From an uncultured Phycisphaerae bacterium (GTDB taxonomy: Bacteria; Planctomycetota; Phycisphaerae; Sedimentisphaerales; Anaerohalosphaeraceae): a DNA stretch of 64,000 bases. The translations under genes and the position numbers were made by a program. The notes beneath the pieces were generated by a model. That model saw only the letters and a list, made by a program, of their open reading frames with translations. It was not told where the DNA came from and ran no database searches. Where the stretch lies: positions 124,001 to 188,000 of the forward strand of contig CALEDR010000021.1 of assembly GCA_937949545.1 (NCBI GenBank). Reading direction: 5' to 3'. Positions 1-64,000 of the stretch are shown one piece after another. Numbering within the stretch: position 1 is the stretch's first letter; the number at the start of each line of letters is the position of its first letter.

Positions 1-755
1 TACCCGAGCACAAATGCGTACCAGGGATTGTCGGAACCGGCCGGATGCAGCAGTTTCCACGTCAGCTCCGCCGGCACAGAAACGCATCGAATCTGCGCCA
101 GTGCCGAAAACGACTCCAGCCGCCCCGCCGCAAGAACGGTTAAAAGCGCAGCCCCCACAATCATCAAAATAGACTGAAACGAGTCCGTCACCATCACGGC
201 CGCCAGCCCTCCGGCAATCGTGAAACTGGCCGATACAGCCGCCAGCAGCCACACACAGGGCATCAGGTCCCACCCCAGAAACTGCGACAAAAGCGCCCCG
301 CCGGCAAACAGCGTCCCCCCAATCCATAAAACAACAATTCCCAGCAGGGAGTAAAACGTCATAAAGGTATAGCAGTCCGGCCCGAAACGCTTCTTCAGAA
401 ACTCCGGCATCGTGGAGATTTTCGTGTGCAGGTAAAACGGCAGAAAAACCGTCCCCAGCAGAAACAGAAAGACCCACGCCATCCATTCAAAATTGGCCGT
501 CACCATCCCCGTCGTATAGCCGGCCCCGCACGTGGCGATTAAAAAGGTCGGACCGATGTTCGTGCCGAAGATGCTCAATCCCACATTCCCCCACCCCATT
601 GACCGGTCCCCCAGAAACAAATCCTCGCTCCGGCGGCGCCGATAACTTACAAAACCGCCGATAGCCAGCAGCGCCGCCAAATACCCCCCGAAAACCCACA
701 TATCCAGCGGATGCATCACAACTCCGGCCGCCAAAATCCTCGCCGGATTACCCAT
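1..755 (-). CDS. Sodium:solute symporter family transporter (C-terminus outside window)
   Basis: Partial gene: the frame is open from the ATG at 755 to the window edge, about 251 residues. The protein starts MGNPARILAAG and has several hydrophobic helices. The segment GLSIFGTNIGPTFLIATCGAG followed by a helix and MPEFLKKRFG fits the first transmembrane half of the SSS/SLC5 family, in which Na+ drives uptake of sugars, sugar acids or similar solutes across the inner membrane. The start is chosen because AAAAGGAG lies 7 bases upstream; it overlaps the end of the mutarotase-like gene by 8 bases, so the two are translationally coupled. A second ATG at 716 (MHPLDMW) is a possible alternative. Position after a GH65 phosphorylase and a rhamnose mutarotase-like gene suggests a sugar substrate; this is inference. 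Confidence 0.85.
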   Translation of the reverse strand, partial: MGNPARILAAGVVMHPLDMWVFGGYLAALLAIGGFVSYRRRRSEDLFLGDRSMGWGNVGLSIFGTNIGPTFLIATCGAGYTTGMVTANFEWMAWVFLFLLGTVFLPFYLHTKISTMPEFLKKRFGPDCYTFMTFYSLLGIVVLWIGGTLFAGGALLSQFLGWDLMPCVWLLAAVSASFTIAGGLAAVMVTDSFQSILMIVGAALLTVLAAGRLESFSALAQIRCVSVPAELTWKLLHPAGSDNPWYAFVLG

Positions 756-1548
756 TTTGGGGCTCCTTTTGGACTGCTGAACCTCCAATCGGAATCATCG
801 GCGCCCAAATCTCCTTTTCCCCCGGCAGCGGCTTCTGGCAGGGCCCCGTCTGAGCCCACCACCGCTGATTGACCGGGTCCTGCTGGTTCATCCGGTCATC
901 TTTTGCAAAATCGGTCCCCATATACTCCAGATAGAAAAACTCATACAGCGTATCCCCGATTTCCGCCAGAAAGATGCAGAAATTTCGGTTGTTCCCGCGA
1001 ATCATCTGGTCCACCACCCCCGGCCAGACGGTCTGGTGCAGACTGCGGTATTCCGCTTCTTTTTCCGGCCGAATCGTTGTCACCATCGACAAAACCTGCG
1101 ACGCAGGGCCCTCCATATTCAGCCCCCGGATATAATTAATCCATTCCGCCTGCAGCCAGTACCGCCCGTACCGCACCGCCCGCGGATGGGGCTCAATCAG
1201 CTCCTTCAGCTCCGGCGTGATGCTCTCAAACGCCTCCGCCGCCGTCAGATAAGGTTTTCCGCCTGCATACTGAAACACAACCAGAAACCAGGTTTCTCCC
1301 TGAATCGAACGCCGAAACGCCGCCGGATTCGAAATCCCCGCCCGCAGCATCCGCACATTCTCCTTGTCCGTGCAGACCTTCAAAAGCCCCTCCGCCAGCT
1401 GGACTTCTCGCCCCGCCTTGGCACGGGCCAGCAGTCCAGCAAAGGTTGGTTTCCCCGACAGCAAATAGTTCTCATACGGGGAAAACGCAAACGCCTCCGC
1501 CAAACCGAACACCACCGCCGCCGGCACAATCCACCCAAAACGTCTCAT
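748..1548 (-). CDS. Exported L-rhamnose mutarotase-like protein (two RhaM/DUF718 units)
   Basis: 266 aa. Residues 1-22 form a probable signal peptide (MRRFGWIVPAAVVFGLAEAF), so the protein probably acts outside the cytoplasm, unlike classical RhaM. Residues about 150-245 match the L-rhamnose mutarotase family: EYRSLHQTVWPGV contains the conserved H171 and WP, followed by NFCIFL and YLEY. Residues about 65-140 look like a second, degenerate copy of the same fold without the His. RhaM interconverts alpha and beta anomers of L-rhamnose. It lies 3 bp after the GH65 gene and overlaps the symporter by 8 bp, so the three are one operon. Family membership is fairly safe; the substrate is not proven. 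Confidence 0.8.
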   Translation of the reverse strand: MRRFGWIVPAAVVFGLAEAFAFSPYENYLLSGKPTFAGLLARAKAGREVQLAEGLLKVCTDKENVRMLRAGISNPAAFRRSIQGETWFLVVFQYAGGKPYLTAAEAFESITPELKELIEPHPRAVRYGRYWLQAEWINYIRGLNMEGPASQVLSMVTTIRPEKEAEYRSLHQTVWPGVVDQMIRGNNRNFCIFLAEIGDTLYEFFYLEYMGTDFAKDDRMNQQDPVNQRWWAQTGPCQKPLPGEKEIWAPMIPIGGSAVQKEPQNG

Positions 1549-1551
1549 CGC

Positions 1552-3918
1552 TCATCTCCTTTCTCCGGCCGGCTCACCGAGCAAAGGAACCCGCACGCCG
1601 GCCGAATCTATCCGATACACCCGGTCATAAATCTTAATCTCCACAGGCTCGCCTTCCTTCAGCCGAAAACCTGCATGAGTCTTATTCACTTCCGCTTCAA
1701 TCAGACGCCCCCGATAATGCACCTGAAACCGGTAGCGTTTCCACAACGGGGCAATCTGAGGGCGAAACGAAAGCACCGCCCCATCACTGCGCATCCCGCC
1801 GTACCCGCAAACCAGATTCGCCCACACGCCCGCCGCCGACGTCGCATGAAGCCCCTGCTCCGTATTGCGGTTGTAGTTGTCCAAATCCAGCCGCGCTGCA
1901 TAGGTGAAAAACGCATACCCCTCCTCGGCCTTGCCCAACTCCAGCGCCAAAATCGAATGCAGCGACGGCGACAAAGAAGACTCATGAATCGTCCGCGCCT
2001 CATAGAACTCATAATTGGCCTTCTTCTCCTCCCAACTGAAATCCTCACTGAAGAAAAACATATGATTCAGCACATCCGGCTGCTTAATCATATTCTTCCG
2101 AAAGATGCGGATATACGCCCAGTTCTTGTAAATGGGAATCTCACTCATCGGAATCTTATCCACCTCCACATGCGGCAGGTCAAAATACCCCGCATGCTGC
2201 TCAAAAACCCCCGTCTTGGGGTCCTGATGAATCCGCATCTTTTCGGCCATCTTCTTCCAGTCTTCCGGCTCCCCCGCTTCCAGCCCGACTTTCTGCACCA
2301 CCTGCTCATACCGGTCCGGCGCCTCCCGCCTCATCTCCTCCAGCACCTGGAGCGTATAAAGAAAAATCTTCTTCGCCAGGTAATTGGTATAAAAGTTGTG
2401 ATTGACCATCATATGAAACTCATCCGGCCCCATCACTCCGTACAGACCGAAATCCCCGTTCAAAGGACTCCAGTCTCCCGCACTGGCGAAAAATCGGGAT
2501 ATCTGAAGCAGCATCTCGATGCCTTCCCGATACAGAAACTCCTTATCGCCGGTCACATGGGCATACTGCCAAATCGCATACCCGACCGCCCCGCTGATAT
2601 GGTGCTCCAGGTCCACATGCTGCCAGGTGCCTGAGTCTTCATACCCCGAAACCGTGGCAAACGGATAGCGAGCCCCCCGGCAATCCAGGTCCCGTGCCCG
2701 CCGAAGCGCCTCCGGCAGTGTATGGTACCGGTACATCAGGAGATTCTTGGCCGCTTCCGGATTGGCAAACAAATGAAACCGATGGCAGTAGATTTCCGTA
2801 TCCCAGAACGCCCAGCCGAAATACACCTCCCCCGTCATCCCCTTGCACAGCGGATTCAGCCGCGGGTTTTCTCCGTGATAGGTCTGATAGCATGACAGAA
2901 TGGAGAAACGCACCCCCTGCAGCGTCTCGTCATCCCCTTCAATATCAATCCCGAAACGCTCCCAAACCCGCTCCAGAAACGCTGTATGACGCCGGCGGGC
3001 TTCCTCAAACGTCACATCTGCGTATTTAGCAGTCAGGGCATACCCCTGTTTCCAGACCGCCTCTGTATCGCTGTTCTTTTCCCAGTGATTTAAGACGATT
3101 TTTTCAATCCAGGCCGGCTGGTTTTCCTCCAGCGGAAGGGAAAACTCAAGACCGATGAACTTCTCCCGGCTCTCGACCCGCGGACAAACCGGCCGTCCCG
3201 TCCGCATCCGAAAGCCGGAAAACAGCGGAAAACCCGTCCCCTTTGTCTGGGCCAGAATCCGACATCCGAACGCATCCGAATCCTTTTGAACTTCCTTCCA
3301 GAAATTCTCCCCCTTCCTCGAATCCGCCGAGCCGGTGGTCTGCGTCTGTGTCCAGCCGGAAGCAATTTCATAGCGGGAATTAAAATCAAGCCCGAGCACA
3401 ATCTCAGCCTGTCCCGAAAAATTCAGCGGCTTCAAAACAATCCGCTGGCAGCCCATCCGCGTCATCTCCATATTCAAAAAACGCTCAAACGTCATTTGAA
3501 CCTGTCGGCCGGACGACAGATGCCAGACAAACTCCCGCGTATAGACCAGCGTCTTCATATCCAGAATTCGCCGGAATCCGCTCACACGCGATGCGGCAAG
3601 GTCCAGCAGCTCCCCGTCAATCCGGATGCGTGTGTACAGCCAGTCCACCGCTGTAATCATTGCACCGCCTCGGGTAATCATCCCCTTGAAAAACTGGTCA
3701 TGCTGAATCGGCAGGTAGTCATAAAGATGATTGAAGTAACTGCCCAGCAGATGGTCGCCGCTGTAGCCCTCCTCGAAATAGCCCCGCACCCCCATGTACT
3801 CATTGCCCAGTGAAAAAATCGATTCGCTGAGCCGCTGCCTTTCCGGATGAAACCCTTCCTCTGTGATAGTCCAGGGATCGCCTCCGTAAACCCGTTCAGG
3901 ATGCTTTGCCAAATGCAT
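1552..3918 (-). CDS. Glycoside hydrolase family 65 protein (disaccharide phosphorylase)
   Basis: 788 aa, the usual length for GH65 maltose/trehalose/kojibiose phosphorylases, which cleave alpha-glucosides with phosphate to give beta-glucose 1-phosphate. The N-terminal beta-sandwich domain starts with NEYMGVRGYFEEGYSGD (GH65 signature). The (alpha/alpha)6 barrel contains AFWDTEIYCHRFHLF and RYPFATVSGYEDSGTW. The catalytic acid is E500 in GPDEFH. A small C-terminal beta domain follows (about 700-770). No signal peptide is seen, so it is cytoplasmic. First gene of an operon with a mutarotase-like protein and a symporter; GGGAG precedes the ATG. Which disaccharide is used cannot be told from sequence alone. 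Confidence 0.93.
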   Translation of the reverse strand: MHLAKHPERVYGGDPWTITEEGFHPERQRLSESIFSLGNEYMGVRGYFEEGYSGDHLLGSYFNHLYDYLPIQHDQFFKGMITRGGAMITAVDWLYTRIRIDGELLDLAASRVSGFRRILDMKTLVYTREFVWHLSSGRQVQMTFERFLNMEMTRMGCQRIVLKPLNFSGQAEIVLGLDFNSRYEIASGWTQTQTTGSADSRKGENFWKEVQKDSDAFGCRILAQTKGTGFPLFSGFRMRTGRPVCPRVESREKFIGLEFSLPLEENQPAWIEKIVLNHWEKNSDTEAVWKQGYALTAKYADVTFEEARRRHTAFLERVWERFGIDIEGDDETLQGVRFSILSCYQTYHGENPRLNPLCKGMTGEVYFGWAFWDTEIYCHRFHLFANPEAAKNLLMYRYHTLPEALRRARDLDCRGARYPFATVSGYEDSGTWQHVDLEHHISGAVGYAIWQYAHVTGDKEFLYREGIEMLLQISRFFASAGDWSPLNGDFGLYGVMGPDEFHMMVNHNFYTNYLAKKIFLYTLQVLEEMRREAPDRYEQVVQKVGLEAGEPEDWKKMAEKMRIHQDPKTGVFEQHAGYFDLPHVEVDKIPMSEIPIYKNWAYIRIFRKNMIKQPDVLNHMFFFSEDFSWEEKKANYEFYEARTIHESSLSPSLHSILALELGKAEEGYAFFTYAARLDLDNYNRNTEQGLHATSAAGVWANLVCGYGGMRSDGAVLSFRPQIAPLWKRYRFQVHYRGRLIEAEVNKTHAGFRLKEGEPVEIKIYDRVYRIDSAGVRVPLLGEPAGERR

Positions 3919-4306
3919 AACTCTCCCGTTTCAAAGAAGTTCGCCCGCTCCCAAGACGGAAGCGGTTCCTGTTTGTTTGGAACTGCTGTCAATCGCACGC
4001 ATCGTCCGTGCATCGGTACGGACACCTCGGACCCCTCCGATTCCCGAGCGTACGGGCTTGGATTGTACTGACTGCCGTCGGCCTTTTCAATCTCCTTCTT
4101 CCGCCCTTCGTCTGCCGCTCTCTATCCTCAGAAGCATTCGCGAAGGAGGATGGCGGACGCCGGAAGACAGCTTCGCCCGCAAGGGCAGGGAAAAAAGAGA
4201 ATGAAAATCCCTCCTGCTCTCCCCCGGGCTCATCGCCCGGGGCTATTGTCCCCGTCAGCCTCATGCCTTTCCCTCGCAGACTCTCTGTTATTCCCGCCCA
4301 GCCCCC

Positions 4307-4351
4307 GTCATTCCCGCGTAGGCCTGTCATTCCCGCGTAGGCGGGAATCCA
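4307..4351. repeat. Dispersed palindromic repeat (ATTCCCGC / GCGGGAAT type), 1.5 copies
   Basis: GTCATTCCCGCGTAGG appears twice in a row, the second copy completed by CGGGAATCCA. ATTCCCGC and GCGGGAAT can form a hairpin with a 2-3 base loop. Related copies sit at 10730-10759 and 35357-35392, always between genes. This is a REP-like repeat common in many genomes. Confidence 0.7.
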
Positions 4352-4410
4352 TATTCCCACAGTCTCGCAACCGTCCTGCAAAGATTTCCGCGGATGGAAA
4401 CGAGTTTTTA

Positions 4411-4690
4411 ACCACAGATTTCACCTGCCGCGACGAGCGCAGCATGGCGGGCGGATGACACAGAGTAGACAAAGAAAAGAAAAAAATAAAAATGAAAAAG
4501 GCCCGCACTTTGTCTTGCGAAACTTCAGCGAAGGGAAAACAAAAAGCCATCCTTCTTTTCATTTTGCCTTTTTTCTATTTGGTTTTCGTTGTACTCCCCC
4601 CGAGCTCGACCTCTGGTCGCCGGCCGCTTTTCCCTCATTCTTCCCTTTCCCAATCTGTGTAATCCGTGAAATCTGTGGTGAAAATCTGCG
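4411..4690. repeat. Inverted pair of ACCACAGATTTCAC-type dispersed repeats
   Basis: Plus strand at about 4411 reads AACCACAGATTTCAC, followed by a 25-base interruption and GATGACACAGAGTAGAC. About 250 bases on, the complementary version occurs (ATCTGTGTAATCCGTGAAAT then CTGTGGTGAAAATC). These phrases are widely dispersed in bacterial genomes, and the two copies face each other here. The left copy is interrupted by a GC-rich insert. No gene lies between them. Confidence 0.5.
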
Positions 4691-4768
4691 GTTGCTTTTT
4701 CCTGGACAAAACCGCTCCCCAAAAATAAAGTGAGCAAAACGATCTTTGGGTGTTGTACTCACAAACAA

Positions 4769-6455
4769 ATGGCTTCCCGACGCAGAAAACACAGACGGCA
4801 TATCGAGCCGACAACAACGGCCCCACCCTCTGCCTCTGCGTCCGTCCCGGCAGATCTCCGAAACCGTCTGCTTAGTCCCGATACAGCCGCCCCTTGGCTG
4901 ATTCTGCTGTTCGGCGCCTATCTTTCTATCCTCTACTTCGGCTATCAGGCCGTCCCCAACTCCGACTTTCCCGCCTTCGTCCAAACCGCCCGAGACATCC
5001 TGCACTTCCGTCTGCCGGCCAGTTTCAAACGCCTCCCCGGACTGGGCATCCTCCAAATCTCCCTCAGCTTCTTCCTCAAAAGTCCCCATCCCGTCCTGAC
5101 CGCCGGCCTGCTGCTCAATGCCCTGCTTTATCCCCTGTGCGGCTGGCTCTTTTATCTCATCGCCCGCCGTTTTCTGGGACATGCTGCTTTCTGGGCCGCA
5201 CTCCTGGCTCTGGTCAATCCTGAGGTACTTACTTGGCTGGTGCATCCCATCGCCGAAATTCCCCTGCTGTTCTTTTTTCTGTTGACCTTCCGCCTGCTTT
5301 TGCTCCCCAGCCGCTGGGCTTATGCCGCCGCCTTCGGCGCTGCCCTAATCCGCTATGAAGGAATCGTTCTGATCTTCTTCGTTTGGCTCTCGGATATTCT
5401 CCGGCAATCCTCCCTCCGTCAGCGGCTTCTCTCAACAGCCATGGCCTTTTTTGCCGTCCTGCCGACCGCCCTTTGGGTGCTCGGACAATTCCTTACCCGC
5501 CCTTCCGGCTCCGGAGACTACCTGTCCAGCTACACGGAAGCCGCCGAAAGCGGTTCGATGGTCTTTGGACGCTTCGCTCAAATCCTCCGCCAAATCACCA
5601 TCCAGCCCTTCTTCCAGACCCCGTATCCTCCTCTCCGGTCTGTGGTAATTCTTTGTACAGTGCTTTTCTGGGCAGGTCTGGTCACTGCCGTCCTTTTTAT
5701 TCTCTGGAAAAAACACACCGAGCTGCTGCCCATCCTTGCTTTCACGGCCGTTTATTTTCTTCTGCATTCGGCCCGCACCGGCACTCGCCCGCGCTATGCC
5801 GCCCCCATCGCCTGGCTGGTCCTTCTGCTCTGGCTGTTCGGCTTTCGCCGTCTTTGGCTTCTTTTTAAAGAAGCTGCTGATGTTCCTAAACCAGCTGTAG
5901 TCATTCTTCAATCGCTCCTTTTTCTCATAGGAATAACTGCCGCTCTTGCGTTAGTCGAGCCGCTTGCACAAATCCAAAAATTTAGTCCCCGCTCCGCTTC
6001 TGTACCGTGGGTTGCCTTTGCCGTATCTGTTCTTTTTGGGACAATAGAGATCGCCACAACAAAATGACGATTGGCCGGATGGATTGCAGATGTTCTCGGA
6101 ATCATATCATTGGCGCCCTTTGCCAACCAGAGTAAAATCATCCGAAAACTCGGAAACGGCGACATCGACCGCAAGTTCAAGGTTTTAGCGGTCTGGTTTC
6201 AAAACAATGCCTCCCCAGACCCAAAAATGGTCACAACCATGCCCCGCCTCCTTGGACAATTTTTGCAGGGCATGGATACAAATCGTACCTCCACAAAACA
6301 TAAACGGGAACACTGCCGAGGAATTTATCGAAAATTGTCGAAAAAACATTACCTGCCTTGCCTGGGATTCCCGTTTAGGATTTGCCTATACCAACAACAG
6401 CTGCTACAAAAAATATCGTTTAGAGCGCATCGACCACTTGGAAGCACATTTCTAG
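4769..6455 (+). pseudogene. Broken GT-C type membrane glycosyltransferase
   Basis: The first part (4769-6067, about 432 codons) encodes a polytopic protein with roughly ten hydrophobic segments and an N-terminal luminal-loop pattern (VPNSDFPAFVQTARDIL, FKRLPGLG) like ArnT/PMT-type GT-C transferases, which move sugars from polyprenyl-phosphate carriers. A TGA at 6065-6067 interrupts it. The same frame continues after the stop as IADVLGIISLAPFANQ and then VWFQNNASPDPKMVTTMP. Near 6280-6295 the homology shifts by +1 into a frame reading NTAEEFIENCRKNITCLAWD and RLGFAYTNNSCYKK. This is the soluble C-terminal domain seen in intact relatives. One nonsense and one frameshift lesion therefore separate three parts of one gene. 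Either a recent pseudogene or sequencing error; the start (ATG 4769; GTG 4730 possible) is uncertain. Confidence 0.7.
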
Positions 6456-6479
6456 GGATGGAAAAATAATCTTCCCCCG

Positions 6480-6516
6480 AAAAAAAATGGTCCCTTCCAT
6501 TTGGTCGGGACCATTC
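6480..6516 (-). terminator. Rho-independent terminator of the NifU-like gene
   Basis: On the minus strand AATGGTCCC (6515-6507), a 12-base loop and GGGACCATT (6494-6486) form a 9-bp stem, followed by a run of T. It lies 60 bases after the stop of the NifU-like gene. Confidence 0.85.
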
Positions 6517-6576
6517 ATAACTTTCGATATTCAAAACAATTAGCTCATCAGCCGGAAAAACACTCTCATTGCGTTT

Positions 6577-6834
6577 TTATTCGACTGCTACCACTTCTTT
6601 CACTTCCGGCACCCGCTGCTTCAAAAGCCGCTCGACCCCCATTTTCAGAGTCATTCTGGCTCCAGGACACCCTCGGCAGGCCCCTTGAAGCCGTACACGC
6701 ACCTTATGATCCGCATCAACACCGATTAACTCAATATCGCCGCCGTCATTCTGGAGCATCGGGCGGATGGAATCGATCACCTCAGATACCCTCATTTCAA
6801 AACTCTTTTGTCCACAGCCGCATGTATCGCACAT
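6577..6834 (-). CDS. NifU C-terminal domain Fe-S scaffold-like protein
   Basis: 85 aa with the NifU/Nfu domain: VIDSIRPMLQNDGGDIELIG, then GACRGCPGARMTLKMGVERL, which carries the CxxC pair that binds a transferable Fe-S cluster. This family delivers clusters to apo-enzymes in the cytoplasm. The start ATG at 6834 (MCDTCGCGQK) is preferred over an upstream TTG because TTTGGAGA lies 9 bases upstream. The N-terminal CxxCxC cluster is an unusual addition that may bind metal. It is transcribed alone, with its own promoter and terminator. Confidence 0.88.
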   Translation of the reverse strand: MCDTCGCGQKSFEMRVSEVIDSIRPMLQNDGGDIELIGVDADHKVRVRLQGACRGCPGARMTLKMGVERLLKQRVPEVKEVVAVE

Positions 6835-6874
6835 GTGTATAATCTCCAAAATATATCTTGTTTATTCCTCAAAC

Positions 6875-6903
6875 ATTGTACCGAACCGAAACGGCCGGCA
6901 CAA
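6875..6903 (-). promoter_or_regulatory. Sigma-70-type promoter of the NifU-like gene
   Basis: Minus strand: TTGTGC (6903-6898), 17-base spacer, TACAAT (6880-6875). The predicted leader before the ATG at 6834 is about 35 bases. Confidence 0.55.
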
Positions 6904-6960
6904 CTGTTTTTCAAAAACACTAACTCTCCTTCTTACAACTTCTTAGAGGTTCTACTGTAA

Positions 6961-6995
6961 AAAAAGAAACCGGTTTACAAAAAACCGGTTTTTCA
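6961..6995 (-). terminator. Terminator of the DUF4174 gene
   Basis: Two AAACCGGTTT boxes pair as a stem with a short A/T loop and are followed on the minus strand by CTTTTT. Located 56 bases beyond the stop of the DUF4174 gene. The boxes are also palindromes in themselves and resemble those at 39094-39126, so a protein-binding role is an alternative. Confidence 0.7.
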
Positions 6996-7050
6996 TAAGG
7001 ACCCTATCCTCTCCGAATGTACCCGCCCTTGAGTTTGGACTGACAGCCCT

Positions 7051-7428
7051 TCAAATGCTCGGGGTAAAAGTCTTGGCCGCATTGTCCACCCGCATCAGCA
7101 GTTCCTGCCAGGAGATGCAGTCTTCAGAAACCAAATGCACTTCCGAATCACTGCCGATCAGAAAGACCTTAAACTGGCCAGGACAAATGTGAAACTTTTC
7201 GCGAAACCGGGCACATCCCTCAGCAGGAAGTTCCGTCCGCCCAATCCGCCCATACCCCTGCTCAAAAATCTCCGCCACCGTCAGTCGGCAGTCCTGCATC
7301 GCCAGACGAATGCTGTCCAACTGTTCAACCTGCATCTGATAATAACGATGGTCCGGCGATGGGGAAAAAATTATAAGCAGGGGAGCTTGGGCCTTTAATT
7401 CGTTGAGCCGTGGTCTGGGTATTACCAT
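7051..7428 (-). CDS. DUF4174 domain protein
   Basis: 125 aa. The pattern LLIIFSPSPDHRYYQMQVEQ at the start, and FKVFLIGSDSEVHLVSEDCI with a final LLMRVDNAA, match DUF4174, a thioredoxin-like fold of unknown function in which a peptide hormone-like LIGKDG segment is typical. The C-terminal MPMR seen in many members is replaced by VDNAAKTF. No signal peptide or CxxC redox motif is present, so a classic thiol-redox role is unlikely. GGGAG stands 7 bases before the ATG. Monocistronic with a consensus promoter (7480-7508) and terminator. Confidence 0.75.
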   Translation of the reverse strand: MVIPRPRLNELKAQAPLLIIFSPSPDHRYYQMQVEQLDSIRLAMQDCRLTVAEIFEQGYGRIGRTELPAEGCARFREKFHICPGQFKVFLIGSDSEVHLVSEDCISWQELLMRVDNAAKTFTPSI

Positions 7429-7479
7429 ATTCGACTCCCTTCTTTGAACAACACGGCACCACCCTCACAGACGTTTCTG

Positions 7480-7508
7480 CTTATACGAACAAAATCGCAA
7501 ACAGTCAA
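7480..7508 (-). promoter_or_regulatory. Sigma-70-type promoter of the DUF4174 gene
   Basis: Minus strand: TTGACT (7508-7503), 17-base spacer, TATAAG (7485-7480). The ATG follows about 45 bases after the expected start of transcription. Confidence 0.75.
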
Positions 7509-7702
7509 GAAAAAAAAGATTTTATAGGACAAAAACTTCACCTTTTTATCGATAAGAATCTTTGTTCGGATTCCTTACGAATCCTAAAGAGCGTCTCGAA
7601 AGGGTTTATGACAGAAGGCCTGGCTTCCCGTCTTCTTCCTTTGCTGAAGCTTCGGAGGACAGGTTGCAGGAAGGAACAGGGGTTCCCTCTGTTAGGGGCA
7701 TT
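7509..7702. other. Intergenic space with one copy of a short dispersed motif
   Basis: Between the DUF4174 promoter and the dnaK terminator I see no gene. At about 7636-7668 lies CTTTGCTGAAGCTTCGGAGG, related to the complementary motifs at about 4118-4150 and 4514-4540; its translation (SSFAEASEDR) recurs as a spurious peptide there too. Confidence 0.45.
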
Positions 7703-7743
7703 AAAAAAGCCGCCTTTTCAATACTGAAAAAGCGGCTTTTCAT
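7703..7743 (-). terminator. Terminator of dnaK
   Basis: Minus strand: AAAAGCCGCTTTTTCA, a four-to-five-base loop, then TGAAAAGGCGGCTTTTTT. This is a long stem ending in a T run, 29 bases past the dnaK stop. Confidence 0.9.
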
Positions 7744-7771
7744 TCAGACAGGAACTTGACGGCAGACTGGA

Positions 7772-9697
7772 CTATTTGGCCTCAAACTCGGCATCGATCA
7801 CATCATTGGAACCCTTTCGACGAACTTCCCCTTCCGCAGGCGGTGTTTGCGCTCCAGATGTCTTTGCCGATCCAGATGACGCCTGCCGTTTGGCTGCTTC
7901 TTCATAAAGCGTCTTGCCCAGCAGCTGCACCTCGCTGTTAAAGTTGTCCAGCGCCCGCCGAATGGCCTCTCCATCATCTCCCTTTATGGCCTCTTTCAAA
8001 TTATTCATAGCCGACTCAATCCGGCTCCGGACATCCGCCGGCACTTTGTCGCCAAACTCCTTGAGCTGTTTTTCTGTCTGGTAAATCATCTGATCGGCCT
8101 GATTTTTCATCTCCACAACTTGACGGCGCTTCTTGTCCTCCGCCGCGTGGGACTCGGCCTCTTTGGCCATCCGCTCGACCTCTTCCTTGCTCAGACCGGA
8201 ACTGGACTGAATCACGATCGACTGCTCCTTGCCGGTGCCCAAATCTTTGGCCGAGACATTCAGAATCCCGTTGGCATCAATATCAAAAGTCACCTCAATC
8301 TGAGGCACTCCGCGAGGCGCCGGCGGGATACCCGTCAGCTGGAAGCGGCCGAGTGTGCGGTTATCCCTGGCAAACTCACGCTCTCCCTGAAGCACGTGGA
8401 TTTCCACACTGGTCTGGTTGTCCGCCGCTGTGGAGAAAATCTCCTTTTTGGTTGTAGGAATTGTCGTGTTCCGCTCGATGAGTTTGGTCATCACACCGCC
8501 GAGCGTCTCCACACCCAGTGACAGCGGAGTCACATCCAGCAGCAGAATATCTTTTACTCCCGCATCGCCGGCCAGGATGGCCCCCTGAATCGCCGCCCCA
8601 ATCGCCACAACCTCATCCGGATTGAGACTCTTGTTGGGTTCTTTTTTGAAGATTTCCCGGGCAATCTGCTGCACTTTCGGAATTCGCGTCGAACCGCCGA
8701 CCAGCAGAACTTCCTGAATATCCTCCGGACGCAGCTTGGCATCCTCCAGCGCCCGATAGCACGGGGCTTTGAGCCGCTCAAACACATGGTCGCAAAGGGC
8801 CTCAAACTTGCTGCGTGTAATCGTAATATTCAGGTGCTTCGGCCCGTTCTGGTCGGCCGTAATAAACGGCAGATTGACCGTGGTCTCTACCTGCGTGCTC
8901 AGCTCGCACTTGGCCTTTTCGGCGGCCTCTTTGAGCCGCTGATGAGCCATCGGGTCCTGACGCAGGTCAATCCCTTCCCTTTTGCGGAACTCTTCGGCCA
9001 GATAATTAATCAGAACTTCATCGAGGTCATCACCGCCCAGATGCGTATCGCCGTTTGTGCTGAGGACCTCGAAAACATTATCTCCGATGTCGAGAATAGA
9101 AATATCAAACGTCCCGCCGCCGAAGTCAAAGACGGCTACTTTCTCATTTTTCTTCTTTTCCAGACCGTAGGCCAAAGCCGCCGCTGTCGGCTCATTGATG
9201 ATGCGTTCGACCTTCAGCCCGGCAATGGCGCCGGCATCTTTTGTGGCCTGACGCTGGGAATCGTTAAAATAGGCAGGAACCGTGATGACAGCCTGAGTGA
9301 CCTTTTCGCCCAGATAATCTTCCGCCGTTTTCTTGAGGTCCTGAAGAATCATTGCGGAGATTTCCGGTGGAGTATATTCTTTATCTCGAACCCTCACCTT
9401 GACCAACTCGTCCGGGCCGCCGACGATGGCATAAGGCACCATCTTTTCTTCTTCGCTGACCTCACGGTGCCGCCGGCCCATAAACCGCTTAATGGAGTAA
9501 ATGGTGTTTTTCGGATTCGTAACCTGCTGATGGCGGGCCGCCTGGCCGACCAAACGTTCTCCTTTTTCGGTGAAAGCCACCACCGAAGGGGTCAGTCGGC
9601 TTCCGTTTGCGTTAATCAGCACCTTCGGTGTGCTTCCTTCCATCACCGCCACCACAGAGTTGGTTGTCCCCAAATCGATGCCGATAATTTTTGCCAT
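7772..9697 (-). CDS. dnaK: Molecular chaperone DnaK (Hsp70)
   Basis: 641 aa, full length. The nucleotide-binding domain starts with [18 protein letters not shown] and has [35 protein letters not shown] and [13 protein letters not shown]. The substrate-binding domain follows from about 390 ([20 protein letters not shown]), then a helical lid and a tail ending in [10 protein letters not shown], the usual DnaK end. It refolds proteins in an ATP cycle with DnaJ and GrpE, neither of which is next to it here. AAAGAGGAGATCGAAAT precedes the ATG. It stands alone between a strong terminator and a sigma-54-type promoter (9743-9758), an unusual control for dnaK; no CIRCE element was seen. Confidence 0.99.
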
Positions 9698-9742
9698 ATT
9701 TCGATCTCCTCTTTGTTGTCAAAATCGCTTAAACTCGGGATG

Positions 9743-9758
9743 TGCAAAGGATGTGCCA
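9743..9758 (-). promoter_or_regulatory. Sigma-54 (-24/-12) promoter upstream of dnaK
   Basis: Minus strand reads TGGCACATCCTTTGCA: GG and GC are 10 bases apart, matching the consensus TGGCAC-N5-TTGC exactly. Transcription would start near 9732, about 35 bases before the dnaK ATG. By chance an 11-base match of this kind is not expected in 64 kb of sequence (both strands). Confidence 0.75.
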
Positions 9759-9825
9759 GGCCCTTCAAGAAATCATATCCACTTTATTTATAACACTTTA
9801 TAAACTGGATGCATCCGTCATCTTA

Positions 9826-9848
9826 TGTCAATTTGGCAGGCCTTGACA
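9826..9848. promoter_or_regulatory. Inverted repeat TGTCAA-N11-TTGACA
   Basis: A perfect 6-base dyad centred at 9837, about 105 bases upstream of the predicted sigma-54 start for dnaK and about 20-40 bases upstream of the promoter for the MBL gene. The distance suits an enhancer-binding protein site, but an operator for the rightward gene is as likely. Confidence 0.35.
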
Positions 9849-9856
9849 GAAAGAAC

Positions 9857-9885
9857 TTGATTTCCGAGCCAAAAATGACTTATCT
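9857..9885 (+). promoter_or_regulatory. Sigma-70-type promoter of the MBL-fold gene
   Basis: TTGATT (9857-9862), 17-base spacer, TTATCT (9880-9885), about 25 bases before the ATG at 9911. Confidence 0.5.
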
Positions 9886-9910
9886 ATTTCTGAACTCAGG
9901 AGGACTTTTT

Positions 9911-10684
9911 ATGAAACAAATCCTTATTTTTCTTTGCGGGTTGTCCTTGCCGCTAATACTAAACCGGCCTGCCCGGGCGGCGGATACGCCGGAAGATGCG
10001 CAAAAGCAGGAAAAGGCATTTGAAACCGATGTCTTTCAAACCGATTTGGGGGAATTGGTCATTACCTTTATCGGACACGGCACGCTGATGATGACCTGCG
10101 GCGGCAAGGTCATTCACATTGACCCCTGGACACCGCTGGCCGACTACACAAAACTGCCCAAAGCGGATCTGATTCTGATTACCCACGAGCATCGGGACCA
10201 TCTGGACCCTAAGGCTGTCCATCTGCTTCAAAAAAACGGCACAATCGTGGTCATTCCGGAAAAATGCAGGGAGGCCGTCCCGAACGGTTTGGTGATGAAA
10301 AACGGCGACAAGAAAAAAGTGCTGGACCTGGACATCGAAGCGGTACCCGCCTACAACCTGATTCATAAAAGGCCGGACGGCCAGCCCTTCCACCCGAAAG
10401 GACAGGGCAACGGCTACGTCCTCACCTTCGGCAAGACCCGGGTCTATATCGCCGGCGATACGGAAAACATCCCGGAAATGCAAAACCTCAAAGATATCGC
10501 CATCGCCTTCCTGCCGATGAATCTGCCCTATACAATGACGCCGGAGATGACCGCATCGGCGGCCAAAATGTTCCGCCCCAAAGTCCTCTACCCCTATCAC
10601 TACGGGCAGACCGACCCACAGAAACTGGTCCAGCTGCTGGCCGAAGACAAGGACATCGAAGTCCGGATTCGCCGGATGCCATGA
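9911..10684 (+). CDS. Exported MBL-fold metal-dependent hydrolase (UlaG-like)
   Basis: 257 aa with a signal peptide (MKQILIFLCGLSLPLI, ending near ARA-AD at about residue 24), so periplasmic. The beta-lactamase fold motif THEHRDHLD gives HxHxDH for two metals; further ligands are in AGDTEN and in YPYHYG near the end. FIGHGTLMMTCGGKVIHIDP is typical of the UlaG/RomA-like branch (PF12706/13483). The family hydrolyses varied substrates such as lactones and phosphodiesters; the substrate here is unknown. The start is set by AGGAGGACTTTTT just before ATG 9911. It faces away from dnaK and converges on mscL. Confidence 0.85.
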   Translation: MKQILIFLCGLSLPLILNRPARAADTPEDAQKQEKAFETDVFQTDLGELVITFIGHGTLMMTCGGKVIHIDPWTPLADYTKLPKADLILITHEHRDHLDPKAVHLLQKNGTIVVIPEKCREAVPNGLVMKNGDKKKVLDLDIEAVPAYNLIHKRPDGQPFHPKGQGNGYVLTFGKTRVYIAGDTENIPEMQNLKDIAIAFLPMNLPYTMTPEMTASAAKMFRPKVLYPYHYGQTDPQKLVQLLAEDKDIEVRIRRMP

Positions 10685-10729
10685 ACTTCCCAGCGATTCC
10701 TTATCATCAGGCTGAAACTCAAACGCTCC

Positions 10730-10759
10730 GGCTTCCCGCTTTCGCGGGAATGACAGGGG
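10730..10759. repeat. Dispersed palindromic repeat copy
   Basis: TTCCCGCTTTCGCGGGAA with a following TGAC is another member of the ATTCCCGC/GCGGGAAT family. It sits in the 78-base gap between two convergent genes, where its hairpin might help end transcription although no T run follows. Confidence 0.65.
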
Positions 10760-10762
10760 ATT

Positions 10763-11179
10763 TTACCTGGATTTCAGGATGTCGCGGATTTCTTCGAGCA
10801 GAAGTTCCTGCCTGCTCGGGGCCGGAGCCGGTGCAGCGGCCTCCTCTTTCTTTTTGGCCATATTCATCACCTTAATTAAGGCAAAGATGGCGGCGGCTAC
10901 AATGATGAAATTAATCACTGTGTTGATGAACATCCCGTAGTTGATTTTGACCGCCTGCGAAACCGCTTGTCCGGTCTCGGAGACCACGGCATCCCGCAAC
11001 GTAACGGAAAACTCCGAAAAATCCATCTGCCCCAGCAGCAGCCCCAGCGGCGGCATCAGAATATCATTGACCAGCGAGTTGACAATTTTGCCGAAGGCGG
11101 TCCCGATGATGATGCCAACGGCCATGTCAATCACATTCCCCCGCATCGCAAACGCCTTGAATTCCTTCCATAGACTCAT
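10763..11179 (-). CDS. mscL: Large-conductance mechanosensitive channel MscL
   Basis: 138 aa. [40 protein letters not shown] is the conserved N-terminal helix and TM1 gate of MscL, and [21 protein letters not shown] is TM2, ending in the cytoplasmic [19 protein letters not shown] helix. The channel opens under membrane tension and releases solutes during hypo-osmotic shock. The ATG at 11179 is chosen from the standard N-terminus and AAAGGAG six bases upstream; the reading frame extends further but without support. Confidence 0.97.
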
Positions 11180-11237
11180 ACGGCTCTCCTTTCTCTGAAC
11201 AAAGGTTTTCGCCCAACTCCGTACGTCCAAAAACCCC

Positions 11238-11265
11238 ATTGTAAAAACAAAAAGACGGAACGCAA
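11238..11265 (-). promoter_or_regulatory. Sigma-70-type promoter of mscL
   Basis: Minus strand: TTGCGT (11265-11260), 16-base spacer, TACAAT (11243-11238). Confidence 0.5.
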
Positions 11266-11277
11266 CGAAAGATCCCA

Positions 11278-11304
11278 ACAAAAAAGGCGGCCCAAAGACC
11301 GCCT
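11278..11304 (-). terminator. Terminator of the coiled-coil gene
   Basis: Minus strand AGGCGG, 8-base loop, CCGCCT, then TTTTTG. It lies 29 bases after the stop of the coiled-coil gene and before the mscL promoter. Confidence 0.75.
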
Positions 11305-11332
11305 CAAAATGTTCTCGAGCAGACACAAACCG

Positions 11333-14300
11333 CTATTTGCCACTGCCCCAGCCGCCCAGCAATCCGAACTTCCGGAATAAAGATTTCGTCTTCTCATCCG
11401 GTTCGGCGGCCTGGGCTTTCGCCGGAGAAGTTTCCGGTTCCGCGGCAGCCGATGGAGGTGTCTGAGCCGGCTTGGCAGCTGTCAGGACCGAGGCAGGAAT
11501 ATGAATCGGGGCCGGCTTGGGACCTGCCTTCCGCTCCTGCTCTTCGAGGAACTGCCAGACTGCCGCACGGGCCTGCTGGCGTTCGGCAGGCGGCTTGCTG
11601 ATCCAGGATACCTCCGCCGAGGCATTGTCCGTCAGCGTTAGAGGAATCGGCCCGGGCGCGGGTGTCTGCGGAGCAGGATTGACCGGCTTCTGCTCCCGCA
11701 GCAGACGAATCGTTTCGTGGGCCCGCCGCAGATTCTCCGTTTGTTCCATCAGCTGATTGCGAAGAGCCGCAATCCGGGCCTCCGCCGATTCCGACGAACT
11801 ACCCCCTGTGTTCGTAATCAGACACGGTTCATCCGCCGGCATCTGATTGCGCGGGTTCTCTGTCGGCGGCACAGGCGGCTTCGGCGCGGGGTCCGCGGGC
11901 TTGGGCGGCTCCGCCGGACGTATGGAAGGCAGCTCCCAAATCCCTTCGGACTGCCGGCTGAGAATCTGCAGCTGCCGGGCAAACTCCACATGCTTGCTGA
12001 GCTGCTTCTGTGTGGCCTCCAGTTCGGCGGTCTGGCGGGCCAGCATCTGTTCCATCGATTCAATGTATCGGCGGGCCTTCTGCAGCTGGCTTTGCGTCTC
12101 AGTCAGCACGCCGACCGTTTCCTGCAGCTGCTCAACCTGACGACGAAGCGACTGATTGTCTTCCTCGCAGCGGCTCAGCCGTGCCTGCAGGTCCGCGGCC
12201 TGCTCCTGACTGCGCTCCAGAGCCCGCCTGAGCTGATGATTTTCTTCGTGCCGCTGGATGCTGAGCCGCTCAAACTCCTGAGCCCGGCCGGTCATTTCCG
12301 TCAGCTGACCTTGCAGCTTTTCAATCTGCTCATCCCGCTGACGGCACTGCTTTTCAAATTCCTGCTGACGCAGCTCCATTTCCTCCGCCAGCTGCTCATA
12401 GGCCGCGCGGGCCTGTTCAATCGTTCGGCTGTGGGCCTCAATCTGCCGAAGCAGATGTTCCTCCTGCTGCTGCATCTGAGCCGTCTGCTGGGTTTTCTGC
12501 TCCAGTTTGGCCTGCAGGTCATCCAGCCGCTGCTGCAGCTGCTGTTCGGTCTGGGCGCTCCGATCAAGCAGACGATTCTTTTCTTCCAGACGCACCTGCA
12601 GGTCTTCCAGAGTGTGCTGGAGCTGCCGAGCCGTCTGTTCGGCGGCCAGATACTGCGTCTCAAACTCCTCCAGTGAAGTCAGCTGCTTCCGCAGGGCCAC
12701 CTTTTCCTCCAGCACCTGCTGCAGACAGGTTCGCAAATCGGCCGCCTCCGCCTCCAGCCGGGCCATTTGCTCTTCCGTTCGGGTTCGGCTCGATTCCTGA
12801 AGCTGGAGTTTCTGCTGGGCTTCCTGAAGGGCCTTTCGCAGGTCATCGGCTTGCTGCCGGTACAGCTGCGATTCCTCCCGCAGAGCGGCCAGATAGGCAC
12901 GGCTTTCTTCGAGCTGACGAGCCGCATCCTGCGACGATTCGGCCTGCTGACGCAGCTTCTCCTGAAGCATCTGCTTTTCCTGTTCGAGCAGCTGGCGGGC
13001 TTGATCGGCCTCACGCAGCCGCACGCTGAGGGTATTGCAAAGCGTCCGCTGCTCCTGCAGATCGGTTTCGAGTGCTGCCTTCTGCTGAGCCGACTGCTCC
13101 TGGCCGCTGTGAAGCATCTCCTCCAGCTGACGAATCCGCTGACGGGCTTCCTCGAGCTCCCGGCTCAGCCGCTCGACCGCCTGCCCGCGCTCCTGCGCGA
13201 GCACCTGCTGGCTCTGCAGCGAAGCAACAGTCCTTTGGGCCTCGAGCAGTTCCTCCCGCGCGGCCGCCAGCTCCGCCGCCTGCTTGTCCTGGCTGCCGGC
13301 AAGCAGCTCCTGCAGCTGCTGAATCGTCCGGTGGGACTGCTGAAGTTCGTCCTGCACCGCCTCCAGACGCCGCTGAAGACCGGCCGCCTTCTGCTGCTGA
13401 ATCCGAAGATGTTCGAGCTCCTGCTCGCTTCGGCCGCTTCGAGCCGCCAGTTCCTCCAGCTGCCGGTTTGCCTCCGCCAGACGCGCCTGCATCGAGGCAT
13501 ATTCGCTCTTCATCCGGCAATGGGTTTCCTGCAGGTCATCCAGCTCCAGCGACAACTGGTCTCGCTGCTCAGCCACCTTCTGGAAGAGCCGTTCCTGCTC
13601 GGCAATCTTCTGCTGAAGCCGCGCGGTCTGTTCATCGGTATTCTGATAATGATTCCGAAGCGCTTCCTCCAGCCGGCAAGCCGCCTGCCGGGCTCGCGAC
13701 AATTCCTGTTCCAGCAGACTGATCCGCTCCTGCTGCTGAGCGGTCTGGTTCCGCAGAGCCCGCATCTGTTCCGCCTGCTGGCGGGCCGCTTCCTCCTGCA
13801 GACGAACCACATCCATCTGTCCAGTCAATTCAGCCACGCGCGTCTGGAGCGCATGATTTTCCTCTTCGAGCTGCCGGCAGATCTGCTGCATCTGTTCCAA
13901 TTGACCGGTCTGTTCCTGATGCCGGCCAAGCAGCTCATTCATCCGCATTTCCAAAACCGCCAGGGCCGCCTGCTTTTCTTCAAGGGCTGTCTGTTTTTCC
14001 TTCAGGACCTCTCCGAGCGCATCCTGACTGCGGCCGGCTTCCGCTTGATGAATCCGGGCTGACTCTTCGAGATGAAAAATCCGGGCCTGTGCCTCCTCCA
14101 GCTTCCGACGGAGCGATTCAATCGTCTGATGAGCCCGAGCCGATTCGGCCTGATGGGCACGCAGCTGCTCCAATTCCTCTTCCTGGCGGGCTTTGTCCGC
14201 CTGAAGCGCAGCAAACTCACGAGCCAGCTGCGCAATATAGGCATCCTGCGAGGCACACGTCAGCGACAGGTTTTCCCTCTGCTGCTCCAGCCGGGCCAGT

Positions 14301-14452
14301 CTCTGCCGGGCCTGATGCAGCTGCTCTTCCAGCACCGCTGTCTGACTGGACACACCGCCGGAGTCTTCCGGTGCCGACAAACTCGGCTCGCTCATCCATT
14401 CCATCGCCTGGCGGACTCGGCTTTTTCGGCTCAGTATCTCTCTGGTATCCAT
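11333..14452 (-). CDS. Long coiled-coil protein of unknown function
   Basis: 1039 aa from the ATG at 14452 (MDTREILSRKSRVRQAMEW), supported by GAGG eight bases upstream; the frame runs another 91 codons upstream but with unnatural composition. Residues about 45-860 are an almost unbroken heptad-rich coiled coil very rich in Gln, Glu, Leu, Ala and Arg. Residues about 880-1020 are rich in Pro and Ala. The protein ends LFRKFGLLGGWGSGK. There is no signal peptide or transmembrane helix, so it should be a long cytoplasmic rod, perhaps a scaffold or filament. No SMC, Rad50 or other ATPase motif is visible. I do not recognise a named family. Confidence 0.85.
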   Translation of the reverse strand: MDTREILSRKSRVRQAMEWMSEPSLSAPEDSGGVSSQTAVLEEQLHQARQRLARLEQQRENLSLTCASQDAYIAQLAREFAALQADKARQEEELEQLRAHQAESARAHQTIESLRRKLEEAQARIFHLEESARIHQAEAGRSQDALGEVLKEKQTALEEKQAALAVLEMRMNELLGRHQEQTGQLEQMQQICRQLEEENHALQTRVAELTGQMDVVRLQEEAARQQAEQMRALRNQTAQQQERISLLEQELSRARQAACRLEEALRNHYQNTDEQTARLQQKIAEQERLFQKVAEQRDQLSLELDDLQETHCRMKSEYASMQARLAEANRQLEELAARSGRSEQELEHLRIQQQKAAGLQRRLEAVQDELQQSHRTIQQLQELLAGSQDKQAAELAAAREELLEAQRTVASLQSQQVLAQERGQAVERLSRELEEARQRIRQLEEMLHSGQEQSAQQKAALETDLQEQRTLCNTLSVRLREADQARQLLEQEKQMLQEKLRQQAESSQDAARQLEESRAYLAALREESQLYRQQADDLRKALQEAQQKLQLQESSRTRTEEQMARLEAEAADLRTCLQQVLEEKVALRKQLTSLEEFETQYLAAEQTARQLQHTLEDLQVRLEEKNRLLDRSAQTEQQLQQRLDDLQAKLEQKTQQTAQMQQQEEHLLRQIEAHSRTIEQARAAYEQLAEEMELRQQEFEKQCRQRDEQIEKLQGQLTEMTGRAQEFERLSIQRHEENHQLRRALERSQEQAADLQARLSRCEEDNQSLRRQVEQLQETVGVLTETQSQLQKARRYIESMEQMLARQTAELEATQKQLSKHVEFARQLQILSRQSEGIWELPSIRPAEPPKPADPAPKPPVPPTENPRNQMPADEPCLITNTGGSSSESAEARIAALRNQLMEQTENLRRAHETIRLLREQKPVNPAPQTPAPGPIPLTLTDNASAEVSWISKPPAERQQARAAVWQFLEEQERKAGPKPAPIHIPASVLTAAKPAQTPPSAAAEPETSPAKAQAAEPDEKTKSLFRKFGLLGGWGSGK

Positions 14453-14648
14453 CCGAACGCCCTCACACAAAATCCCTTTTGCCGCTCGTCCGATAACTCG
14501 TCCGGCGGTATTGTGCCTGCAATACGGCCACCTTGTTATCTTCGCCGTTTGGTGCGTGAAAACATTAATTCTGCGAGCAGTTTTTTTGCTGTGTCCGATA
14601 ACCGACGAATGTTTGTCCGATAAGAATGCCGCCCGGAATGATGGCAGA

Positions 14649-15587
14649 TTATTTGGCGGGCACAAGCAAACGGCTGCGCGTCTGTGTTTCGGTGGGGAAA
14701 TCCTCCGGCACTTCTTTGAGCGCAACCGTGCCGGCGGCGGCCCATTCGGCCCCGCGCTGCAGCGTTACAATAAACCCGACACACTGCATCGAGGCCGCAT
14801 CGTGGCCGAGTGTGGTATGAAAGATGCGTCCCTTTCCGTAGGAAATGGTAAACAGACACAATTCGTCGCGTCCGGTGCCGCGCTGGGCGGGGTCTTGCCG
14901 ACCGGTCGCCAGCACATGCAGATTCACCGCCGGACCGCGCAGTTTGCTGTACAGCTCATCACAGCAGTGAAGCCAACGTGTCGGCAGACCGGCTGTAATC
15001 GGATGATTCGGGTCGCGGATTGTCACAACCCAATCGGCCTTCTGACCATGATAGCCCGCCGGACCGGAGGAAGTATCATAAACAAGTTTGCCGTCCTGCC
15101 ACCAAACCATCGGGCCTGCTGTTTCATTGCGTCCGCCCCAGCCGCCCAGGCCGATCATTTCGTTCCACTCGGGCCAGTCCGCAAAGGCATTGTCCGCCGC
15201 ATGCACCACAACCAGCCCGCCGCCCTGCCGCATATAGCTGACAAATGCCTGTTTGGTTTTTTCCGCCCAGGCATCGCCTTCATAATTCATCACCACCACA
15301 TCGTAATCCGAAAAGGGCGGACAAACATCCTCATTAGGCCGGCCTTTCGGCGGGAAGGTAAAGACATCGACGGCAAATCGCCCGCTGGATTCGAGGATGG
15401 CCTTCAGGACAGGGGTCGTTTCCTGCCATTTGTGGCCTTCAAAGACCATCTGGCCGTCGATGATGAGGGCTTTCATCTTTGGGACGGGTTTTTCGCCATC
15501 CATCGGTTTATCCGGCTGTGCCAAAAGAGTGCCAAAAAAAGAAAAGAAACCCAGAGCTGCTGCCGCAAACATTTTTCGTCCAACCAT
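14649..15587 (-). CDS. Exported ThuA-domain protein
   Basis: 312 aa. Signal peptide at residues 1-23 (MVGRKMFAAAALGFFSFFGTL). Residues about 38-290 form a ThuA/glutamine-amidotransferase-like fold: KALIIDGQMVFEGHKW, DYDVVVMNYEG, GGGLVVVHAADNAF, then HPITAGLPTRW and YGKGRIFHTTLGHD. ThuA-like proteins are common in Planctomycetes, often as secreted carbohydrate-related proteins; their reaction is not firmly known. GGGAGG stands six bases before the ATG. It is transcribed alone. Function beyond family is not claimed. Confidence 0.88.
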   Translation of the reverse strand: MVGRKMFAAAALGFFSFFGTLLAQPDKPMDGEKPVPKMKALIIDGQMVFEGHKWQETTPVLKAILESSGRFAVDVFTFPPKGRPNEDVCPPFSDYDVVVMNYEGDAWAEKTKQAFVSYMRQGGGLVVVHAADNAFADWPEWNEMIGLGGWGGRNETAGPMVWWQDGKLVYDTSSGPAGYHGQKADWVVTIRDPNHPITAGLPTRWLHCCDELYSKLRGPAVNLHVLATGRQDPAQRGTGRDELCLFTISYGKGRIFHTTLGHDAASMQCVGFIVTLQRGAEWAAAGTVALKEVPEDFPTETQTRSRLLVPAK

Positions 15588-15673
15588 TGTCTGCCTCCCG
15601 AAATTGACCGGCCTGTTCTGCTCGAACCATCATGCCCTTTGATTGTACGATGCCCCCGGAAAAAAAGGAAAGA

Positions 15674-15707
15674 AAAACCTCATTTCCGAAGCCAAAAATG
15701 AGGTTTC
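15674..15707 (-). terminator. Terminator of tRNA-Val(GAC)
   Basis: Minus strand AAACCTCATTT, short loop, AAATGAGGTTTTTC: an 11-base stem and T run 11 bases after the tRNA 3' end. It could also shield the downstream ThuA gene from read-through. Confidence 0.8.
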
Positions 15708-15717
15708 TGCATCAAAA

Positions 15718-15791
15718 TGGGCGGTACAGGACTTGAACCTGTGGCCTCCAGCGTGTCGAGCTGGCGCTCTAGCCAACTGAGCTAACCGCCC
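15718..15791 (-). tRNA. tRNA-Val (anticodon GAC), with C at position 33
   Basis: 74 nt cloverleaf read on the minus strand: acceptor stem GGGCGGT/ACCGCCC with discriminator A, D-arm GCTC..GAGC, anticodon arm CCAGC-TCGACAC-GCTGG, T-arm ACAGG-TTCAAGT-CCTGT. The anticodon is GAC. CCA is not encoded. Position 33, before the anticodon, is C instead of the near-universal U. Apart from the anticodon arm and a few D-loop bases it is almost identical to tRNA-Val(UAC) at 51542-51615. Confidence 0.95.
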
Positions 15792-15815
15792 GTGCCTAAG
15801 TCTTTATAAACAGGC

Positions 15816-15844
15816 CATATACACGATTCCCCGCTTTTTGTCAA
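15816..15844 (-). promoter_or_regulatory. Strong promoter of tRNA-Val(GAC)
   Basis: Minus strand: TTGACA (15844-15839), 17-base spacer, TATATG (15821-15816), about 25 bases before the tRNA 5' end. Confidence 0.85.
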
Positions 15845-15910
15845 GCAGAAAACCTGCTGGGTCCGATTTCCTCGACCGAACGAATAGAGGGTATAGTTTG
15901 AAACCTTTAA

Positions 15911-16582
15911 TTACGCACCGCCCAGAAAGATTTCGACAGGGGTGCCGGCGGCGAGGCTACTTAGCTGCCTCACAAAACCGGCGCGGTCAAAATCCGCCCG
16001 CTTTCGAAACTGATACTGCAGCGACACGCGCCCATCCATTACCGAAAGCGTTTTTAAGTGCAGGTTGTCCACCTGCCCGCGGAGAAACGCTTCCAGCGGC
16101 TGCTGAAGCCGGTCGAAGGCCTCCTTGTCCATCGACAGGAGCAGATGACTGAACCGCCGCAGGCAAAACCGCCGCCGCAGCAGCGTCTGTGCCGTCAGCG
16201 TTAAAAACGCCGCCGCAAACAGCACAATCACAATTGCATAGGTGCCGGTGGCAATCCCAATCGAGGAGGCAATCAGCAGCAGGAGAAAACCGATTTCCGC
16301 CGAATCCTTCACGGGCGTGCGAAACCGCACAAACGACAGCGCCCCCAGCAGTCCCAGCGACAGCGGAATGGAACTTTGTATTCCCAGAAACAGCGCCGTG
16401 ATGGCCGGCCCCCCGAGCAGAAACGCCCGGTCCACGCCCGCCCCAATCGTCCGCGAGCCGTAAAACAAATGATACATCCAGTACACCGCCACGGACGCCG
16501 CAAGCGACGCGGCCATCGGAATCCACAAATCCGAAACCGTCAAATCCAGCGATTGAAACTTCAGTTGAGCCGCCAGCATCAT
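15911..16582 (-). CDS. DUF4956 membrane protein of the polyphosphate/CotH module
   Basis: 223 aa. Three or four transmembrane helices lie in residues about 15-140 (IPMAASLAASVAVYWMYHLF, FLLGGPAITALFLGI, IGFLLLLIASSIGIATGTYA), with the DUF4956 hallmark LGLLGALSFVRFRTPVKD, followed by a soluble C-terminal domain. This family occurs next to VTC-domain polyphosphate polymerases and is thought to form their membrane partner; this rests on gene neighbourhood only. Third gene of the cotH-VTC-DUF4956 operon, 33 bases after the VTC gene, with AGGAG eight bases before ATG. Confidence 0.87.
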   Translation of the reverse strand: MMLAAQLKFQSLDLTVSDLWIPMAASLAASVAVYWMYHLFYGSRTIGAGVDRAFLLGGPAITALFLGIQSSIPLSLGLLGALSFVRFRTPVKDSAEIGFLLLLIASSIGIATGTYAIVIVLFAAAFLTLTAQTLLRRRFCLRRFSHLLLSMDKEAFDRLQQPLEAFLRGQVDNLHLKTLSVMDGRVSLQYQFRKRADFDRAGFVRQLSSLAAGTPVEIFLGGA

Positions 16583-16615
16583 CTTTCTTTCTCCTATAAC
16601 GTTCCTATTGGGTTT

Positions 16616-17407
16616 TCATTCCAAATCATTGCGCAAAGCGCGCCCGGACAGCATTGTTTGTCCGAACGAGCCCGGTTCTTCCAAATGAGCCGCCAGACAG
16701 CAGACGTATTTCGAACAGCGTGTCCAGTCCGTTTCCAGCAGATTCAAAGACCGCAATGTTTCACTCAGTTCCGCCGAACGTCCTTTGACTTCCACGATTG
16801 CCCCTTCCATTCGAAGCGTCTCTTCCGAGCCCGACCAAACCGAATCGGCCGGCGCGGACTCAATCCGCCAATCCAGCGACACCCGGGCTCCGGTCATCAG
16901 GTCGGTAAACCGAAGGCGATGATAGGAAATCCGAATGACCGGCAGGAGCCGCTCCGTCGGAAAGACGCCGAATTGAGCCAGCGTATTCTGCAGCACCGAA
17001 ACCGGCAGAATTCCTTTCTTCCATCGTTCCCCTCGAAGCGTTTCAGCCGGTACGGAAAAAATCTGCCGCTTTTTTTGTCCGGCAAAACCGTTTTTGATTT
17101 TTAACTCCGCAAAAACCGCTGCATTGCCTTCCTGCGGCAGCGGATCATACCAGCGGATGCGGATTTTCTTCCGCTGCCGGCTGCCCTGCTGCGAATCCTC
17201 ATAATCCTCCAAATCCTCCGTATCGAAATAGAGAGAATGAATGACCCCCTTCGGATACTGCCGGTCCGGCGGACAGCCATGCCGCAGCAGGCCCGCCGCC
17301 CACTCAATCTTCTCCTCCGGGATGAAAAATTTTCGTTCCATCCGCCAGCCGTCCAAGTCGGTCGTCTGCTCGGCCTGCTTTCTGAAAAAATTCAGAAATC
17401 CTTTCAT
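16616..17407 (-). CDS. VTC-domain protein (polyphosphate polymerase family)
   Basis: 263 aa. The VTC tunnel-fold signatures are all present: RMERKFFIPEEK near the start, IHSLYFDTEDLEDYED, KIRIRWYD, FAELKIKN and IVEVKGRS. These supply the ring of basic and acidic residues that bind phosphate chains and metal in the yeast Vtc4 polymerase domain, which makes polyphosphate from ATP. No membrane helix is seen, so it presumably acts at the inner face of the membrane with the DUF4956 partner. ATG 17407 overlaps the cotH TGA by one base and follows GGAGG, showing translational coupling. Confidence 0.88.
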   Translation of the reverse strand: MKGFLNFFRKQAEQTTDLDGWRMERKFFIPEEKIEWAAGLLRHGCPPDRQYPKGVIHSLYFDTEDLEDYEDSQQGSRQRKKIRIRWYDPLPQEGNAAVFAELKIKNGFAGQKKRQIFSVPAETLRGERWKKGILPVSVLQNTLAQFGVFPTERLLPVIRISYHRLRFTDLMTGARVSLDWRIESAPADSVWSGSEETLRMEGAIVEVKGRSAELSETLRSLNLLETDWTRCSKYVCCLAAHLEEPGSFGQTMLSGRALRNDLE

Positions 17408-19605
17408 CAATTGCCCTCCTGCATCGGCGGCATTCCCGGAAATCTCGGCATCATCTGCTGACGCTCCTCTTCGGTCGGTCTGGAGGGGATTTCGCCGCTC
17501 AGCTGCCTGCGGACGGACAGCCGCCGTTTGGCAATGAACGATTTTAATCCCGGGGCCTGCATTCCGGGCGGGCCGCCGAGTCCGGGACCTCGCTGCCCGA
17601 GGCCGAAACGCCCGCCGCGATTAGGGCCGGCCTGCTGTACGGGGCGCTGCCCGGCAGGTTCCATCGGCCCCGGCGGATTCGAATTGCCTGCCGGCGGCCT
17701 CATCCAGCCACCGCCGAATGCAGAACCCTCATTCAGGCCTTTTTCAAAATCCTCAAGCGTGAAAAACTTCAGTTCGTCTTTCTCCACATACGGACGCACC
17801 AGCGCCGCCAGCCGGTCAATCCGCTCTTCCAGTGCCCCCTCTGCAAAGGCCCCCTCCAGCAGGTCTTTTAAATACTGATGGTACCGCTCCCGGTAAGGCG
17901 GATAAGACAAAAGGCGATACACCAGCGGGCGGGATTCAAAGGAATTAGTCACAGGCTCATCAATATAAAAATCAGCTGCATCCCTCGCCAGGCCCATTCC
18001 AAACGTCCCAAAGGCCATATTCAAATCCCACGGCAAAATCGTAAAACGTCCGTTCATCTCGTAAAGATAATAATTGTGCCCCATCCCGATATAGTTGTCC
18101 AAATGCACAATCATCACGGACACCGCCAGATACCGCAGCACCTGGTCCACATCCAGCACCTTCTCAATCTCCTGCGGGAAAGTCTCATCGGGACACTTGT
18201 TCAGAACCTCCAGCAGTCGAAACAGTGCTGTATGGTCGGCTTTGTTCTCATTGGTTTTCAGCCCGACGGCATCCAGCAGACTGCCCCATCGAAAACCGGG
18301 TCCGCCGCCCGGCCCCGGAGGACCGCCGAATCCTCGCCCTCCTCGTCGGCCGAAACCCATCGGAACCGCATTCGGATCAAACCGTCCGCCCGGCCCGCCT
18401 ACTGCAAATTGCGGCGGCATTCCCGGCCCTTGCGGAAAAGCTCCTGCCGGCCCCATGGGGGGACTCATTGGATTATTCGGATCTGCTCTGAATGCACCGG
18501 GCGGCCGCCCAAAACCTCCCGGAGGCAGACCGAAGGGCCCGGCAGGCGCCTGCACATTACCCGGAGGAAACGGATGATTTGGGTCGGGAACAAATCCCGC
18601 CGGCGGAGGTCCGGCAAAACCGCCGGGCGGCTGATTTCCCGGATTGGATCCAAATCCCCCTCCATCTCCCGGCCTTACTTCAGGGTTGGGAACGAATCCG
18701 CCCCCGGGGCCAGGCCCGCCCACGCCAAATCCACGCCCCCCAAACCCACGCCCGCCAAAAGGACCGCCAAAAGGCATTGCCGCCTGACGGCTGAGCAAGT
18801 CTTCCAGCGGCGTTTTCTCCCGTTCGAGCAATTCGAGAAGGTCGCTGAGCCGCCTTCCGCCCAGACGCACCGCCAGCGGGTCGTTCGGATTTTCCCGCGA
18901 GGCAAAAACCGGATTTTGCGCCTGTTTATCCACATCTTCCTTCGTCCAATTCAACAAGGCCGCCCCGATTTCCGGCTTGTACAAGTTCCCATACGGATTG
19001 TCGAAATGTCGAGCCAGAAAGGTCTTATCAATCGCCTCCACCTGGGTATAAAGCCCGAGGTGTTCATTGTTTACATACACATCGGCAAAGGCACATCGCG
19101 GGGTCGGCAGTCCCATCTCCCTGAAAATTTCATAGCTGAGTACTTCCCGAATCAAGGTCGGGTCTGAAAACCCGTTGTTCAGGCACAGTTTTTTGACTCC
19201 ATAAAAAGTCTGGGCACTGTTAAAAAAGTTAAAATCAATCTTCAGACTTAACCGCTTGGCACCGCTTGCCGCCACCGACATTAAGGAAGAATTGCCCTTG
19301 GGGCGGACCGCTACGTTTGAAAACTTTCGGCCGTCGAACCAAAAGTCCGCCCGAACATATTTTTCCGACATCGGATTGGCCAAAAGCCACTTCCAATCCT
19401 TCTCGGCCATCACAATTCGGACCGTTTTTATCCGCTGCAGGTCAAACGGATTCCCATCCTTAGATGAGCTTAAAAAACCGCTTCCGCAGACAACAAAACC
19501 TGTCAAGACAGCCAAGACAGCCAAAAGTCCGATAAAAATTGCCTTTTCCGTCTTATCCACAATTCTATCAAATCCTAAAGAAACTGCCGGCCAGGACTTC
19601 TGCAA
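17407..19605 (-). CDS. CotH-family protein kinase-like protein with Gly/Pro-rich insert
   Basis: 732 aa. One N-terminal transmembrane helix (about 22-45), then an extracytoplasmic CotH domain: VAVRPKGNSS, LCLNNGFSDPTLIREVLSYE, CAFADVYVNNEHLGLYTQVE, and after the insert FTILPWDLNMAFG, the metal-binding segment (DLN in place of the frequent DxD). Spore-coat CotH is an atypical protein kinase; bacterial relatives are mostly unstudied. Residues about 275-440 form a low-complexity Gly/Pro/Phe/Arg-rich insertion within the domain, and residues about 650-690 are another Gly/Pro stretch. First gene of the operon with VTC and DUF4956. The TTG at 19605 sits directly on its AAGGAG, so a GTG 15 codons in (19560) may be the true start. 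Confidence 0.87.
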   Translation of the reverse strand: MQKSWPAVSLGFDRIVDKTEKAIFIGLLAVLAVLTGFVVCGSGFLSSSKDGNPFDLQRIKTVRIVMAEKDWKWLLANPMSEKYVRADFWFDGRKFSNVAVRPKGNSSLMSVAASGAKRLSLKIDFNFFNSAQTFYGVKKLCLNNGFSDPTLIREVLSYEIFREMGLPTPRCAFADVYVNNEHLGLYTQVEAIDKTFLARHFDNPYGNLYKPEIGAALLNWTKEDVDKQAQNPVFASRENPNDPLAVRLGGRRLSDLLELLEREKTPLEDLLSRQAAMPFGGPFGGRGFGGRGFGVGGPGPGGGFVPNPEVRPGDGGGFGSNPGNQPPGGFAGPPPAGFVPDPNHPFPPGNVQAPAGPFGLPPGGFGRPPGAFRADPNNPMSPPMGPAGAFPQGPGMPPQFAVGGPGGRFDPNAVPMGFGRRGGRGFGGPPGPGGGPGFRWGSLLDAVGLKTNENKADHTALFRLLEVLNKCPDETFPQEIEKVLDVDQVLRYLAVSVMIVHLDNYIGMGHNYYLYEMNGRFTILPWDLNMAFGTFGMGLARDAADFYIDEPVTNSFESRPLVYRLLSYPPYRERYHQYLKDLLEGAFAEGALEERIDRLAALVRPYVEKDELKFFTLEDFEKGLNEGSAFGGGWMRPPAGNSNPPGPMEPAGQRPVQQAGPNRGGRFGLGQRGPGLGGPPGMQAPGLKSFIAKRRLSVRRQLSGEIPSRPTEEERQQMMPRFPGMPPMQEGN

Positions 19606-19743
19606 CTCCTTCTGACCGCTTATTCAGAACTTTCTTCCGCCGCATTTTTTTTCGTTAAACACAAAGAAAAGAACGCCGAAGAAAAAACAGATATTGCCGT
19701 CTATGCCGCCAAAAAATATCCGTCGGAGAAATAAAATAAAAAG

Positions 19744-21033
19744 ATGGCAAAAGAAGACAAAAGAAATCCCGTTCCATTGGTTTCTCAGACCGACGCTTCG
19801 GCACAAGCGGCCCTGGACAAAAAGAGTTTCTCCGCCGATCTGATCGATAATCTGGCCTACCAAATTCGCACGTTATCCAATGCCGTCATCGGCTTCAGCA
19901 ATCTGCTGGCGGCCGAAGACTTAACCGATACTCAGCGGGAGTATGTCGCCGAAATCCACCGGGCCGGGAAAGGCCTGTCATGCATTGTCAACGATGTCGT
20001 GGATTTGGCGCGTCTGGAACGAGGCAGCCTGAAACCGAATTTTGCCGAATGCGATCTGGCTAACCTGCTGGAAGAAATGGAAAGCATTCTCAGCCGAGCC
20101 GTCCTCAGCAAAGGCTTGTCCTTTGCCGTCGCTGTCGAAGAAAATGTGCCGGCCTTCCTGCGGACCGACCGTGCCCGCCTGAAGCGGTGTCTGCTGAACC
20201 TGGCCGGCAATGCCGTTCAGTTTACCCAGCAGGGACACATCGAGCTTCGGCTGCGGATGGATTCAATCGGCTCTCAGTCCGTCATTCGCTTTGACCTGAC
20301 CGATACCGGTCTGACCCTCTCCACGGAACATTGGTCTGAACTTTTTGAACCGGTTTGTCAGAAGGAACAGATTCACAGCGGAATGCCGGCGGGTATTCAT
20401 CTGGGCATGCAGGGATGCGGACTGCTGCCGCTGACCCGGCAGCTGGTGCATCTGCTGAACGGACAAATCGAAGTGACGTCCCAGCCGGGAGAGGGTTCAA
20501 CATTTTCGATTCTGCTTCCGGCTGAGCCGGCAACCCAGAAATCCGGAATGCTTTTCTTCCCGCCTCGTTCGACGGGATACGGAAGACACGAAGAAACATT
20601 CGAGAACAAACAATGCATCGGAAGGGTTCTGCTGGTTGAGGATGAAGAATCCAACCGAACGGTGCTGACCCTGATGCTCGAAAATCTCGGGTCGGAAGTC
20701 ATCGCCGTCGGCAGCGGTCGGGCTGCTGTGGAGACAGCCTGCCGAAACGATTTCGACGTCATCCTGATGGACATCCAGCTGCCGGATATCAGCGGACTGC
20801 AGGCCGCCCGACAGCTGCGGGACAAGGGGCTTCAAACCCCGATTATCGCCCTGTCGGCAGGAACTGTCGCGGAAGATCGAAATCACCAGATTGAGGAACT
20901 TTTCGATGCCTTCCTGGCCAAACCGGTGGACAGTCCCCAGCTGGCCGAAGTGCTTCAGCCGCTGCTGCCGACCGTTCAAAAACCCAGAACAAACGAATCC
21001 AAACAACGCATTGAATTTCAGAAGACAAAATGA
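19744..21033 (+). CDS. Degenerate histidine kinase - receiver hybrid
   Basis: 429 aa, no transmembrane or sensor domain. Residues about 30-95 are a HisKA-like dimerisation domain in which the phospho-accepting His is replaced: LAYQIRTLSNAVIGF has Y39 where AHEIRTP is expected. Residues about 140-260 are an ATPase-fold domain with an N-box (LLNLAGNAVQFT), but DTGLTLS and GCGLLPL replace the ATP-lid glycine motifs, so kinase activity is doubtful. Residues about 292-410 are an intact receiver (VLLVEDEESN; phospho-acceptor D343 in LMDIQLP; K393). It overlaps gspE by 4 bases, which ties it to the pilus/secretion locus. Most likely a phosphorylation-controlled docking or regulatory protein rather than a kinase; inference. 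Confidence 0.82.
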   Translation: MAKEDKRNPVPLVSQTDASAQAALDKKSFSADLIDNLAYQIRTLSNAVIGFSNLLAAEDLTDTQREYVAEIHRAGKGLSCIVNDVVDLARLERGSLKPNFAECDLANLLEEMESILSRAVLSKGLSFAVAVEENVPAFLRTDRARLKRCLLNLAGNAVQFTQQGHIELRLRMDSIGSQSVIRFDLTDTGLTLSTEHWSELFEPVCQKEQIHSGMPAGIHLGMQGCGLLPLTRQLVHLLNGQIEVTSQPGEGSTFSILLPAEPATQKSGMLFFPPRSTGYGRHEETFENKQCIGRVLLVEDEESNRTVLTLMLENLGSEVIAVGSGRAAVETACRNDFDVILMDIQLPDISGLQAARQLRDKGLQTPIIALSAGTVAEDRNHQIEELFDAFLAKPVDSPQLAEVLQPLLPTVQKPRTNESKQRIEFQKTK

Positions 21034-22814
21034 AAATACAGAATCCGGACATTCCGACGGCTCCTTTGGAAGGGCCTCAGCCGAGCACAGGCCAATTCGG
21101 GGAATGGCTGCTTGAACAGGGACTGCTCACAGCGGAAACCCTGCAAAAAGCCCTCGAGTCCCAGAAAACCGCCGAGAAGCGGCTGGGCCAGATTCTGGTG
21201 GATATGGGCGTTCTGACGGATGTTCAGGCCGCCCAGGCCCTCGGGAAATTCCTGAACGTCGAATTCATCCCGCTCGATGACCCGTCCGTCGTTCAGATGG
21301 AGGTGGCCCGCACCATCCCGGAACCCCTGGCCAAGCGGTTCTGTGTAGCGGTCGTGCGGGAAGGAGCGCAGGGTGTTGAACTGGCCATGGCCGACCCCCT
21401 GAACGTTATCGCCATCGATACCGTTTCGTTCAAACTCAAAAAGCCGGTTAAACCGCTGATTGCATCCGAAAAACAAATCCTGCATCTAATTGACCAGATT
21501 TATCACGGCAGCGACCTGGACCAGCAGCAGATGCGAGACCTGGCCGATCTGGAAATCAGCACAGAGGAGGACGAGGAAGAGGAATCCGCCCAAAGCGGTG
21601 CACAGATTATTTCAGAGGCCGAGGCGGAAGAGGCCCCCGTCGTCCGCTTTGTGGATTTGATGCTCAGCCACGCCATCAAAAGCCGCGCCAGCGACATTCA
21701 CGTGGAACCGCAGGAACACGGAATGATTATCCGGATGCGGGTGGACGGCATTCTGACAGAAATGGTCCCGCCGCCGCGGAAGATGCAGGCCGCCGTAATC
21801 GCCCGCCTGAAAATCCTGGCGGAAATGGACATTGCCGAGCGGCGGCTGCCGCAGGACGGCCGCTTCAAAATCAAACGCGGCAAAGGTCAGCCCGACATCG
21901 ATGTGCGGGTCAGCGCCCTGCCGACCATTTACGGCGAAAAAATCGTCCTGCGAATTCTCGATAAGTCCGCCGTCAATCACAACCTCGACACCATCGGGCT
22001 GGAACCCAAACTCCTCAAGCAGTTCAAGCAGATTTTGAATCTGCCGCACGGCATCATCATCGTCACAGGCCCCACCGGAAGCGGCAAAAGCACCACGCTC
22101 TATTCAGCCCTCAATGCGCTCAAAGACCCGCGGAAAAACATCACCACTGTCGAAGACCCGGTGGAGTACCGCCAGCCCGGCATCAACCAGACGCAGGTCA
22201 AACCTGAAATCAATCTGGATTTTGCCCTCTGCCTGCGGGCCATTCTGCGTCAGGACCCGGACATCATCCTCATCGGGGAAATCCGTGACAAGGAAACGAT
22301 GGAAATCGCCATCAAGGCCTCCCTGACCGGGCACCTGGTCCTGAGCACGTTCCATACCAACGATGCTCCCAGTGCGATCAGCCGTCTGGTTTATATGGGG
22401 CTGGAGCCCTACCTGCTGGCTTCTTCGCTCAACCTGATTCTGGCGCAGCGGCTGGTTCGAAAAATCTGCGACAAATGCAGTCAGCCGGCAGCCATCAGCG
22501 AGGAATTAATCCGCCGGCTCAAACTGACGCCGGAACAGCTGGCCGCCGCGGACCTTCGGCAGGGAACCGGATGCAGCCACTGCAATGGAACGGGCTATCG
22601 GGGGCGGCTGCCGATTTTCGAATTTCTCGTCATCGACAACGAAATGCGTCAATTGATTGCCGCCGGCGGAAAAGAAATGGAAATCCGCGCCCTGGCCCGC
22701 TCCCGCGGCTACAGCGACCTGCTCGAATGCGGCATTCGCCGAATGCTCGAAGGAAAAACCACCCCCGAAGAAGTCCTGCGCGTCACCTTCTCCGAGGCCG
22801 TGGCGGAAGAATAA
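21030..22814 (+). CDS. Type II secretion / type IV pilus assembly ATPase (GspE/PilB family)
   Basis: 594 aa. An N-terminal MshEN domain (about 15-150; FGEWLLEQGLLTAETLQKAL) precedes the hexameric motor. The motor has Walker A GPTGSGKSTTLYSAL at about 347-361, the Asp box TVEDPVEYR, Walker B DIILIGEIRD, the His box TGHLVLSTFHTND and a tetracysteine zinc site (CDKC near 480, CSHC about 40 residues later). It powers pseudopilus or pilus extension from the inner face of the membrane. ATGA overlap with the preceding pseudo-kinase gene. An acidic linker (EEDEEEESAQ) lies between the two domains. Extension (PilB/GspE) rather than retraction (PilT) is indicated by the N-terminal domain and zinc site. 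Confidence 0.95.
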   Translation: MKIQNPDIPTAPLEGPQPSTGQFGEWLLEQGLLTAETLQKALESQKTAEKRLGQILVDMGVLTDVQAAQALGKFLNVEFIPLDDPSVVQMEVARTIPEPLAKRFCVAVVREGAQGVELAMADPLNVIAIDTVSFKLKKPVKPLIASEKQILHLIDQIYHGSDLDQQQMRDLADLEISTEEDEEEESAQSGAQIISEAEAEEAPVVRFVDLMLSHAIKSRASDIHVEPQEHGMIIRMRVDGILTEMVPPPRKMQAAVIARLKILAEMDIAERRLPQDGRFKIKRGKGQPDIDVRVSALPTIYGEKIVLRILDKSAVNHNLDTIGLEPKLLKQFKQILNLPHGIIIVTGPTGSGKSTTLYSALNALKDPRKNITTVEDPVEYRQPGINQTQVKPEINLDFALCLRAILRQDPDIILIGEIRDKETMEIAIKASLTGHLVLSTFHTNDAPSAISRLVYMGLEPYLLASSLNLILAQRLVRKICDKCSQPAAISEELIRRLKLTPEQLAAADLRQGTGCSHCNGTGYRGRLPIFEFLVIDNEMRQLIAAGGKEMEIRALARSRGYSDLLECGIRRMLEGKTTPEEVLRVTFSEAVAEE

Positions 22815-22823
22815 GGCATCCGC

Positions 22824-23237
22824 TCAGCGGCTGCGCCAGGCATACTCACGGCAGCCGTCATTCTGGCGAGTTCGAAACCGCTTCAAAAACCGAACGGCAA
22901 TCCAGTCCGCTGCCAGCACAGCCGTCACAATGCCCGCCAGAGTCAGAAAGAGAACGGAAATCCACCAGTTCGGCCAGTACATTACTGGCACAACCCGGAC
23001 AAATTCGGGGCGGTAATGAGCCAGAAGTCCCATCGCTCCGACCACCCCAAGCAGCAGGATAGGCACACGCATTCCATTGAAAACAGCCGCCCATTCCTCC
23101 CGCAGACTGCCGCCGGCCCGAACCGAACAAGAGCAACGGCGAGGCGCCTTCTGCAGAATGGAATAATCCTTCAGCATCTCTTTGTTCAAAGGATTGATAT
23201 TAGGATTGGGATGAGATCCCCAAATCGCTTTTTTCAT
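22824..23237 (-). CDS. Small membrane protein, unknown function
   Basis: 137 aa, encoded against the direction of the pilus locus, between gspE and gspF. Two transmembrane helices at about 54-72 (GMRVPILLLGVVGAMGLLAH) and 90-112 (WWISVLFLTLAGIVTAVLAA). A short Cys-containing segment (RRCSCS) precedes them. I do not recognise a family. It is supported by a near-consensus promoter and an ATG following GGGGGA, and by natural amino-acid composition. Confidence 0.7.
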   Translation of the reverse strand: MKKAIWGSHPNPNINPLNKEMLKDYSILQKAPRRCSCSVRAGGSLREEWAAVFNGMRVPILLLGVVGAMGLLAHYRPEFVRVVPVMYWPNWWISVLFLTLAGIVTAVLAADWIAVRFLKRFRTRQNDGCREYAWRSR

Positions 23238-23276
23238 ACATCCCCCGATGTTTTAACCTTTGCTTTCTATACGCAT

Positions 23277-23305
23277 ATTATATCGGATTGTGCGTTCTGA
23301 ATCAA
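23277..23305 (-). promoter_or_regulatory. Near-consensus promoter for the 137-aa membrane protein
   Basis: Minus strand: TTGATT (23305-23300), 17-base spacer, TATAAT (23282-23277), about 33 bases before the ATG. In the remaining space to gspF (23306-23578) I see no gene and no clear rightward promoter. Confidence 0.8.
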
Positions 23306-23578
23306 GCCAAACCCGGCAGGCACAATGGTTATAGGACGTCAGCCGGCTGATTGGGAAAAGTCGCGCCTCTTTTTCCGTTACTCCTTTCGAACCCCTTTTC
23401 CCGTCGGATGCGATTCCCGGACCCAAAATCCGTTCCAAACCCCTTCAAACCGTTTTTTATCAGACTCAGGAAACTTCCGGACCGGCCCAACTTTCTTCCG
23501 GCAGAGATTTTTCACAAAAGCCCCCGCCTCAAAATGCCGAACCCCAGAACAAATCAAATTCGGAGAGGATCGTGCGCA

Positions 23579-24787
23579 ATGCAGACGTTTGAATATGTAG
23601 CGTGGGATACAGCCGGACACTGCCGGGAGGGAATTCGCCAGGCGCAGTCCCGTCAGGACCTGCTGGCCCAGCTGCGGCAGGAAAATCTGACTCCGGTATC
23701 CATTGCGGAAGTGATTCCGGAAACCAACGAGAAAGTGCACACAGCCGGTGCACGGTACCGCCGGGTGCGATCGGAACAGATGTCCACCTTCTGCTGGCAG
23801 CTGGCGACGATGCTTGAAGGCGGGTTGTCCGTCACCACGGCCATCCAGACGATTGCGGAGGACCTTACCAATCCCTATTTTGAGTATGTCCTGAAAGATA
23901 TAGCCGCCCGGCTGGAAACGGGGGAAACCTTTACCGACAGCGTCCGGGCACATCCAAAAGTCTTCAACCGGCTGGCCTACTCCATCATCATGGCCGGCGA
24001 AACCAGCGGCTCGCTGTCCAACTCGCTCCGTCGGCTGGCGGATTATTATCAGGAGCGGGACAAACTGGTCAGAAAAGTCCGCAGCGCCATGGCCTATCCG
24101 ATTTTTGTCGTCTGCTTTATCGTGGTGATTGTCGTGGTGCTGATGACGCTGATTGTTCCGCGCTTTCAGGTGATGTTCGAGACCTTCAAAGGGGAACTGC
24201 CCGCCTTCACGCGCGGCTTTATGGCTGTCTATCACGGAATCGTCAATCACATTCTGCTGATTCTGATTGCCCTGGCAGCTCTGATTGCCGGCGCCGTCAT
24301 TGCCTCCAAAACCAAATCCGGCCAGGCCGTTCTGCATCGGCTTGAACTGAACATGCCCCTGCTGGGCCGAATTAAGCGGATGGCTTTCATCTGCATGTTC
24401 TGCCGGACGCTGGCCTCGCTGGCAGCGGCAGGCGTATCGATTCTGGATGCGTTCATCATTTTAGCGGAAATGACACCCAACCAGCTGCTCCGGAACGGAG
24501 TCCTGCTGGCCCGGCAGAAGATGACCGAAGGCATTTCGATGGCTGACAGTCTCCATGCCTGCGGCCTGTTCCCCGGCGTGGCCGTCAAAATGGCTCAAAT
24601 CGGCGAACAGTCCGGCTCCCTGGTGTCCGTCTTGGAAAAAACCGGCGACTTTTACGCCCGCAAGGTCGATGAGCTTGTCTCCATGATGCTCGGGCTGCTG
24701 GAACCGATTTTGATTGTCACCGTCGGAGCGATTGTGCTGACCGTTCTGCTGGCGATGTATCTGCCGATTTTTTCTATGTCCGTATAA
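23579..24787 (+). CDS. Type II secretion / pilus inner-membrane platform protein (GspF/PilC family)
   Basis: 402 aa from ATG 23579 (MQTFEYVAWDTAGH), the normal GspF start, with GGAG upstream; the frame continues upstream without support. Two T2SSF repeats, about 70-190 (FCWQLATMLEGGLSVTTAIQ, SIIMAGETSGSL) and 275-395 (FCRTLASLAAAGVSILDAFI, KMAQIGEQSGSL), each end in hydrophobic helices; three transmembrane segments in all. This is the membrane platform on which the GspE motor acts to add or remove pilins. Followed by the pseudopilin genes. Confidence 0.95.
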   Translation: MQTFEYVAWDTAGHCREGIRQAQSRQDLLAQLRQENLTPVSIAEVIPETNEKVHTAGARYRRVRSEQMSTFCWQLATMLEGGLSVTTAIQTIAEDLTNPYFEYVLKDIAARLETGETFTDSVRAHPKVFNRLAYSIIMAGETSGSLSNSLRRLADYYQERDKLVRKVRSAMAYPIFVVCFIVVIVVVLMTLIVPRFQVMFETFKGELPAFTRGFMAVYHGIVNHILLILIALAALIAGAVIASKTKSGQAVLHRLELNMPLLGRIKRMAFICMFCRTLASLAAAGVSILDAFIILAEMTPNQLLRNGVLLARQKMTEGISMADSLHACGLFPGVAVKMAQIGEQSGSLVSVLEKTGDFYARKVDELVSMMLGLLEPILIVTVGAIVLTVLLAMYLPIFSMSV

Positions 24788-24804
24788 ACCTCGAAAAAAC
24801 GTGG

Positions 24805-24856
24805 GTCTCGAACAGGATTTCGAGACAAAAAAACATAAAAAAATGTACATTTTTTT
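24805..24856 (+). other. Hairpin and A/T palindrome between gspF and the major pseudopilin gene
   Basis: GTCTCGAA-CAGGAT-TTCGAGAC forms an 8-bp stem (24805-24826), and AAAAAAATGTACATTTTTTT is a perfect 20-base palindrome (24837-24856) ending in T run just before the ribosome site AGGAG. Such structures may stop part of the upstream transcripts or protect a processed pseudopilin mRNA. Confidence 0.5.
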
Positions 24857-24870
24857 AGGAGATGCAAGCA

Positions 24871-25263
24871 ATGACAGGAAGAAAAGGATTTACGCTGATT
24901 GAACTGATGGTCGTCATCTTGATTGTCGGCATCCTGGCGGCGGCCTCCATCCCGCTGATGCGCGGCCGCATCGAATCCGCCAAGTGGGCGGAAGCCAATG
25001 CCACCGCCGGCACCATTAAGTCCGCCGTCCGGGTGTATTTTGTCGAACACGGCACAGCGCCTACCGGCAGTCTGGGCGTCGCCGCCACGCGACAGGCTCT
25101 GGGCTTCCAGGATGCGGACCTGACCGGAACCTACTTTGTCCCGGGCGACTACAACATCGACAGCGTTGATGCCAACGGCAACGCCCAGATTACGGTCACC
25201 GGCAGTCAGCCCAACGCCCCCAGCGGGTCCAAGACCCTCTACGTGGACGGACGATGGGAATAG
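24871..25263 (+). CDS. Major pseudopilin-like protein (type IV pilin fold, GspG-like)
   Basis: 130 aa. Short leader MTGRKG, then FTLIELMVVILIVGILAAAS, the class III signal cleaved after Gly by prepilin peptidase, with Glu at +5. The mature part is a small pilin head with no cysteines. The ATG at 24871 is preferred to one at 24862 because AGGAG abuts the latter but is nine bases from the former. It follows gspF and is flanked by a hairpin and a terminator-like stem, as expected for a subunit made in excess over the rest of the machine. Confidence 0.9.
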   Translation: MTGRKGFTLIELMVVILIVGILAAASIPLMRGRIESAKWAEANATAGTIKSAVRVYFVEHGTAPTGSLGVAATRQALGFQDADLTGTYFVPGDYNIDSVDANGNAQITVTGSQPNAPSGSKTLYVDGRWE

Positions 25264-25284
25264 CCGGCCGAACGGTCAAATCCC

Positions 25285-25328
25285 AGGAACGGAGGAGGTC
25301 TGCATCTTTCTCCGTTCCTTCTTTCCTT
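25285..25328 (+). terminator. Terminator/attenuator after the major pseudopilin gene
   Basis: AGGAACGGAG (25285-25294), 15-base loop, CTCCGTTCCT (25310-25319), then TCTTTCCTT. Ten-bp stem 21 bases after the stop. Some transcripts must pass through, since the next pilus genes follow with no obvious new promoter. Confidence 0.65.
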
Positions 25329-25358
25329 GAGATGCCGAAGAACACAAGGAGGCTTCTC

Positions 25359-25856
25359 ATGACTGTCCTGAATGCTCCGGACCGACGCGGCACCCGCCGG
25401 CGGACTCGAATGCCCGCCGGGGTTACCCTGCTCGAACTGATTGTCACAACGGTGATTTTGGCCATTGCATCCCTGGGAGCCCTGACCTACCAGTATCACG
25501 CCGTCAAGCGGGCCCGCAGCGCCCGTGCCGAAATCGTCGCTGCGCAGCTGGCCCAGCTGCTGCTGGACGACTGGAAAAGCACCGGCGGCAATGAATTTTA
25601 TGACCCGACGACTCTTGACCTCGGTCTGGAACAAATCGGCAGCGACCCGATTTACCGTGTCACTTTCAACGGCTTTCCCATGCGGGCACAGCTTGGGTAC
25701 TCTGACATCGACACCGATTCAGAAGCCGGAGTGACACTCCGGGAAATCCGCGTCACAATTCGTTGGCGGCGGGATTACAAAAATCTCGAACCGACCGCCG
25801 CGGACCCGACTTTCACCTCATCTACGTATGTCCGAAGAGACCAATCCGGCGGATAA
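25359..25856 (+). CDS. Minor pseudopilin (GspI/GspH-like)
   Basis: 165 aa. A long basic leader (MTVLNAPDRRGTRRRTRMPAG) precedes VTLLELIVTTVILAIAS, a prepilin peptidase site with Glu at +5 and a hydrophobic N-helix. The rest is a small soluble head containing EIRVTIRWRRDYKN, as in GspI-type minor pseudopilins whose C-terminal strand carries a similar V.V.W pattern. AAGGAGG lies six bases before the ATG. Part of the minor-pseudopilin set, likely at the tip of the pseudopilus. Exact H/I/J class is not certain. Confidence 0.8.
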   Translation: MTVLNAPDRRGTRRRTRMPAGVTLLELIVTTVILAIASLGALTYQYHAVKRARSARAEIVAAQLAQLLLDDWKSTGGNEFYDPTTLDLGLEQIGSDPIYRVTFNGFPMRAQLGYSDIDTDSEAGVTLREIRVTIRWRRDYKNLEPTAADPTFTSSTYVRRDQSGG

Positions 25857-25869
25857 GGAGGCATCTCGC

Positions 25870-26553
25870 ATGAATCACTGCAAGAATCTATCTCGCCTGC
25901 CCAATGCTTTTACGCTGCTCGAAGTGGTCGTCACGCTGGCGATTCTGATTATTCCGATTTTGGCCGTCACCATCCTGGCGGCCGGCGGCTCCCGAAGCTT
26001 CCGCCAGACCTACAACAGCATTCACAAACCGATTCGGCAGGACGCACTGGCCGCTATGACGGCTTTCAGCACCATCGGACGCAAATCCAATCGAAGCAAT
26101 TATACTGTCTATAAAATCATCAACGGCAGCTACACCGTCGCCCAGCCTCCCGTCAATCAGGAAATCGCCTCCGGTTCCGCCGTCGAATTCCGCTACTGGG
26201 AAAATACCTTCGACCCGGCGGCCGCCAATCCGGATGTGCTGGAAGTCGCCAATACCGGAACACACTATGCTCTCTTTTATCTGGAAGGCCGCCGGCTGAA
26301 AGTCGACTACGGCACCGTCGTCAACGGAGTCGGCGGAATCTCCGGAGGCGTCCGCCGAACCAGCTCCCTTCTGCGAACCGTTACTCTCAGTGAATTTGTG
26401 GATACATCCAAGGGAACAGAGATTTTCAGCCACAACGTGGTCGGCGGAGTCGGAATGGGTTCCGTCCGGATGAATCTGACGCTGACCGACAATGAAGGCG
26501 ATTCCGTAGAGGTCAAAACCTCCGTTCTGCTGCGGATGAACTGGCCCCGTTAG
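25870..26553 (+). CDS. Minor pseudopilin (GspJ-like)
   Basis: 227 aa. Leader MNHCKNLSRLPNA, then FTLLEVVVTLAILIIPILAV, a type III signal with Glu at +5 and helix. The head domain (about 45-227) is longer than in the other two pseudopilins, in line with GspJ. The ATG at 25870 has AAGGAGG eight bases upstream, that site overlapping the stop region of the previous gene. Start at 25828 is possible but has no ribosome site. Position before two PilX-like genes supports the minor-pilin role. Confidence 0.8.
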   Translation: MNHCKNLSRLPNAFTLLEVVVTLAILIIPILAVTILAAGGSRSFRQTYNSIHKPIRQDALAAMTAFSTIGRKSNRSNYTVYKIINGSYTVAQPPVNQEIASGSAVEFRYWENTFDPAAANPDVLEVANTGTHYALFYLEGRRLKVDYGTVVNGVGGISGGVRRTSSLLRTVTLSEFVDTSKGTEIFSHNVVGGVGMGSVRMNLTLTDNEGDSVEVKTSVLLRMNWPR

Positions 26554-26565
26554 GAACAGAACTTT

Positions 26566-28326
26566 ATGGTCCGGACTCGAACCATTCAAACACAAAGACC
26601 GACAGGTTCCGCACTGGTTTTGGCCGTGCTCCTGCTGGTGATTTTATCGCTGCTCGGATTGAGCATGCTCAAGGCCGCTCAGGACGCACAGGAATACAGC
26701 ATCCAGCTCAAACGGAAGGCCGCCGCCCAGGCCGCCGCCGAAGCCGCGTATGAGCAGGCCGTCTTCTGGATGAGCCAGCAGCCCGACCTCTTTGTCGCCC
26801 TCGAGAAAAAATCCCCCCAGGGAATCGTGTCCTTTCCGGACAGCTCCGGCTCCTACCAGATTCGATTCTCCTCCTTTGCCGATTCACGGCCGGTTTTCGA
26901 GGTAGCCGCCCGCGGACAGTCCGGACAGATGGTCAGCACCCTGAATGTCTTTCTCGTGCAGGCGATGACCGGCTGGGAGATGGGGCAGTGCCGGGTCCCC
27001 TCCGGACCCTCCTCCACGGCCGAAGTCTATTTTGCCAACGGGGAAATTATCGCCATGCCGATTCACATCAATACGGTTCAGCCGCCGGACGACCGCAACC
27101 CGGATATTTATGTGCAGCCGGACCCGCTGTTCCTCGAACCGGTCTCGATGAGCGAATCCCGATACGCCTCCGACGGCACCGACAAATACCGCCGCATCAT
27201 CGACCTGTTTGACAGCGGCATCTTTTTTGATCAGCCCAAAAGCCGAATCAGTGACGAAGAAGCCGTCCAGCTGAAATTCGACTGGTTTGTCCAGATGCTT
27301 CAGGAACAGAAGCCGAACCTCATTTTCCGGCCGGTCAAAAACAATCTGGTGCCGCTCGGGCAGCCCGCTGTGCAGCTGGAGTTTTTTGTCGGAACGGACA
27401 ATATCGGCTATGTCCGCATCACCAACAACTGCACCGTCCGCGGCTATCAGCGGACCGTTTCCGACACGGACACATGGGACTACAAAATCAAACCCGGCAG
27501 CGGCGGAACCCTCTTTGAAAAGTATCCCGTTTACGGATTCCATTATATTCCCGCCAATGCGTCCGCCACAGGACAGCAAATCATTCTGCCGGTCCAAAAT
27601 ACCTATGTTGTTCCCCGATACGGTTCGACGGAAGGCCCCCCCGGCGGACAGATTTTTGTGGACGGAAATGTCATCATCGGCAGTGCCTCTGAAAATGCCT
27701 CCCTGCCGAACGTCCGTCAGCTCAATACCGTCCAGGGAAAAATCACCGTCGCTGCCACGGGAAATATCTGGGTGGCCGCTCCCATCCAGGTATCCGACCG
27801 AGACAACAACGGCGCTTTGTATCCTCGTCAGACCAACGGCCTGCCGCATCCGGACAATCCCAATGCCCTCGGTCTGGTCGCACGGGGTGTGGTCAAAATC
27901 ATTGACCCGGGACTGGCCGCCTCTCTCGGAGCCCCGGGGACCGTCTCCGGCGCTGTCTATCAGCCGGCGGCCCTGCTGGACAAAGGAAAGCCGGCCGGTT
28001 CTCCCTATCGGCATCTGCCCGACCCGATGATTGTCGAGGCCGCCATTACCGCCTGCGGAGGGGGATGGGGAGCGGAGAATGTCGAACGAAACGGCTACGG
28101 CGGACGAAAAGAGGAGGTTGGACCGACTGACAATCTGATTGTCCGCGGAATGCTGGCCGAATCCATCCGCGGCGTCGTCGGCGTCATCGGACGAGACGGC
28201 TACGTCAAACAATACTACCTCGATGAACGGCTCAGCCGCGGCATTGTCCCAGGCAATCTCTGGTTCAAAGGCAAATACATTCCAATCCCCGGCGGATGGA
28301 AGGAAACAGCCCAGCGGCTTCCCTGA
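26566..28326 (+). CDS. PilX-like pilus assembly protein, copy 1
   Basis: 586 aa. Residues about 14-60 resemble the PilX/GspK N-terminus: SALVLAVLLLVILSLLGLSM as membrane helix, then a helical QLKRKAAAQAAAEAAYEQAV stretch; no Glu+5 prepilin site is seen. The large outer part (about 100-586) is unassigned by me, with conserved phrases ITNNCTVRGYQ, IFVDGNVIIGS, TGNIWVAAPIQVSD, YPRQTNGLPHPDNPNALGL and GGGWGAENV. Length is far above usual PilX (about 200 aa). Paralogous in tandem with the next gene. Likely a tip or adhesin-like component of the pilus; inference. Confidence 0.8.
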   Translation: MVRTRTIQTQRPTGSALVLAVLLLVILSLLGLSMLKAAQDAQEYSIQLKRKAAAQAAAEAAYEQAVFWMSQQPDLFVALEKKSPQGIVSFPDSSGSYQIRFSSFADSRPVFEVAARGQSGQMVSTLNVFLVQAMTGWEMGQCRVPSGPSSTAEVYFANGEIIAMPIHINTVQPPDDRNPDIYVQPDPLFLEPVSMSESRYASDGTDKYRRIIDLFDSGIFFDQPKSRISDEEAVQLKFDWFVQMLQEQKPNLIFRPVKNNLVPLGQPAVQLEFFVGTDNIGYVRITNNCTVRGYQRTVSDTDTWDYKIKPGSGGTLFEKYPVYGFHYIPANASATGQQIILPVQNTYVVPRYGSTEGPPGGQIFVDGNVIIGSASENASLPNVRQLNTVQGKITVAATGNIWVAAPIQVSDRDNNGALYPRQTNGLPHPDNPNALGLVARGVVKIIDPGLAASLGAPGTVSGAVYQPAALLDKGKPAGSPYRHLPDPMIVEAAITACGGGWGAENVERNGYGGRKEEVGPTDNLIVRGMLAESIRGVVGVIGRDGYVKQYYLDERLSRGIVPGNLWFKGKYIPIPGGWKETAQRLP

Positions 28327-28339
28327 GTGAGGAACGGCT

Positions 28340-30082
28340 ATGAAAGGATACAGAGCTACAAAACCGGTCATTCGACAGCGCGGTTCAGCCCTGATTGTCG
28401 CGGTTGTTCTGCTGCTGATATTGTCCATCTTTTCCATCGGCGTTCTCAAGAGTGCCGAAGGAGCCCATGTCCAGGCCGTCCAGCAGAAGCGGCAGACCGC
28501 CGCTCTGGCGGCCGCCGAAGCCGCTTACGAGCGAGCCATGTTCGCAATGAGTCAGCAGCCCGACCTGCTGTCGGCCCTGGCCGCCGGCGCTTTCGAAGAA
28601 ACCCTTTCCTTTCCGGACAGCCAGGGGTCTTATTCTGTTTCCCTGGCCACTTTTCTGCAGGCCAAACCTATTTTTGAAATCACAGCCGTCGGCCGGTCCG
28701 GCATCTACGAAAAGACCATTCATACCTATGTAGTCCAGGCCATCAACGGCTGGGCCATGGGAAAATGCAAGGCCCCGGTCGGCGGCACTTCCTTTATTGA
28801 TGTAGTCTTTGCCACCGGCGAAGTCGTGGATTTGCCCGTGGAAATCAATAAAGAAAATGACAGCCCGGATGTACGCGACATCAAAATCCAGGGCACACCC
28901 GTTTTCCTTCGTCCCGTGTATATGGGCGAATCCCGCTATACGATCGGCGGTCTGGACAAGTACGTGTCAGTAATGAACTGCTTCAAAAGCGGCATTTACT
29001 TCGATCAGCCCATGCTTCGGATTACAGACAACAGCGGTTTGGAAAGCAAGATTCAGCGGTTCCGCGATACGACGGACGCCCGATTCCGCTTTACGCCTGT
29101 AGCCGATGCTCCCACGCTGAAACTGCCCCAGCCGGCTGTTCATCTGGAGTTTTTCGTCGAAAACGGCATTGGCAAAATCTGCATCACAAACAACTGCACC
29201 GTCCGCGGTTTTATGCAGTCCAAGGACAGCTATACGTATGATTTCCGCGTCAAACCCAAAAGCGTCGGGGAAGAATTCGAACGCTATCCGATTTATGCCT
29301 ATCACGTCCGCCGCTCCAATGCAGACAGCAACGGCGACCGCTTTATCGTAGACCTCCCGCAAACCTATGTCTCCCAGGAATTCGGAGGGGTTTCCTCCGC
29401 CCCGGCCGGACAAATCTTTGTGGATGGAAATGTAGTCATTGGAAGCGGACGCACCCTCGGACAGCAGACCGATGTCATCCAGGGGCAGATAACCATTGTC
29501 GCCACCGGCAATATCTGGATAGCCGACTCCCTGACAATATCGGACCAGGACAATTCCGGCCGAATCTACCCTCGACAATCCAACGGCCTGCCGCACCCTG
29601 AAAACCCCAATATTCTCGGACTGATCGCCAAAGGCGTCATCAAAATCGTCGATCCCGGAATGACGGAATACAGTTATGTGGATACTATGCCGAAAGAACC
29701 GGCAGGCTTTACTTATGTGCCGATTGGAAATCGGGAAAGCGCTGCCAAACCGATTTATATGCGGCTTCTGCCGAATCCGACGATTGTAGAGGCGGCTTTA
29801 ACCATCGGCGGCGGAGGCTGGGGTGCTGAAAACGTAAAAAGAACCACTTACGGCGGAAGAAAAACAGTCTCGGCCAACAATGATCAGCTGATTTTGCGAG
29901 GCAGCATCACCGAAGCCGTACGAGGAGTCGTCGGGATAGTCGGACAGAATGGATATTTGAAATCGTATTATTGGGATGAACGCCTGCTGACAGGCATCCT
30001 GCCCGGAAATATCTGGCTCAAAGGAAAATATGTCCCGGTCCCAGGCGCCTGGACGGAAACCCAAACCGCCCAGACTCAATAG
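28340..30082 (+). CDS. PilX-like pilus assembly protein, copy 2
   Basis: 580 aa, paralogue of the preceding protein along its whole length: helix SALIVAVVLLLILSIFSIGV, then AALAAAEAAYERAMFAMSQQ, VVQAINGWAMGKCKAP, ITNNCTVRGF, IFVDGNVVIGS, TGNIWIADSLTISDQD, YPRQSNGLPHPENPN and GGGGWGAENVKRTTYGGRK. The end (WLKGKYVPVPGAW) also matches copy 1. GAGGAACGG precedes the ATG, 13 bases after copy 1. Divergence is large at DNA level, so the duplication is old and both copies are maintained, suggesting they act as two different or paired parts. Confidence 0.8.
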   Translation: MKGYRATKPVIRQRGSALIVAVVLLLILSIFSIGVLKSAEGAHVQAVQQKRQTAALAAAEAAYERAMFAMSQQPDLLSALAAGAFEETLSFPDSQGSYSVSLATFLQAKPIFEITAVGRSGIYEKTIHTYVVQAINGWAMGKCKAPVGGTSFIDVVFATGEVVDLPVEINKENDSPDVRDIKIQGTPVFLRPVYMGESRYTIGGLDKYVSVMNCFKSGIYFDQPMLRITDNSGLESKIQRFRDTTDARFRFTPVADAPTLKLPQPAVHLEFFVENGIGKICITNNCTVRGFMQSKDSYTYDFRVKPKSVGEEFERYPIYAYHVRRSNADSNGDRFIVDLPQTYVSQEFGGVSSAPAGQIFVDGNVVIGSGRTLGQQTDVIQGQITIVATGNIWIADSLTISDQDNSGRIYPRQSNGLPHPENPNILGLIAKGVIKIVDPGMTEYSYVDTMPKEPAGFTYVPIGNRESAAKPIYMRLLPNPTIVEAALTIGGGGWGAENVKRTTYGGRKTVSANNDQLILRGSITEAVRGVVGIVGQNGYLKSYYWDERLLTGILPGNIWLKGKYVPVPGAWTETQTAQTQ

Positions 30083-30094
30083 ACAGGAGACCCT

Positions 30095-31165
30095 ATGCTG
30101 GCAACTGTCAAACAGAAATATCGTTCTCTGCTCGAGCGGCTGGAAATGAACGCCGTCGAATGGGCCGGACTGGACATCGGCTCTTCTTCGGTCAAACTGG
30201 TCAAGGGAACCTGGCGGAACCGAAAGTTCACCGTCACGGGGGCCTGTCAGTTTGACCTGCCGCCCGCTCAGAACTCTCAAAATCCGGATGACACTTCCGT
30301 GGCGGAGACCATTCGCCGTTGCCTGAATACAGCCGACTTAAACACTCCCTACGTGGTCTGCGCTCAGAGCGGGCCTGAAGTCGTTACCCGTCCTTTCCGC
30401 TTTCCTCTTATCCCCCACGAAGCGCTCAGCAAAGCCGTGGAACTCGAAGCCCAGCAGATGAGCCCCTTTGATGCCGATCAGAGCCTTGTGGCCTTCCAAA
30501 CCATCCGCTCTTCCGCCGACGGCCATCAGGGCTTTTTGGTCGTCGCCATGCGGGACGCCGTTGAACGAACCGTTCGCCGGGTACACAGCGCCGGCGGCAA
30601 AGTGATGCTGATGGATGTCGAAGGACTGGCCGCTATGAACTGCCTGTGCCACTGCATCCCGCAGGACCCGCACCCCTGCCGTACCCTCCTCCATTTGGGA
30701 CATCGGTTTATCACCGTTACCATCCTCCGCGACAACGGCATCCCGTTTATCCGAGACCTGACCTATGCCGGTTCCGACATAATGGTCTCCATCCGCAGGC
30801 AAACCGGTCTGGATGAAGAAACCATCCGTCAATCTCTCTTCGGACAGATGGATTCGATTCCTTCGCAGATATCGGCGGCTCTGAAAAACGCCGCCGCCCG
30901 TTGCCTGAACGACATCAATGATACACTCCGCTATTATGTAACGCAAATTCCCGACTGCCAGGTCAAAAAACTGTATTTGTCGGGCGGGTGGGCGATGAGC
31001 CGGCCGTTTACGGAACTTTTGGCCGGCACACTGGGTGTCGAAACGGAAGTCTTTAACCCCTTCCGTTTTCTGAATCTTCAGACCCCGCCGGCTCAGGAAG
31101 CTTTACTGAAACTCGCCGGTCCGGTTTTCACGGTTGCAGCCGGATTGGCTATGAGGACCTGCTGA
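30095..31165 (+). CDS. pilM: Type IV pilus assembly protein PilM
   Basis: 356 aa with the actin-like PilM fold: WAGLDIGSSSVKLVKGTW (phosphate-1 motif), VVCAQSGPEVVTRPFRFPLI, LEAQQMSPFDADQSLVAFQ, and a second phosphate region near the end (KKLYLSGGWAMSRPFTELLA). PilM is a cytoplasmic ATP-binding ring component that contacts PilN at the inner membrane. The residues 1-20 extension (LATVKQKYRSLLERLEMNAV) is helical. AGGAG five bases before ATG; the stop overlaps the pilN ATG by one base. Confidence 0.92.
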   Translation: MLATVKQKYRSLLERLEMNAVEWAGLDIGSSSVKLVKGTWRNRKFTVTGACQFDLPPAQNSQNPDDTSVAETIRRCLNTADLNTPYVVCAQSGPEVVTRPFRFPLIPHEALSKAVELEAQQMSPFDADQSLVAFQTIRSSADGHQGFLVVAMRDAVERTVRRVHSAGGKVMLMDVEGLAAMNCLCHCIPQDPHPCRTLLHLGHRFITVTILRDNGIPFIRDLTYAGSDIMVSIRRQTGLDEETIRQSLFGQMDSIPSQISAALKNAAARCLNDINDTLRYYVTQIPDCQVKKLYLSGGWAMSRPFTELLAGTLGVETEVFNPFRFLNLQTPPAQEALLKLAGPVFTVAAGLAMRTC

Positions 31166-31806
31166 TGCAATTTCGGATTGATCTATTACAGGGACAGGGA
31201 TTGCCGAAAAGGAGCCGGCCGGGCACCATTGCCCTGGCTGCTGTACCCTTTGCCGTTCCGCTTCTGGCAACCGGTCTTCTGGCCGGCCAATGGTTCAGCC
31301 ATGCAGCCCTGATGAAAACCGAACTGGCCATCCATCGGCAAAACCTCCAGCATATAGCCGAACACGCCGAAGACCTCCAGCGTTATGAAGCTGTCCAGCA
31401 GAACATCCTGGCCGCACGTCACCGCATCAAAACGGTTCAGGATACCCTGCGGCTGGAAATGCCGCTCTCGCCTCTGCTGGCCGAATTGGTCCAGAATCTT
31501 CCGCCGGAGGTGTTCTTTACGGAACTGGATATCGCCTACCAGCCCGTCCGCCGCAAAATCACGGACCCCAAAAACAATCAGGTATCCTATATTCAGGTCA
31601 TCCAGCGCACCCTTCGGCTGACCCTGGCGGCTCCAAACCGCCCTGAAAGCGATCAGGCCGTCAACGGCTATATCCAGAAACTGCGTTCGGCCCCCTGCCT
31701 GTCCTCCGTGGCTCAGGAAATCCAAATCCAGTCCCGACAGGAGGCGACTGATTCACAAAATCTGCTCCTGTACGAAATCCGATGTCCCCTGATTGAACAA
31801 AAATAA
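31165..31806 (+). CDS. pilN: PilN-like alignment complex protein
   Basis: 213 aa: short cytoplasmic segment MQFRIDLLQGQGLPKRSRPG (PilN binds PilM through such a segment, normally with INLLP), one transmembrane helix about 22-45, a periplasmic coiled coil (about 45-105) and a ferredoxin-like domain (about 105-210) with QRTLRLTLAAPNRPESDQAV. Assigned by order pilM-N-O, topology and the N-terminal motif; overall sequence conservation of PilN is low. Confidence 0.8.
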   Translation: MQFRIDLLQGQGLPKRSRPGTIALAAVPFAVPLLATGLLAGQWFSHAALMKTELAIHRQNLQHIAEHAEDLQRYEAVQQNILAARHRIKTVQDTLRLEMPLSPLLAELVQNLPPEVFFTELDIAYQPVRRKITDPKNNQVSYIQVIQRTLRLTLAAPNRPESDQAVNGYIQKLRSAPCLSSVAQEIQIQSRQEATDSQNLLLYEIRCPLIEQK

Positions 31807-31820
31807 AACGGATAGACCTT

Positions 31821-32432
31821 ATGATTTTTAAAAGTCGAAAATATTGGATGTCCGTGGCCTGTGTCTGGGGCCCCTGGCTTCTGCTGGCCGCAAGCTTCTA
31901 TACCCTGGTGCTCACCCCTCAGGCCGAGCGTCTTAAGGCGGTCCATCAGGACCTCACCGTCAGCAGTGACCGCGTCAGTGTCGCCCGTCTGGCCTCTCAG
32001 CCGGAAACGCAGCAGCGCCAGCTGGAACTCCTGAATGAGCTGCAGCAGCGAATCGACGATTTCCTGGTCCCTTCAGGGAAACAGGACAAAGTCCTGTTTG
32101 AAATCAGCCGGCTGGCCAATGCCGCCGGACTGAGCGAATACGCCGGCAAGACCCGCGAAGACGTCTGGTCCGCCGAAGAAGCCGGACGCGCCAAACTCAA
32201 ACGGATGTGGCAGACCATCACCTTCCGCGGAACCTTCCAGCAGTTTGCTTCGTTCGTCAACGCCCTCGAAAGAAGCCGGCCGACCGTTTTCGTGGAAAGC
32301 GCCTCCATCGAACGAAGCCGCCAGGAGTCTAAGCTGCATTCCGCCAAACTCCTGGTGTCGTTTCTGATTCAGCCGGAGGCACCGACCTCCGGTGCCGTTT
32401 CCTGGATACCCAGGGAGGATTCATCTCTATGA
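31821..32432 (+). CDS. pilO: PilO-like alignment complex protein
   Basis: 203 aa: one N-terminal transmembrane helix (about 11-30), a coiled coil (about 35-80, LERLKAVHQDLTVSSDR..LLNELQQRIDDFLV) and a small periplasmic domain with TFRGTFQQFASFVNALERS, the PilO/GspM-type pattern. It should dimerise with PilN between the inner membrane and the secretin. No strong ribosome site. The stop overlaps the ATG of the ParA-type gene by four bases. Confidence 0.75.
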   Translation: MIFKSRKYWMSVACVWGPWLLLAASFYTLVLTPQAERLKAVHQDLTVSSDRVSVARLASQPETQQRQLELLNELQQRIDDFLVPSGKQDKVLFEISRLANAAGLSEYAGKTREDVWSAEEAGRAKLKRMWQTITFRGTFQQFASFVNALERSRPTVFVESASIERSRQESKLHSAKLLVSFLIQPEAPTSGAVSWIPREDSSL

Positions 32433-33226
32433 AAACCTTTGCCGTAACCAATCAGAAGGGAGGATGCGGAAAAACCACCACCGCCGTCAATGTGGCGGCG
32501 GCGCTGGCCTCCCGCGGATACCGAACGCTCCTGGTGGACCTCGACCCGCAGGGACACGCCACACTGGCCTTCGGCCTTCAGCCCGACACCCTCGAGCAGA
32601 CCATCTACGAAGCCCTGGTCAATCCCCAGGTCCTTCCGGGACGAATCCTGCAGCCGACCTGTCTGCCGACGCTTCAGCTGGCCCCCAGCAATGTGCTGCT
32701 GTCCGGAGCGGAGTCGCAGCTGCTTCGAATGATGGACCGGGAGTTTGTGCTCCGCCGTCTTCTGGAAGAGCTGGCCGCTTCGTTTGATTACTGTCTGATT
32801 GACTGCTCGCCGTCGCTGAATCTTCTGACGCTGAACGCGATGGCGGCCGCCGACGAACTGATTCTTCCCGTCCAGACGCAGTATTACGCCCTCGAAGGAC
32901 TGCGACAGGTGATGGAAACGGTGGACGTTGTCCGGGAGCGCTTTGCTCCAAATCTCCGCATCCGCGGGATTCTGCTGACGCTCGTGGAGCGCCGGACACT
33001 CCTGAGCCGGCAGGTTGAAGAGCAGATGCGGGAGTATTTCGGTCCGCTGATTTTTCAAACGGTCATTCACCGCAGTGTCCGTCTGGCCGAGGCCCCCAGT
33101 GCCGGCCAGTCCGTGATCACATACGCACCGCAGAGTATCGGCGCCGCTGAATATCAATCCCTTACGGATGAGTTGCTCTATGAAACCCAGAACCGGACTG
33201 CACAAGAAAGTGTCCTTTATATTTGA
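32429..33226 (+). CDS. ParA/MinD-family ATPase within the pilus operon
   Basis: 265 aa with the deviant Walker A KGGCGKTTTAVNVAAAL at about 10-26, LLVDLDPQGHATLAFG (A' motif), DYCLIDCSPSLNLLTLNAM (Walker B) and QTQYYALEGL, all as in ParA/Soj. Members of this family bind DNA or membranes and position chromosomes, plasmids or polar machines. No parB or centromere-like repeats lie nearby; instead it overlaps pilO by four bases and the next pilus gene by 47, so it is locked into this operon. A role in placing the machine in the cell, as TadZ/FlhG-type proteins do, is inferred. Confidence 0.9.
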   Translation: MKTFAVTNQKGGCGKTTTAVNVAAALASRGYRTLLVDLDPQGHATLAFGLQPDTLEQTIYEALVNPQVLPGRILQPTCLPTLQLAPSNVLLSGAESQLLRMMDREFVLRRLLEELAASFDYCLIDCSPSLNLLTLNAMAAADELILPVQTQYYALEGLRQVMETVDVVRERFAPNLRIRGILLTLVERRTLLSRQVEEQMREYFGPLIFQTVIHRSVRLAEAPSAGQSVITYAPQSIGAAEYQSLTDELLYETQNRTAQESVLYI

Positions 33227-33830
33227 CGGGGTTCCCACTCCGCCGGCCGCCTCGGCCGCATCGGCCGGACCGATGCCGTCCGTCGGTCCCGCCGGCTCAA
33301 ATACCTATACCCCCCAGCCCCTCCCGGCCTCCGCTCCGGCCGCCCGTCCCGCAGGTCCGAAAGACATGCGGACCTCCGCAGCCAAAAACCGCAAGAAAAA
33401 CAAAAAGGACGCCCGACAGACCCAGATGCAGATTCTCGTCGGCGTCCTTTCGCTGGTTCTGATAGCGACTCTCTTTTTTGTGATGCGCACCCCAGCGGCG
33501 CCTCCGAAAAAGGCCGCTGCCTCCGTTTTGAGCCCCTCTGCGGAATCGGCGGCTTCCGAACCCGCCAAATGGGTGCGTCCCGAACCCTGGCCTGAACAGA
33601 TGCGCGACCCGATGGCCCCGGACACAGCAGGACAAATCCCCGGCGCCGGCTCAGATGCCTTTGCGGTTCGCGGCATCGTCTTCAGCCAAACCAATCCGTC
33701 CGCCATCATCGGAAACCAGATTGTTTTTATCGGTGATACGCTCAACGGAATCCGAATCGTCAAGATTACCAAGGACGCCGTCGAATTCGAAAAAGACGGC
33801 AAACGCTGGACCCAGACGGTTCAGCCGTAA
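33180..33830 (+). CDS. PilP/GspC-like linker protein
   Basis: 216 aa from ATG 33180 (ATG 33168 is an alternative). A Pro/Ala-rich cytoplasmic part (about 10-75), one transmembrane helix (about 85-103, MQILVGVLSLVLIATLFFVM), a Pro-rich spacer and a C-terminal domain from about 155: FAVRGIVFSQTNPSAIIGNQ, VFIGDTLNGIRIVKI, DAVEFEKDGKRWT. This beta pattern is that of PilP/GspC homology-region domains, which dock to the secretin N-domains. It overlaps the ParA-type gene and directly precedes the secretin gene, which fits. Sequence identity to named families is weak. Confidence 0.72.
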   Translation: MKPRTGLHKKVSFIFDGVPTPPAASAASAGPMPSVGPAGSNTYTPQPLPASAPAARPAGPKDMRTSAAKNRKKNKKDARQTQMQILVGVLSLVLIATLFFVMRTPAAPPKKAAASVLSPSAESAASEPAKWVRPEPWPEQMRDPMAPDTAGQIPGAGSDAFAVRGIVFSQTNPSAIIGNQIVFIGDTLNGIRIVKITKDAVEFEKDGKRWTQTVQP

Positions 33831-33861
33831 AACGGATTGTATCTTTCGAAAGGATAACAGG

Positions 33862-35343
33862 ATGGAAAAGACAGGCAGCAAAATCCTTTGGACGTTTTTA
33901 TGGCCGGCAGTCTTTCTGCTTTGGCTGGCGGCAACGGCATCCGCCCAGGACGGCGGGCCCGCAGAAGAGTCCTCCGCAATGCGGGCCGAACGGCTCAGTC
34001 CCGTTCAGCAGCGAATGCAGCAGACCGTCAGTGTGGATTTCCGAAACACGCCGATTGACGATGTGCTTCGCATCCTGGCCCGCCAGGCCGGTGTGGACAT
34101 CATCAAAAGCCCCAAAGTCGAAGGCACCGTTACCGCCACCCTGAATAACGTCCCGCTGACCGAGGCGCTGGCCAACATTCTCGAAGCGCACGGATACAGC
34201 TACGTGACCACCGAAAACATGATTCGAGTCATGCCCGCCAGCGACATCATCGATGCGAGAGAGAAAATCATCAGCCGAATCTACCGGATTACTTATGCCG
34301 ACGTTAAAGACGTGGAAACAGCCCTCCGCAAATTCATCACAGAACGGGGCTCCATTTCCGCCAATCCCGGCACCAGCAATATCATCGTCACGGATGTCGA
34401 AAGCAAAATCAAGGCCATCGATTCCTTCATCGAAGAAATCGACCGCATCACCCCGCAGATCCTCGTCGAGGCCAAAATCTACGACATCTCCTCCCGGGCC
34501 AATCTGGACCTGGGCGTCGAATGGCAGATGGGCACCAACACCCTGTATGACCTGCAGGGAAGCTCCTATTCCAACGGGACAGCCGTCACCAGCACCATCG
34601 GCAACGCCGTGCAGGGCACCGTAACCAATCCGGCCATCACCAGCGTTTTCTCCGGCGACGTCGGAAAAACCTCCAGCACCGACGGCCTCTTCCGCTTCGG
34701 CATCCTGAACGACCATGTTCGGCTCGATGCCGCCCTGAAAGCCAAACAGGAAGACATTCGGGCCAAGCTGCTGGCCAATCCGCGCATTCTCGTGCTGGAC
34801 AATGTGCAGGCCGAAATCAAAATCGTGGAAGAATTTCCCTATCAGGAGCTAACGGAAAGCAGCGGCGGCGGCAGCATCGGCACTACAGCCTTCCGTGAGG
34901 TCGGCATTGAACTGCGCGTCGTGCCTCATCTGACGCGCGACGGGCTCATCCGGCTGCTGCTGAATCCCAAATTCAGCGTCCGCACGGGCGAGGTCGTCAT
35001 CACAGGCATCAGCAACCCCATCCCGCAGCCCATCATCGCCAGCCGGGAAACCATGACCACTGCCCTGATTCGGGACGGACAGACCGTCGTTATCGGCGGC
35101 CTGAAAAAACAGGATGTTTCTCAGCAGATCAACAAAATCCCCGTCCTGGGCAATCTGCCTCTGGTAGGCTTCCTTTTCCGCTCTGAGGGCGAAAGCACCA
35201 TGAACAGTGAACTGGTCATCTTCATCACACCCACGATTGTGAAAAATCCCATTCTCAGCGAGGAAGAACAGCAGCATCTGGCCAACACCGTCTTTACAAC
35301 ACCGCAGGCACCTCAGCCGCGCATCAAAGACCTGATGAATTGA
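33862..35343 (+). CDS. Secretin (GspD/PilQ family outer-membrane channel)
   Basis: 493 aa from ATG 33862. Sec signal peptide ending ATASA-QD at about residue 29. An N0/STN-type domain (about 55-120, VSVDFRNTPIDDVLRILARQ and LTEALANILEAHGYSY), an N1 domain (about 125-205, ERGSISANPGTSNIIVTDV), then the secretin barrel domain (about 290-480) with GIELRVVPHLTRDGLIRLLL, the VxxxPxLGxIPxxGxLF-type motif as NKIPVLGNLPLVGFLFRSEG, and LVIFITPTIV. It is shorter than most GspD (650 aa), with only two N-domains. Forms the outer-membrane gate for the machine. AAGGATAACAGG precedes the ATG. Confidence 0.95.
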   Translation: MEKTGSKILWTFLWPAVFLLWLAATASAQDGGPAEESSAMRAERLSPVQQRMQQTVSVDFRNTPIDDVLRILARQAGVDIIKSPKVEGTVTATLNNVPLTEALANILEAHGYSYVTTENMIRVMPASDIIDAREKIISRIYRITYADVKDVETALRKFITERGSISANPGTSNIIVTDVESKIKAIDSFIEEIDRITPQILVEAKIYDISSRANLDLGVEWQMGTNTLYDLQGSSYSNGTAVTSTIGNAVQGTVTNPAITSVFSGDVGKTSSTDGLFRFGILNDHVRLDAALKAKQEDIRAKLLANPRILVLDNVQAEIKIVEEFPYQELTESSGGGSIGTTAFREVGIELRVVPHLTRDGLIRLLLNPKFSVRTGEVVITGISNPIPQPIIASRETMTTALIRDGQTVVIGGLKKQDVSQQINKIPVLGNLPLVGFLFRSEGESTMNSELVIFITPTIVKNPILSEEEQQHLANTVFTTPQAPQPRIKDLMN

Positions 35344-35356
35344 GAGTATCCAACAA

Positions 35357-35392
35357 AACCCGTCATCATTCCCGCGCAGGCGGGAATCCAGA
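35357..35392. repeat. Dispersed palindromic repeat copy
   Basis: CATTCCCGCGCAGGCGGGAA with flanking GTCAT and TCCA: same family as 4307-4351 and 10730-10759. It sits 14 bases after the secretin stop, between convergent genes. Confidence 0.7.
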
Positions 35393-35441
35393 CCCTTTGA
35401 CGCGGTTTTGTTCGAAGCCCCAAGTCAGCGGCTCTCGGAAA

Positions 35442-36530
35442 TCATTCCGATCCGTCGGAATCCTCTTTCCGGCGGCTTTTTCCCTGCGCCTCCATCTCTT
35501 TCAGCAGCCGCCGCCAGGTTTGGATATGCCCCTGCTCATCCTCCTGATTCTTCCACAGCATCCGCCGGGAGGCCTCTTCCCAAGCCGCCGCCTCGAGCAG
35601 CCGGCTGTAATGCTCAACCGCCTTGGACTCGACCCAAATGCCTGTCTTCAAAATCCACTTCGCCCCCGCCAGCCGAGACCCAAGCCCGAACACAACACCG
35701 ACGGCCTGCCAGAAGAACCGCAAAGGGCTCGGTCGAAAACCGTACTCGTACAGCTGTGTCTGAAAATCCTGCCAGTGCGTCAGCTCGTTGCACATCGCCG
35801 CAATCAGCTCGCGATTGAGCTCCGTCCGCTCCGGACCGATCTGAAGCCGATAAATCGTCGTCGCCATCAACTCCAGCGAATGCAGCGTCCGAAGGGCCCG
35901 GGCGATCTTCTTTCGTCCCTCCGGACTCAGCTTCTCTCCGCGAAACGCCACATCCTCCCGCCGCATCAGGGGCCGCAACACCTCCACTTCCGCCCCTGCC
36001 GACCGTTCATCCGCAGGTCGGGATCCGCCCTGAACTCTGCGGCGGAGATGCTGACGGGTCTGCACACGGACAAATGCCTCTTCATAGCGCTTGTGCTCTT
36101 GCGGCGTCTGCGGAACAAGAGCCGGAACCGGACGGGGTCTTCCGGTCTGCGGGTCCACCGCCACAAAGGTCAGATAGGCCGTGGTCGCCAGAGCTCGCCG
36201 ACCTTGCTGCGGATTTTCACAATACACCTCCACCGCCACCTCCATCGAGGTGCGGCCGGCATAACTGACCACCGCATCCAGCACCACCTGATCTCCGATA
36301 TGAATGGGCTGCTCGAACTGCAGCGTGTCCATCGCCGCCGTCACCACCGGCCCCCCCGCGTGACGCTGGGCCGCCATCGAGGCCGCCATATCAATCTCCG
36401 CCGCAATCGCCCCTCCAAACGCCGTCCCAAACGGATTGGCCTGGTTGGGCATCAGCAGAAACCGCGTTTGAACCCGGCTGTCCGAAGGTGTTTTCGAAGG
36501 ACGGTTTATCTTGTCAGAGGGTTCTGCCAT
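35442..36530 (-). CDS. Acyl-CoA thioesterase (hotdog) fused to COQ7-like di-iron domain
   Basis: 362 aa. Residues about 18-165 are a hotdog acyl-CoA thioesterase of the YciA/ACOT type: NPFGTAFGGAIAAEIDMAAS, VVTAAMDTLQFEQPIHIGDQ, YAGRTSMEVAVEVYCENP, TTAYLTFVAVD. Residues about 205-345 are a ferritin-like domain of the COQ7 (demethoxyubiquinone hydroxylase) type, with all di-iron ligands in place: E220, E249-xx-H252, E301, E332-xx-H335, and TGIWVESKAVEHY. Hotdog enzymes cleave acyl-CoA; COQ7-like proteins use di-iron and O2 for hydroxylation. I know of no well-described pathway for the combined protein; ubiquinone synthesis is unlikely in this lineage. AAGGAG seven bases before ATG; monocistronic. 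Confidence 0.88.
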   Translation of the reverse strand: MAEPSDKINRPSKTPSDSRVQTRFLLMPNQANPFGTAFGGAIAAEIDMAASMAAQRHAGGPVVTAAMDTLQFEQPIHIGDQVVLDAVVSYAGRTSMEVAVEVYCENPQQGRRALATTAYLTFVAVDPQTGRPRPVPALVPQTPQEHKRYEEAFVRVQTRQHLRRRVQGGSRPADERSAGAEVEVLRPLMRREDVAFRGEKLSPEGRKKIARALRTLHSLELMATTIYRLQIGPERTELNRELIAAMCNELTHWQDFQTQLYEYGFRPSPLRFFWQAVGVVFGLGSRLAGAKWILKTGIWVESKAVEHYSRLLEAAAWEEASRRMLWKNQEDEQGHIQTWRRLLKEMEAQGKSRRKEDSDGSE

Positions 36531-36714
36531 TTTACGACTCCTTATGTTGTTCTGCGTCTGATAATATAAGCAAAAAACAATCTGAAAAAAAGCAAAGAAT
36601 CTTCAAAAATTTTTTCACATCATTTTGGCCATTTTTCAAATTATCATCTCTGCTCCAACGGTCGATAATACCGTCAGACGCTCTTTCTCAGGGAACAGAA
36701 AGGAGATTTTTCTT

Positions 36715-37599
36715 ATGACAACCGCCTTATCCAGTTCGATCAACCCCTGCTTTATGCAGCCGGATGCCAAACGGGCCATCGACGTGATGAAATACGGAGT
36801 GATTACCGTCACCCCGCAGACCCGCCTCTATCAGGCCCTGGCCTGCATCGTCGATCTGAATATCAGCGGCCTGCCGGTCGTGGACAGACACATGCATCTG
36901 CAGGGCATCATCACGGAAAAAGACCTTCTGGCCATGCTCTATGAAAAACAAACCACCAGCGGCCTGGTCGAAAGCTACATGCACAGAGAGGTTGTATCTT
37001 TTCCGGCCGAAACGCTTCTGGAAGAAATCTGCAACTGCCTGATTCAGAATCCCTTCCGGCGCGTGCCGATTACACACCGCGGAAAAGTTGTCAGCGTCAT
37101 CAGCCGCACAGACCTGGTCCGCGTGAATGTGCATAAATTCCTTCCCGAACAGAAACCCGCTCCGAAACCGCCTTTTTCCGCCCAGCAACTGATGACCAAG
37201 GGCCTCATTACCGTCAGCCCTGAAAGCTCGCTCGGGGAAGCCCTTTCCCTGATGGCGGATTACTCCATCAGCGGCCTGCCGGTCGTCGAAGAAGGGATGT
37301 ATCTGGTCGGAATCATCACCGAAAAAGACCTGATGCCGTATTTCTACAGTCAGACGATTCCTCCCGCCCGGGTCGGAGAGATTATGACAACCGACCTGAC
37401 CGTTTTTTCCCCCGAATCAAACGTCTTTGAAATCACCGAATGCCTCATCCACAACAATTTCCGGCGTGTGCCGATTGTCCAAAACAAGATTCTGCTCGGT
37501 CTGGTCAGCCGCGCTGATGTTATCCGATACATCCTGCGCAATCTGACCCGCATCAGTCACCACCGAGCCGCTCAGAAAGTCAACCAGATGATTCCATAA
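36715..37599 (+). CDS. Protein with four CBS domains
   Basis: 294 aa made of two CBS pairs (Bateman modules): about 20-145 and 160-285. Repeated marks are the VMKYGVITVTPQTRLYQAL and LMTKGLITVSPESSLGEAL openings, ISGLPVV (twice), GIITEKDLLAM and GIITEKDLMPY, and FRRVPI (twice), so the protein is an internal duplication. CBS pairs bind adenine nucleotides and sense cell energy state; no enzyme or transporter domain is attached. AAAGGAG precedes the ATG at 36715. The 3' end overlaps the convergent GDPD gene by 20 bases. Confidence 0.92.
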   Translation: MTTALSSSINPCFMQPDAKRAIDVMKYGVITVTPQTRLYQALACIVDLNISGLPVVDRHMHLQGIITEKDLLAMLYEKQTTSGLVESYMHREVVSFPAETLLEEICNCLIQNPFRRVPITHRGKVVSVISRTDLVRVNVHKFLPEQKPAPKPPFSAQQLMTKGLITVSPESSLGEALSLMADYSISGLPVVEEGMYLVGIITEKDLMPYFYSQTIPPARVGEIMTTDLTVFSPESNVFEITECLIHNNFRRVPIVQNKILLGLVSRADVIRYILRNLTRISHHRAAQKVNQMIP

Positions 37600-38428
37600 A
37601 AAGCGCCTTTCCCCTCGGGGAACATTCTTTCTTCAGCCAGGCAGGACGATTGGTTGTAATTCCCCTGGCCCCCAAATGAATCATCAGCTCCGCCGTCCGG
37701 CAGTCATCCACCGTCCAGACATACCAATCATATCCGGCCTGCCGAACCGCACGGGCAAAGACTTCATCGACTCCTTCATAATTCACATCCAGCCCGTCAA
37801 TCCCTTTTTCCCGGATAAACGCGATCAGCTCCGGAGAATGCGGAATGGGCTTTTGAGTTTCCTTGTCCTTCTCCGTTCCCACAAGCCAATAAACCGGAAT
37901 GTCCGGCATCCGCTGTTTGCTCTGAACCAGCACATCCGGGTCGAAACAAATGATGACAATCTGCCGGCGTTTCCCGCTTGCCTCGACGGTCTTTTGAAGA
38001 TACGGCAGGATTTCCCCTTTGCACTTGATTTCCACAAACAGTTTTTTCCCATTCGGCAGCAGCTCCAGCACCTCCTCCAGCATCGGAATCGTTTGGCCGG
38101 CGAATTGGTCTCCTTTCCATCGCCCGACATCCAGGGTCCACATCTCCGCCATCGTCTTTTCGCTCACCCGCCAATCCGCGCCGGCCGTCCGTTTGGTATT
38201 CGCATCGTGAATCACCGCCAGCTGATGGTCCGCCGTCAGATGCACATCCACCTCCACGGCATCCGCCCCCCGCTCCCAGGCCAGCCGAACTGCCGCCAGT
38301 GTATTTTCCGGTGCGTCATATGATGCCCCCCGATGGGCAATAACCTCCGTCTGTCGAGCACATCCTGCCGTCATCAGAATCCCCGCCAAAAACACGGATC
38401 CCCTTCGCGCCGAACCTGTCCTGAACAT
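37580..38428 (-). CDS. Glycerophosphodiester phosphodiesterase, lipoprotein
   Basis: 282 aa. Lipobox LMTAGC at about residues 18-23 points to lipid attachment and a periplasmic-facing enzyme. The GDPD barrel has VIAHRGASYDAPENTLAAVR (catalytic HRG and E for metal), VEVDVHLTADHQLAVIHDAN (ExDxxxTxDxxxxxxHD), LFVEIKCKG and DGLDVNYEGV, and VWTVDD near the end. It cleaves glycerophosphodiesters to glycerol 3-phosphate and alcohol. Single gene, ending inside the CBS gene on the other strand. Confidence 0.93.
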   Translation of the reverse strand: MFRTGSARRGSVFLAGILMTAGCARQTEVIAHRGASYDAPENTLAAVRLAWERGADAVEVDVHLTADHQLAVIHDANTKRTAGADWRVSEKTMAEMWTLDVGRWKGDQFAGQTIPMLEEVLELLPNGKKLFVEIKCKGEILPYLQKTVEASGKRRQIVIICFDPDVLVQSKQRMPDIPVYWLVGTEKDKETQKPIPHSPELIAFIREKGIDGLDVNYEGVDEVFARAVRQAGYDWYVWTVDDCRTAELMIHLGARGITTNRPAWLKKECSPRGKALFMESSG

Positions 38429-38677
38429 AACACCACTTCTCCTTTTGTCTCCAAAACCTCACCGCCGCCGACAGAACAAAATCAGCAAGATGGATTTTTC
38501 GTTCCTACCTTACAGCAGGCAGCTCAAAAAGGCAAGATCTTCAAACAAACACCCCTCCCACCCGCGGAAAATGACTGCGGGAATTCATCTTCTCCTTCCC
38601 GCACCCTGTTCTTTGAAACTTTTGCAAGAAAGAAAGGGGAAATCCAATCCTTCGGAGACAGATATTGTTAGACACTC

Positions 38678-38935
38678 TTAGGATTGGGCAGGATGACCGG
38701 AACCGGAGTGGGCTGAATGGCTTTTCAGAATCTCTTCCGACCATCGGGTCTGGTCCGGCATCATCAGGGTCGGAACATGCTCGCGTCCGATAGTTGTGGC
38801 AATTTGGTAGCGGCAGCAGCGGGCAAAATCCCCCCGGCAGTAGGTTTCTTTGAGATAAGCGGTCAAGTGCCGTCTCTGAACCACTTCTTCCGCATTAAAA
38901 AACGGACATTTTGCCAAAAATTGACACTCTGCCAT
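38678..38935 (-). CDS. Small cysteine-rich protein of a widespread uncharacterised family
   Basis: 85 aa. MAECQFLAKCPFFN, then YCRGDFARCCRYQIATTIGR and VPTLMMPDQ, matches a short family found in many anaerobes (general form CxFLxxCPFFN..YCxxxxxxCARY..A...G...VP..L.PN). Four conserved Cys (C4, C10, the Y-C pair and C-x-R-Y) suggest a metal or Fe-S site. The tail is Ser/His-rich. AAGGACCCC precedes the ATG. Function unknown. Confidence 0.75.
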   Translation of the reverse strand: MAECQFLAKCPFFNAEEVVQRRHLTAYLKETYCRGDFARCCRYQIATTIGREHVPTLMMPDQTRWSEEILKSHSAHSGSGHPAQS

Positions 38936-39085
38936 AAAAGGGGTCCTTCCTATTCATCGGCCTAAAAAGACCCATTCCCTAAATCGGCTGTTTTCCTACA
39001 CGACTTTAGAAGTCTAAATCCCCTTATTTTTATATTTGATAAACAGCCCGTCCGTTCTCCACAGGCATATAAAACCAAAAAAAAC

Positions 39086-39126
39086 TTGAAACAAAAACCG
39101 GTTTTGGCTATTATAGAAACCGGTTG
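39086..39126 (+). promoter_or_regulatory. Promoter with two palindromic operator-like boxes for the GH99-like gene
   Basis: TTGAAA (39086-39091), 17-base spacer, TATTAT (39109-39114). The spacer contains the perfect palindrome AAAACCGGTTTT (39094-39105), and a second AAACCGGTT begins at 39117, just after the -10 box. Palindromes with a central CG like this are typical of LacI-family repressors, often carbohydrate-linked. The regulator is not in the window. Confidence 0.7.
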
Positions 39127-39167
39127 CCGAAAGAATTGAGTGTATTCTCCGCCGATACGAGGGGTTC

Positions 39168-40586
39168 ATGAAAGCAAAAGCCGACCTTCAGAAGTTCACC
39201 GCTTCCATCCTTCTGATTTATTTTTCCTGCCTTTCGGGCCGGATACCTGCCAAAACAATTATGGCTCATTATATGCCCTGGTACCAATCCCGGCCTGTCA
39301 GCGGCTTTTGGGGCTGGCATTGGCATATGAATCATTTCAGCCCCCCGGACACCCTCGCCTCTCACTATCGTCCCCTTCTGGGCCCCTATGACTCCAAAGA
39401 CCCGCACCTGCTGGCTTCTCAGGTCCTTCTGCTCAAATTCGCCGGAATCGACGGAGTCATTATCGACTGGTACGGCATCGAAACATTCTGGGATTACGGG
39501 CGCATCCGCGACGCAACCCAGGCTCTGATTCCGTATCTGAAAAAAGCCAACCTGACTTTCTCCATCTGCTATGAGGACCAGACGGTCAAAAACATGCTCA
39601 ACAACGGATATTTCCCCGACCGCACTGCGGCCGTTGCCCACGGTGTCCAGGTAATGCAGTGGCTGCAGACGAACTATTTCACAGACCCCGCCTATCTCAA
39701 ACTGGACAGCCGCCCGGTCCTGCTTTGCTTCGGTCCCCAGTTTTTCACTGCCTCCGAGTGGACCACCCTCTTTGCCGGTCTGGCCCCCAAACCGCATTTC
39801 TTTCCCCTTCAGTATCATGTTCTGCCGGATACCCTTCGGACGGGAGAGTTCGGTTGGCCGGAACCCGCTTACGGTACATCCGGCGTCATCTCCCGGCTGA
39901 ATGCCTTCTATACCCGTGCCGCTTCTTCCGGCTGGGCATCCTTTATCCCGGCCGCCTTCCCGAGATTTCACGATATCTACGCAGAAGCCGGTGTCGGCTC
40001 CTCCTACGGCTATATCGACGCACAGGGCGACTACGGCACATACGGCACCTCCACCTATTCTTACACCCTGGAACGAGCCCTCCAAAGCAGCGCCCAGATT
40101 CTTCAGATTGTCACCTGGAACGACTACGGAGAAGGCACCATCATCGAACCGACACAGGAAGACGGATACCTCTTTCTCGAAATTACACAGGCTCTTCGGA
40201 AGCAATACCTCGACCCCGATTTTCGCTATACCCCCGCCGATTTACGGTTGCCCGTGCGGCTTTATACCCTGCGAAAAACCTATCAGGCCGACCCCGTGAA
40301 AATGAACCGCCTGGCGGAAGCGGAAGACTGCCTTTTCTCAGACCGTCTGCCAGAGGCCGAACTGAGAATGAACCAGCTCGACTGTCCGGCTTTTCTTCTC
40401 AGTGATTTCAACGCAGACTGTCAGGTCAATCTGGCCGACTTTTCCGCCCAGGCATCCGCCTGGCTCAGTACCCCGGGGCAGCCCCGCTGGAATCCGAACT
40501 GCGACATGAATACTCCTCCGGATGGACGAATCGATATCCTGGATTTACTGATTGTTGCAGAGCAGTGGCTGACGGCAGGTCTATGA
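39168..40586 (+). CDS. Secreted GH99/GH71-like glycosidase with dockerin-like C-terminus
   Basis: 472 aa. N-terminal signal (about 1-29, TASILLIYFSCLSGR). The catalytic-type barrel (about 30-350) begins IMAHYMPWYQSRP, with GIDGVIIDWYGIE, LTFSICYEDQ, HFFPLQY and the WNDYGEGTIIEPT motif seen in GH99-like endo-mannanase/mannosidase families. The C-terminus (about 415-472) has two EF-hand-like repeats: DFNADCQVNLADFSAQASAW and CDMNTPPDGRIDILDLLIVA..EQWL, the planctomycete dockerin-type domain that binds Ca2+. Function as a secreted alpha-mannan or related glycan enzyme is inferred. Controlled by the operator-flanked promoter upstream. Confidence 0.85.
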   Translation: MKAKADLQKFTASILLIYFSCLSGRIPAKTIMAHYMPWYQSRPVSGFWGWHWHMNHFSPPDTLASHYRPLLGPYDSKDPHLLASQVLLLKFAGIDGVIIDWYGIETFWDYGRIRDATQALIPYLKKANLTFSICYEDQTVKNMLNNGYFPDRTAAVAHGVQVMQWLQTNYFTDPAYLKLDSRPVLLCFGPQFFTASEWTTLFAGLAPKPHFFPLQYHVLPDTLRTGEFGWPEPAYGTSGVISRLNAFYTRAASSGWASFIPAAFPRFHDIYAEAGVGSSYGYIDAQGDYGTYGTSTYSYTLERALQSSAQILQIVTWNDYGEGTIIEPTQEDGYLFLEITQALRKQYLDPDFRYTPADLRLPVRLYTLRKTYQADPVKMNRLAEAEDCLFSDRLPEAELRMNQLDCPAFLLSDFNADCQVNLADFSAQASAWLSTPGQPRWNPNCDMNTPPDGRIDILDLLIVAEQWLTAGL

Positions 40587-40608
40587 CCTATATTTGGCCA
40601 ATATAGGT
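40586..40608. repeat. Perfect inverted repeat after the GH99-like gene
   Basis: ACCTATATT-TGGCC-AATATAGGT, a 9-bp perfect stem beginning on the last base of the stop codon. No T run follows, so it may be a binding site or an mRNA end-protecting hairpin rather than a terminator. Confidence 0.6.
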
Positions 40609-40756
40609 ACACAATAGCCATATTATTAAACAGAATCAGAAAAGTTTTTCCTGTTTTTTCGCTCCAATTCCGGCAAGACCTGCCTCTATGTACTATGGAG
40701 CGACTTTGATTCAGTCTAAAAACGGCTTTCGGCCGGTTCAGTTAAACCCGAAAAAT

Positions 40757-41284
40757 ATGAGTGCACAGAAAAACACTTTGTTTATTGAACTGTACTCCAG
40801 AGAACAGAAAAAAATCTTCCTGTACATCCTCAGTATGGTTCACCGCCGCTCCGATGCGGAAGACATCATGCAGCAGACCGCTGCCGACATGTGGCGGCTT
40901 TTTGACCGATTCGAAAAAGGAACCAATTTTGCCTCCTGGGGCATCGAAATCGCCCGCTATCGAATCCTCAGTTACCGAAAAAAACAAAGCAAAAACCGCC
41001 TGTTCCTCAGCGAAGAAGTGTACAACCGGATTGCCGAGGAACTCCAGCGGCAGGAATCCTCCTCCGACAAACGTACCAAAGCCCTTGAAGGATGCCTGAA
41101 AAAATTAAAAGAATCCGACCGACGGCTTCTGTCCATGCATTATGAAGACAATCTCAACTACGGGAAAATCGCTGAACAGCTGAATCTGTCCAGACTCGGC
41201 ATCTACAAGGTCATGGCACGAATCCATACGGCGCTTCGCCGGTGCATCAACCAGACCCTTTTGCTGTGGGAAACCAATGGCTGA
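40757..41284 (+). CDS. ECF-like sigma factor (planctomycete/Verrucomicrobia family)
   Basis: 175 aa from ATG 40757 (MSAQKNTLFIELYSREQKKI). Region 2: KIFLYILSMVHRRSDAEDIMQQTAADMW and FASWGIEIARYRILSYRKK; region 4: LKESDRRLLSMHYEDNLNYG, KIAEQLNLSRLGIYKVMARI, as in the Rhodopirellula/Verrucomicrobium sigma-70 subfamily. It directs RNA polymerase to a dedicated promoter set. The next gene (FecR-like, 8-base overlap) is its likely partner, acting as anti-sigma or membrane sensor. No canonical short anti-sigma gene is present. Confidence 0.92.
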   Translation: MSAQKNTLFIELYSREQKKIFLYILSMVHRRSDAEDIMQQTAADMWRLFDRFEKGTNFASWGIEIARYRILSYRKKQSKNRLFLSEEVYNRIAEELQRQESSSDKRTKALEGCLKKLKESDRRLLSMHYEDNLNYGKIAEQLNLSRLGIYKVMARIHTALRRCINQTLLLWETNG

Positions 41285-42986
41285 CCGTTATGACCCATTC
41301 GAGTTTGCTGAATTCGTCCTGATGGCTCTGCAGGGCGACATCCAAGCCGAACAAATGCTTCAGCTGGATGAAAGGATGAAGACCCAGCCGTCTTGCGTGC
41401 GCGCCTATGTCGAACTGATGGAGCTGTGCACGGAACTGTCTTCCCTCGGCAGTGTGGAAATTCCTCCGGCGCTCGAGGATTCCGCCGGCAGTCAGGATAT
41501 GCTGCTGTCTCTTTTGGCCGAAGAGGAAAAGACCGCCCCGGCCGTCGAAGTCCCCAAACAAGAAATTCCGCAGGAACCAATGCCCACTGCAGAATTCAAA
41601 CAGAAAAAAAACAAACCCAGCAAACTGTCTTTCGTCTGGCTGGCGGCCAATGCCGCCGCCGTTATCCTGGTGATTGTCCTGCTGAAACTCCTCCCCCAGC
41701 CGCCCGTGCTGGATGTCGCCACATTGGTTGATCAGCTCGGTACGCAATGGGCCCAGCCCGCCCCCGCTCGGGAAAACGGCAGCCGCCTGTGGACGGATGA
41801 AGGCCCCCTCACCCTCCAGCAGGGACTGGTCAAAATCCGCTACGACACCGGCGTGAACCTCCTTATCGAAGGTCCCGCTTGTTTTACCATTCAGCCGGCC
41901 GGTGTATTCCTCGAATATGGACGGCTGTACGCCGCTGTTTCCCCGGCCGGCAAGGGCTTTCGCGTCGAAACCCCACGCTCGCAGTTTCTCGATTATGGAA
42001 CCGAATTCGGCATCCTGACCCAGAAAGACGGCGCGGCGGAGCTGCACGTTATCCAGGGAATGGTGGAGTTATACACCGGCTCCCGAGGCCGATTCCTGAG
42101 CCGTCAAATGGTCTCCGAACAAAAGGCCGTTCGCTACAACCCCCAAACGGACCAAATCCAGAACATCCCCGTCCAAAAGGAGGCCTTCGTCCGCTCTATC
42201 CATTCCGCCAGCAAAATGGTCTGGCGGGGGAAGATGTCGCTCAGTCTGGCTGACATCGTCGGCGGCGGAAACGGCTTTGAAGGGGGACTTCCCAACGCCG
42301 GCTTCGATGCCGCCACCGGAAAAAAACAAACCCGTCTTTCCAGCTGCTATCCGTTCGAAGGTCCCGCCGGCTTTCGCAAAGTGCTCGACCATCCTTTCAT
42401 TGACGGCGTCTTTATCCCCGCCGCCGCAGGCAAAAAAACGCCGATTGCCTCCGAAGAAACCATCACGGCTTCCTTCCCCGGAGCAGCCGAACGGCTCTGG
42501 GGCTATATTTTCAACGGCGCCTTTCATCAGGGGACCCCGTATGACCGAACGCCTCTGAAGCTGGGCGGCCGGATTTATGGAACGCCCGAATATCCGGCCC
42601 TCACCATCCATTCCAATCAGGGCATCACGTTCGACCTGGCCGAAATCCGAAAAGCCCTGCCGGGATTGTCCATTGCCGCCTTTCGGGCCACGGTGGGCAT
42701 CTCTCAGACCGTAACGGAAGCCCTCGAAAACAAGACGGCCGAAACAGATTCTCCCGAGCAGTTTGACGCAGACCATTCAGAAGCTGACTTCTGGATCCTC
42801 CTGGACGGCCAGACGGTCTATCATCGCCGGCTGTCCAGCCGAGAGGATGCAGAAGATTTGAATATTCCTATTCCCGAATCCTTCCGGTTCCTGACGCTGG
42901 CCGTAACCGAATCAGACGACGGTATCTCCTACGACTGGGCCCTTTTCGGACGGCCGGAATTGACGCTCGAACCGGCGGAAAAATAA
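41277..42986 (+). CDS. FecR-domain membrane protein with NPCBM-like C-terminal domain
   Basis: 569 aa. A cytoplasmic N-terminal region (about 1-115) that begins like anti-sigma regions of this family (YDPFEFAEFVLMALQGD), one transmembrane helix (about 120-140, LAANAAAVILVIVLLKLL), a periplasmic FecR domain (about 175-290, LEYGRLYAAVSPAGKGFRVE, QFLDYGTEFGI), a middle part, and a C-terminal NPCBM-like carbohydrate-binding fold (about 430-565, FRATVGISQTV, FWILLDGQTVYHRRLS). Such a protein could sense a glycan outside and control the upstream sigma factor inside; inference. ATG overlaps the sigma stop by 8 bases. Confidence 0.85.
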   Translation: MADRYDPFEFAEFVLMALQGDIQAEQMLQLDERMKTQPSCVRAYVELMELCTELSSLGSVEIPPALEDSAGSQDMLLSLLAEEEKTAPAVEVPKQEIPQEPMPTAEFKQKKNKPSKLSFVWLAANAAAVILVIVLLKLLPQPPVLDVATLVDQLGTQWAQPAPARENGSRLWTDEGPLTLQQGLVKIRYDTGVNLLIEGPACFTIQPAGVFLEYGRLYAAVSPAGKGFRVETPRSQFLDYGTEFGILTQKDGAAELHVIQGMVELYTGSRGRFLSRQMVSEQKAVRYNPQTDQIQNIPVQKEAFVRSIHSASKMVWRGKMSLSLADIVGGGNGFEGGLPNAGFDAATGKKQTRLSSCYPFEGPAGFRKVLDHPFIDGVFIPAAAGKKTPIASEETITASFPGAAERLWGYIFNGAFHQGTPYDRTPLKLGGRIYGTPEYPALTIHSNQGITFDLAEIRKALPGLSIAAFRATVGISQTVTEALENKTAETDSPEQFDADHSEADFWILLDGQTVYHRRLSSREDAEDLNIPIPESFRFLTLAVTESDDGISYDWALFGRPELTLEPAEK

Positions 42987-43038
42987 CAGACCGGCACCCG
43001 GAGCACGGGACAAAAGAGCCGACCGGCTCCGGAAGCCG

Positions 43039-43088
43039 TCGAATCCAATGGTTGGATTCGAAAATGAGTGGGTAATACGGCTCATTTT
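43039..43088 (+). other. Two adjacent hairpins before the PEP-CTERM gene
   Basis: TCGAATCCAA-TGG-TTGGATTCGA, a perfect 10-bp stem with a three-base loop, is joined directly to AAAATGAG, 12-base loop, CTCATTTT, an 8-bp stem. They share one A. The ribosome site GGAGG of the next gene begins six bases later. They may reduce read-through from the sigma operon or shape the leader of the PEP-CTERM mRNA. Confidence 0.65.
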
Positions 43089-43102
43089 AGCGGAGGAAGA
43101 CG

Positions 43103-43861
43103 ATGAAAACAAAGAATTGGTTAAAAGCGTGGGCAATCCTGGCGGTACTCGGCCTGTTCGCCGCAGGTCCGGCATTTGGGGCAACCATTCTGATTGATTT
43201 GGGCAATGCGATTTCCTGGCGCGGTGTGGACGTGCCGAATCCGGATGCCAACGGCCACTATTGGAACAGCGTCTGGAGCGGTGCGTACTACCCCGGTTTG
43301 GTGGACATCAACGGAAACGTCACCAGCATTAACTTCGGATTCTCTTCGGCAGGCGGAACCGACAGCTACAACGGCCCGGCCGGCGTCACCTCCAATCCGC
43401 CCACCCCGGCCCAAATCGCCGCCACGGACATTGATGCCGCCGCTCTGGGCAATCTGGGTGTCAAGGAGGCCGCCATGGACTACTATGTCAATTCCACCTT
43501 TGAGATTCAGGGACTGGACCCGGCCAAAAAATACAATCTGACCTTCTTCGGCTCGCACAAGTTCAGCCCCGACACAACCACCGTCTATTCCGTCTATACC
43601 GACAACACCTATACCACGCTGGTCGCTTCCGTCATGCTCGATGTGCAGGACCCCTTGTATCCCTGGCTGCACAACCGGGACAAAGTCGCCGTCCTGACGG
43701 GCCTGTCGCCGCAGATGTACAATATCCTGTACGTCAAGTTCGCCGGATTAACCGGTGTCGAGGGGTATCTGAATGCCCTCCAGATTGAGGAAGTCCCCGA
43801 ACCGACAATGATGTCCCTGATGCTTCTCGGAGGCCTCCTGGCCCGCAAACGCTCTCGATAA
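43103..43861 (+). CDS. Secreted PEP-CTERM protein, paralogue of the next gene
   Basis: 252 aa. Signal peptide 1-27 (ending GPAFG-AT). The domain (about 28-225) starts TILIDLGNAISWRGVDVPNP and has NGHYWNSVWSGAYYPGLVDI, SFEIQGLDPAKKYNLTFFGSHKF-type text (here TFEIQGLDPAKKYNLTFFGS) and ILYVKFAGL. It ends VPEPTMMSLMLLGGLLARKR, the PEP-CTERM signal recognised by exosortase: PEP, helix, basic tail. It is a cell-surface or matrix protein of unknown ligand. The domain's beta-rich pattern (Y.L.F.GS, then IL.VKF) resembles carbohydrate-binding modules. Confidence 0.88.
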   Translation: MKTKNWLKAWAILAVLGLFAAGPAFGATILIDLGNAISWRGVDVPNPDANGHYWNSVWSGAYYPGLVDINGNVTSINFGFSSAGGTDSYNGPAGVTSNPPTPAQIAATDIDAAALGNLGVKEAAMDYYVNSTFEIQGLDPAKKYNLTFFGSHKFSPDTTTVYSVYTDNTYTTLVASVMLDVQDPLYPWLHNRDKVAVLTGLSPQMYNILYVKFAGLTGVEGYLNALQIEEVPEPTMMSLMLLGGLLARKRSR

Positions 43862-43908
43862 TGGTCTCAAACAGGGACAAACGTGCAAAACTGACAGAGG
43901 AGATGACT

Positions 43909-45360
43909 ATGAGAACGCAGAAGTTTTTATCCGGGCCGGCGGCTGTCCTGCTGGCAGGCATCCTGAGCTCGTCGGTGCTCGGCCAAACCATTCTGATTGA
44001 CTTCGGCAATGCCTCCTCCTGGCGAGGGGTCACTGCCCCAAGTCCCGACATCAACGGCCATTACTGGAACAGCGTCTGGAGCGGCACCTATTATCCGAAT
44101 CTGGTGGACATCAACGGCAATCCGACCTCCACTCATTTTGGTTTTGCCATCGGCGGTGCCGGCGGCACCGACAGCTACAACGGCCCGGCCGGCGTCACCT
44201 CCAATCCGCCTACGCCGGCTCAGATTGCCGCTGCTGACATTGACGCCGCCGCACTGGGCAGCCTCGGCATCAAAGAGGCCGCCATGGATTTTTATGACTC
44301 CTCCAGATTTGAGATTCAGGGGCTGGACCCGACCAAAACCTACAACCTGACTTTCTTCGGCTCGCACAAGTACAGCGACGACGATACCACCGTCTATTCC
44401 GTCTGCACGGACAACACGTATTCCTCCGTCGTCGCATCCGCCTCTCTCAATGTAGCGGATGCCCCCAACAGCCCCAATCACAACCGCGACAAGGTCGTCA
44501 CCATCAGCGACCTCGACCCGCAGACCTTCAACATCCTGTATGTCAAATTTGCCGGCATCAACGGAAACCTCGGCTATCTGAACTGCATGCAGATTGAAGA
44601 AGCCCTGCCGGTTAAAGCACGCAGCCCCCTCCCGCGGGCGGCCGCCAAAAACATCCCGCTGGATACCCACTTGACCTGGACGGCCCCCAGCGCCTACACA
44701 CCGTCCCATTATGTTCTTCGTTTCCGTGTTCGCGGGGCCGCAGACCCCAACTGGCTGGTGGTTGATCCGGTGCAGGACTTGGCGCTGGACAGCGACCCGA
44801 TGACGACCGAAGCGGCCGTGCCGATGGCTCTCGATTACAGTACAACCTATGAATGGAAAGTGTCCTCTTTCAAAGCCGGAGACCCGAACGAATTCGAAGG
44901 TCCCGTCTGGTCTTTTACCACAGTTCCGGCACTCCAGGTCAGCGCCGGACCGAACATCCTCACCTGGCTGGACGGCGGTGTCGCAGTCGTGAACCTGAAC
45001 GGCTCTGTCGGCTGCCAGTGCAGCCCCACCCTGGCCTGGTCTGTGGTTTCCAAGCCCGCCGGCTCGAATTGTGTGATTGCAAACCCTGCTTCTGCCGTTA
45101 CGTGGGCCTCGCTGGACAAGACCGGCACCTATATCCTGAAACTGTGGGCTCGAGATAATTCCATCCCGATTGAAAACGAAGACACCATGGAAATTCAGGT
45201 TTTCGCGGACGCCTGCCAGGCCGCCAAGGCCAGCCCGGCCGGGTATCTCCCCCTGCCGCACGATTCCAACAGCGACTGCCGGGTAGATTTGGAAGACTTT
45301 GTCCTGTTTGCATCGGACTGGCTGGAGGATTTGTCGCTGACGCAGAATCTCGAGTATTAA
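43909..45360 (+). CDS. Secreted multidomain protein with dockerin-like C-terminus
   Basis: 483 aa from ATG 43909 (GAGGAG six bases upstream; longer frame to 43861 unsupported). Signal peptide 1-26 (ending SSVLG-QT). Residues about 27-230 are the same domain as the preceding PEP-CTERM protein (TILIDFGNASSWRGV, NGHYWNSVWSGTYYPNLVDI, ILYVKFAGI). A fibronectin-like domain follows (about 235-345, PLDTHLTWTAPSAYTPSHYV, TTYEWKVSSF) and an Ig/PKD-like domain (about 345-440). The C-terminus holds one dockerin-like repeat DSNSDCRVDLEDFVLFASDW. No PEP-CTERM signal. Surface or cell-free glycan-related role is inferred. Confidence 0.86.
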   Translation: MRTQKFLSGPAAVLLAGILSSSVLGQTILIDFGNASSWRGVTAPSPDINGHYWNSVWSGTYYPNLVDINGNPTSTHFGFAIGGAGGTDSYNGPAGVTSNPPTPAQIAAADIDAAALGSLGIKEAAMDFYDSSRFEIQGLDPTKTYNLTFFGSHKYSDDDTTVYSVCTDNTYSSVVASASLNVADAPNSPNHNRDKVVTISDLDPQTFNILYVKFAGINGNLGYLNCMQIEEALPVKARSPLPRAAAKNIPLDTHLTWTAPSAYTPSHYVLRFRVRGAADPNWLVVDPVQDLALDSDPMTTEAAVPMALDYSTTYEWKVSSFKAGDPNEFEGPVWSFTTVPALQVSAGPNILTWLDGGVAVVNLNGSVGCQCSPTLAWSVVSKPAGSNCVIANPASAVTWASLDKTGTYILKLWARDNSIPIENEDTMEIQVFADACQAAKASPAGYLPLPHDSNSDCRVDLEDFVLFASDWLEDLSLTQNLEY

Positions 45361-45389
45361 CTGACAAACTCCGCCCCAAGCAAAAAAGA

Positions 45390-45427
45390 ACGGGATGCCG
45401 TACACAGCAACCGGCATCCCTGTTTTA
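45390..45427. terminator. Bidirectional terminator between the secreted protein gene and metE
   Basis: GGGATGCC (45392-45399) pairs with GGCATCCC (45413-45420), extended by flanking CG; on the plus strand TGTTTTATT follows, and on the minus strand TTCTTTTTTG. It serves both convergent transcripts. Confidence 0.85.
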
Positions 45428-45438
45428 TTCCGACCCAA

Positions 45439-47715
45439 TCAGCCGCCCAGACTTCGACGCAGACGAACGGCGGCCTGCACCATATTTTTCAAAGATGCCT
45501 CCGTCTCCGGCCACCCGCGGGTTTTCAGGCCGCAGTCCGGATTGACCCAAATCTGCTCAGCCCGAAGATACCGAAGTATTTCTTTCAGCAGCGCCTCCAT
45601 CTCCTCAACAGACGGAACCCGCGGACTGTGAATATCATAAACCCCGGGACCGATTTCATTCGGATAACGGTATCGTTCAAACACCTCAAGCAGCACCGCA
45701 TCCGAGCGGGAGGCCTCAATCGACAGCACATCCGCATCCATTGCAATAATGGCACCCATCCGGTCATTGAAATCCGCATAACACATATGGGTATGAATCT
45801 GTGTTTCGTCTTTCACCCCGCAGGAAGCCAGGCGAAACGCCTTCACAGCCCAGTCAAAATATTCCGCCCGTTCCGATTGCCGCAGAGGAACCCCCTCGCA
45901 CAGACCCGGCTCATCAATCTGGATGATGCGGATGCCGGCCGCCTCCAAATCCGCCGCTTCGTCCCGAACAGCCAGTGCCAGCTGGAAAGCCGTATCCCGA
46001 CGCGGCTGGTCCTCCCGGACAAACGACCATTGCAGAAGCGTCATCGGACCGGTCAGCATTCCCTTGACCGGTTTGTCGGTCAGTGACTGGGCGTATCGAA
46101 TCCAATGGACCGTCATCGGAGAAGCCCGCCGAACATCGCCGTAAATCACGGGCGGCTTGACACAGCGGGACCCGTAGCTCTGCACCCATCCGTTCTGCGT
46201 AAATGCAAAGCCCTCCAGCATCTCCCCGAAATACTCCACCATATCATTACGTTCCGGCTCACCGTGCACCAGCACATCCAGCCCGATGGATTCCTGAAAG
46301 CGAATCACGTTCTCAATCTGCCGTTTCATCGCGGACTGGTATTCCGCTTCAGGCAAAGCCCCTTTCCTGAAATCCGCCCGCATCCTGCGAATGTCCGGCG
46401 TCTGCGGAAATGAACCGATGGTCGTGGTCGGAAACAGCGGCAGACACAGCCGCTGGCGCTGCAACCTCCTCCGCCGTTCAAAATCAGACTGCCGGGAGAA
46501 CATTGAATCCGTCAGCTGACTCATTCGATTCCGAACCTCAGGATTGTAGAACAGCCGCGAAGTCTTTTCCGACTGGAAGAGACGCTGATTCTCCTCCAGA
46601 ATCGGCTCTACAGCCTGATGACCCTCGCGGACAGCCCGCGCCAGAATCCGGATTTCCTGCAGCTTCTGCACTGCAAAGGCCATCCGCCGGCGAATCTCAG
46701 CAGGCAGGGCCGTTTCCTGAGCCAAATCGACCGGACAATGCAGCAGCGAACAGGAAGGAGCAACCATCAGCCGCTCCGCTCCAAGCCGGTCGGCCGCACG
46801 GAGAAGCTTGTCCAGACAGTCCGTCAGATTGGCTTTCCAGACATTTCGTCCGTTCACAATCCCCAGCGAAAGCATCATCTGCTCCGGAATCCGCTCCAGA
46901 GCCGCATCCAGCTGCCGGGGCGCACGGACCAGGTCCAGATGAACCGCATCGAAAGGAAGCTCCGTCAGCCAGGACAGTTTCTCAGAAATATCCCCAAAAT
47001 AAGCCGTCAGACAAACCTTCGGATGCGGCGAGGACAGCAGCCGGCTGTATCCCCTTCGGAACTGACGCTCTTCTTCAGCGGTCATATCCAGCGACAAAAG
47101 CGGCTCATCCATCTGAACCCACAGGGCTCCGGCTTTTTGGAGTCTTGACAAAATCTCTTCATAAACGCAAAGCAATCCGTCCAGAAGATTCCATTTCGAA
47201 CAAAGCATTCGGCTTTTGCCCAGCCGCAGAAACGTCATCGGCCCCAGCAGAACAGGACGCGTCAGTATTCCCGATTCTTTGGCTTCCTCGAATTCCCGCA
47301 GCACTTTTTCCGACTGCAGCCGGAAAATCTGTCCTTCCTCAAACTCCGGCACAATATAGTGATAGTTTGTGTCAAACCACTTGGTCATTTCCATCGCCGC
47401 CGCTTCGGCATCGCCTCGGGCCATCCGAAAGTAAGTATCCAGACCGGGCCGCTCGGCGGAGCGGAGAAACCGAGACGGCACCGCCCCCGTCATCAGCACC
47501 GTATCCAGAACATGGTCATAAAAGGAAAAATCATTGCTGGGAATCTGCTCAATCCCGAGCGTCTTCTGCAGCTGCCAGTGCCTGACCCGCAGCGTGCGCC
47601 CCGTCTCCAGCAGACTCTCCTGCGAAATGTCTCCTTTCCAATAGGCTTCCAGCGCCTTCTTCAGCTCCCGTTCAATCCCCATCCGGGGAAAACCCAGATT
47701 GGCCGTCATCATCAT
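45439..47715 (-). CDS. metE: Cobalamin-independent methionine synthase MetE
   Basis: 758 aa, full length. Two homologous halves; the catalytic zinc ligands are H and C of THMC near residue 640, a Glu in the following helix and C near 726 in NPDCGLKTRGW. GEPERNDMVEYFGE and LTGPMTLLQWSFVREDQ are family signatures. Transfers a methyl group from methyl-tetrahydrofolate-polyglutamate to homocysteine without B12. Three ATGs stand in a row (47715, 47712, 47709); AAGGA precedes them. It is the last gene of the riboswitch-led operon, 26 bases after dcd, so B12 should repress it. Confidence 0.97.
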   Translation of the reverse strand: MMMTANLGFPRMGIERELKKALEAYWKGDISQESLLETGRTLRVRHWQLQKTLGIEQIPSNDFSFYDHVLDTVLMTGAVPSRFLRSAERPGLDTYFRMARGDAEAAAMEMTKWFDTNYHYIVPEFEEGQIFRLQSEKVLREFEEAKESGILTRPVLLGPMTFLRLGKSRMLCSKWNLLDGLLCVYEEILSRLQKAGALWVQMDEPLLSLDMTAEEERQFRRGYSRLLSSPHPKVCLTAYFGDISEKLSWLTELPFDAVHLDLVRAPRQLDAALERIPEQMMLSLGIVNGRNVWKANLTDCLDKLLRAADRLGAERLMVAPSCSLLHCPVDLAQETALPAEIRRRMAFAVQKLQEIRILARAVREGHQAVEPILEENQRLFQSEKTSRLFYNPEVRNRMSQLTDSMFSRQSDFERRRRLQRQRLCLPLFPTTTIGSFPQTPDIRRMRADFRKGALPEAEYQSAMKRQIENVIRFQESIGLDVLVHGEPERNDMVEYFGEMLEGFAFTQNGWVQSYGSRCVKPPVIYGDVRRASPMTVHWIRYAQSLTDKPVKGMLTGPMTLLQWSFVREDQPRRDTAFQLALAVRDEAADLEAAGIRIIQIDEPGLCEGVPLRQSERAEYFDWAVKAFRLASCGVKDETQIHTHMCYADFNDRMGAIIAMDADVLSIEASRSDAVLLEVFERYRYPNEIGPGVYDIHSPRVPSVEEMEALLKEILRYLRAEQIWVNPDCGLKTRGWPETEASLKNMVQAAVRLRRSLGG

Positions 47716-47741
47716 AAGAAAATCCTTCTTCCGAACAATAG

Positions 47742-48308
47742 TTATACACAGGGCAGACGAATGCCCGTCTGATTCTGATACTTGCCGTTTCGATCGGCAT
47801 AGGAAACCTCACAGGGACTGTCGGATTCAAAAAAAAGCACCTGTGCCAGCCCTTCTCCGGCATACACCTTGGCCGGCAGCGGTGTCGTATTGGAAATCTC
47901 CAGCACTGCATGGCCTTCCCAGCCCGGTTCAAACGGCGTTACGTTCACAATAATGCCGCACCGGGCATACGTGGATTTCCCCACACAAATCGTCATTACA
48001 TTCCGGGGAATTCGGAATTTTTCCACACTCAGGGCCAGCACAAAACTGTTCGGCGGAATCAGACAGACATCCGTTTCCACCTCCACCAGACCCCGCGGGT
48101 CAAAATTTTTCGGGTCAATCACCGTGCCGTACACGTTGGTAAACACCCGAAAATGACGTGAAACCCGAATATCATAGCCAAAGGAGGACAGACCGTAGGA
48201 AATGACGCTTCGTCCCTCCGCCGTGCGAATCTGCTGATCCACAAACGGCTCTATCATCCCGTATTCGACGGCCTTTTTTCGAATCCACGAATCCGGACAA
48301 ATGCTCAT
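47742..48308 (-). CDS. dcd: dCTP deaminase
   Basis: 188 aa with the dCTP deaminase/dUTPase fold: [37 protein letters not shown] (catalytic Glu region), [20 protein letters not shown] and a C-terminal [10 protein letters not shown]. It converts dCTP to dUTP, feeding dTMP synthesis; whether it is bifunctional (dCTP to dUMP) cannot be told. It overlaps nrdG by four bases (ATGA) and lies in the cobalamin-riboswitch operon, which links dNTP supply by class III reductase to thymidylate formation. ATG 48308. Confidence 0.95.
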
Positions 48309-48940
48309 AACATCTCCTCCATCAAATCCGATTGTTTCCGCAGCGACTTCTCCAGCGCCGACTCGGCGGCAAACGGCTGGATTTTATAAACAGCACCGAC
48401 CGGCAGGTCCCGCCGAATCTGCTCCAGATCTTCCGGCGTCAGCAGCCCGGGCACAAAGGTCGTGCGAAACTCCGCCGCAATTCCGCTGTGCACAATCAGC
48501 TCGATGCTGCGTTCAATTTCTTCCCGAGGGTACACCCCGCCGGTCAGCAGCGGATATTTGCACGGCGGGGCCTTGATATCCATCGCCGCATAATCCAGCA
48601 GCCCCTCAGTCAGCAAAGCTTCGAGCATCCTCGGCTGACTGCCGTTTGTATCCAGTTTAACCTGAAATCCCATCCGGCGAAGCAGACGGATAAAATCAGG
48701 CAGATCCCCCTGCAGGGTCGGCTCACCGCCGCTGAGCACCACACCGTCCAGAATCTTTCGCCGCTCCATTAAAAGGCCTGCAGCTGTCTGTTCGTCAAAT
48801 ATCTCCTCGGCATCCGTCTCCAGCAAACGGCCGTTATGGCAGAACGGACAGCGAAAATTGCACCCCTGCACGAACAAAAGCGCCGCCGTCCTTCCCGGAA
48901 AATCACTGAGCGTCACCGGCTGAAAACCGCCGAATTTCAT
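48305..48940 (-). CDS. nrdG: Anaerobic ribonucleotide reductase activating protein
   Basis: 211 aa radical SAM enzyme: [13 protein letters not shown] carries the CxxxCxxC motif (C27, C31, C34) that holds the 4Fe-4S cluster, followed by [17 protein letters not shown] and KLDTNGSQP. It makes the glycyl radical on NrdD by reductive cleavage of [18 protein letters not shown] is typical of the NrdG/activating enzyme branch used with NrdD. Start overlaps the nrdD stop by one base, end overlaps dcd by four: tight operon. Oxygen-sensitive, so the host is anaerobic or facultative. Confidence 0.95.
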
Positions 48941-51090
48941 CAGAATCCCTCAATCTGATACGACCGGCGAAGTTCAAACTCCGCCTGTTTGCCTTCATTC
49001 CACTGGTCCACCGGACGCAGATAGCCAACCACCCGGGCATACACCTCCGTCTTCTGACCGCACTGGGGACACTGCCGGCGGCAGCCCTTTAAATAGCCGT
49101 GCTCCGGACAGATACTGAAGGTCGGCGAAATGGTAAAATACGGCAGGCGGTAATTGCGGCAGATTTTGCGGACAAACGATTTGACCGCTTCCGGCTCGGC
49201 CGCCGCCTCTCCCAGATAAATATGCAGCACCGTTCCGCCGGTGTATTTCGACTGCAGCTCATCCTGAAGTTCGAGCGTCTGAAAAAGATCCTGCGTATAA
49301 TAAACCGGCAGCTGCGTCGAATTGGTGTAAAACGGCTTTTTCTTCGGATCCGGCTGCGCCGTCCGAATGTCCGGATACCGCTGCTTGTCCAGACGCGCCA
49401 GACGATACGACGTTCCTTCCGCCGGTGTCGCCTCCAGATTGTACAGGTGCCCGCTTTCCTCCTGAAAGATCAGCAGGCGTTCACGAATCCGCTCCAGCAC
49501 AAGACGGGCGAATGACTGCCCCTCGGGAGTCCCGATGTCCCTGCCGAACAGATTCAGACAGGCCTCATTCATTCCCACCAGACCAATCGTTGAAAAATGA
49601 TTGTCCCAATACCGGCCGCTGCGGGCCTTGACATTCCGCAGGTAATACCGCGTATACGGATACAGATTTTTCTCCGTAAACTCCTCCAGCAGATGACGCT
49701 TGGTCTCCAGACTTTCATAGGCCTTCTTCAGCAGCCCGTCCAGACGATTCAGAAAATCCGCTTCGTCCTTGGCCAAATACCCCAGGCGCGGAAGATTCAG
49801 CGTGACCACACCGATGGAACCGGTCAGCGGATTAGCCCCAAACAGTCCGCCGCCCCGCTTTTCCAGATGCCGCACATCCAGACGGAGCCGGCAGCACATT
49901 GACCGGGCATCCTCCGGCGACATCTCCGAATTGACAAAATTTGCAAAATACGGAATCCCGTACTTGGCCGTCACCGCCCACAGTTTTGACAGCGTCGATG
50001 AATCCCAATGAAAATCCTTTGTAATGTTGTAGGTCGGAATCGGAAACGTAAACACGCGGCCGCGGGCGTCCCCTTCTTCCATCACCTCCAGAAACGCCCG
50101 ATTAAAAATATCCATTTCCTCCTGATAGTCGCCGTACACACTCTGCTGAAGCTCACCCCCAATCACCACGGGCTGCTGCGCCAGCGCGGACGGCGGCTGC
50201 AAATCCAGTGTAATATTTGTAAAGGGCGTCTGAAACCCAACCCGCGTCGGGACATTGATATTGAACACAAACTCCTGTAGGGCCTGCTTGACCTCCAAAT
50301 ACGTCAGCCGGTCATGCCGAATGAACGGCGCCAAAAGGGTATCTACATTCGAAAAGGCCTGCGCCCCGGCAGCTTCCCCCTGGAGGGTATAAAAGAAATT
50401 CACAATCTGCCCCAGCGCCGTTCGGAAATGACGGGCCGGACGGCTTTCCGTCTTCCCGCAGACTCCCTTAAAACCGCTGCAAAGCAAATCCCGCAAATCC
50501 CACCCGACACAGTACGCACTCAGCAGCCCCAAATCATGAATATGAAAATCCCCTTCCAGATGAGCCCGGCGAATCTCCGCCGTATAAATCTTGTTCAGCC
50601 AGTACGCCTGACTGATTTCACTGGAAACATAATTGTTCAAGCCCTGAAGCGAATAAGACATGTTGCTGTTTTCCTGGACTTTCCAGTCCAGACGTTCCAG
50701 ATACTGATCAATCAAATCCACCTCGGCTTTCTGAACAAACTCCCGAATCCGGGCATGTTGGTCGCGATACAGAATATAGGCCTTTGCTGTTTTCTTGAAG
50801 GGGCTGGTCAGCAGAACTTCCTCCACAATATCCTGAATCTGTTCGACTTCCGGTACCGAGGCCTTCAGAGTCATCTGCATCAAAGCCAAAACCCGCTGAG
50901 CCAAATGAGCCGCCGTCGGCTGGTCAAATTCGCCGGTTGCCCGACCGGCTTTCAGAATAGCTCCTTCAATTTTGGAGCAGTCAAACGGCACCAAACGGCC
51001 GTCCCGCTTGCGAACCTCTGAAAAGGCGGTTCCGGGGAAATGTGAGGAAAAAGTCTGAACCTGAACGTTCTGTTCCGCTGCCCGATTCAT
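48940..51090 (-). CDS. nrdD: Anaerobic ribonucleoside-triphosphate reductase
   Basis: 716 aa. An ATP-cone (about 25-115, VRKRDGRLVPFDCSKIEGAI) controls activity; the ten-stranded reductase barrel has DFHIHDLGLLSAYCVGWDL and NVPTRVGFQTPFTNITLDL. The C-terminus has a zinc site (CPEHGYLKGCRRQCPQCG) and the radical Gly near residue 688 in RVVGYLRP. It reduces NTPs to dNTPs without oxygen or B12. The SD (GGGAG) six bases before the ATG lies in a stem that can be formed with the leader (see 51095-51162), behind a cobalamin riboswitch and a consensus promoter. Confidence 0.97.
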   Translation of the reverse strand: MNRAAEQNVQVQTFSSHFPGTAFSEVRKRDGRLVPFDCSKIEGAILKAGRATGEFDQPTAAHLAQRVLALMQMTLKASVPEVEQIQDIVEEVLLTSPFKKTAKAYILYRDQHARIREFVQKAEVDLIDQYLERLDWKVQENSNMSYSLQGLNNYVSSEISQAYWLNKIYTAEIRRAHLEGDFHIHDLGLLSAYCVGWDLRDLLCSGFKGVCGKTESRPARHFRTALGQIVNFFYTLQGEAAGAQAFSNVDTLLAPFIRHDRLTYLEVKQALQEFVFNINVPTRVGFQTPFTNITLDLQPPSALAQQPVVIGGELQQSVYGDYQEEMDIFNRAFLEVMEEGDARGRVFTFPIPTYNITKDFHWDSSTLSKLWAVTAKYGIPYFANFVNSEMSPEDARSMCCRLRLDVRHLEKRGGGLFGANPLTGSIGVVTLNLPRLGYLAKDEADFLNRLDGLLKKAYESLETKRHLLEEFTEKNLYPYTRYYLRNVKARSGRYWDNHFSTIGLVGMNEACLNLFGRDIGTPEGQSFARLVLERIRERLLIFQEESGHLYNLEATPAEGTSYRLARLDKQRYPDIRTAQPDPKKKPFYTNSTQLPVYYTQDLFQTLELQDELQSKYTGGTVLHIYLGEAAAEPEAVKSFVRKICRNYRLPYFTISPTFSICPEHGYLKGCRRQCPQCGQKTEVYARVVGYLRPVDQWNEGKQAEFELRRSYQIEGF

Positions 51091-51094
51091 GATG

Positions 51095-51162
51095 GTCTCC
51101 CGTCATTCAATAAAAATTGTCGGTTTCGTTTCGTTCCGCCTGTCAGAAGACTGTCGGGAGAC
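51095..51162 (-). promoter_or_regulatory. Possible SD-sequestering stem between riboswitch and nrdD
   Basis: Minus strand GTCTCCCG (51162-51155) is a perfect 8-base complement of CGGGAGAC (51102-51095), which contains the nrdD ribosome site GGGAG. No U-rich terminator is visible between the riboswitch and the ATG, so translational control is the better model. Confidence 0.6.
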
Positions 51163-51270
51163 AAAAGATGAGTCAGAAGAATCACACAACCGGCAGACAG
51201 GCTGAAAAACCGTCTGCTCATTCATCACTTTGCCTTTCCCGCGAAAGCAAGTTTTCTTCCGCACAAGCGG

Positions 51271-51449
51271 GCTGTCGGCAGGTCTTCGGACTCTCAGGCA
51301 CTCTCAGAAAACCTACTCGCCAAGCTTCCCATCCGAAAACAGACAGTGCTTTGTTCGGCTTTCGTTCCTGATTACCGCTGCGGGGCAGTTCCGGACTTTC
51401 ACCGGATTCCCTCTTGCCACACCCCTATAGAACGGGGTGTACCAACAGC
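51271..51449 (-). ncRNA. Cobalamin (AdoCbl-type) riboswitch
   Basis: Minus strand from 51449. P1 is formed by GCTGTTGG and CCGACAGC (8 bp, one G-U). The conserved core reads GAATCCGGTGAAAGTCCGG, then ACTGCCCCGCAGCGGTAA, and near the 3' end GAGTCCGAAGACCTGCC, the B12-box. All are diagnostic. It binds cobalamin and should shut off nrdD-nrdG-dcd-metE when B12 is present. The promoter places the RNA 5' end within a few bases of P1. Confidence 0.96.
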
Positions 51450-51456
51450 AATTTTC

Positions 51457-51485
51457 CATATATAGGGGGAAAGCAGAGGTGTCAA
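51457..51485 (-). promoter_or_regulatory. Consensus promoter of the riboswitch operon
   Basis: Minus strand: TTGACA (51485-51480), 17-base spacer, TATATG (51462-51457). The expected start is near 51450, at the riboswitch P1 stem. The same -35, spacer and -10 arrangement drives tRNA-Val(GAC). Confidence 0.87.
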
Positions 51486-51541
51486 ATGAAAAGTAAAAAA
51501 ATCTCTCAGCAAACCGATGCGAAATCCGGCTCCATAAAAAC

Positions 51542-51615
51542 TGGGCGGTACAGGACTTGAACCTGTGGCCTCCTGCTTGTAAGGCAGGCGCTCTCGCCAG
51601 CTGAGCTAACCGCCC
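51542..51615 (-). tRNA. tRNA-Val (anticodon TAC)
   Basis: 74 nt: acceptor GGGCGGT/ACCGCCC, discriminator A, D-arm GCTC..GAGC, anticodon arm CCTGC-CTTACAA-GCAGG with normal U33, T-arm ACAGG-TTCAAGT-CCTGT. CCA is not encoded. Reads GUN valine codons, mainly GUA/GUG. Sister of the tRNA at 15718-15791. Confidence 0.96.
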
Positions 51616-51627
51616 GAAAGCTTATCC

Positions 51628-51655
51628 AGTTTACCCGCTAACCCCAAAAAGTCAA
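51628..51655 (-). promoter_or_regulatory. Promoter of tRNA-Val(UAC)
   Basis: Minus strand: TTGACT (51655-51650), 16-base spacer, TAAACT (51633-51628). The -35 box overlaps the T run of the preceding terminator. Confidence 0.7.
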
Positions 51656-51694
51656 AAAGAAACCCGCTTTTCCTGGTATCGAAAAAGCGGGTTT
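51654..51694 (-). terminator. Terminator of the beta-strand-repeat PEP-CTERM gene
   Basis: Minus strand AAACCCGCTTTT (51694-51683), 11-base loop, AAAAGCGGGTTT (51671-51660), then CTTTTT: a 12-bp stem 34 bases after the stop. Confidence 0.88.
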
Positions 51695-51727
51695 TGCGGC
51701 TTCAACACCCTCCCTCAGGAACCGCAT

Positions 51728-54088
51728 TTATTTAACCATTCGATTTTTCGAGATGCTTCGCAGCAGCAGGCCGCCCAGCCCCAACAACATCATCGAAGCC
51801 GGCTCCGGTATCAAAACCAAGGCTATCTGATTGCCGCCCTGATAATTGTAATCAATTCGGTAGCCGCCCGGCAGTTTGATAATATGGCCGAACTCGCTGC
51901 CGGCCAGCTGTCCGTACTGGGCAAACACATATGCCGGCTCACGCAGAATCCCCGCCCAGTGCAAATCCAGCGTTGCTTCGGAAATTGACAAAATCCCGTC
52001 CGCAATCAGCCGCGTGCAGTCGCCGGGCATAATCCCGCCCTCCAGCTGAATCTGCAGCAGCCCGTCCAAATCAACATTTCCTGCGACTGACAAACTGCCT
52101 ACCATCAGTCCCGGCGCCAGAATCCCGCCTTCCACAGAGACGTCCGCTCCAATGTATCCGACGCCTCCCAGCAGGGCCCCTGTTTCGACCGTATAATTCC
52201 CGCCGTTTAGGTGCAGCCCGTTCACCAAAAGTTTTCCGCCCGTCACGGACGTCGGCCCCGTATAATGATTTTGCCCAGACAGACTGAGCGTTCCGCTGCC
52301 GCTCTTGACAAGCGAACCGTTGCCGGTAATCGTGCCGGCAAACGAGCCACTGCTGCTCACCGTCAAGGTCCCGCCGCCTAAAGCGATTGTCCCGCCGGCT
52401 GAACCGCCGCCGTTTAAAACAGCGACCGTCTGATTATATCCGGCCAAATCCAGGGTCGCTCCCGCTGCATTCGCCAGCGTCACCGACGTGCCTGTCGGCA
52501 GTCGGTTATTTCCGCCAAGCTGAAGCGTGCCGCTGCTGATTGTGGTGGAGCCGGCATACGTATTCACACCGGACAAAACCAGCGTACCGGAGCCGGTTTT
52601 TTCTAGCGAGCCGCTCCCCATGATGACTCCTTCAAATGAACCGCTGCCGACGGTTAATTGTCCGCCGCCCAAAGCGACCGTTCCGCCGCTTGCCCCCCCG
52701 CCGTTCAGAGCGGCAATCGTCTGGTTGTATCCGGCCAAATCGAGGGTCGCTCCCGCTGCATTCGCCAGCGCAACGGAAGTTCCCGTCGGCAGAGCATTTG
52801 TCCTGCCCAAACGGAGCGTTCCGTCTGAAATCGTTGTCGCTCCGCCGTAGGTATTGCCTCCCGACAGAGCCAGTATTCCGCTGCCGCCCTTGACCAGCGA
52901 CCCGGCCCCGGAAATCACACCAGCAAATGCACCGCTGCCGACGGTTAATTGTCCGCCGCCCAAAGCGACCGTTCCGCCGCTTGCCCCCCCGCCGTTCAGA
53001 GCGGCAATCGTCTGGTTATATCCGGCCAAATCCAGGGTCGCTCCCGCTGCATTCGCCAGCGTCACCGACGTGCCCGTCGGCAGTCGGTTATTTCCGCCCA
53101 GCTGAAGCGTGCCGCTGCTGATATTCGTGGACCCCTGATACGTATTGCTCCCGGACAACCGCACGGTTCCGGAACCGGTTTTGGTAATCCCGCCCGTTCC
53201 GCTGATGGTATTTGTAAAGGATACGGTGCTCGAGCCGGCCGCGGTCAGCGTCGCATCCAAATCCAGATGAACCGTTCCCGAAAAAGTCGAAGAGCCGCTT
53301 GAATGATTGCCGCCCAACACTGCATTCACATTGTGACCGCTGTAGCTGCGTACACGCAGATTTTTCGTCACAGCCGCTCCCGAAGCATCCGTCAAAAGCC
53401 GGGCCCACGCCCCGTCCGTCACCCACTGGTCGCCTCCGATGTTCAGCGTGCCCGTGCTGGTTCCCAGTGCATCGCCGCTCGCTCCGGCATACCGAATCAG
53501 CAGCGTCCCCTGCCGCAGATAAAACGGACTGGATACGCTGCTCGGACCGTCCAGACGCACCGCACCGGTATCCGCATTCGTCGGATTCACAGAACTGATC
53601 ACCGGGGCATACGACCCGATGAATCCGCCGCCGTAAGTCCAGCCGATTGCCAGGGTGCTGCCGCTGGCCGTATAAAGATTCAGACCCGGCCGCAGCAGTT
53701 CAATCTCCGGATAAAGCAGATTGACACCCGCTCCGCCCTGCGCATAGCTGAAAATCGCATCAAAGGAGTTGCCCTCGGCATACGGGTCCAGCCGAAGCGG
53801 TTTGTAATCCGTATAAACCGTCCACCCCGTGTAATAGAAGACCAGCTGCCCCAAGCCGTTGGACATCGTCGCATTCTGAATCGGCATCCCCATTCCAGCC
53901 GGGTTGTTAAAGATAGCCCGCTCATCCGGGTCATCCGGATACAGCCCCGACGGGCCGCTCCAGTTCGCCGAAGCCCTCCAGTTCCCGTTGTCCCCCGTAC
54001 GGCTCCAGACAAAATCCGTAAAATCACCCCGGCAGAAAGACATCAGCAACAAAAAAAGAAGCGAAAAGGAAACCTGACGTGTTTTCAT
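51728..54088 (-). CDS. Beta-strand (autotransporter-associated) repeat protein with PEP-CTERM signal
   Basis: 786 aa. Signal peptide 1-21. N-terminal region (about 22-300) with VWSRTGDNGNWRASANWSG, the usual opening of this secreted family. Residues about 300-620 are autotransporter-associated beta-strand repeats (GSLVKSGSGTLSLSGQNHYT, S.GTLQLGGNNRLPTGTSV), forming a long beta-helix; three near-identical units of 97 aa are seen. The end, IPEPASMMLLGLGGLLLRSI followed by SKNR, is a PEP-CTERM signal, so it is sorted by exosortase, not by an autotransporter barrel (which is absent). Promoter at 54202-54229 and terminator make it a single gene. Confidence 0.9.
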   Translation of the reverse strand: MKTRQVSFSLLFLLLMSFCRGDFTDFVWSRTGDNGNWRASANWSGPSGLYPDDPDERAIFNNPAGMGMPIQNATMSNGLGQLVFYYTGWTVYTDYKPLRLDPYAEGNSFDAIFSYAQGGAGVNLLYPEIELLRPGLNLYTASGSTLAIGWTYGGGFIGSYAPVISSVNPTNADTGAVRLDGPSSVSSPFYLRQGTLLIRYAGASGDALGTSTGTLNIGGDQWVTDGAWARLLTDASGAAVTKNLRVRSYSGHNVNAVLGGNHSSGSSTFSGTVHLDLDATLTAAGSSTVSFTNTISGTGGITKTGSGTVRLSGSNTYQGSTNISSGTLQLGGNNRLPTGTSVTLANAAGATLDLAGYNQTIAALNGGGASGGTVALGGGQLTVGSGAFAGVISGAGSLVKGGSGILALSGGNTYGGATTISDGTLRLGRTNALPTGTSVALANAAGATLDLAGYNQTIAALNGGGASGGTVALGGGQLTVGSGSFEGVIMGSGSLEKTGSGTLVLSGVNTYAGSTTISSGTLQLGGNNRLPTGTSVTLANAAGATLDLAGYNQTVAVLNGGGSAGGTIALGGGTLTVSSSGSFAGTITGNGSLVKSGSGTLSLSGQNHYTGPTSVTGGKLLVNGLHLNGGNYTVETGALLGGVGYIGADVSVEGGILAPGLMVGSLSVAGNVDLDGLLQIQLEGGIMPGDCTRLIADGILSISEATLDLHWAGILREPAYVFAQYGQLAGSEFGHIIKLPGGYRIDYNYQGGNQIALVLIPEPASMMLLGLGGLLLRSISKNRMVK
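52247..53119 (-). repeat. Three tandem 291-bp repeats inside the beta-strand-repeat gene
   Basis: Units of 97 codons at residues 324-420, 421-517 and 518-about 614 (53119-52829, 52828-52538, 52537-52247). Residues LANAAGATLDLAGYNQT are identical in all three, and long DNA stretches are also identical, especially between units 1 and 2, pointing to recent duplication or gene conversion. Confidence 0.85.
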
Positions 54089-54201
54089 TTTCTCTGCCTC
54101 CTCTCGAAAACTTTTACTGCTCTACAGTTCCTCCTTAAAAACGAATATTTCAGACATGCTTCCTCTTTTTTCGTCTCCTTAGAGCAGTCTATGAGAAACA
54201 A

Positions 54202-54229
54202 ATTATACGAAAAAATCCTAAAAAGTCAA
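54202..54229 (-). promoter_or_regulatory. Promoter of the beta-strand-repeat gene
   Basis: Minus strand: TTGACT (54229-54224), 16-base spacer, TATAAT (54207-54202). Leader of about 105 bases before the ATG at 54088. Confidence 0.8.
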
Positions 54230-54374
54230 GACAAATAATTTTTTTGTCTTTTCCATACTTTCTATCCTGCATATTCGTTATATTCAGAATATTCACCCCC
54301 AAAAACCGTCTATTTTTTTATCGGAACATCAAAAAAAGATTTGCAAATTACCAACGAGGCGATACATTGGGGAA

Positions 54375-54446
54375 ACTGGTTTTGGTGGAGAGTGGCGAAC
54401 TTAGCCAGTCAGGCGGGAATCATTGAAAAATGATTCCTGCTTTTTT
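54375..54446 (+). ncRNA. Candidate small RNA with own promoter and terminator
   Basis: Plus strand: TTGCAA (54341-54346), 16-base spacer, TACATT (54363-54368) would start a transcript near 54375. It ends at a very strong terminator: GCGGGAATCATT-GAAA-AATGATTCCTGC (54413-54440) then TTTTTT. The 5' part can fold through ACTGG..CCAGT. No plus-strand gene precedes the terminator, so it ends something not otherwise explained. I do not match it to 6S, SRP, tmRNA or RNase P RNA. The rest of the 54230-54519 interval holds no gene I can support. Confidence 0.4.
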
Positions 54447-54486
54447 GTCCGGATATACCTCTTCCTGGAGAGAAGAAAACGTCCCG

Positions 54487-54515
54487 GCCGCAAGCCCCGT
54501 CCTGCGGCTTTTTTT
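54487..54515 (+). terminator. Second plus-strand terminator
   Basis: GCCGCA, 10-base loop, TGCGGC, then seven T. It points right, into the end of the convergent MBL gene, and could back up the terminator at 54413-54446. Confidence 0.55.
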
Positions 54516-54519
54516 ATCC

Positions 54520-55164
54520 TCAAACCTCACCCGAATTCAAAAACGGATTAAACCGCTTCTCATTTCGAATCGTCGTTGCCGGACCGTGTCCCGGATAAAC
54601 CTTTGTCGTCTCCGGCAGCGTCAGCAGTTTTGCTCGAATGCTTTCCATTAATTGCGCAAAACTGCCGCCTTCAAAATCCGTCCTGCCGACACTGCCGGCA
54701 AACAGCGTATCCCCGACAAACACAAGCCCTTCTTGGGGCGCATACAAACAAATCCCCCCCGGCGTGTGCCCGGGTGTATGCAGCAGATAAAAATCCATGC
54801 CCGCCAATTTCACCTCCCCGTCTCCGTCCAAGAGAAACTCCGCCGGGCGCGCCGCAGTCATCGTACCGGCCAGCATTGAAAGATTCCGCGCCGGGTCCGT
54901 CAGCATCGCCGCATCCTTTCGATGGATCCCAACCTGGACCGAAGGCCATCGCTCTCGAAGCATCTCCACGCCGGCCACATGGTCCACATGACCGTGTGTG
55001 AGCACAATCACCTCCGGCCCCAGACCCTCCTCTTCCAGAAACTGCACCAGCGGCGCCGCATCCAGCCCGGGGTCAATCACCAGACATCGGTTTGTCCGTT
55101 CATCCGGACGGACACAATAGCAGTTGGTTTGAAAATCACCCAGAACAATTGTATCGATCTTCAT
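54520..55164 (-). CDS. MBL-fold hydrolase, glyoxalase II-like
   Basis: 214 aa. IVLGDFQTNCYCVRPDE opening, then VIVLTHGHVDHVAGVEML (HxHxDH), HTPGHTPGGICLY, VGDTLFAGSVGRTDFEGGSF and VYPGHGPATTIRNEKRFNPF: all five metal-ligand regions of the small hydroxyacylglutathione-hydrolase-like (YcbL type) family. No signal peptide; cytoplasmic. Such enzymes cleave thioesters such as S-lactoylglutathione or related compounds; the substrate here is not known. Monocistronic. Confidence 0.92.
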   Translation of the reverse strand: MKIDTIVLGDFQTNCYCVRPDERTNRCLVIDPGLDAAPLVQFLEEEGLGPEVIVLTHGHVDHVAGVEMLRERWPSVQVGIHRKDAAMLTDPARNLSMLAGTMTAARPAEFLLDGDGEVKLAGMDFYLLHTPGHTPGGICLYAPQEGLVFVGDTLFAGSVGRTDFEGGSFAQLMESIRAKLLTLPETTKVYPGHGPATTIRNEKRFNPFLNSGEV

Positions 55165-55245
55165 CGCCGACTCCCGCAGAGAAGAATTGCGCTGCGTGAT
55201 TCTAAAAACAGATGCCCCCTTCGTCCAGAAAAAAACGGATGCCTT

Positions 55246-55638
55246 TCATTCCGGAAGGGGATAATCTCCCACAAGGGGCCGGATGCGGTCAACCCGGAAG
55301 AAAACAACAAACTTGGCCGAATCATCCTCTGCCGGAAACATCATCGGCTGCTTTTGGCGAAGCGTCTCAACCAGACTCTGATTGCTCTCCTCCCGAATCA
55401 TCGTCAGATACAGCCGCACGCCTCGGTAGCCCGGGGCATGCTCCATAAACAAATAAGAGGCATGCAGATTGCTTTGCAGATACTGATGACTGAGCCGCTC
55501 CTTCATCACAAAGGCCGCCGTCTGCTCATCCGCGATATGCGGTTTGGCATACAGAGCCGTATCCACCTGCCCCTGTGCATTGCACGTGGCCAATACTCCC
55601 CAGCCGTCTTTGGTCTCAAAATACCGTTTCAAATCCAT
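55246..55638 (-). CDS. Pyridoxamine 5'-phosphate oxidase-fold (PPOX) flavoprotein
   Basis: 130 aa with the split-barrel pattern GWGVLATCNAQGQVDTALYA, AFVMKERLSHQYLQSNLHAS and YLFMEHAPGYRGVRLYLTMI, then FVVFFRVDRIRPLVG. Members bind FMN or heme; most are uncharacterised and are not true PNPOx, being too short. The closest pattern is a group common in anaerobic and sulfate-reducing bacteria. Function unknown. GGAGGGAAAGG lies upstream of the ATG. Confidence 0.83.
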   Translation of the reverse strand: MDLKRYFETKDGWGVLATCNAQGQVDTALYAKPHIADEQTAAFVMKERLSHQYLQSNLHASYLFMEHAPGYRGVRLYLTMIREESNQSLVETLRQKQPMMFPAEDDSAKFVVFFRVDRIRPLVGDYPLPE

Positions 55639-55888
55639 CTTCGCAGTCCTTTCCCTCCGATCGAAACCCGTTTCGGCGCAGCCGAAGAGAGCCGCCGACC
55701 TCGGCCCTCTCCGTTATCTCCTCCGAAGCAAAATTTTGTTTTCTCTCCTCGTTCGCATATTCAATACTACAGCCCCTCTTCGCCCAAAGTTCACCCTTTT
55801 TCTCAACCCGCGATTGGCCGCCTTTTCCAAACGGCACCGAAAAGAAGAATATCCGCCTCTGGAAGGTTCCCCAAAACCCCAAAAGCGT

Positions 55889-57313
55889 TCAAGAATCCCC
55901 CTCCCGGGGAAGACAGACCGTAAACGTCGTTCCTTCCTCCGGGCAGGACCGAACAGAAATCTCTCCCTCGTGAAGAATGGCAATTTCACGGGCAATCGCC
56001 AATCCCAGCCCCGTCCCGCCCGAGTCGCGATCCCGCGCCTTATGAACCCGATAAAATCGACGAAACAAAAACGGACATTCTTCCGGCGGAATCTGCCCCC
56101 CTTCATCATGGACATCAACCCGAACAAACTTCCCGTCCAATTCCATCCGGACCGTAATGTCGGTCCCCGGTGGACCGTAACGAATCCCATTGTCCAGCAA
56201 ATTGCCGAACAGCCGCCGCAGCGGCTCCGGATGGGCCCTCACCCAGGCCGAACCTCGTTCATAAACCAGCCGAAAGCCCCGGGCCTGAGCATACTCCGAA
56301 TACTGATCGACTATCTCTTCCAACAGACGGCCTAAATCGACCGATTCCCGTTCCGATCGGGCCGCCAAACTCTCCAGACGAGACAATTCAAGCATTTGCT
56401 GAACCAATCGGGTCAGACGCTCCAGGTCCTCCAAAGTCTGCCGGATCGTCCGTTCATAAAAAGCCGGCGTGCGCGGCCGGGATTCTGACAGCTGCAGCGT
56501 GCTTTTCATCAGCGCCAAAGGCGTTCTCAATTCATGAGCCGCATCCGAAATAAACCGCTGCTGTTCCTCCATCGCTTCCGACAATCGGCTCAGCATCACC
56601 TGCCAGGCCCGAACAAACGGCAAAAGCTCCGTCGGCATCGCCGGAAAATCAAACGAAACCTGCTTCACATTCTTTCCCGAAATCTGCCCCATCCGCTCTG
56701 TCAGCACCTCGATAGGCCCAAAGCCCCAGCGAAAAATCCCGTAAACGGCCGCCGTCGAAACCGCCAAAAGACCCACCCCGTTCAAAACCAGAAGCCGGGT
56801 AAATTCAGATATTTCATGATAGGGAGATTCGCTGCTGATCGCCATCGCCACATGCACAAGACGCTCTCCATTCCCTTCAGAATCTCTAAAACAGTAACGA
56901 GCCCAAAGAACACGGGCGCGAACATCTCCTGCAAAATCTTCAATATGCACCCCTTCCGAAAATCCAAACTCCTCTTGGCGGCCGCCAAACAAAGCCCTCA
57001 TATCCAGCGGCTCTGCCTTCTGAAGCCAACTCTCTTCCGATCCCTCCTCCCAAATCGCATATCCCAGCCGTTTCGTGCCGGCCTGGCTTTCCAAAACCAT
57101 CCGAACCTCTTTTTCCGCATCCTCCGTATAAAGCCCATCCGAAAGCAAAATCTGATAAACAACCTCCGCATCCGTTCGAAGCCGATAATCCAGATTCCGA
57201 AACTGCGCTTCCTCAAATTCATAATGAGCCACCGCCGACAGCACTATCAGCACCAAGGCAATCACCCCGCCTATACACAACCCAATCCGGTTTTTCATCG
57301 ACCGCATCATCAT
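55889..57313 (-). CDS. Membrane sensor histidine kinase
   Basis: 474 aa. Transmembrane helices at about 7-26 and 180-200 enclose a periplasmic sensor (about 30-175), then a HAMP-like linker, HisKA with phospho-accepting His in SDAAHELRTPLALMK, and HATPase_c with LLDNGIRYGPPG (N-box), DEGGQIPPEE and GGTGLGLAIAREIA. All catalytic boxes are intact. ATG 57313 overlaps the upstream regulator stop by four bases (two more ATGs follow in frame). Its partner regulator is truncated, so the output of this system is uncertain. Confidence 0.92.
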   Translation of the reverse strand: MMMRSMKNRIGLCIGGVIALVLIVLSAVAHYEFEEAQFRNLDYRLRTDAEVVYQILLSDGLYTEDAEKEVRMVLESQAGTKRLGYAIWEEGSEESWLQKAEPLDMRALFGGRQEEFGFSEGVHIEDFAGDVRARVLWARYCFRDSEGNGERLVHVAMAISSESPYHEISEFTRLLVLNGVGLLAVSTAAVYGIFRWGFGPIEVLTERMGQISGKNVKQVSFDFPAMPTELLPFVRAWQVMLSRLSEAMEEQQRFISDAAHELRTPLALMKSTLQLSESRPRTPAFYERTIRQTLEDLERLTRLVQQMLELSRLESLAARSERESVDLGRLLEEIVDQYSEYAQARGFRLVYERGSAWVRAHPEPLRRLFGNLLDNGIRYGPPGTDITVRMELDGKFVRVDVHDEGGQIPPEECPFLFRRFYRVHKARDRDSGGTGLGLAIAREIAILHEGEISVRSCPEEGTTFTVCLPREGDS

Positions 57314-57594
57314 AAATTCATCGGATCTTCCAAAAGATACCCCTGCCCCCGATACGTTCGGATATACCGCTGCGGATGATCCGGATCCAGCTTGCGCCGA
57401 AGCGCAGAAATATACACCTCGATCACATTCGAAAACCGTTCCCAATTGAAATCATACAAATGCTCCAGAAGCTCCTCCTTCGAAACCACCTGGCCCTTTC
57501 GCAATGCCAAATGCAGCAGCGTTTGATACTCCATCGCCGTCAGATGAACCGCTTTCCCGCAAACCGTCACCCGCCGAGCCGGCTTAACAATCAC
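57310..57594 (-). CDS. OmpR-type DNA-binding domain lacking its receiver domain
   Basis: 94 aa from a GTG at 57594. Contains only the winged-helix domain: VHLTAMEYQTLLHLALRKGQ, VVSKEELLEHLYDF, SNVIEVYISALRRKLD and YIRTYRGQGYLL. A normal regulator has another 120 residues of receiver; upstream codons in frame give no such sequence, and a stop occurs about 25 codons before. The ppdK terminator begins 67 bases upstream. Either a truncated remnant by deletion, or a short receiver-less regulator; AAGGGGGA lies in a possible ribosome-site position. Coupled by 4 bases to the kinase. Confidence 0.75.
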   Translation of the reverse strand: MIVKPARRVTVCGKAVHLTAMEYQTLLHLALRKGQVVSKEELLEHLYDFNWERFSNVIEVYISALRRKLDPDHPQRYIRTYRGQGYLLEDPMNL

Positions 57595-57660
57595 CCGCTG
57601 GATTATCCCCCTTCCCGGCTTCTCTATGCAATGGTACGCGGTTCTCCGGCGCCCTCAATA

Positions 57661-57699
57661 AAAACAAAAAAGGTGTGCCCCGAAGAGGCACACCTTTTG
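57661..57699 (-). terminator. Terminator of ppdK
   Basis: Minus strand AAAAGGTGTGCC (57698-57687), 7-base loop, GGCACACCTTTT (57679-57668), then TTTTTTG: a perfect 12-bp stem 26 bases past the ppdK stop. Confidence 0.93.
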
Positions 57700-57724
57700 A
57701 AAAACCAACTCCGGCGGTAAAACA

Positions 57725-60517
57725 CTACTTCTTGTTGCGAATCGCCGCCTGGGCCGCCGCCAGCCGGGCAATCGGGACCCGGAACGGCGAGCAGCTGACG
57801 TAATTCATTCCAACCTTGTGGCAGAACTCCACACTCTTCGGCTCGCCGCCGTGCTCACCGCAGATGCCGATTTCCAGATTCGGATTGGTCTTGCGGCCGC
57901 GCTCGATGCCGACGCGAATCAGCTCGCCCACACCGCTGACATCAATGCTCTCAAACGGGTCGCCCGGCAGAATCTTCTTGTCCAGATAATCCCGCATAAA
58001 GCCGCCGATGTCATCCCGGCTGAAGCCGAACGTCATCTGCGTCAGGTCATTCGTGCCGAAGCTGAAAAAGGCCACCTGCTCGGCAATCCGGTCCGCCAGC
58101 AGGGCCGCCCGCGGAATCTCAATCATCGTGCCGGTCAGCGTCTTGAGTTTCTTCAGGTTGTACTTGGCCAGCACTTCCTGATAGACCCGCTGGACAATCG
58201 CCATCTGGTCTTTCAGCTCGTTGACATCGCAGACCACCGGAATCATAATTTCCGGATAGGGCTTCTTGCCCGCCTGGACGAGTTCCGCCGCGGCCTCGTA
58301 AATCGCCCGCACCTGCATTTCCGTCACTTCCGGATAGGTCACGCCCAGACGCACGCCGCGGTGCCCCATCATCGGGTTGACTTCATGCAGCGCATCCGCC
58401 CGCTTGGCCAGTTCGTTCAAATCAATATTCAGCGCCCCGGCCAGTTCGGCCCGCTTGGCCTGGTCCTGCGGCACAAACTCATGCAGCGGCGGGTCCAGCA
58501 GACGAATCACCACCGGCAGGCCGTCCATTGCCTCCAGCGTCGCCTTGATGTCCTTCTTGACAAACGGGAACAATTCATCCAGCGCTTTGCGCCGCTCTTC
58601 CGGCGTGCGGGACATAATCATCTTGCGCAGATAAAACAGCGGCTGCTCGCTGTTCTTGCCGTAGAACATATGCTCCGTGCGGAACAGACCGATGCCTTCG
58701 GCGCCGAACTGACGGGCCCGGGCTGCATCCTCCGGCGTGTCCGCATTTGTGCGGACTCCCAGCGTGCGGACCTTGTCGCACAGTTTCAGGAAGCTCATCA
58801 GAATCTTGTTCTCTTCGCCGACATCCATCATCGGCAGCTGCCCGACGTACACATTGCCTTTGGTGCCGTTGAGCGTAATCCAGTCGCCTTCCCGCAGCAC
58901 CATGCCGTTCACATGCACTTCCTTTTTCGAGGGCTCAATATGCAGGGCCGCACAGCCGACGATGCAGCACTTGCCCCAGCCGCGGGCCACCAGCGCCGCG
59001 TGGCTGGTCATTCCGCCGCGGGCCGTCAGAATCGCCTTGGCCGCCCGCATCCCTTCCACGTCTTCCGGATTGGTCTCTTCCCGCACCAGAATCACCGACT
59101 TGCCCTGGGACGCCCAGGCCACCGCATCCGACGCCGTAAAGACAATCTGTCCGGTCGCCCCGCCCGGTCCGGCCGGCAGCCCCTTAGCCAGCACTTTCTG
59201 CTCTTTTTCCACCTTCGGGTCGATAATCGGATGCAGCAGTTCATCCAGCTGAGCCGGCGTCACCCGCATCACGGCCTCTTCCGGCTTAATCAGCTTCTCG
59301 TTAACCATATCCACGGCAATCCGCACCGCCGCCGGCCCGTTGCGCTTGCCGACGCGGCACTGGAGCATAAACAGCCGGCCCCGCTCAATGGTAAACTCAA
59401 TATCCTGCATATCCCGATAGTGCTTCTCGAGCAGGTTCTTGATGCGGACCAGCTCCTTGTACAGCTTCGGCATCGCCTTCTCGAGCGTCACCAGATGCTT
59501 GTTGTGCTCCGACTGCGACTCGGCATTGATGGGAGCCGGTGTCCGAATGCCCGCCACCACGTCTTCTCCCTGGGCATTGACCAGGTATTCGCCGTAGAAC
59601 TTGTTTTCGCCGTTGCCCGGGTTGCGGGAGAAAGCCACGCCGGTCGCGCAGTCCTCGCCCATATTTCCGAACACCATCGTCTGCACATTGACCGCCGTGC
59701 CCCAGTCATCCGGAATCCCTTCAATCCGGCGATAGCTGACCGCCCGCTTGCCGTTCCAGGAGGCAAAGACGGCATGGATGCCGCCCCACAGCTGATCCTG
59801 CGCATCATCCGGAAACTCCTTGCCCAGCACCTCTTTGACCTTCTTTTTGAACTGCTCGCAGAGCGTCTTGAGGTCTTCGGCCGTCAGGTCGGTATCCGAC
59901 TGACAGCCCCGGCTCTTTTTCAGCTGGTCCATCATCTTTTCCAGCTGGCGGCGGATGCCCTCATCGTCCTTCGGCTCGATGCCCTCGGCCTTCTCCATCA
60001 CCACATCCGAGTACATCATAATCAGCCGCCGATAGGCATCATACACAAACCGCTCATTGCCGCTCTGGGCAATCAGCCCCGGAATCGTTTTCGTCGTCAG
60101 ACCGATATTCAGCACCGTCTCCATCATCCCGGGCATCGAGGAGCGGGCACCGGACCGCACAGACACCAGCAACGGATTCTTCGGGTCGCCGAACTTGCGG
60201 CCCATGATCTTCTCCACCTTGGTCATCGCCTTGTCCACTTCCTCCTTGAGCCCTTCCGGATACTTCTTGTTGTGCTTGTAGTAATACGTGCAGACCTCCG
60301 TGGTAATCGTAAAGCCCGGAGGAACCGGAACCCCCAGTTTGGCCATTTCGGCCAGGTTGGCGCCTTTGCCGCCCAGCAGTTCCTTCATCTTGGCGTCACC
60401 GTCGGCCTTGCCACCCCCGAAGAAATACACCATCTTGGCCGGCTTATCCGACCGGCTTTTGCAGGAAGACGCCATACACTTGGCACCGCCTTTCTTTGCT
60501 GTTTTTGCTGTCGCCAT
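57725..60517 (-). CDS. ppdK: Pyruvate, phosphate dikinase
   Basis: 930 aa. A 28-residue Lys/Cys-rich N-terminal extension precedes MVYFFGGGKADGDAKMKELL and GGKGANLAEMAKLGVPVPPG, the ATP-grasp domain. The central swivelling domain carries the phosphohistidine in GGMTSHAALVARGWGKCCIV (near residue 504), and the C-terminal PEP/pyruvate barrel has GTNDLTQMTFGFSRDD and GICGEHGGEPKSVEFC with catalytic Cys/His. It interconverts pyruvate + ATP + Pi and PEP + AMP + PPi, as part of glycolysis/gluconeogenesis in anaerobes. Own promoter and strong terminator. Confidence 0.98.
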   Translation of the reverse strand: MATAKTAKKGGAKCMASSCKSRSDKPAKMVYFFGGGKADGDAKMKELLGGKGANLAEMAKLGVPVPPGFTITTEVCTYYYKHNKKYPEGLKEEVDKAMTKVEKIMGRKFGDPKNPLLVSVRSGARSSMPGMMETVLNIGLTTKTIPGLIAQSGNERFVYDAYRRLIMMYSDVVMEKAEGIEPKDDEGIRRQLEKMMDQLKKSRGCQSDTDLTAEDLKTLCEQFKKKVKEVLGKEFPDDAQDQLWGGIHAVFASWNGKRAVSYRRIEGIPDDWGTAVNVQTMVFGNMGEDCATGVAFSRNPGNGENKFYGEYLVNAQGEDVVAGIRTPAPINAESQSEHNKHLVTLEKAMPKLYKELVRIKNLLEKHYRDMQDIEFTIERGRLFMLQCRVGKRNGPAAVRIAVDMVNEKLIKPEEAVMRVTPAQLDELLHPIIDPKVEKEQKVLAKGLPAGPGGATGQIVFTASDAVAWASQGKSVILVREETNPEDVEGMRAAKAILTARGGMTSHAALVARGWGKCCIVGCAALHIEPSKKEVHVNGMVLREGDWITLNGTKGNVYVGQLPMMDVGEENKILMSFLKLCDKVRTLGVRTNADTPEDAARARQFGAEGIGLFRTEHMFYGKNSEQPLFYLRKMIMSRTPEERRKALDELFPFVKKDIKATLEAMDGLPVVIRLLDPPLHEFVPQDQAKRAELAGALNIDLNELAKRADALHEVNPMMGHRGVRLGVTYPEVTEMQVRAIYEAAAELVQAGKKPYPEIMIPVVCDVNELKDQMAIVQRVYQEVLAKYNLKKLKTLTGTMIEIPRAALLADRIAEQVAFFSFGTNDLTQMTFGFSRDDIGGFMRDYLDKKILPGDPFESIDVSGVGELIRVGIERGRKTNPNLEIGICGEHGGEPKSVEFCHKVGMNYVSCSPFRVPIARLAAAQAAIRNKK

Positions 60518-60631
60518 CGATTATCTCCCTAAATAATAAATTGTTTTCCAACGCAAACGGGGGCTGTCCCCCGAAACCTGCCGGCGTCTTTGGATAGAAC
60601 ATCTCCGTCTTCTGTCAATCAAAGAAAACGG

Positions 60632-60660
60632 AATATACCCCTAACCCCCCCGGCTGTCAA
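60632..60660 (-). promoter_or_regulatory. Promoter of ppdK
   Basis: Minus strand: TTGACA (60660-60655), 17-base spacer, TATATT (60637-60632). The leader of about 110 bases contains a CGGGGG-ACAG-CCCCCG hairpin (60556-60571). Confidence 0.8.
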
Positions 60661-60685
60661 CCGCAATCCCCCCGAATCCGACCTT

Positions 60686-61693
60686 TCAGGGATTCCATTT
60701 GTGCTCGCGGACCTTCTGCAGAATCTTCTCCGCACATTCCAGCGCCGCAAGTCCTTCCTCCGCCGTCACTTCCGGCCTTTTTCCCGGCTCCAGAACCGCC
60801 CGCAGAAAGGCCTCCTGCTCCACCCGCAGCGGTTCCGCTTCCGCAATATCCAGATGCTCAATATGCAGAAGTTCCGTCCATTTGACCTGGGAAAAATCAA
60901 AATCCCCCGCTTCCTGACGCTCCCGAATCCACTTGACCACATCAATATTCGGGTCGGTTTTGATGACAATCCCTTCTTTGCGGAAATAATCCACACTCAG
61001 ATAGGCCTGCCGGCTGAATACCCGCACCTTTCGCTCCGTCTTCAGAGCCAGCCGGGAAGCCGTAATATTGGCGATGCAGCCGTTCTCGAAGACCAGTCGG
61101 GCGTTGCAGATATCCTCATGGTCGCCAATCACATTGACCCCCACCGCCTCAACCTGACGAACCGGACTGCGGGCCAGCGACAAAATAATATCAATATCAT
61201 GAATCATCACATCCAGCACCACCCCGACATCCGACGAGCGGAACGGATACGGACTGACCCGGTCGGCTTCAATAAAACGCGGCTCAATCTCCAGCCGCTT
61301 CATTGCCTGCACCACCGGATTGCACCGCTCCGAATGCCCCACCGCCACCACCGTCTGGGTCTGCTGCGCCAGTTGAACAATCCGCCGTCCTTCCTCCACA
61401 TTCGACGCCAGCGGCTTTTCAATCAGCACCGGAATTCGATGCTTCAGAAACAATTCAGCCAGAGAAAAATGCGCCGCGGTCGGTGCTGAAATCGTCACGG
61501 CATCCACCCGCCCAATCAGGTCTTTCGGGTCGGTCAGCGCCTCACAGCCGTACTGTTCCGCCAGCGAGCGGGCTCGGGCCGCATCCGGATCCGCTACCGC
61601 CGTCAGCCGGCTTTCCGGCAGCCGGCTGTACACCCGTGCATGCAGAGCTCCCATCTTGCCCGCACCTACTACCGCTGTTCGGAGTGGAGCCAT
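60686..61693 (-). CDS. Gfo/Idh/MocA-family oxidoreductase of the lipid A cluster
   Basis: 335 aa. Rossmann NAD(P) motif TAVVGAGKMGALHARVY (about 5-22), EKPLASNVEEGRRI with the family EKP, and a C-terminal alpha/beta substrate domain with HDIDIILSLA. It follows lpxA by 22 bases. Genes of this type next to lpxA occur in several phyla; one known member, GnnA, oxidises UDP-GlcNAc at C3 so that an aminotransferase can make the 3-amino sugar of amide-linked lipid A. No GnnB aminotransferase is in the window. The role here is thus inferred from position only. Confidence 0.85.
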   Translation of the reverse strand: MAPLRTAVVGAGKMGALHARVYSRLPESRLTAVADPDAARARSLAEQYGCEALTDPKDLIGRVDAVTISAPTAAHFSLAELFLKHRIPVLIEKPLASNVEEGRRIVQLAQQTQTVVAVGHSERCNPVVQAMKRLEIEPRFIEADRVSPYPFRSSDVGVVLDVMIHDIDIILSLARSPVRQVEAVGVNVIGDHEDICNARLVFENGCIANITASRLALKTERKVRVFSRQAYLSVDYFRKEGIVIKTDPNIDVVKWIRERQEAGDFDFSQVKWTELLHIEHLDIAEAEPLRVEQEAFLRAVLEPGKRPEVTAEEGLAALECAEKILQKVREHKWNP

Positions 61694-61715
61694 CGTCCGG
61701 CGCTTTCCTTTCCCG

Positions 61716-62525
61716 CTAATCCCGGAACAGTTCCCGATACCGCCCGAACCGCTGCCGGCTGCTGTTCAAAAGCGAATCCACAATCGCTTTGACCGGCTCA
61801 CACAGTCCGTCGCGTTCCGCCAGCAAGTGCACCTGCTCCAGAACCGGCTTGTCGCTGCGCCAGATAAACTTAAACGCTTCAAACAGCGACGCCTTTTGTT
61901 CCTCATTCAGGCCCGCCCGAGCCATCCCGCGCTTGTTCAGCGCCCGAACCTCATGCGGATAGTGCCCGCTGATAATTACAAACGGCGGCACATCATGGTT
62001 GATGCCCGTATAGCCCGCCGCATAGCACCACTTGCCGATGGTGCAGAACTGATGAATCGCCACCAGCCCGCTCAGCCAGGCCCCCACCTCAATCTTGCAG
62101 TGGCCGCTGACCTGCGTGTAGTTGCTGATGACAATCTTATCCTCCAGAATGCAGTCATGCCCCAGATGCACCCCGATCATCAGCAGGTTGCCGCTGCCGA
62201 CAATCGTGTCTTCCTCCGGATGCATGCTCGGATGAATCGTCACAAATTCCCGAATCACATTGTCATCGCCGATTTTCAGCCCGCCGATCGGCGTACGGTC
62301 GTCGGCCCCCAGAATCTGCGGCGGCTTGCCGATGACACAGTTCGGAAACAGCCGATTCCGGCAGCCCAGTTTTGTCCGCTTCCCGACAATCACGTGCGCA
62401 TCCAGAACCGTTCCGTCCCCGATGACTGCATCTTCCTCGACCACACAATACGGACCGATCACAACTCCATCCCCCAGCTGCGCGCTCGGATGCACCACCG
62501 CCGTGGGATGTATCTGAGTACTCAT
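61716..62525 (-). CDS. lpxA: Acyl-ACP:UDP-N-acetylglucosamine O-acyltransferase LpxA
   Basis: 269 aa. Left-handed beta-helix of hexapeptide repeats from IHPTAVVHPSAQLGDGVVIG, including VIGKPPQILGADD, REFVTIHPS and the catalytic His region (LGHDCILEDKIVISN), then a helical C-terminus (MARAGLNEEQKASLFEAFKF). It transfers a 3-hydroxyacyl chain from ACP to UDP-GlcNAc in the first step of lipid A synthesis in the cytoplasm. Sits between lpxC/fabZ and the Gfo/Idh gene in one operon. Confidence 0.96.
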   Translation of the reverse strand: MSTQIHPTAVVHPSAQLGDGVVIGPYCVVEEDAVIGDGTVLDAHVIVGKRTKLGCRNRLFPNCVIGKPPQILGADDRTPIGGLKIGDDNVIREFVTIHPSMHPEEDTIVGSGNLLMIGVHLGHDCILEDKIVISNYTQVSGHCKIEVGAWLSGLVAIHQFCTIGKWCYAAGYTGINHDVPPFVIISGHYPHEVRALNKRGMARAGLNEEQKASLFEAFKFIWRSDKPVLEQVHLLAERDGLCEPVKAIVDSLLNSSRQRFGRYRELFRD

Positions 62526-62567
62526 ACTCGTTTGGTTCCTCCGAAAGTCTGTTCTGTCATCCTTCGT

Positions 62568-63869
62568 TTATCCAACCTCGTCATCGACGAGCATAAACTT
62601 CAGCTGGGCCTCGGCCACAATCTCCGAGCCCACTTTGGCCGTGCAATTGCACTTGGCGGCACGGCTGCGCACCTTGTCGGCCTCCGCCGTCAGAATCAGC
62701 TGATCGCCCGGCACGACCGACTTGCGAATCTTCACCTGGTCCATCGTCAGCAGCACCGCCAGTTTGCCGGTGTGCTCGAGCGTCTGTGCAAACAAAAGCC
62801 CGCACACCTGCGCCATCGCCTCGACAATCAGCACCCCCGGCATCACCGGCGAGCCGGGAAAATGCCCCTGGAAAAAGTGCTCATTGATGGTCACATTTTT
62901 TACCGCTGTAATCCGCCGATCCTCCTCCACCTCAATCACCTTGTCCACCAGCAGAAACGGATACCGATGCGGCAGGATTTTCTGAATCCGCCGGATATCC
63001 AGCAGCGGCTTGCCCGCCGGACTCAGCCCGTGGTGTTTTCGGTCCTGTTCAATCAGGGCCTTTACCAGCTGGTGGTTGAGGGCATGCCCGCTCTTGTAGG
63101 CCACAATGCGGCCTACAATCGGCATTCCGGCCAGCATCAAATCCCCGATCAAATCCACCACTTTATGACGCACACACTCATCCGGAAATCGATAACTGTT
63201 CCGAATGGGGCCGTCGGAGCTGATCACCAGAATCTGACGCGGGCTCAAATGCGTCCCGATTCCTGCCGCCTGCATCTGACGGGCCTCCGCCTCCAGAACA
63301 AACGTCCGTGCCGGCGCCAGGTGCGTCGCAAAATGCGACTCCGTGAGCCGGCACGAATAGGTCTGCCGCCCAATGCCCGTATGCTGCGTGTAGTCCATAT
63401 CGAATGTCAGATGCAGCCCGCCCGTCGCATCCGGCAGCGCATAAATCGCCTTATCCCCGTCCTGAATGCACACCGGATCGCGAATTACCAGTTCCCGACG
63501 CGGCTTATTCTGTTCCACCGGCTCGCACCTGGACAGCGTCTTGAAATACTCCTCGCTGCTGCCGTCAAACCCCGGCAGCTCCGGCGCATCCATCTCAATA
63601 ATCAGGTTGTCCAGCCCCAGTGCCCCCACCGCCGCCAGACAGTGCTCCGACGTCTCAATCAATACATCCCCAACTCCCAGCGCAGAACGGCGCTGCCGCT
63701 CCACAATCGACTCCGGGCAGACCCGTATCCGAACCGGACGCTCCAGGTCCGTCCGGACAAACACGATCCCCGTATCCGGCTCAGCCGGCCGAAACACCAC
63801 ATGGGCTTCCTGCCCGAAAAACAGCCCTCGTCCGGACAGTTTATCCTCATGCCGGATTGTTTTTTGCAT
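62568..63869 (-). CDS. lpxC/fabZ: Bifunctional LpxC deacetylase / FabZ dehydratase
   Basis: 433 aa from ATG 63869 (a TTG two codons upstream is less likely). Residues about 1-275 are LpxC, UDP-3-O-acyl-GlcNAc deacetylase: RGLFFGQEAHVVFRPAEPDT, TSEHCLAAVGALGLDNLIIE (zinc His), FPDECVRHKVVDLIGDL (HKxxD zinc ligands) and GHALNH. Residues about 285-433 are FabZ, 3-hydroxyacyl-ACP dehydratase: ILPHRYPFLLVDKVIEVEED, NEHFFQGHFPGSPVMPGVLI with catalytic His, and VEAMAQ. The fusion occurs in Bacteroidetes, Chlorobi and Planctomycetes. It overlaps the end of lpxD by 23 bases. Confidence 0.96.
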   Translation of the reverse strand: MQKTIRHEDKLSGRGLFFGQEAHVVFRPAEPDTGIVFVRTDLERPVRIRVCPESIVERQRRSALGVGDVLIETSEHCLAAVGALGLDNLIIEMDAPELPGFDGSSEEYFKTLSRCEPVEQNKPRRELVIRDPVCIQDGDKAIYALPDATGGLHLTFDMDYTQHTGIGRQTYSCRLTESHFATHLAPARTFVLEAEARQMQAAGIGTHLSPRQILVISSDGPIRNSYRFPDECVRHKVVDLIGDLMLAGMPIVGRIVAYKSGHALNHQLVKALIEQDRKHHGLSPAGKPLLDIRRIQKILPHRYPFLLVDKVIEVEEDRRITAVKNVTINEHFFQGHFPGSPVMPGVLIVEAMAQVCGLLFAQTLEHTGKLAVLLTMDQVKIRKSVVPGDQLILTAEADKVRSRAAKCNCTAKVGSEIVAEAQLKFMLVDDEVG

Positions 63870-64000
63870 CTTCAAGCTGCTGAACCCTTTTCTTTAATTC
63901 CTTAACATCTTCCGCCAGTTTCGGCAGCCGCCGGTACCACACCGTCGAGCGCTTTTCCGCCGAGATTTCCTGCGCCGGCGTTCCCCAAACCTGACAGCCC
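63847..64000 (-). CDS. lpxD: LpxD C-terminus (UDP-3-O-acylglucosamine N-acyltransferase), partial
   Basis: Only the last 50 or so codons are inside the window. They read GCQVWGTPAQEISAEKRSTV and continue YRRLPKLAEDVKELKKRVQQ, LEDAKNNPA, stop. The pattern GxPA, then R..RLP.L and a leucine-rich helix is the normal LpxD tail, and lpxD next to lpxC-fabZ and lpxA is the expected order. LpxD adds the second acyl chain in lipid A synthesis. Confidence 0.8.
   Translation of the reverse strand, partial: GCQVWGTPAQEISAEKRSTVWYRRLPKLAEDVKELKKRVQQLEDAKNNPA

Follow-up and report, generated by a model that had tools for sequence, protein, structure and literature searches.

A predicted acyl-CoA thioesterase fused to a COQ7-like di-iron domain in one genus of Phycisphaerae

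COQ7 is an oxygenase that takes part in making ubiquinone. The enzyme requires its iron site (PMC9563070, PMC5618687). Ferritin-like di-iron domains of anaerobes can also be fused to an unrelated enzyme, as in the [FeFe] hydrogenase-rubrerythrin chimera of Clostridium perfringens (PMC11926857). Here we describe a gene found in a 64,000-nucleotide stretch of an uncultured Phycisphaerae genome (hereafter the window), the product of which is, by family, a predicted YciA/ACOT7-type thioesterase joined to a COQ7-superfamily domain. The open reading frame lies on the minus strand, from an ATG at 36530 to a stop codon at 35444-35442; its parts and neighbours are listed in Table 1. A search of open-licence papers found none on a thioesterase-COQ7 fusion or on COQ7-like proteins in the oxygen defence of anaerobes.

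Table 1. Positions in the window of the fused gene, its domains and its neighbours.
Feature	Coordinates	Strand	Evidence
Fused gene (acyl-CoA thioesterase, linker and COQ7-like di-iron domain), 362 aa	35442..36530	-	Pfam; full-length orthologues in G003 and G004
Predicted YciA/ACOT7-type hotdog thioesterase domain, residues 1-160 (about 15-160)	36051..36530	-	4HBT; 1vpm; residue mapping; Foldseek
Flexible linker, residues 161-196 (~30 residues flexible)	35943..36050	-	pLDDT; dN/dS
Predicted COQ7-family ferritin-like di-iron domain, residues 197-362	35445..35942	-	PF03232; profile alignment; Foldseek; AF2 pLDDT 89
Secretin (PilQ/GspD-like) gene, convergent with the fused gene	33852..35343	+	Synteny G001-G004; name read from sequence
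CBS-domain gene, divergent from the fused gene	36715..37599	+	Name read from sequence
Intergenic region between the fused gene and the divergent CBS-domain gene	36531..36714	.	CBS/thioesterase arrangement

The N-terminal half matches the Pfam family PF03061 (4HBT) at residues 34-109 (E 4.8e-18; 65.7 bits against a gathering score of 20.6), and its best match in the PDB is the acyl-CoA hydrolase of B. halodurans (1vpm; E 2.8e-32, about 40% identity). A Foldseek search with the full-length predicted model recovered the fold, with 1vpm and 5egl among the matched structures. When the catalytic positions were fixed from the deposited S. aureus thioesterase mutants N28A, D43A and T60A, N32, D47 and T64 of the fused protein were found to correspond to N28, D43 and T60 of that enzyme; all three residues are invariant among 11 thioesterase homologues. 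The half scores 61.7 bits against a YciA equivalog cut-off of 162 bits, and it is the sole copy detected in the window's genome of the order's standard YciA/ACOT7-type enzyme. By analogy with its relatives, it would hydrolyse acyl-CoAs and would be expected to assemble as a hotdog hexamer.

The C-terminal half matches the COQ7 family (PF03232) at residues 208-338 (E 1.3e-16; 61.1 bits against a gathering score of 23.5), a family matched by all 17 COQ7-like members at E 0.001, and it shares 22% identity with COQ7. The predicted di-iron ligands E220, E249, H252, E301, E332 and H335 are invariant in 17 homologues. In a profile alignment, E60, E90/H93, E142 and E178 of human COQ7 pair with the ligands of the COQ7-like domain, while H335, which belongs to the ExxH of the fourth helix, falls just outside the alignment; H307 and Y308 align with human COQ7 H148 and Y149. 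A hydrophobic helix (residues 271-288) is kept, in a region that aligns with the membrane-helix region of COQ7. Searched against the PDB, the profile of 17 homologues found human COQ7 (7ssp_E) as its only sequence family (E 1.4e-10). The first-pass annotation had described both halves as intact, with the hotdog core present, and this is borne out by Pfam matches above the gathering cut-offs and by the catalytic Asn, Asp and Thr; the six ligands are exactly those that it had listed.

The AlphaFold2 model of the COQ7-like half is a helical bundle (pLDDT 89) for which Foldseek ranked human COQ7 first, the NADH-bound structure 7sss included. VIA-align returned many bacterioferritin and Dps-like chains, as well as thioferritin folds, at Z 17-18, and COQ7 was absent from the best 50 matches listed; the fold is thus ferritin-like in general and does not single out COQ7 chemistry. 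These matches, together with ferritin genes close by in several COQ7-like loci, are what would be expected of a ferritin-like iron oxidase acting with neighbouring ferritins. Such a role, in iron storage or as a ferroxidase, is nevertheless very unlikely, given that COQ7 is the only match of the sequence profile and that the alignment with it takes in the region of the hydrophobic helix. The fused protein did not match the rubrerythrin family PF02915 at E up to 1, and the combination of PF02915 with a rubredoxin-like domain that marks a rubrerythrin was not found. The analysis identified neither a reductase nor a rubredoxin for the COQ7-like domain, nor any NAD(P)H site.

The architecture was sought in 161 genomes of a single order, with genes in the relatives called by a simple codon-usage script; no uniqueness is claimed from this search, whether for the fusion or for a defence-linked COQ7 branch. 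The complete fusion is present in three of these genomes (G000, which is the window's own, G003 and G004), all from one genus, and the two orthologues are full-length and 90 and 93% identical to the window's protein (the G003 contig is public record JAKPDO010000050.1, the only record that a scan of genome contigs gave). A COQ7-like domain was tallied in 58 genomes (in one as a fragment only) and the thioesterase in 82. Both genes are present but separate in 34 genomes, with no sign of linkage; in G369 they share a contig, 42 kb apart. Within the window's genus, the two genes of G002 lie on different contigs, and only the thioesterase is present in G001 and G005. Because the genes are separate and unlinked in the 34 other genomes, the fusion is young and lineage-specific. 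A conserved operon turned into a fusion was ruled out, the pair being unlinked across the order.

The origin of the fusion can be followed in the trees and in the locus. The fused COQ7 domains group with the standalone gene of G002 (support 99/97), and the fused thioesterases with the thioesterase of G001 (support 100/100). The syntenic order is secretin gene, fused gene, CBS gene and a glycerophosphodiesterase gene (the last named by reading its sequence); the divergent CBS/thioesterase arrangement is kept in G001, G003, G004 and G005, a bare thioesterase stands at the fusion site in G001, and the COQ7 gene of G002 lies near the same secretin gene. Locus synteny and trees together indicate that two separate genes came together at this site. 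The fused COQ7 domains sit on a long branch (0.54, compared with 0.2 for the sister), a possible sign that function changed or was relaxed after the fusion. Downstream of the standalone thioesterase of G001 no COQ7 relic was seen, the stop codon being followed by a terminator-like hairpin. The tail of this thioesterase (locus L045, 10078-10614) is longer than most and ends in SAGT, where the fused linker has SAGA; the gene could descend from the fused gene minus its second half, or could be the ancestral form.

Several further features of the locus were recorded. Consensus promoter-like matches occur on both strands of the region between the fused and CBS genes and are not evidence of function. 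A dispersed palindromic repeat, GGATTCCCGCNNNCGCGGGAATGA, has three copies in the window (35366-35389, 4327-4350 and 10730-10753) against 0.01 expected, and the first of these falls in the gap that separates the end of the fused gene from the secretin gene. Among plasmid records, none matched a standalone COQ7-like query and none covers 80% of the fused protein, the ten best matches being to the thioesterase half; in the two best haloarchaeal plasmid matches (L152, L153) an acyl-CoA thioesterase is convergent with separate class I ribonucleotide reductase genes.

In the full-length predicted model both domains are retained, on either side of a disordered linker around residues 168-196 (pLDDT below 50 at residues 168-190 and 192-196), from which one codon has been deleted in frame in G003. 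Across the three fused genes, dN/dS is 0.065-0.118 for the thioesterase, 0.038-0.119 for the COQ7 domain and 0.24-0.47 for the linker, with dS of about 0.36-0.54 across the species. Both domains are under purifying selection in the fused clade. The dS of the linker (0.18-0.35) is below that of both flanking domains. In each of the three fused species, codons 176-183 (about 35985-36005) contain the motif AGGRG and then, at codon 182, GTG or ATG, from which translation of the COQ7 half might start internally.

The presence of the fusion in three congeneric genomes, with purifying selection, means that it is neither an assembly error, a chance event nor a decaying accident; on the same two grounds an assembly artefact or chance fusion was rejected as its source. 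The first-pass annotation had also raised the case of the two domains being separate in all close relatives, through a local fusion by error. Outside the three species that share the fusion they are indeed separate everywhere; within them, the conservation of the fused gene and the purifying selection on it show that it is not a local error. The annotation's further idea, that the fusion signals a new reaction performed jointly on CoA esters, is not supported, the genes being separate and unlinked in 34 genomes and the fusion confined to three species of one genus. It may equally be that two genes which had newly become neighbours lost the stop codon separating them and that this was tolerated, with both enzymes keeping their own jobs. 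We consider such a functionally neutral fusion about as likely as a functional one, and our confidence in it is evenly balanced. It would fit the restriction to 3 of 161 genomes in one genus, with the genes apart elsewhere, and a linker that is flexible and poorly conserved; the site is, moreover, an old neighbourhood (CBS/thioesterase in G001 and G005, COQ7 near the secretin gene in G002). Against this, the fused gene has outlasted at least two speciations at dS of about 0.4 with both halves constrained, although survival with constraint does not exclude neutrality, because a need for each half would have the same result.

The biology of the host bears on what the COQ7-like half may do. Against the NCBIfam equivalog NF033656 (DMQ hydroxylase; cut-off 180 bits), the COQ7-like domain scores 34.3 bits and the whole fused protein 32.6, and all COQ7-like members score weakly against this model (best E 3.7e-12). 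The host had been taken from the first for a likely anaerobe, and this agrees with the lack of any detected COX1 or CydA across its genome, which is 99.7% complete. The sole UbiA-family gene is MenA (TIGR00751, 131.7 bits against a cut-off of 102), adjoined by a UbiE/MenG methyltransferase gene, and there is no sign that the host makes ubiquinone, as judged from the UbiA-family search alone. With no haem-copper or bd oxidase and MenA as the only UbiA-family prenyltransferase, DMQ hydroxylation is not credible. The COQ7-like half was accordingly rejected as a DMQ hydroxylase, in view of its failure against NF033656 and a host without sign of ubiquinone synthesis. Across the order, COX1 was found in none of the 58 COQ7 carriers and CydA matches in five, with neither in 53; the difference in oxidases between carriers and non-carriers is not significant (p = 0.11), which says only that the COQ7-like gene is not tied to oxygen respiration.

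If a quinone ring were the substrate, the host's quinone would be menaquinone. The COQ7-like domain might then modify a menaquinone-type ring with O2, or act as a quinol oxidase, with the thioesterase merely an attached housekeeping enzyme. Retention of all the COQ7 ligands and of the aligned H148/Y149 pair, the hydrophobic helix at 271-288 and the menaquinone genes of the host (MenA, UbiE/MenG) are consistent with such a role. We think it unlikely, however: none of the annotated COQ7-like loci adjoins quinone-biosynthesis genes, O2 would be needed in organisms without a terminal oxidase, and the DMQ-hydroxylase model is matched weakly by every member (34 against 180 bits for the window's protein).

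The neighbourhoods of standalone COQ7-like genes point elsewhere. Under one rule for all loci, in which rubrerythrin, ferritin, flavodiiron, desulfoferrodoxin and flavin reductase were scored as oxidative-stress genes, such a gene lies no more than four genes away in 14 of 50 standalone COQ7 loci and in none of the 26 thioesterase loci scored in the order (Fisher p = 0.0016, a value that overstates the evidence, since the scored loci share kinship and the 14 positives are phylogenetically non-independent). The other 36 standalone loci have no oxidative-stress neighbour. Because the loci are interrelated, the stronger point is that two different arrangements occur in two families. In one of them, a second family of the order, G6PD is often followed by the COQ7-like gene, within a run that also contains desulfoferrodoxin, ferritin, rubrerythrins and flavin reductase, and in some cases flavodiiron. 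The other arrangement belongs to the window's family, where the COQ7-like gene stands ahead of a rubrerythrin-like gene in several cases; in some of these, genes for a response regulator and an HDOD/histidine-kinase protein come next. The locus of the fused gene itself has no oxidative-stress association. The window's genome has rubrerythrins, as well as a cluster (C18:22000-41500) of rubrerythrin, flavodiiron, ferritin, rubrerythrin-like, Rnf and G6PD genes; no COQ7 gene lies inside it, whereas similar clusters of the related family have a COQ7-like gene directly after G6PD. The separate COQ7-like gene of the relatives, often among oxygen-defence genes, makes a role in protection against oxygen seem likelier than one in ubiquinone synthesis, and the oxygen or radical protection that the first-pass annotation had offered as one option is supported by these neighbourhoods. 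Standalone COQ7-like genes within oxidative-stress runs of apparently ubiquinone-free anaerobes (L087, L094, L105, L118 and similar loci) may perhaps have a wider reach than the fusion itself.

Desaturases and hydroxylases are found among the di-iron carboxylate proteins. This, and the fact that a CoA-ester hydrolase is physically joined to a domain of di-iron oxidase type, would fit a coupled enzyme: the thioesterase would free the product of a di-iron domain that acts on acyl-CoA by oxidation or desaturation, or on fatty-acyl hydroperoxides by reduction. There is little to recommend this reading, as the two genes are unlinked outside the fusion, the annotated COQ7 neighbourhoods are without fatty-acid genes, and the sequence kinship is to COQ7 and not to desaturases.

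The explanation that we favour, with a little over even confidence, is that of a recent fusion in which the COQ7-like half is an NAD(P)H-driven, membrane-associated, O2- or peroxide-reducing oxidative-stress enzyme tethered to a housekeeping thioesterase. Like COQ7, this half would sit on the membrane surface and would take its electrons from NAD(P)H, directly or via a bound quinone as in COQ7; it would reduce O2 or peroxide in the oxidative-stress defence of an anaerobe. The tethering might matter if, for example, release of fatty acids from CoA were co-localised with peroxide removal at the membrane. None of the computed results ties acyl-CoA hydrolysis to the di-iron chemistry, and elsewhere the thioesterase genes do not lie close to oxidative-stress genes. 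A neutral fusion is compatible with the favoured explanation, since the latter concerns the job of each half. It is a bolder and rather improbable proposal that the COQ7 branch found in anaerobes lacking ubiquinone reduces O2 or peroxide at the expense of NAD(P)H or a quinol and that, in one genus, the fused enzyme couples removal of reactive oxygen to the turnover of (oxidised) acyl-CoA at the membrane surface. A COQ7 branch among anaerobic oxygen-defence genes, in hosts that show no sign of ubiquinone or of terminal oxidases, would show the capacity of the family outside ubiquinone synthesis, and perhaps an earlier role. The fusion provides a single polypeptide for studying metal content, thioesterase activity and oxygen chemistry together.

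Among published proteins, the one closest in design is the hydrogenase-rubrerythrin of C. perfringens (PMC11926857), which serves in peroxide defence. In that chimera, peroxide reduction draws its electrons from the partner, whereas the partner in the present fusion is a hydrolase without a redox role and the di-iron domain is of the COQ7 type, not a rubrerythrin. The YciA/ACOT7-type thioesterases (1vpm of B. halodurans, 4ncp and 5egl of S. aureus, and 4ien of N. meningitidis) have sequence, fold and the catalytic Asn, Asp and Thr in common with the fused protein, which differs from them in its C-terminal second enzyme domain and in scoring below the YciA equivalog cut-off. With the demethoxyubiquinone hydroxylase COQ7/CLK-1 (PF03232; 7ssp, 7sss), the COQ7-like half shares the ligand set and its spacing, H148/Y149 and the membrane-helix region; in contrast to that enzyme, it belongs to a host with MenA-type menaquinone genes and without oxidases, and its standalone relatives often lie among oxidative-stress genes.
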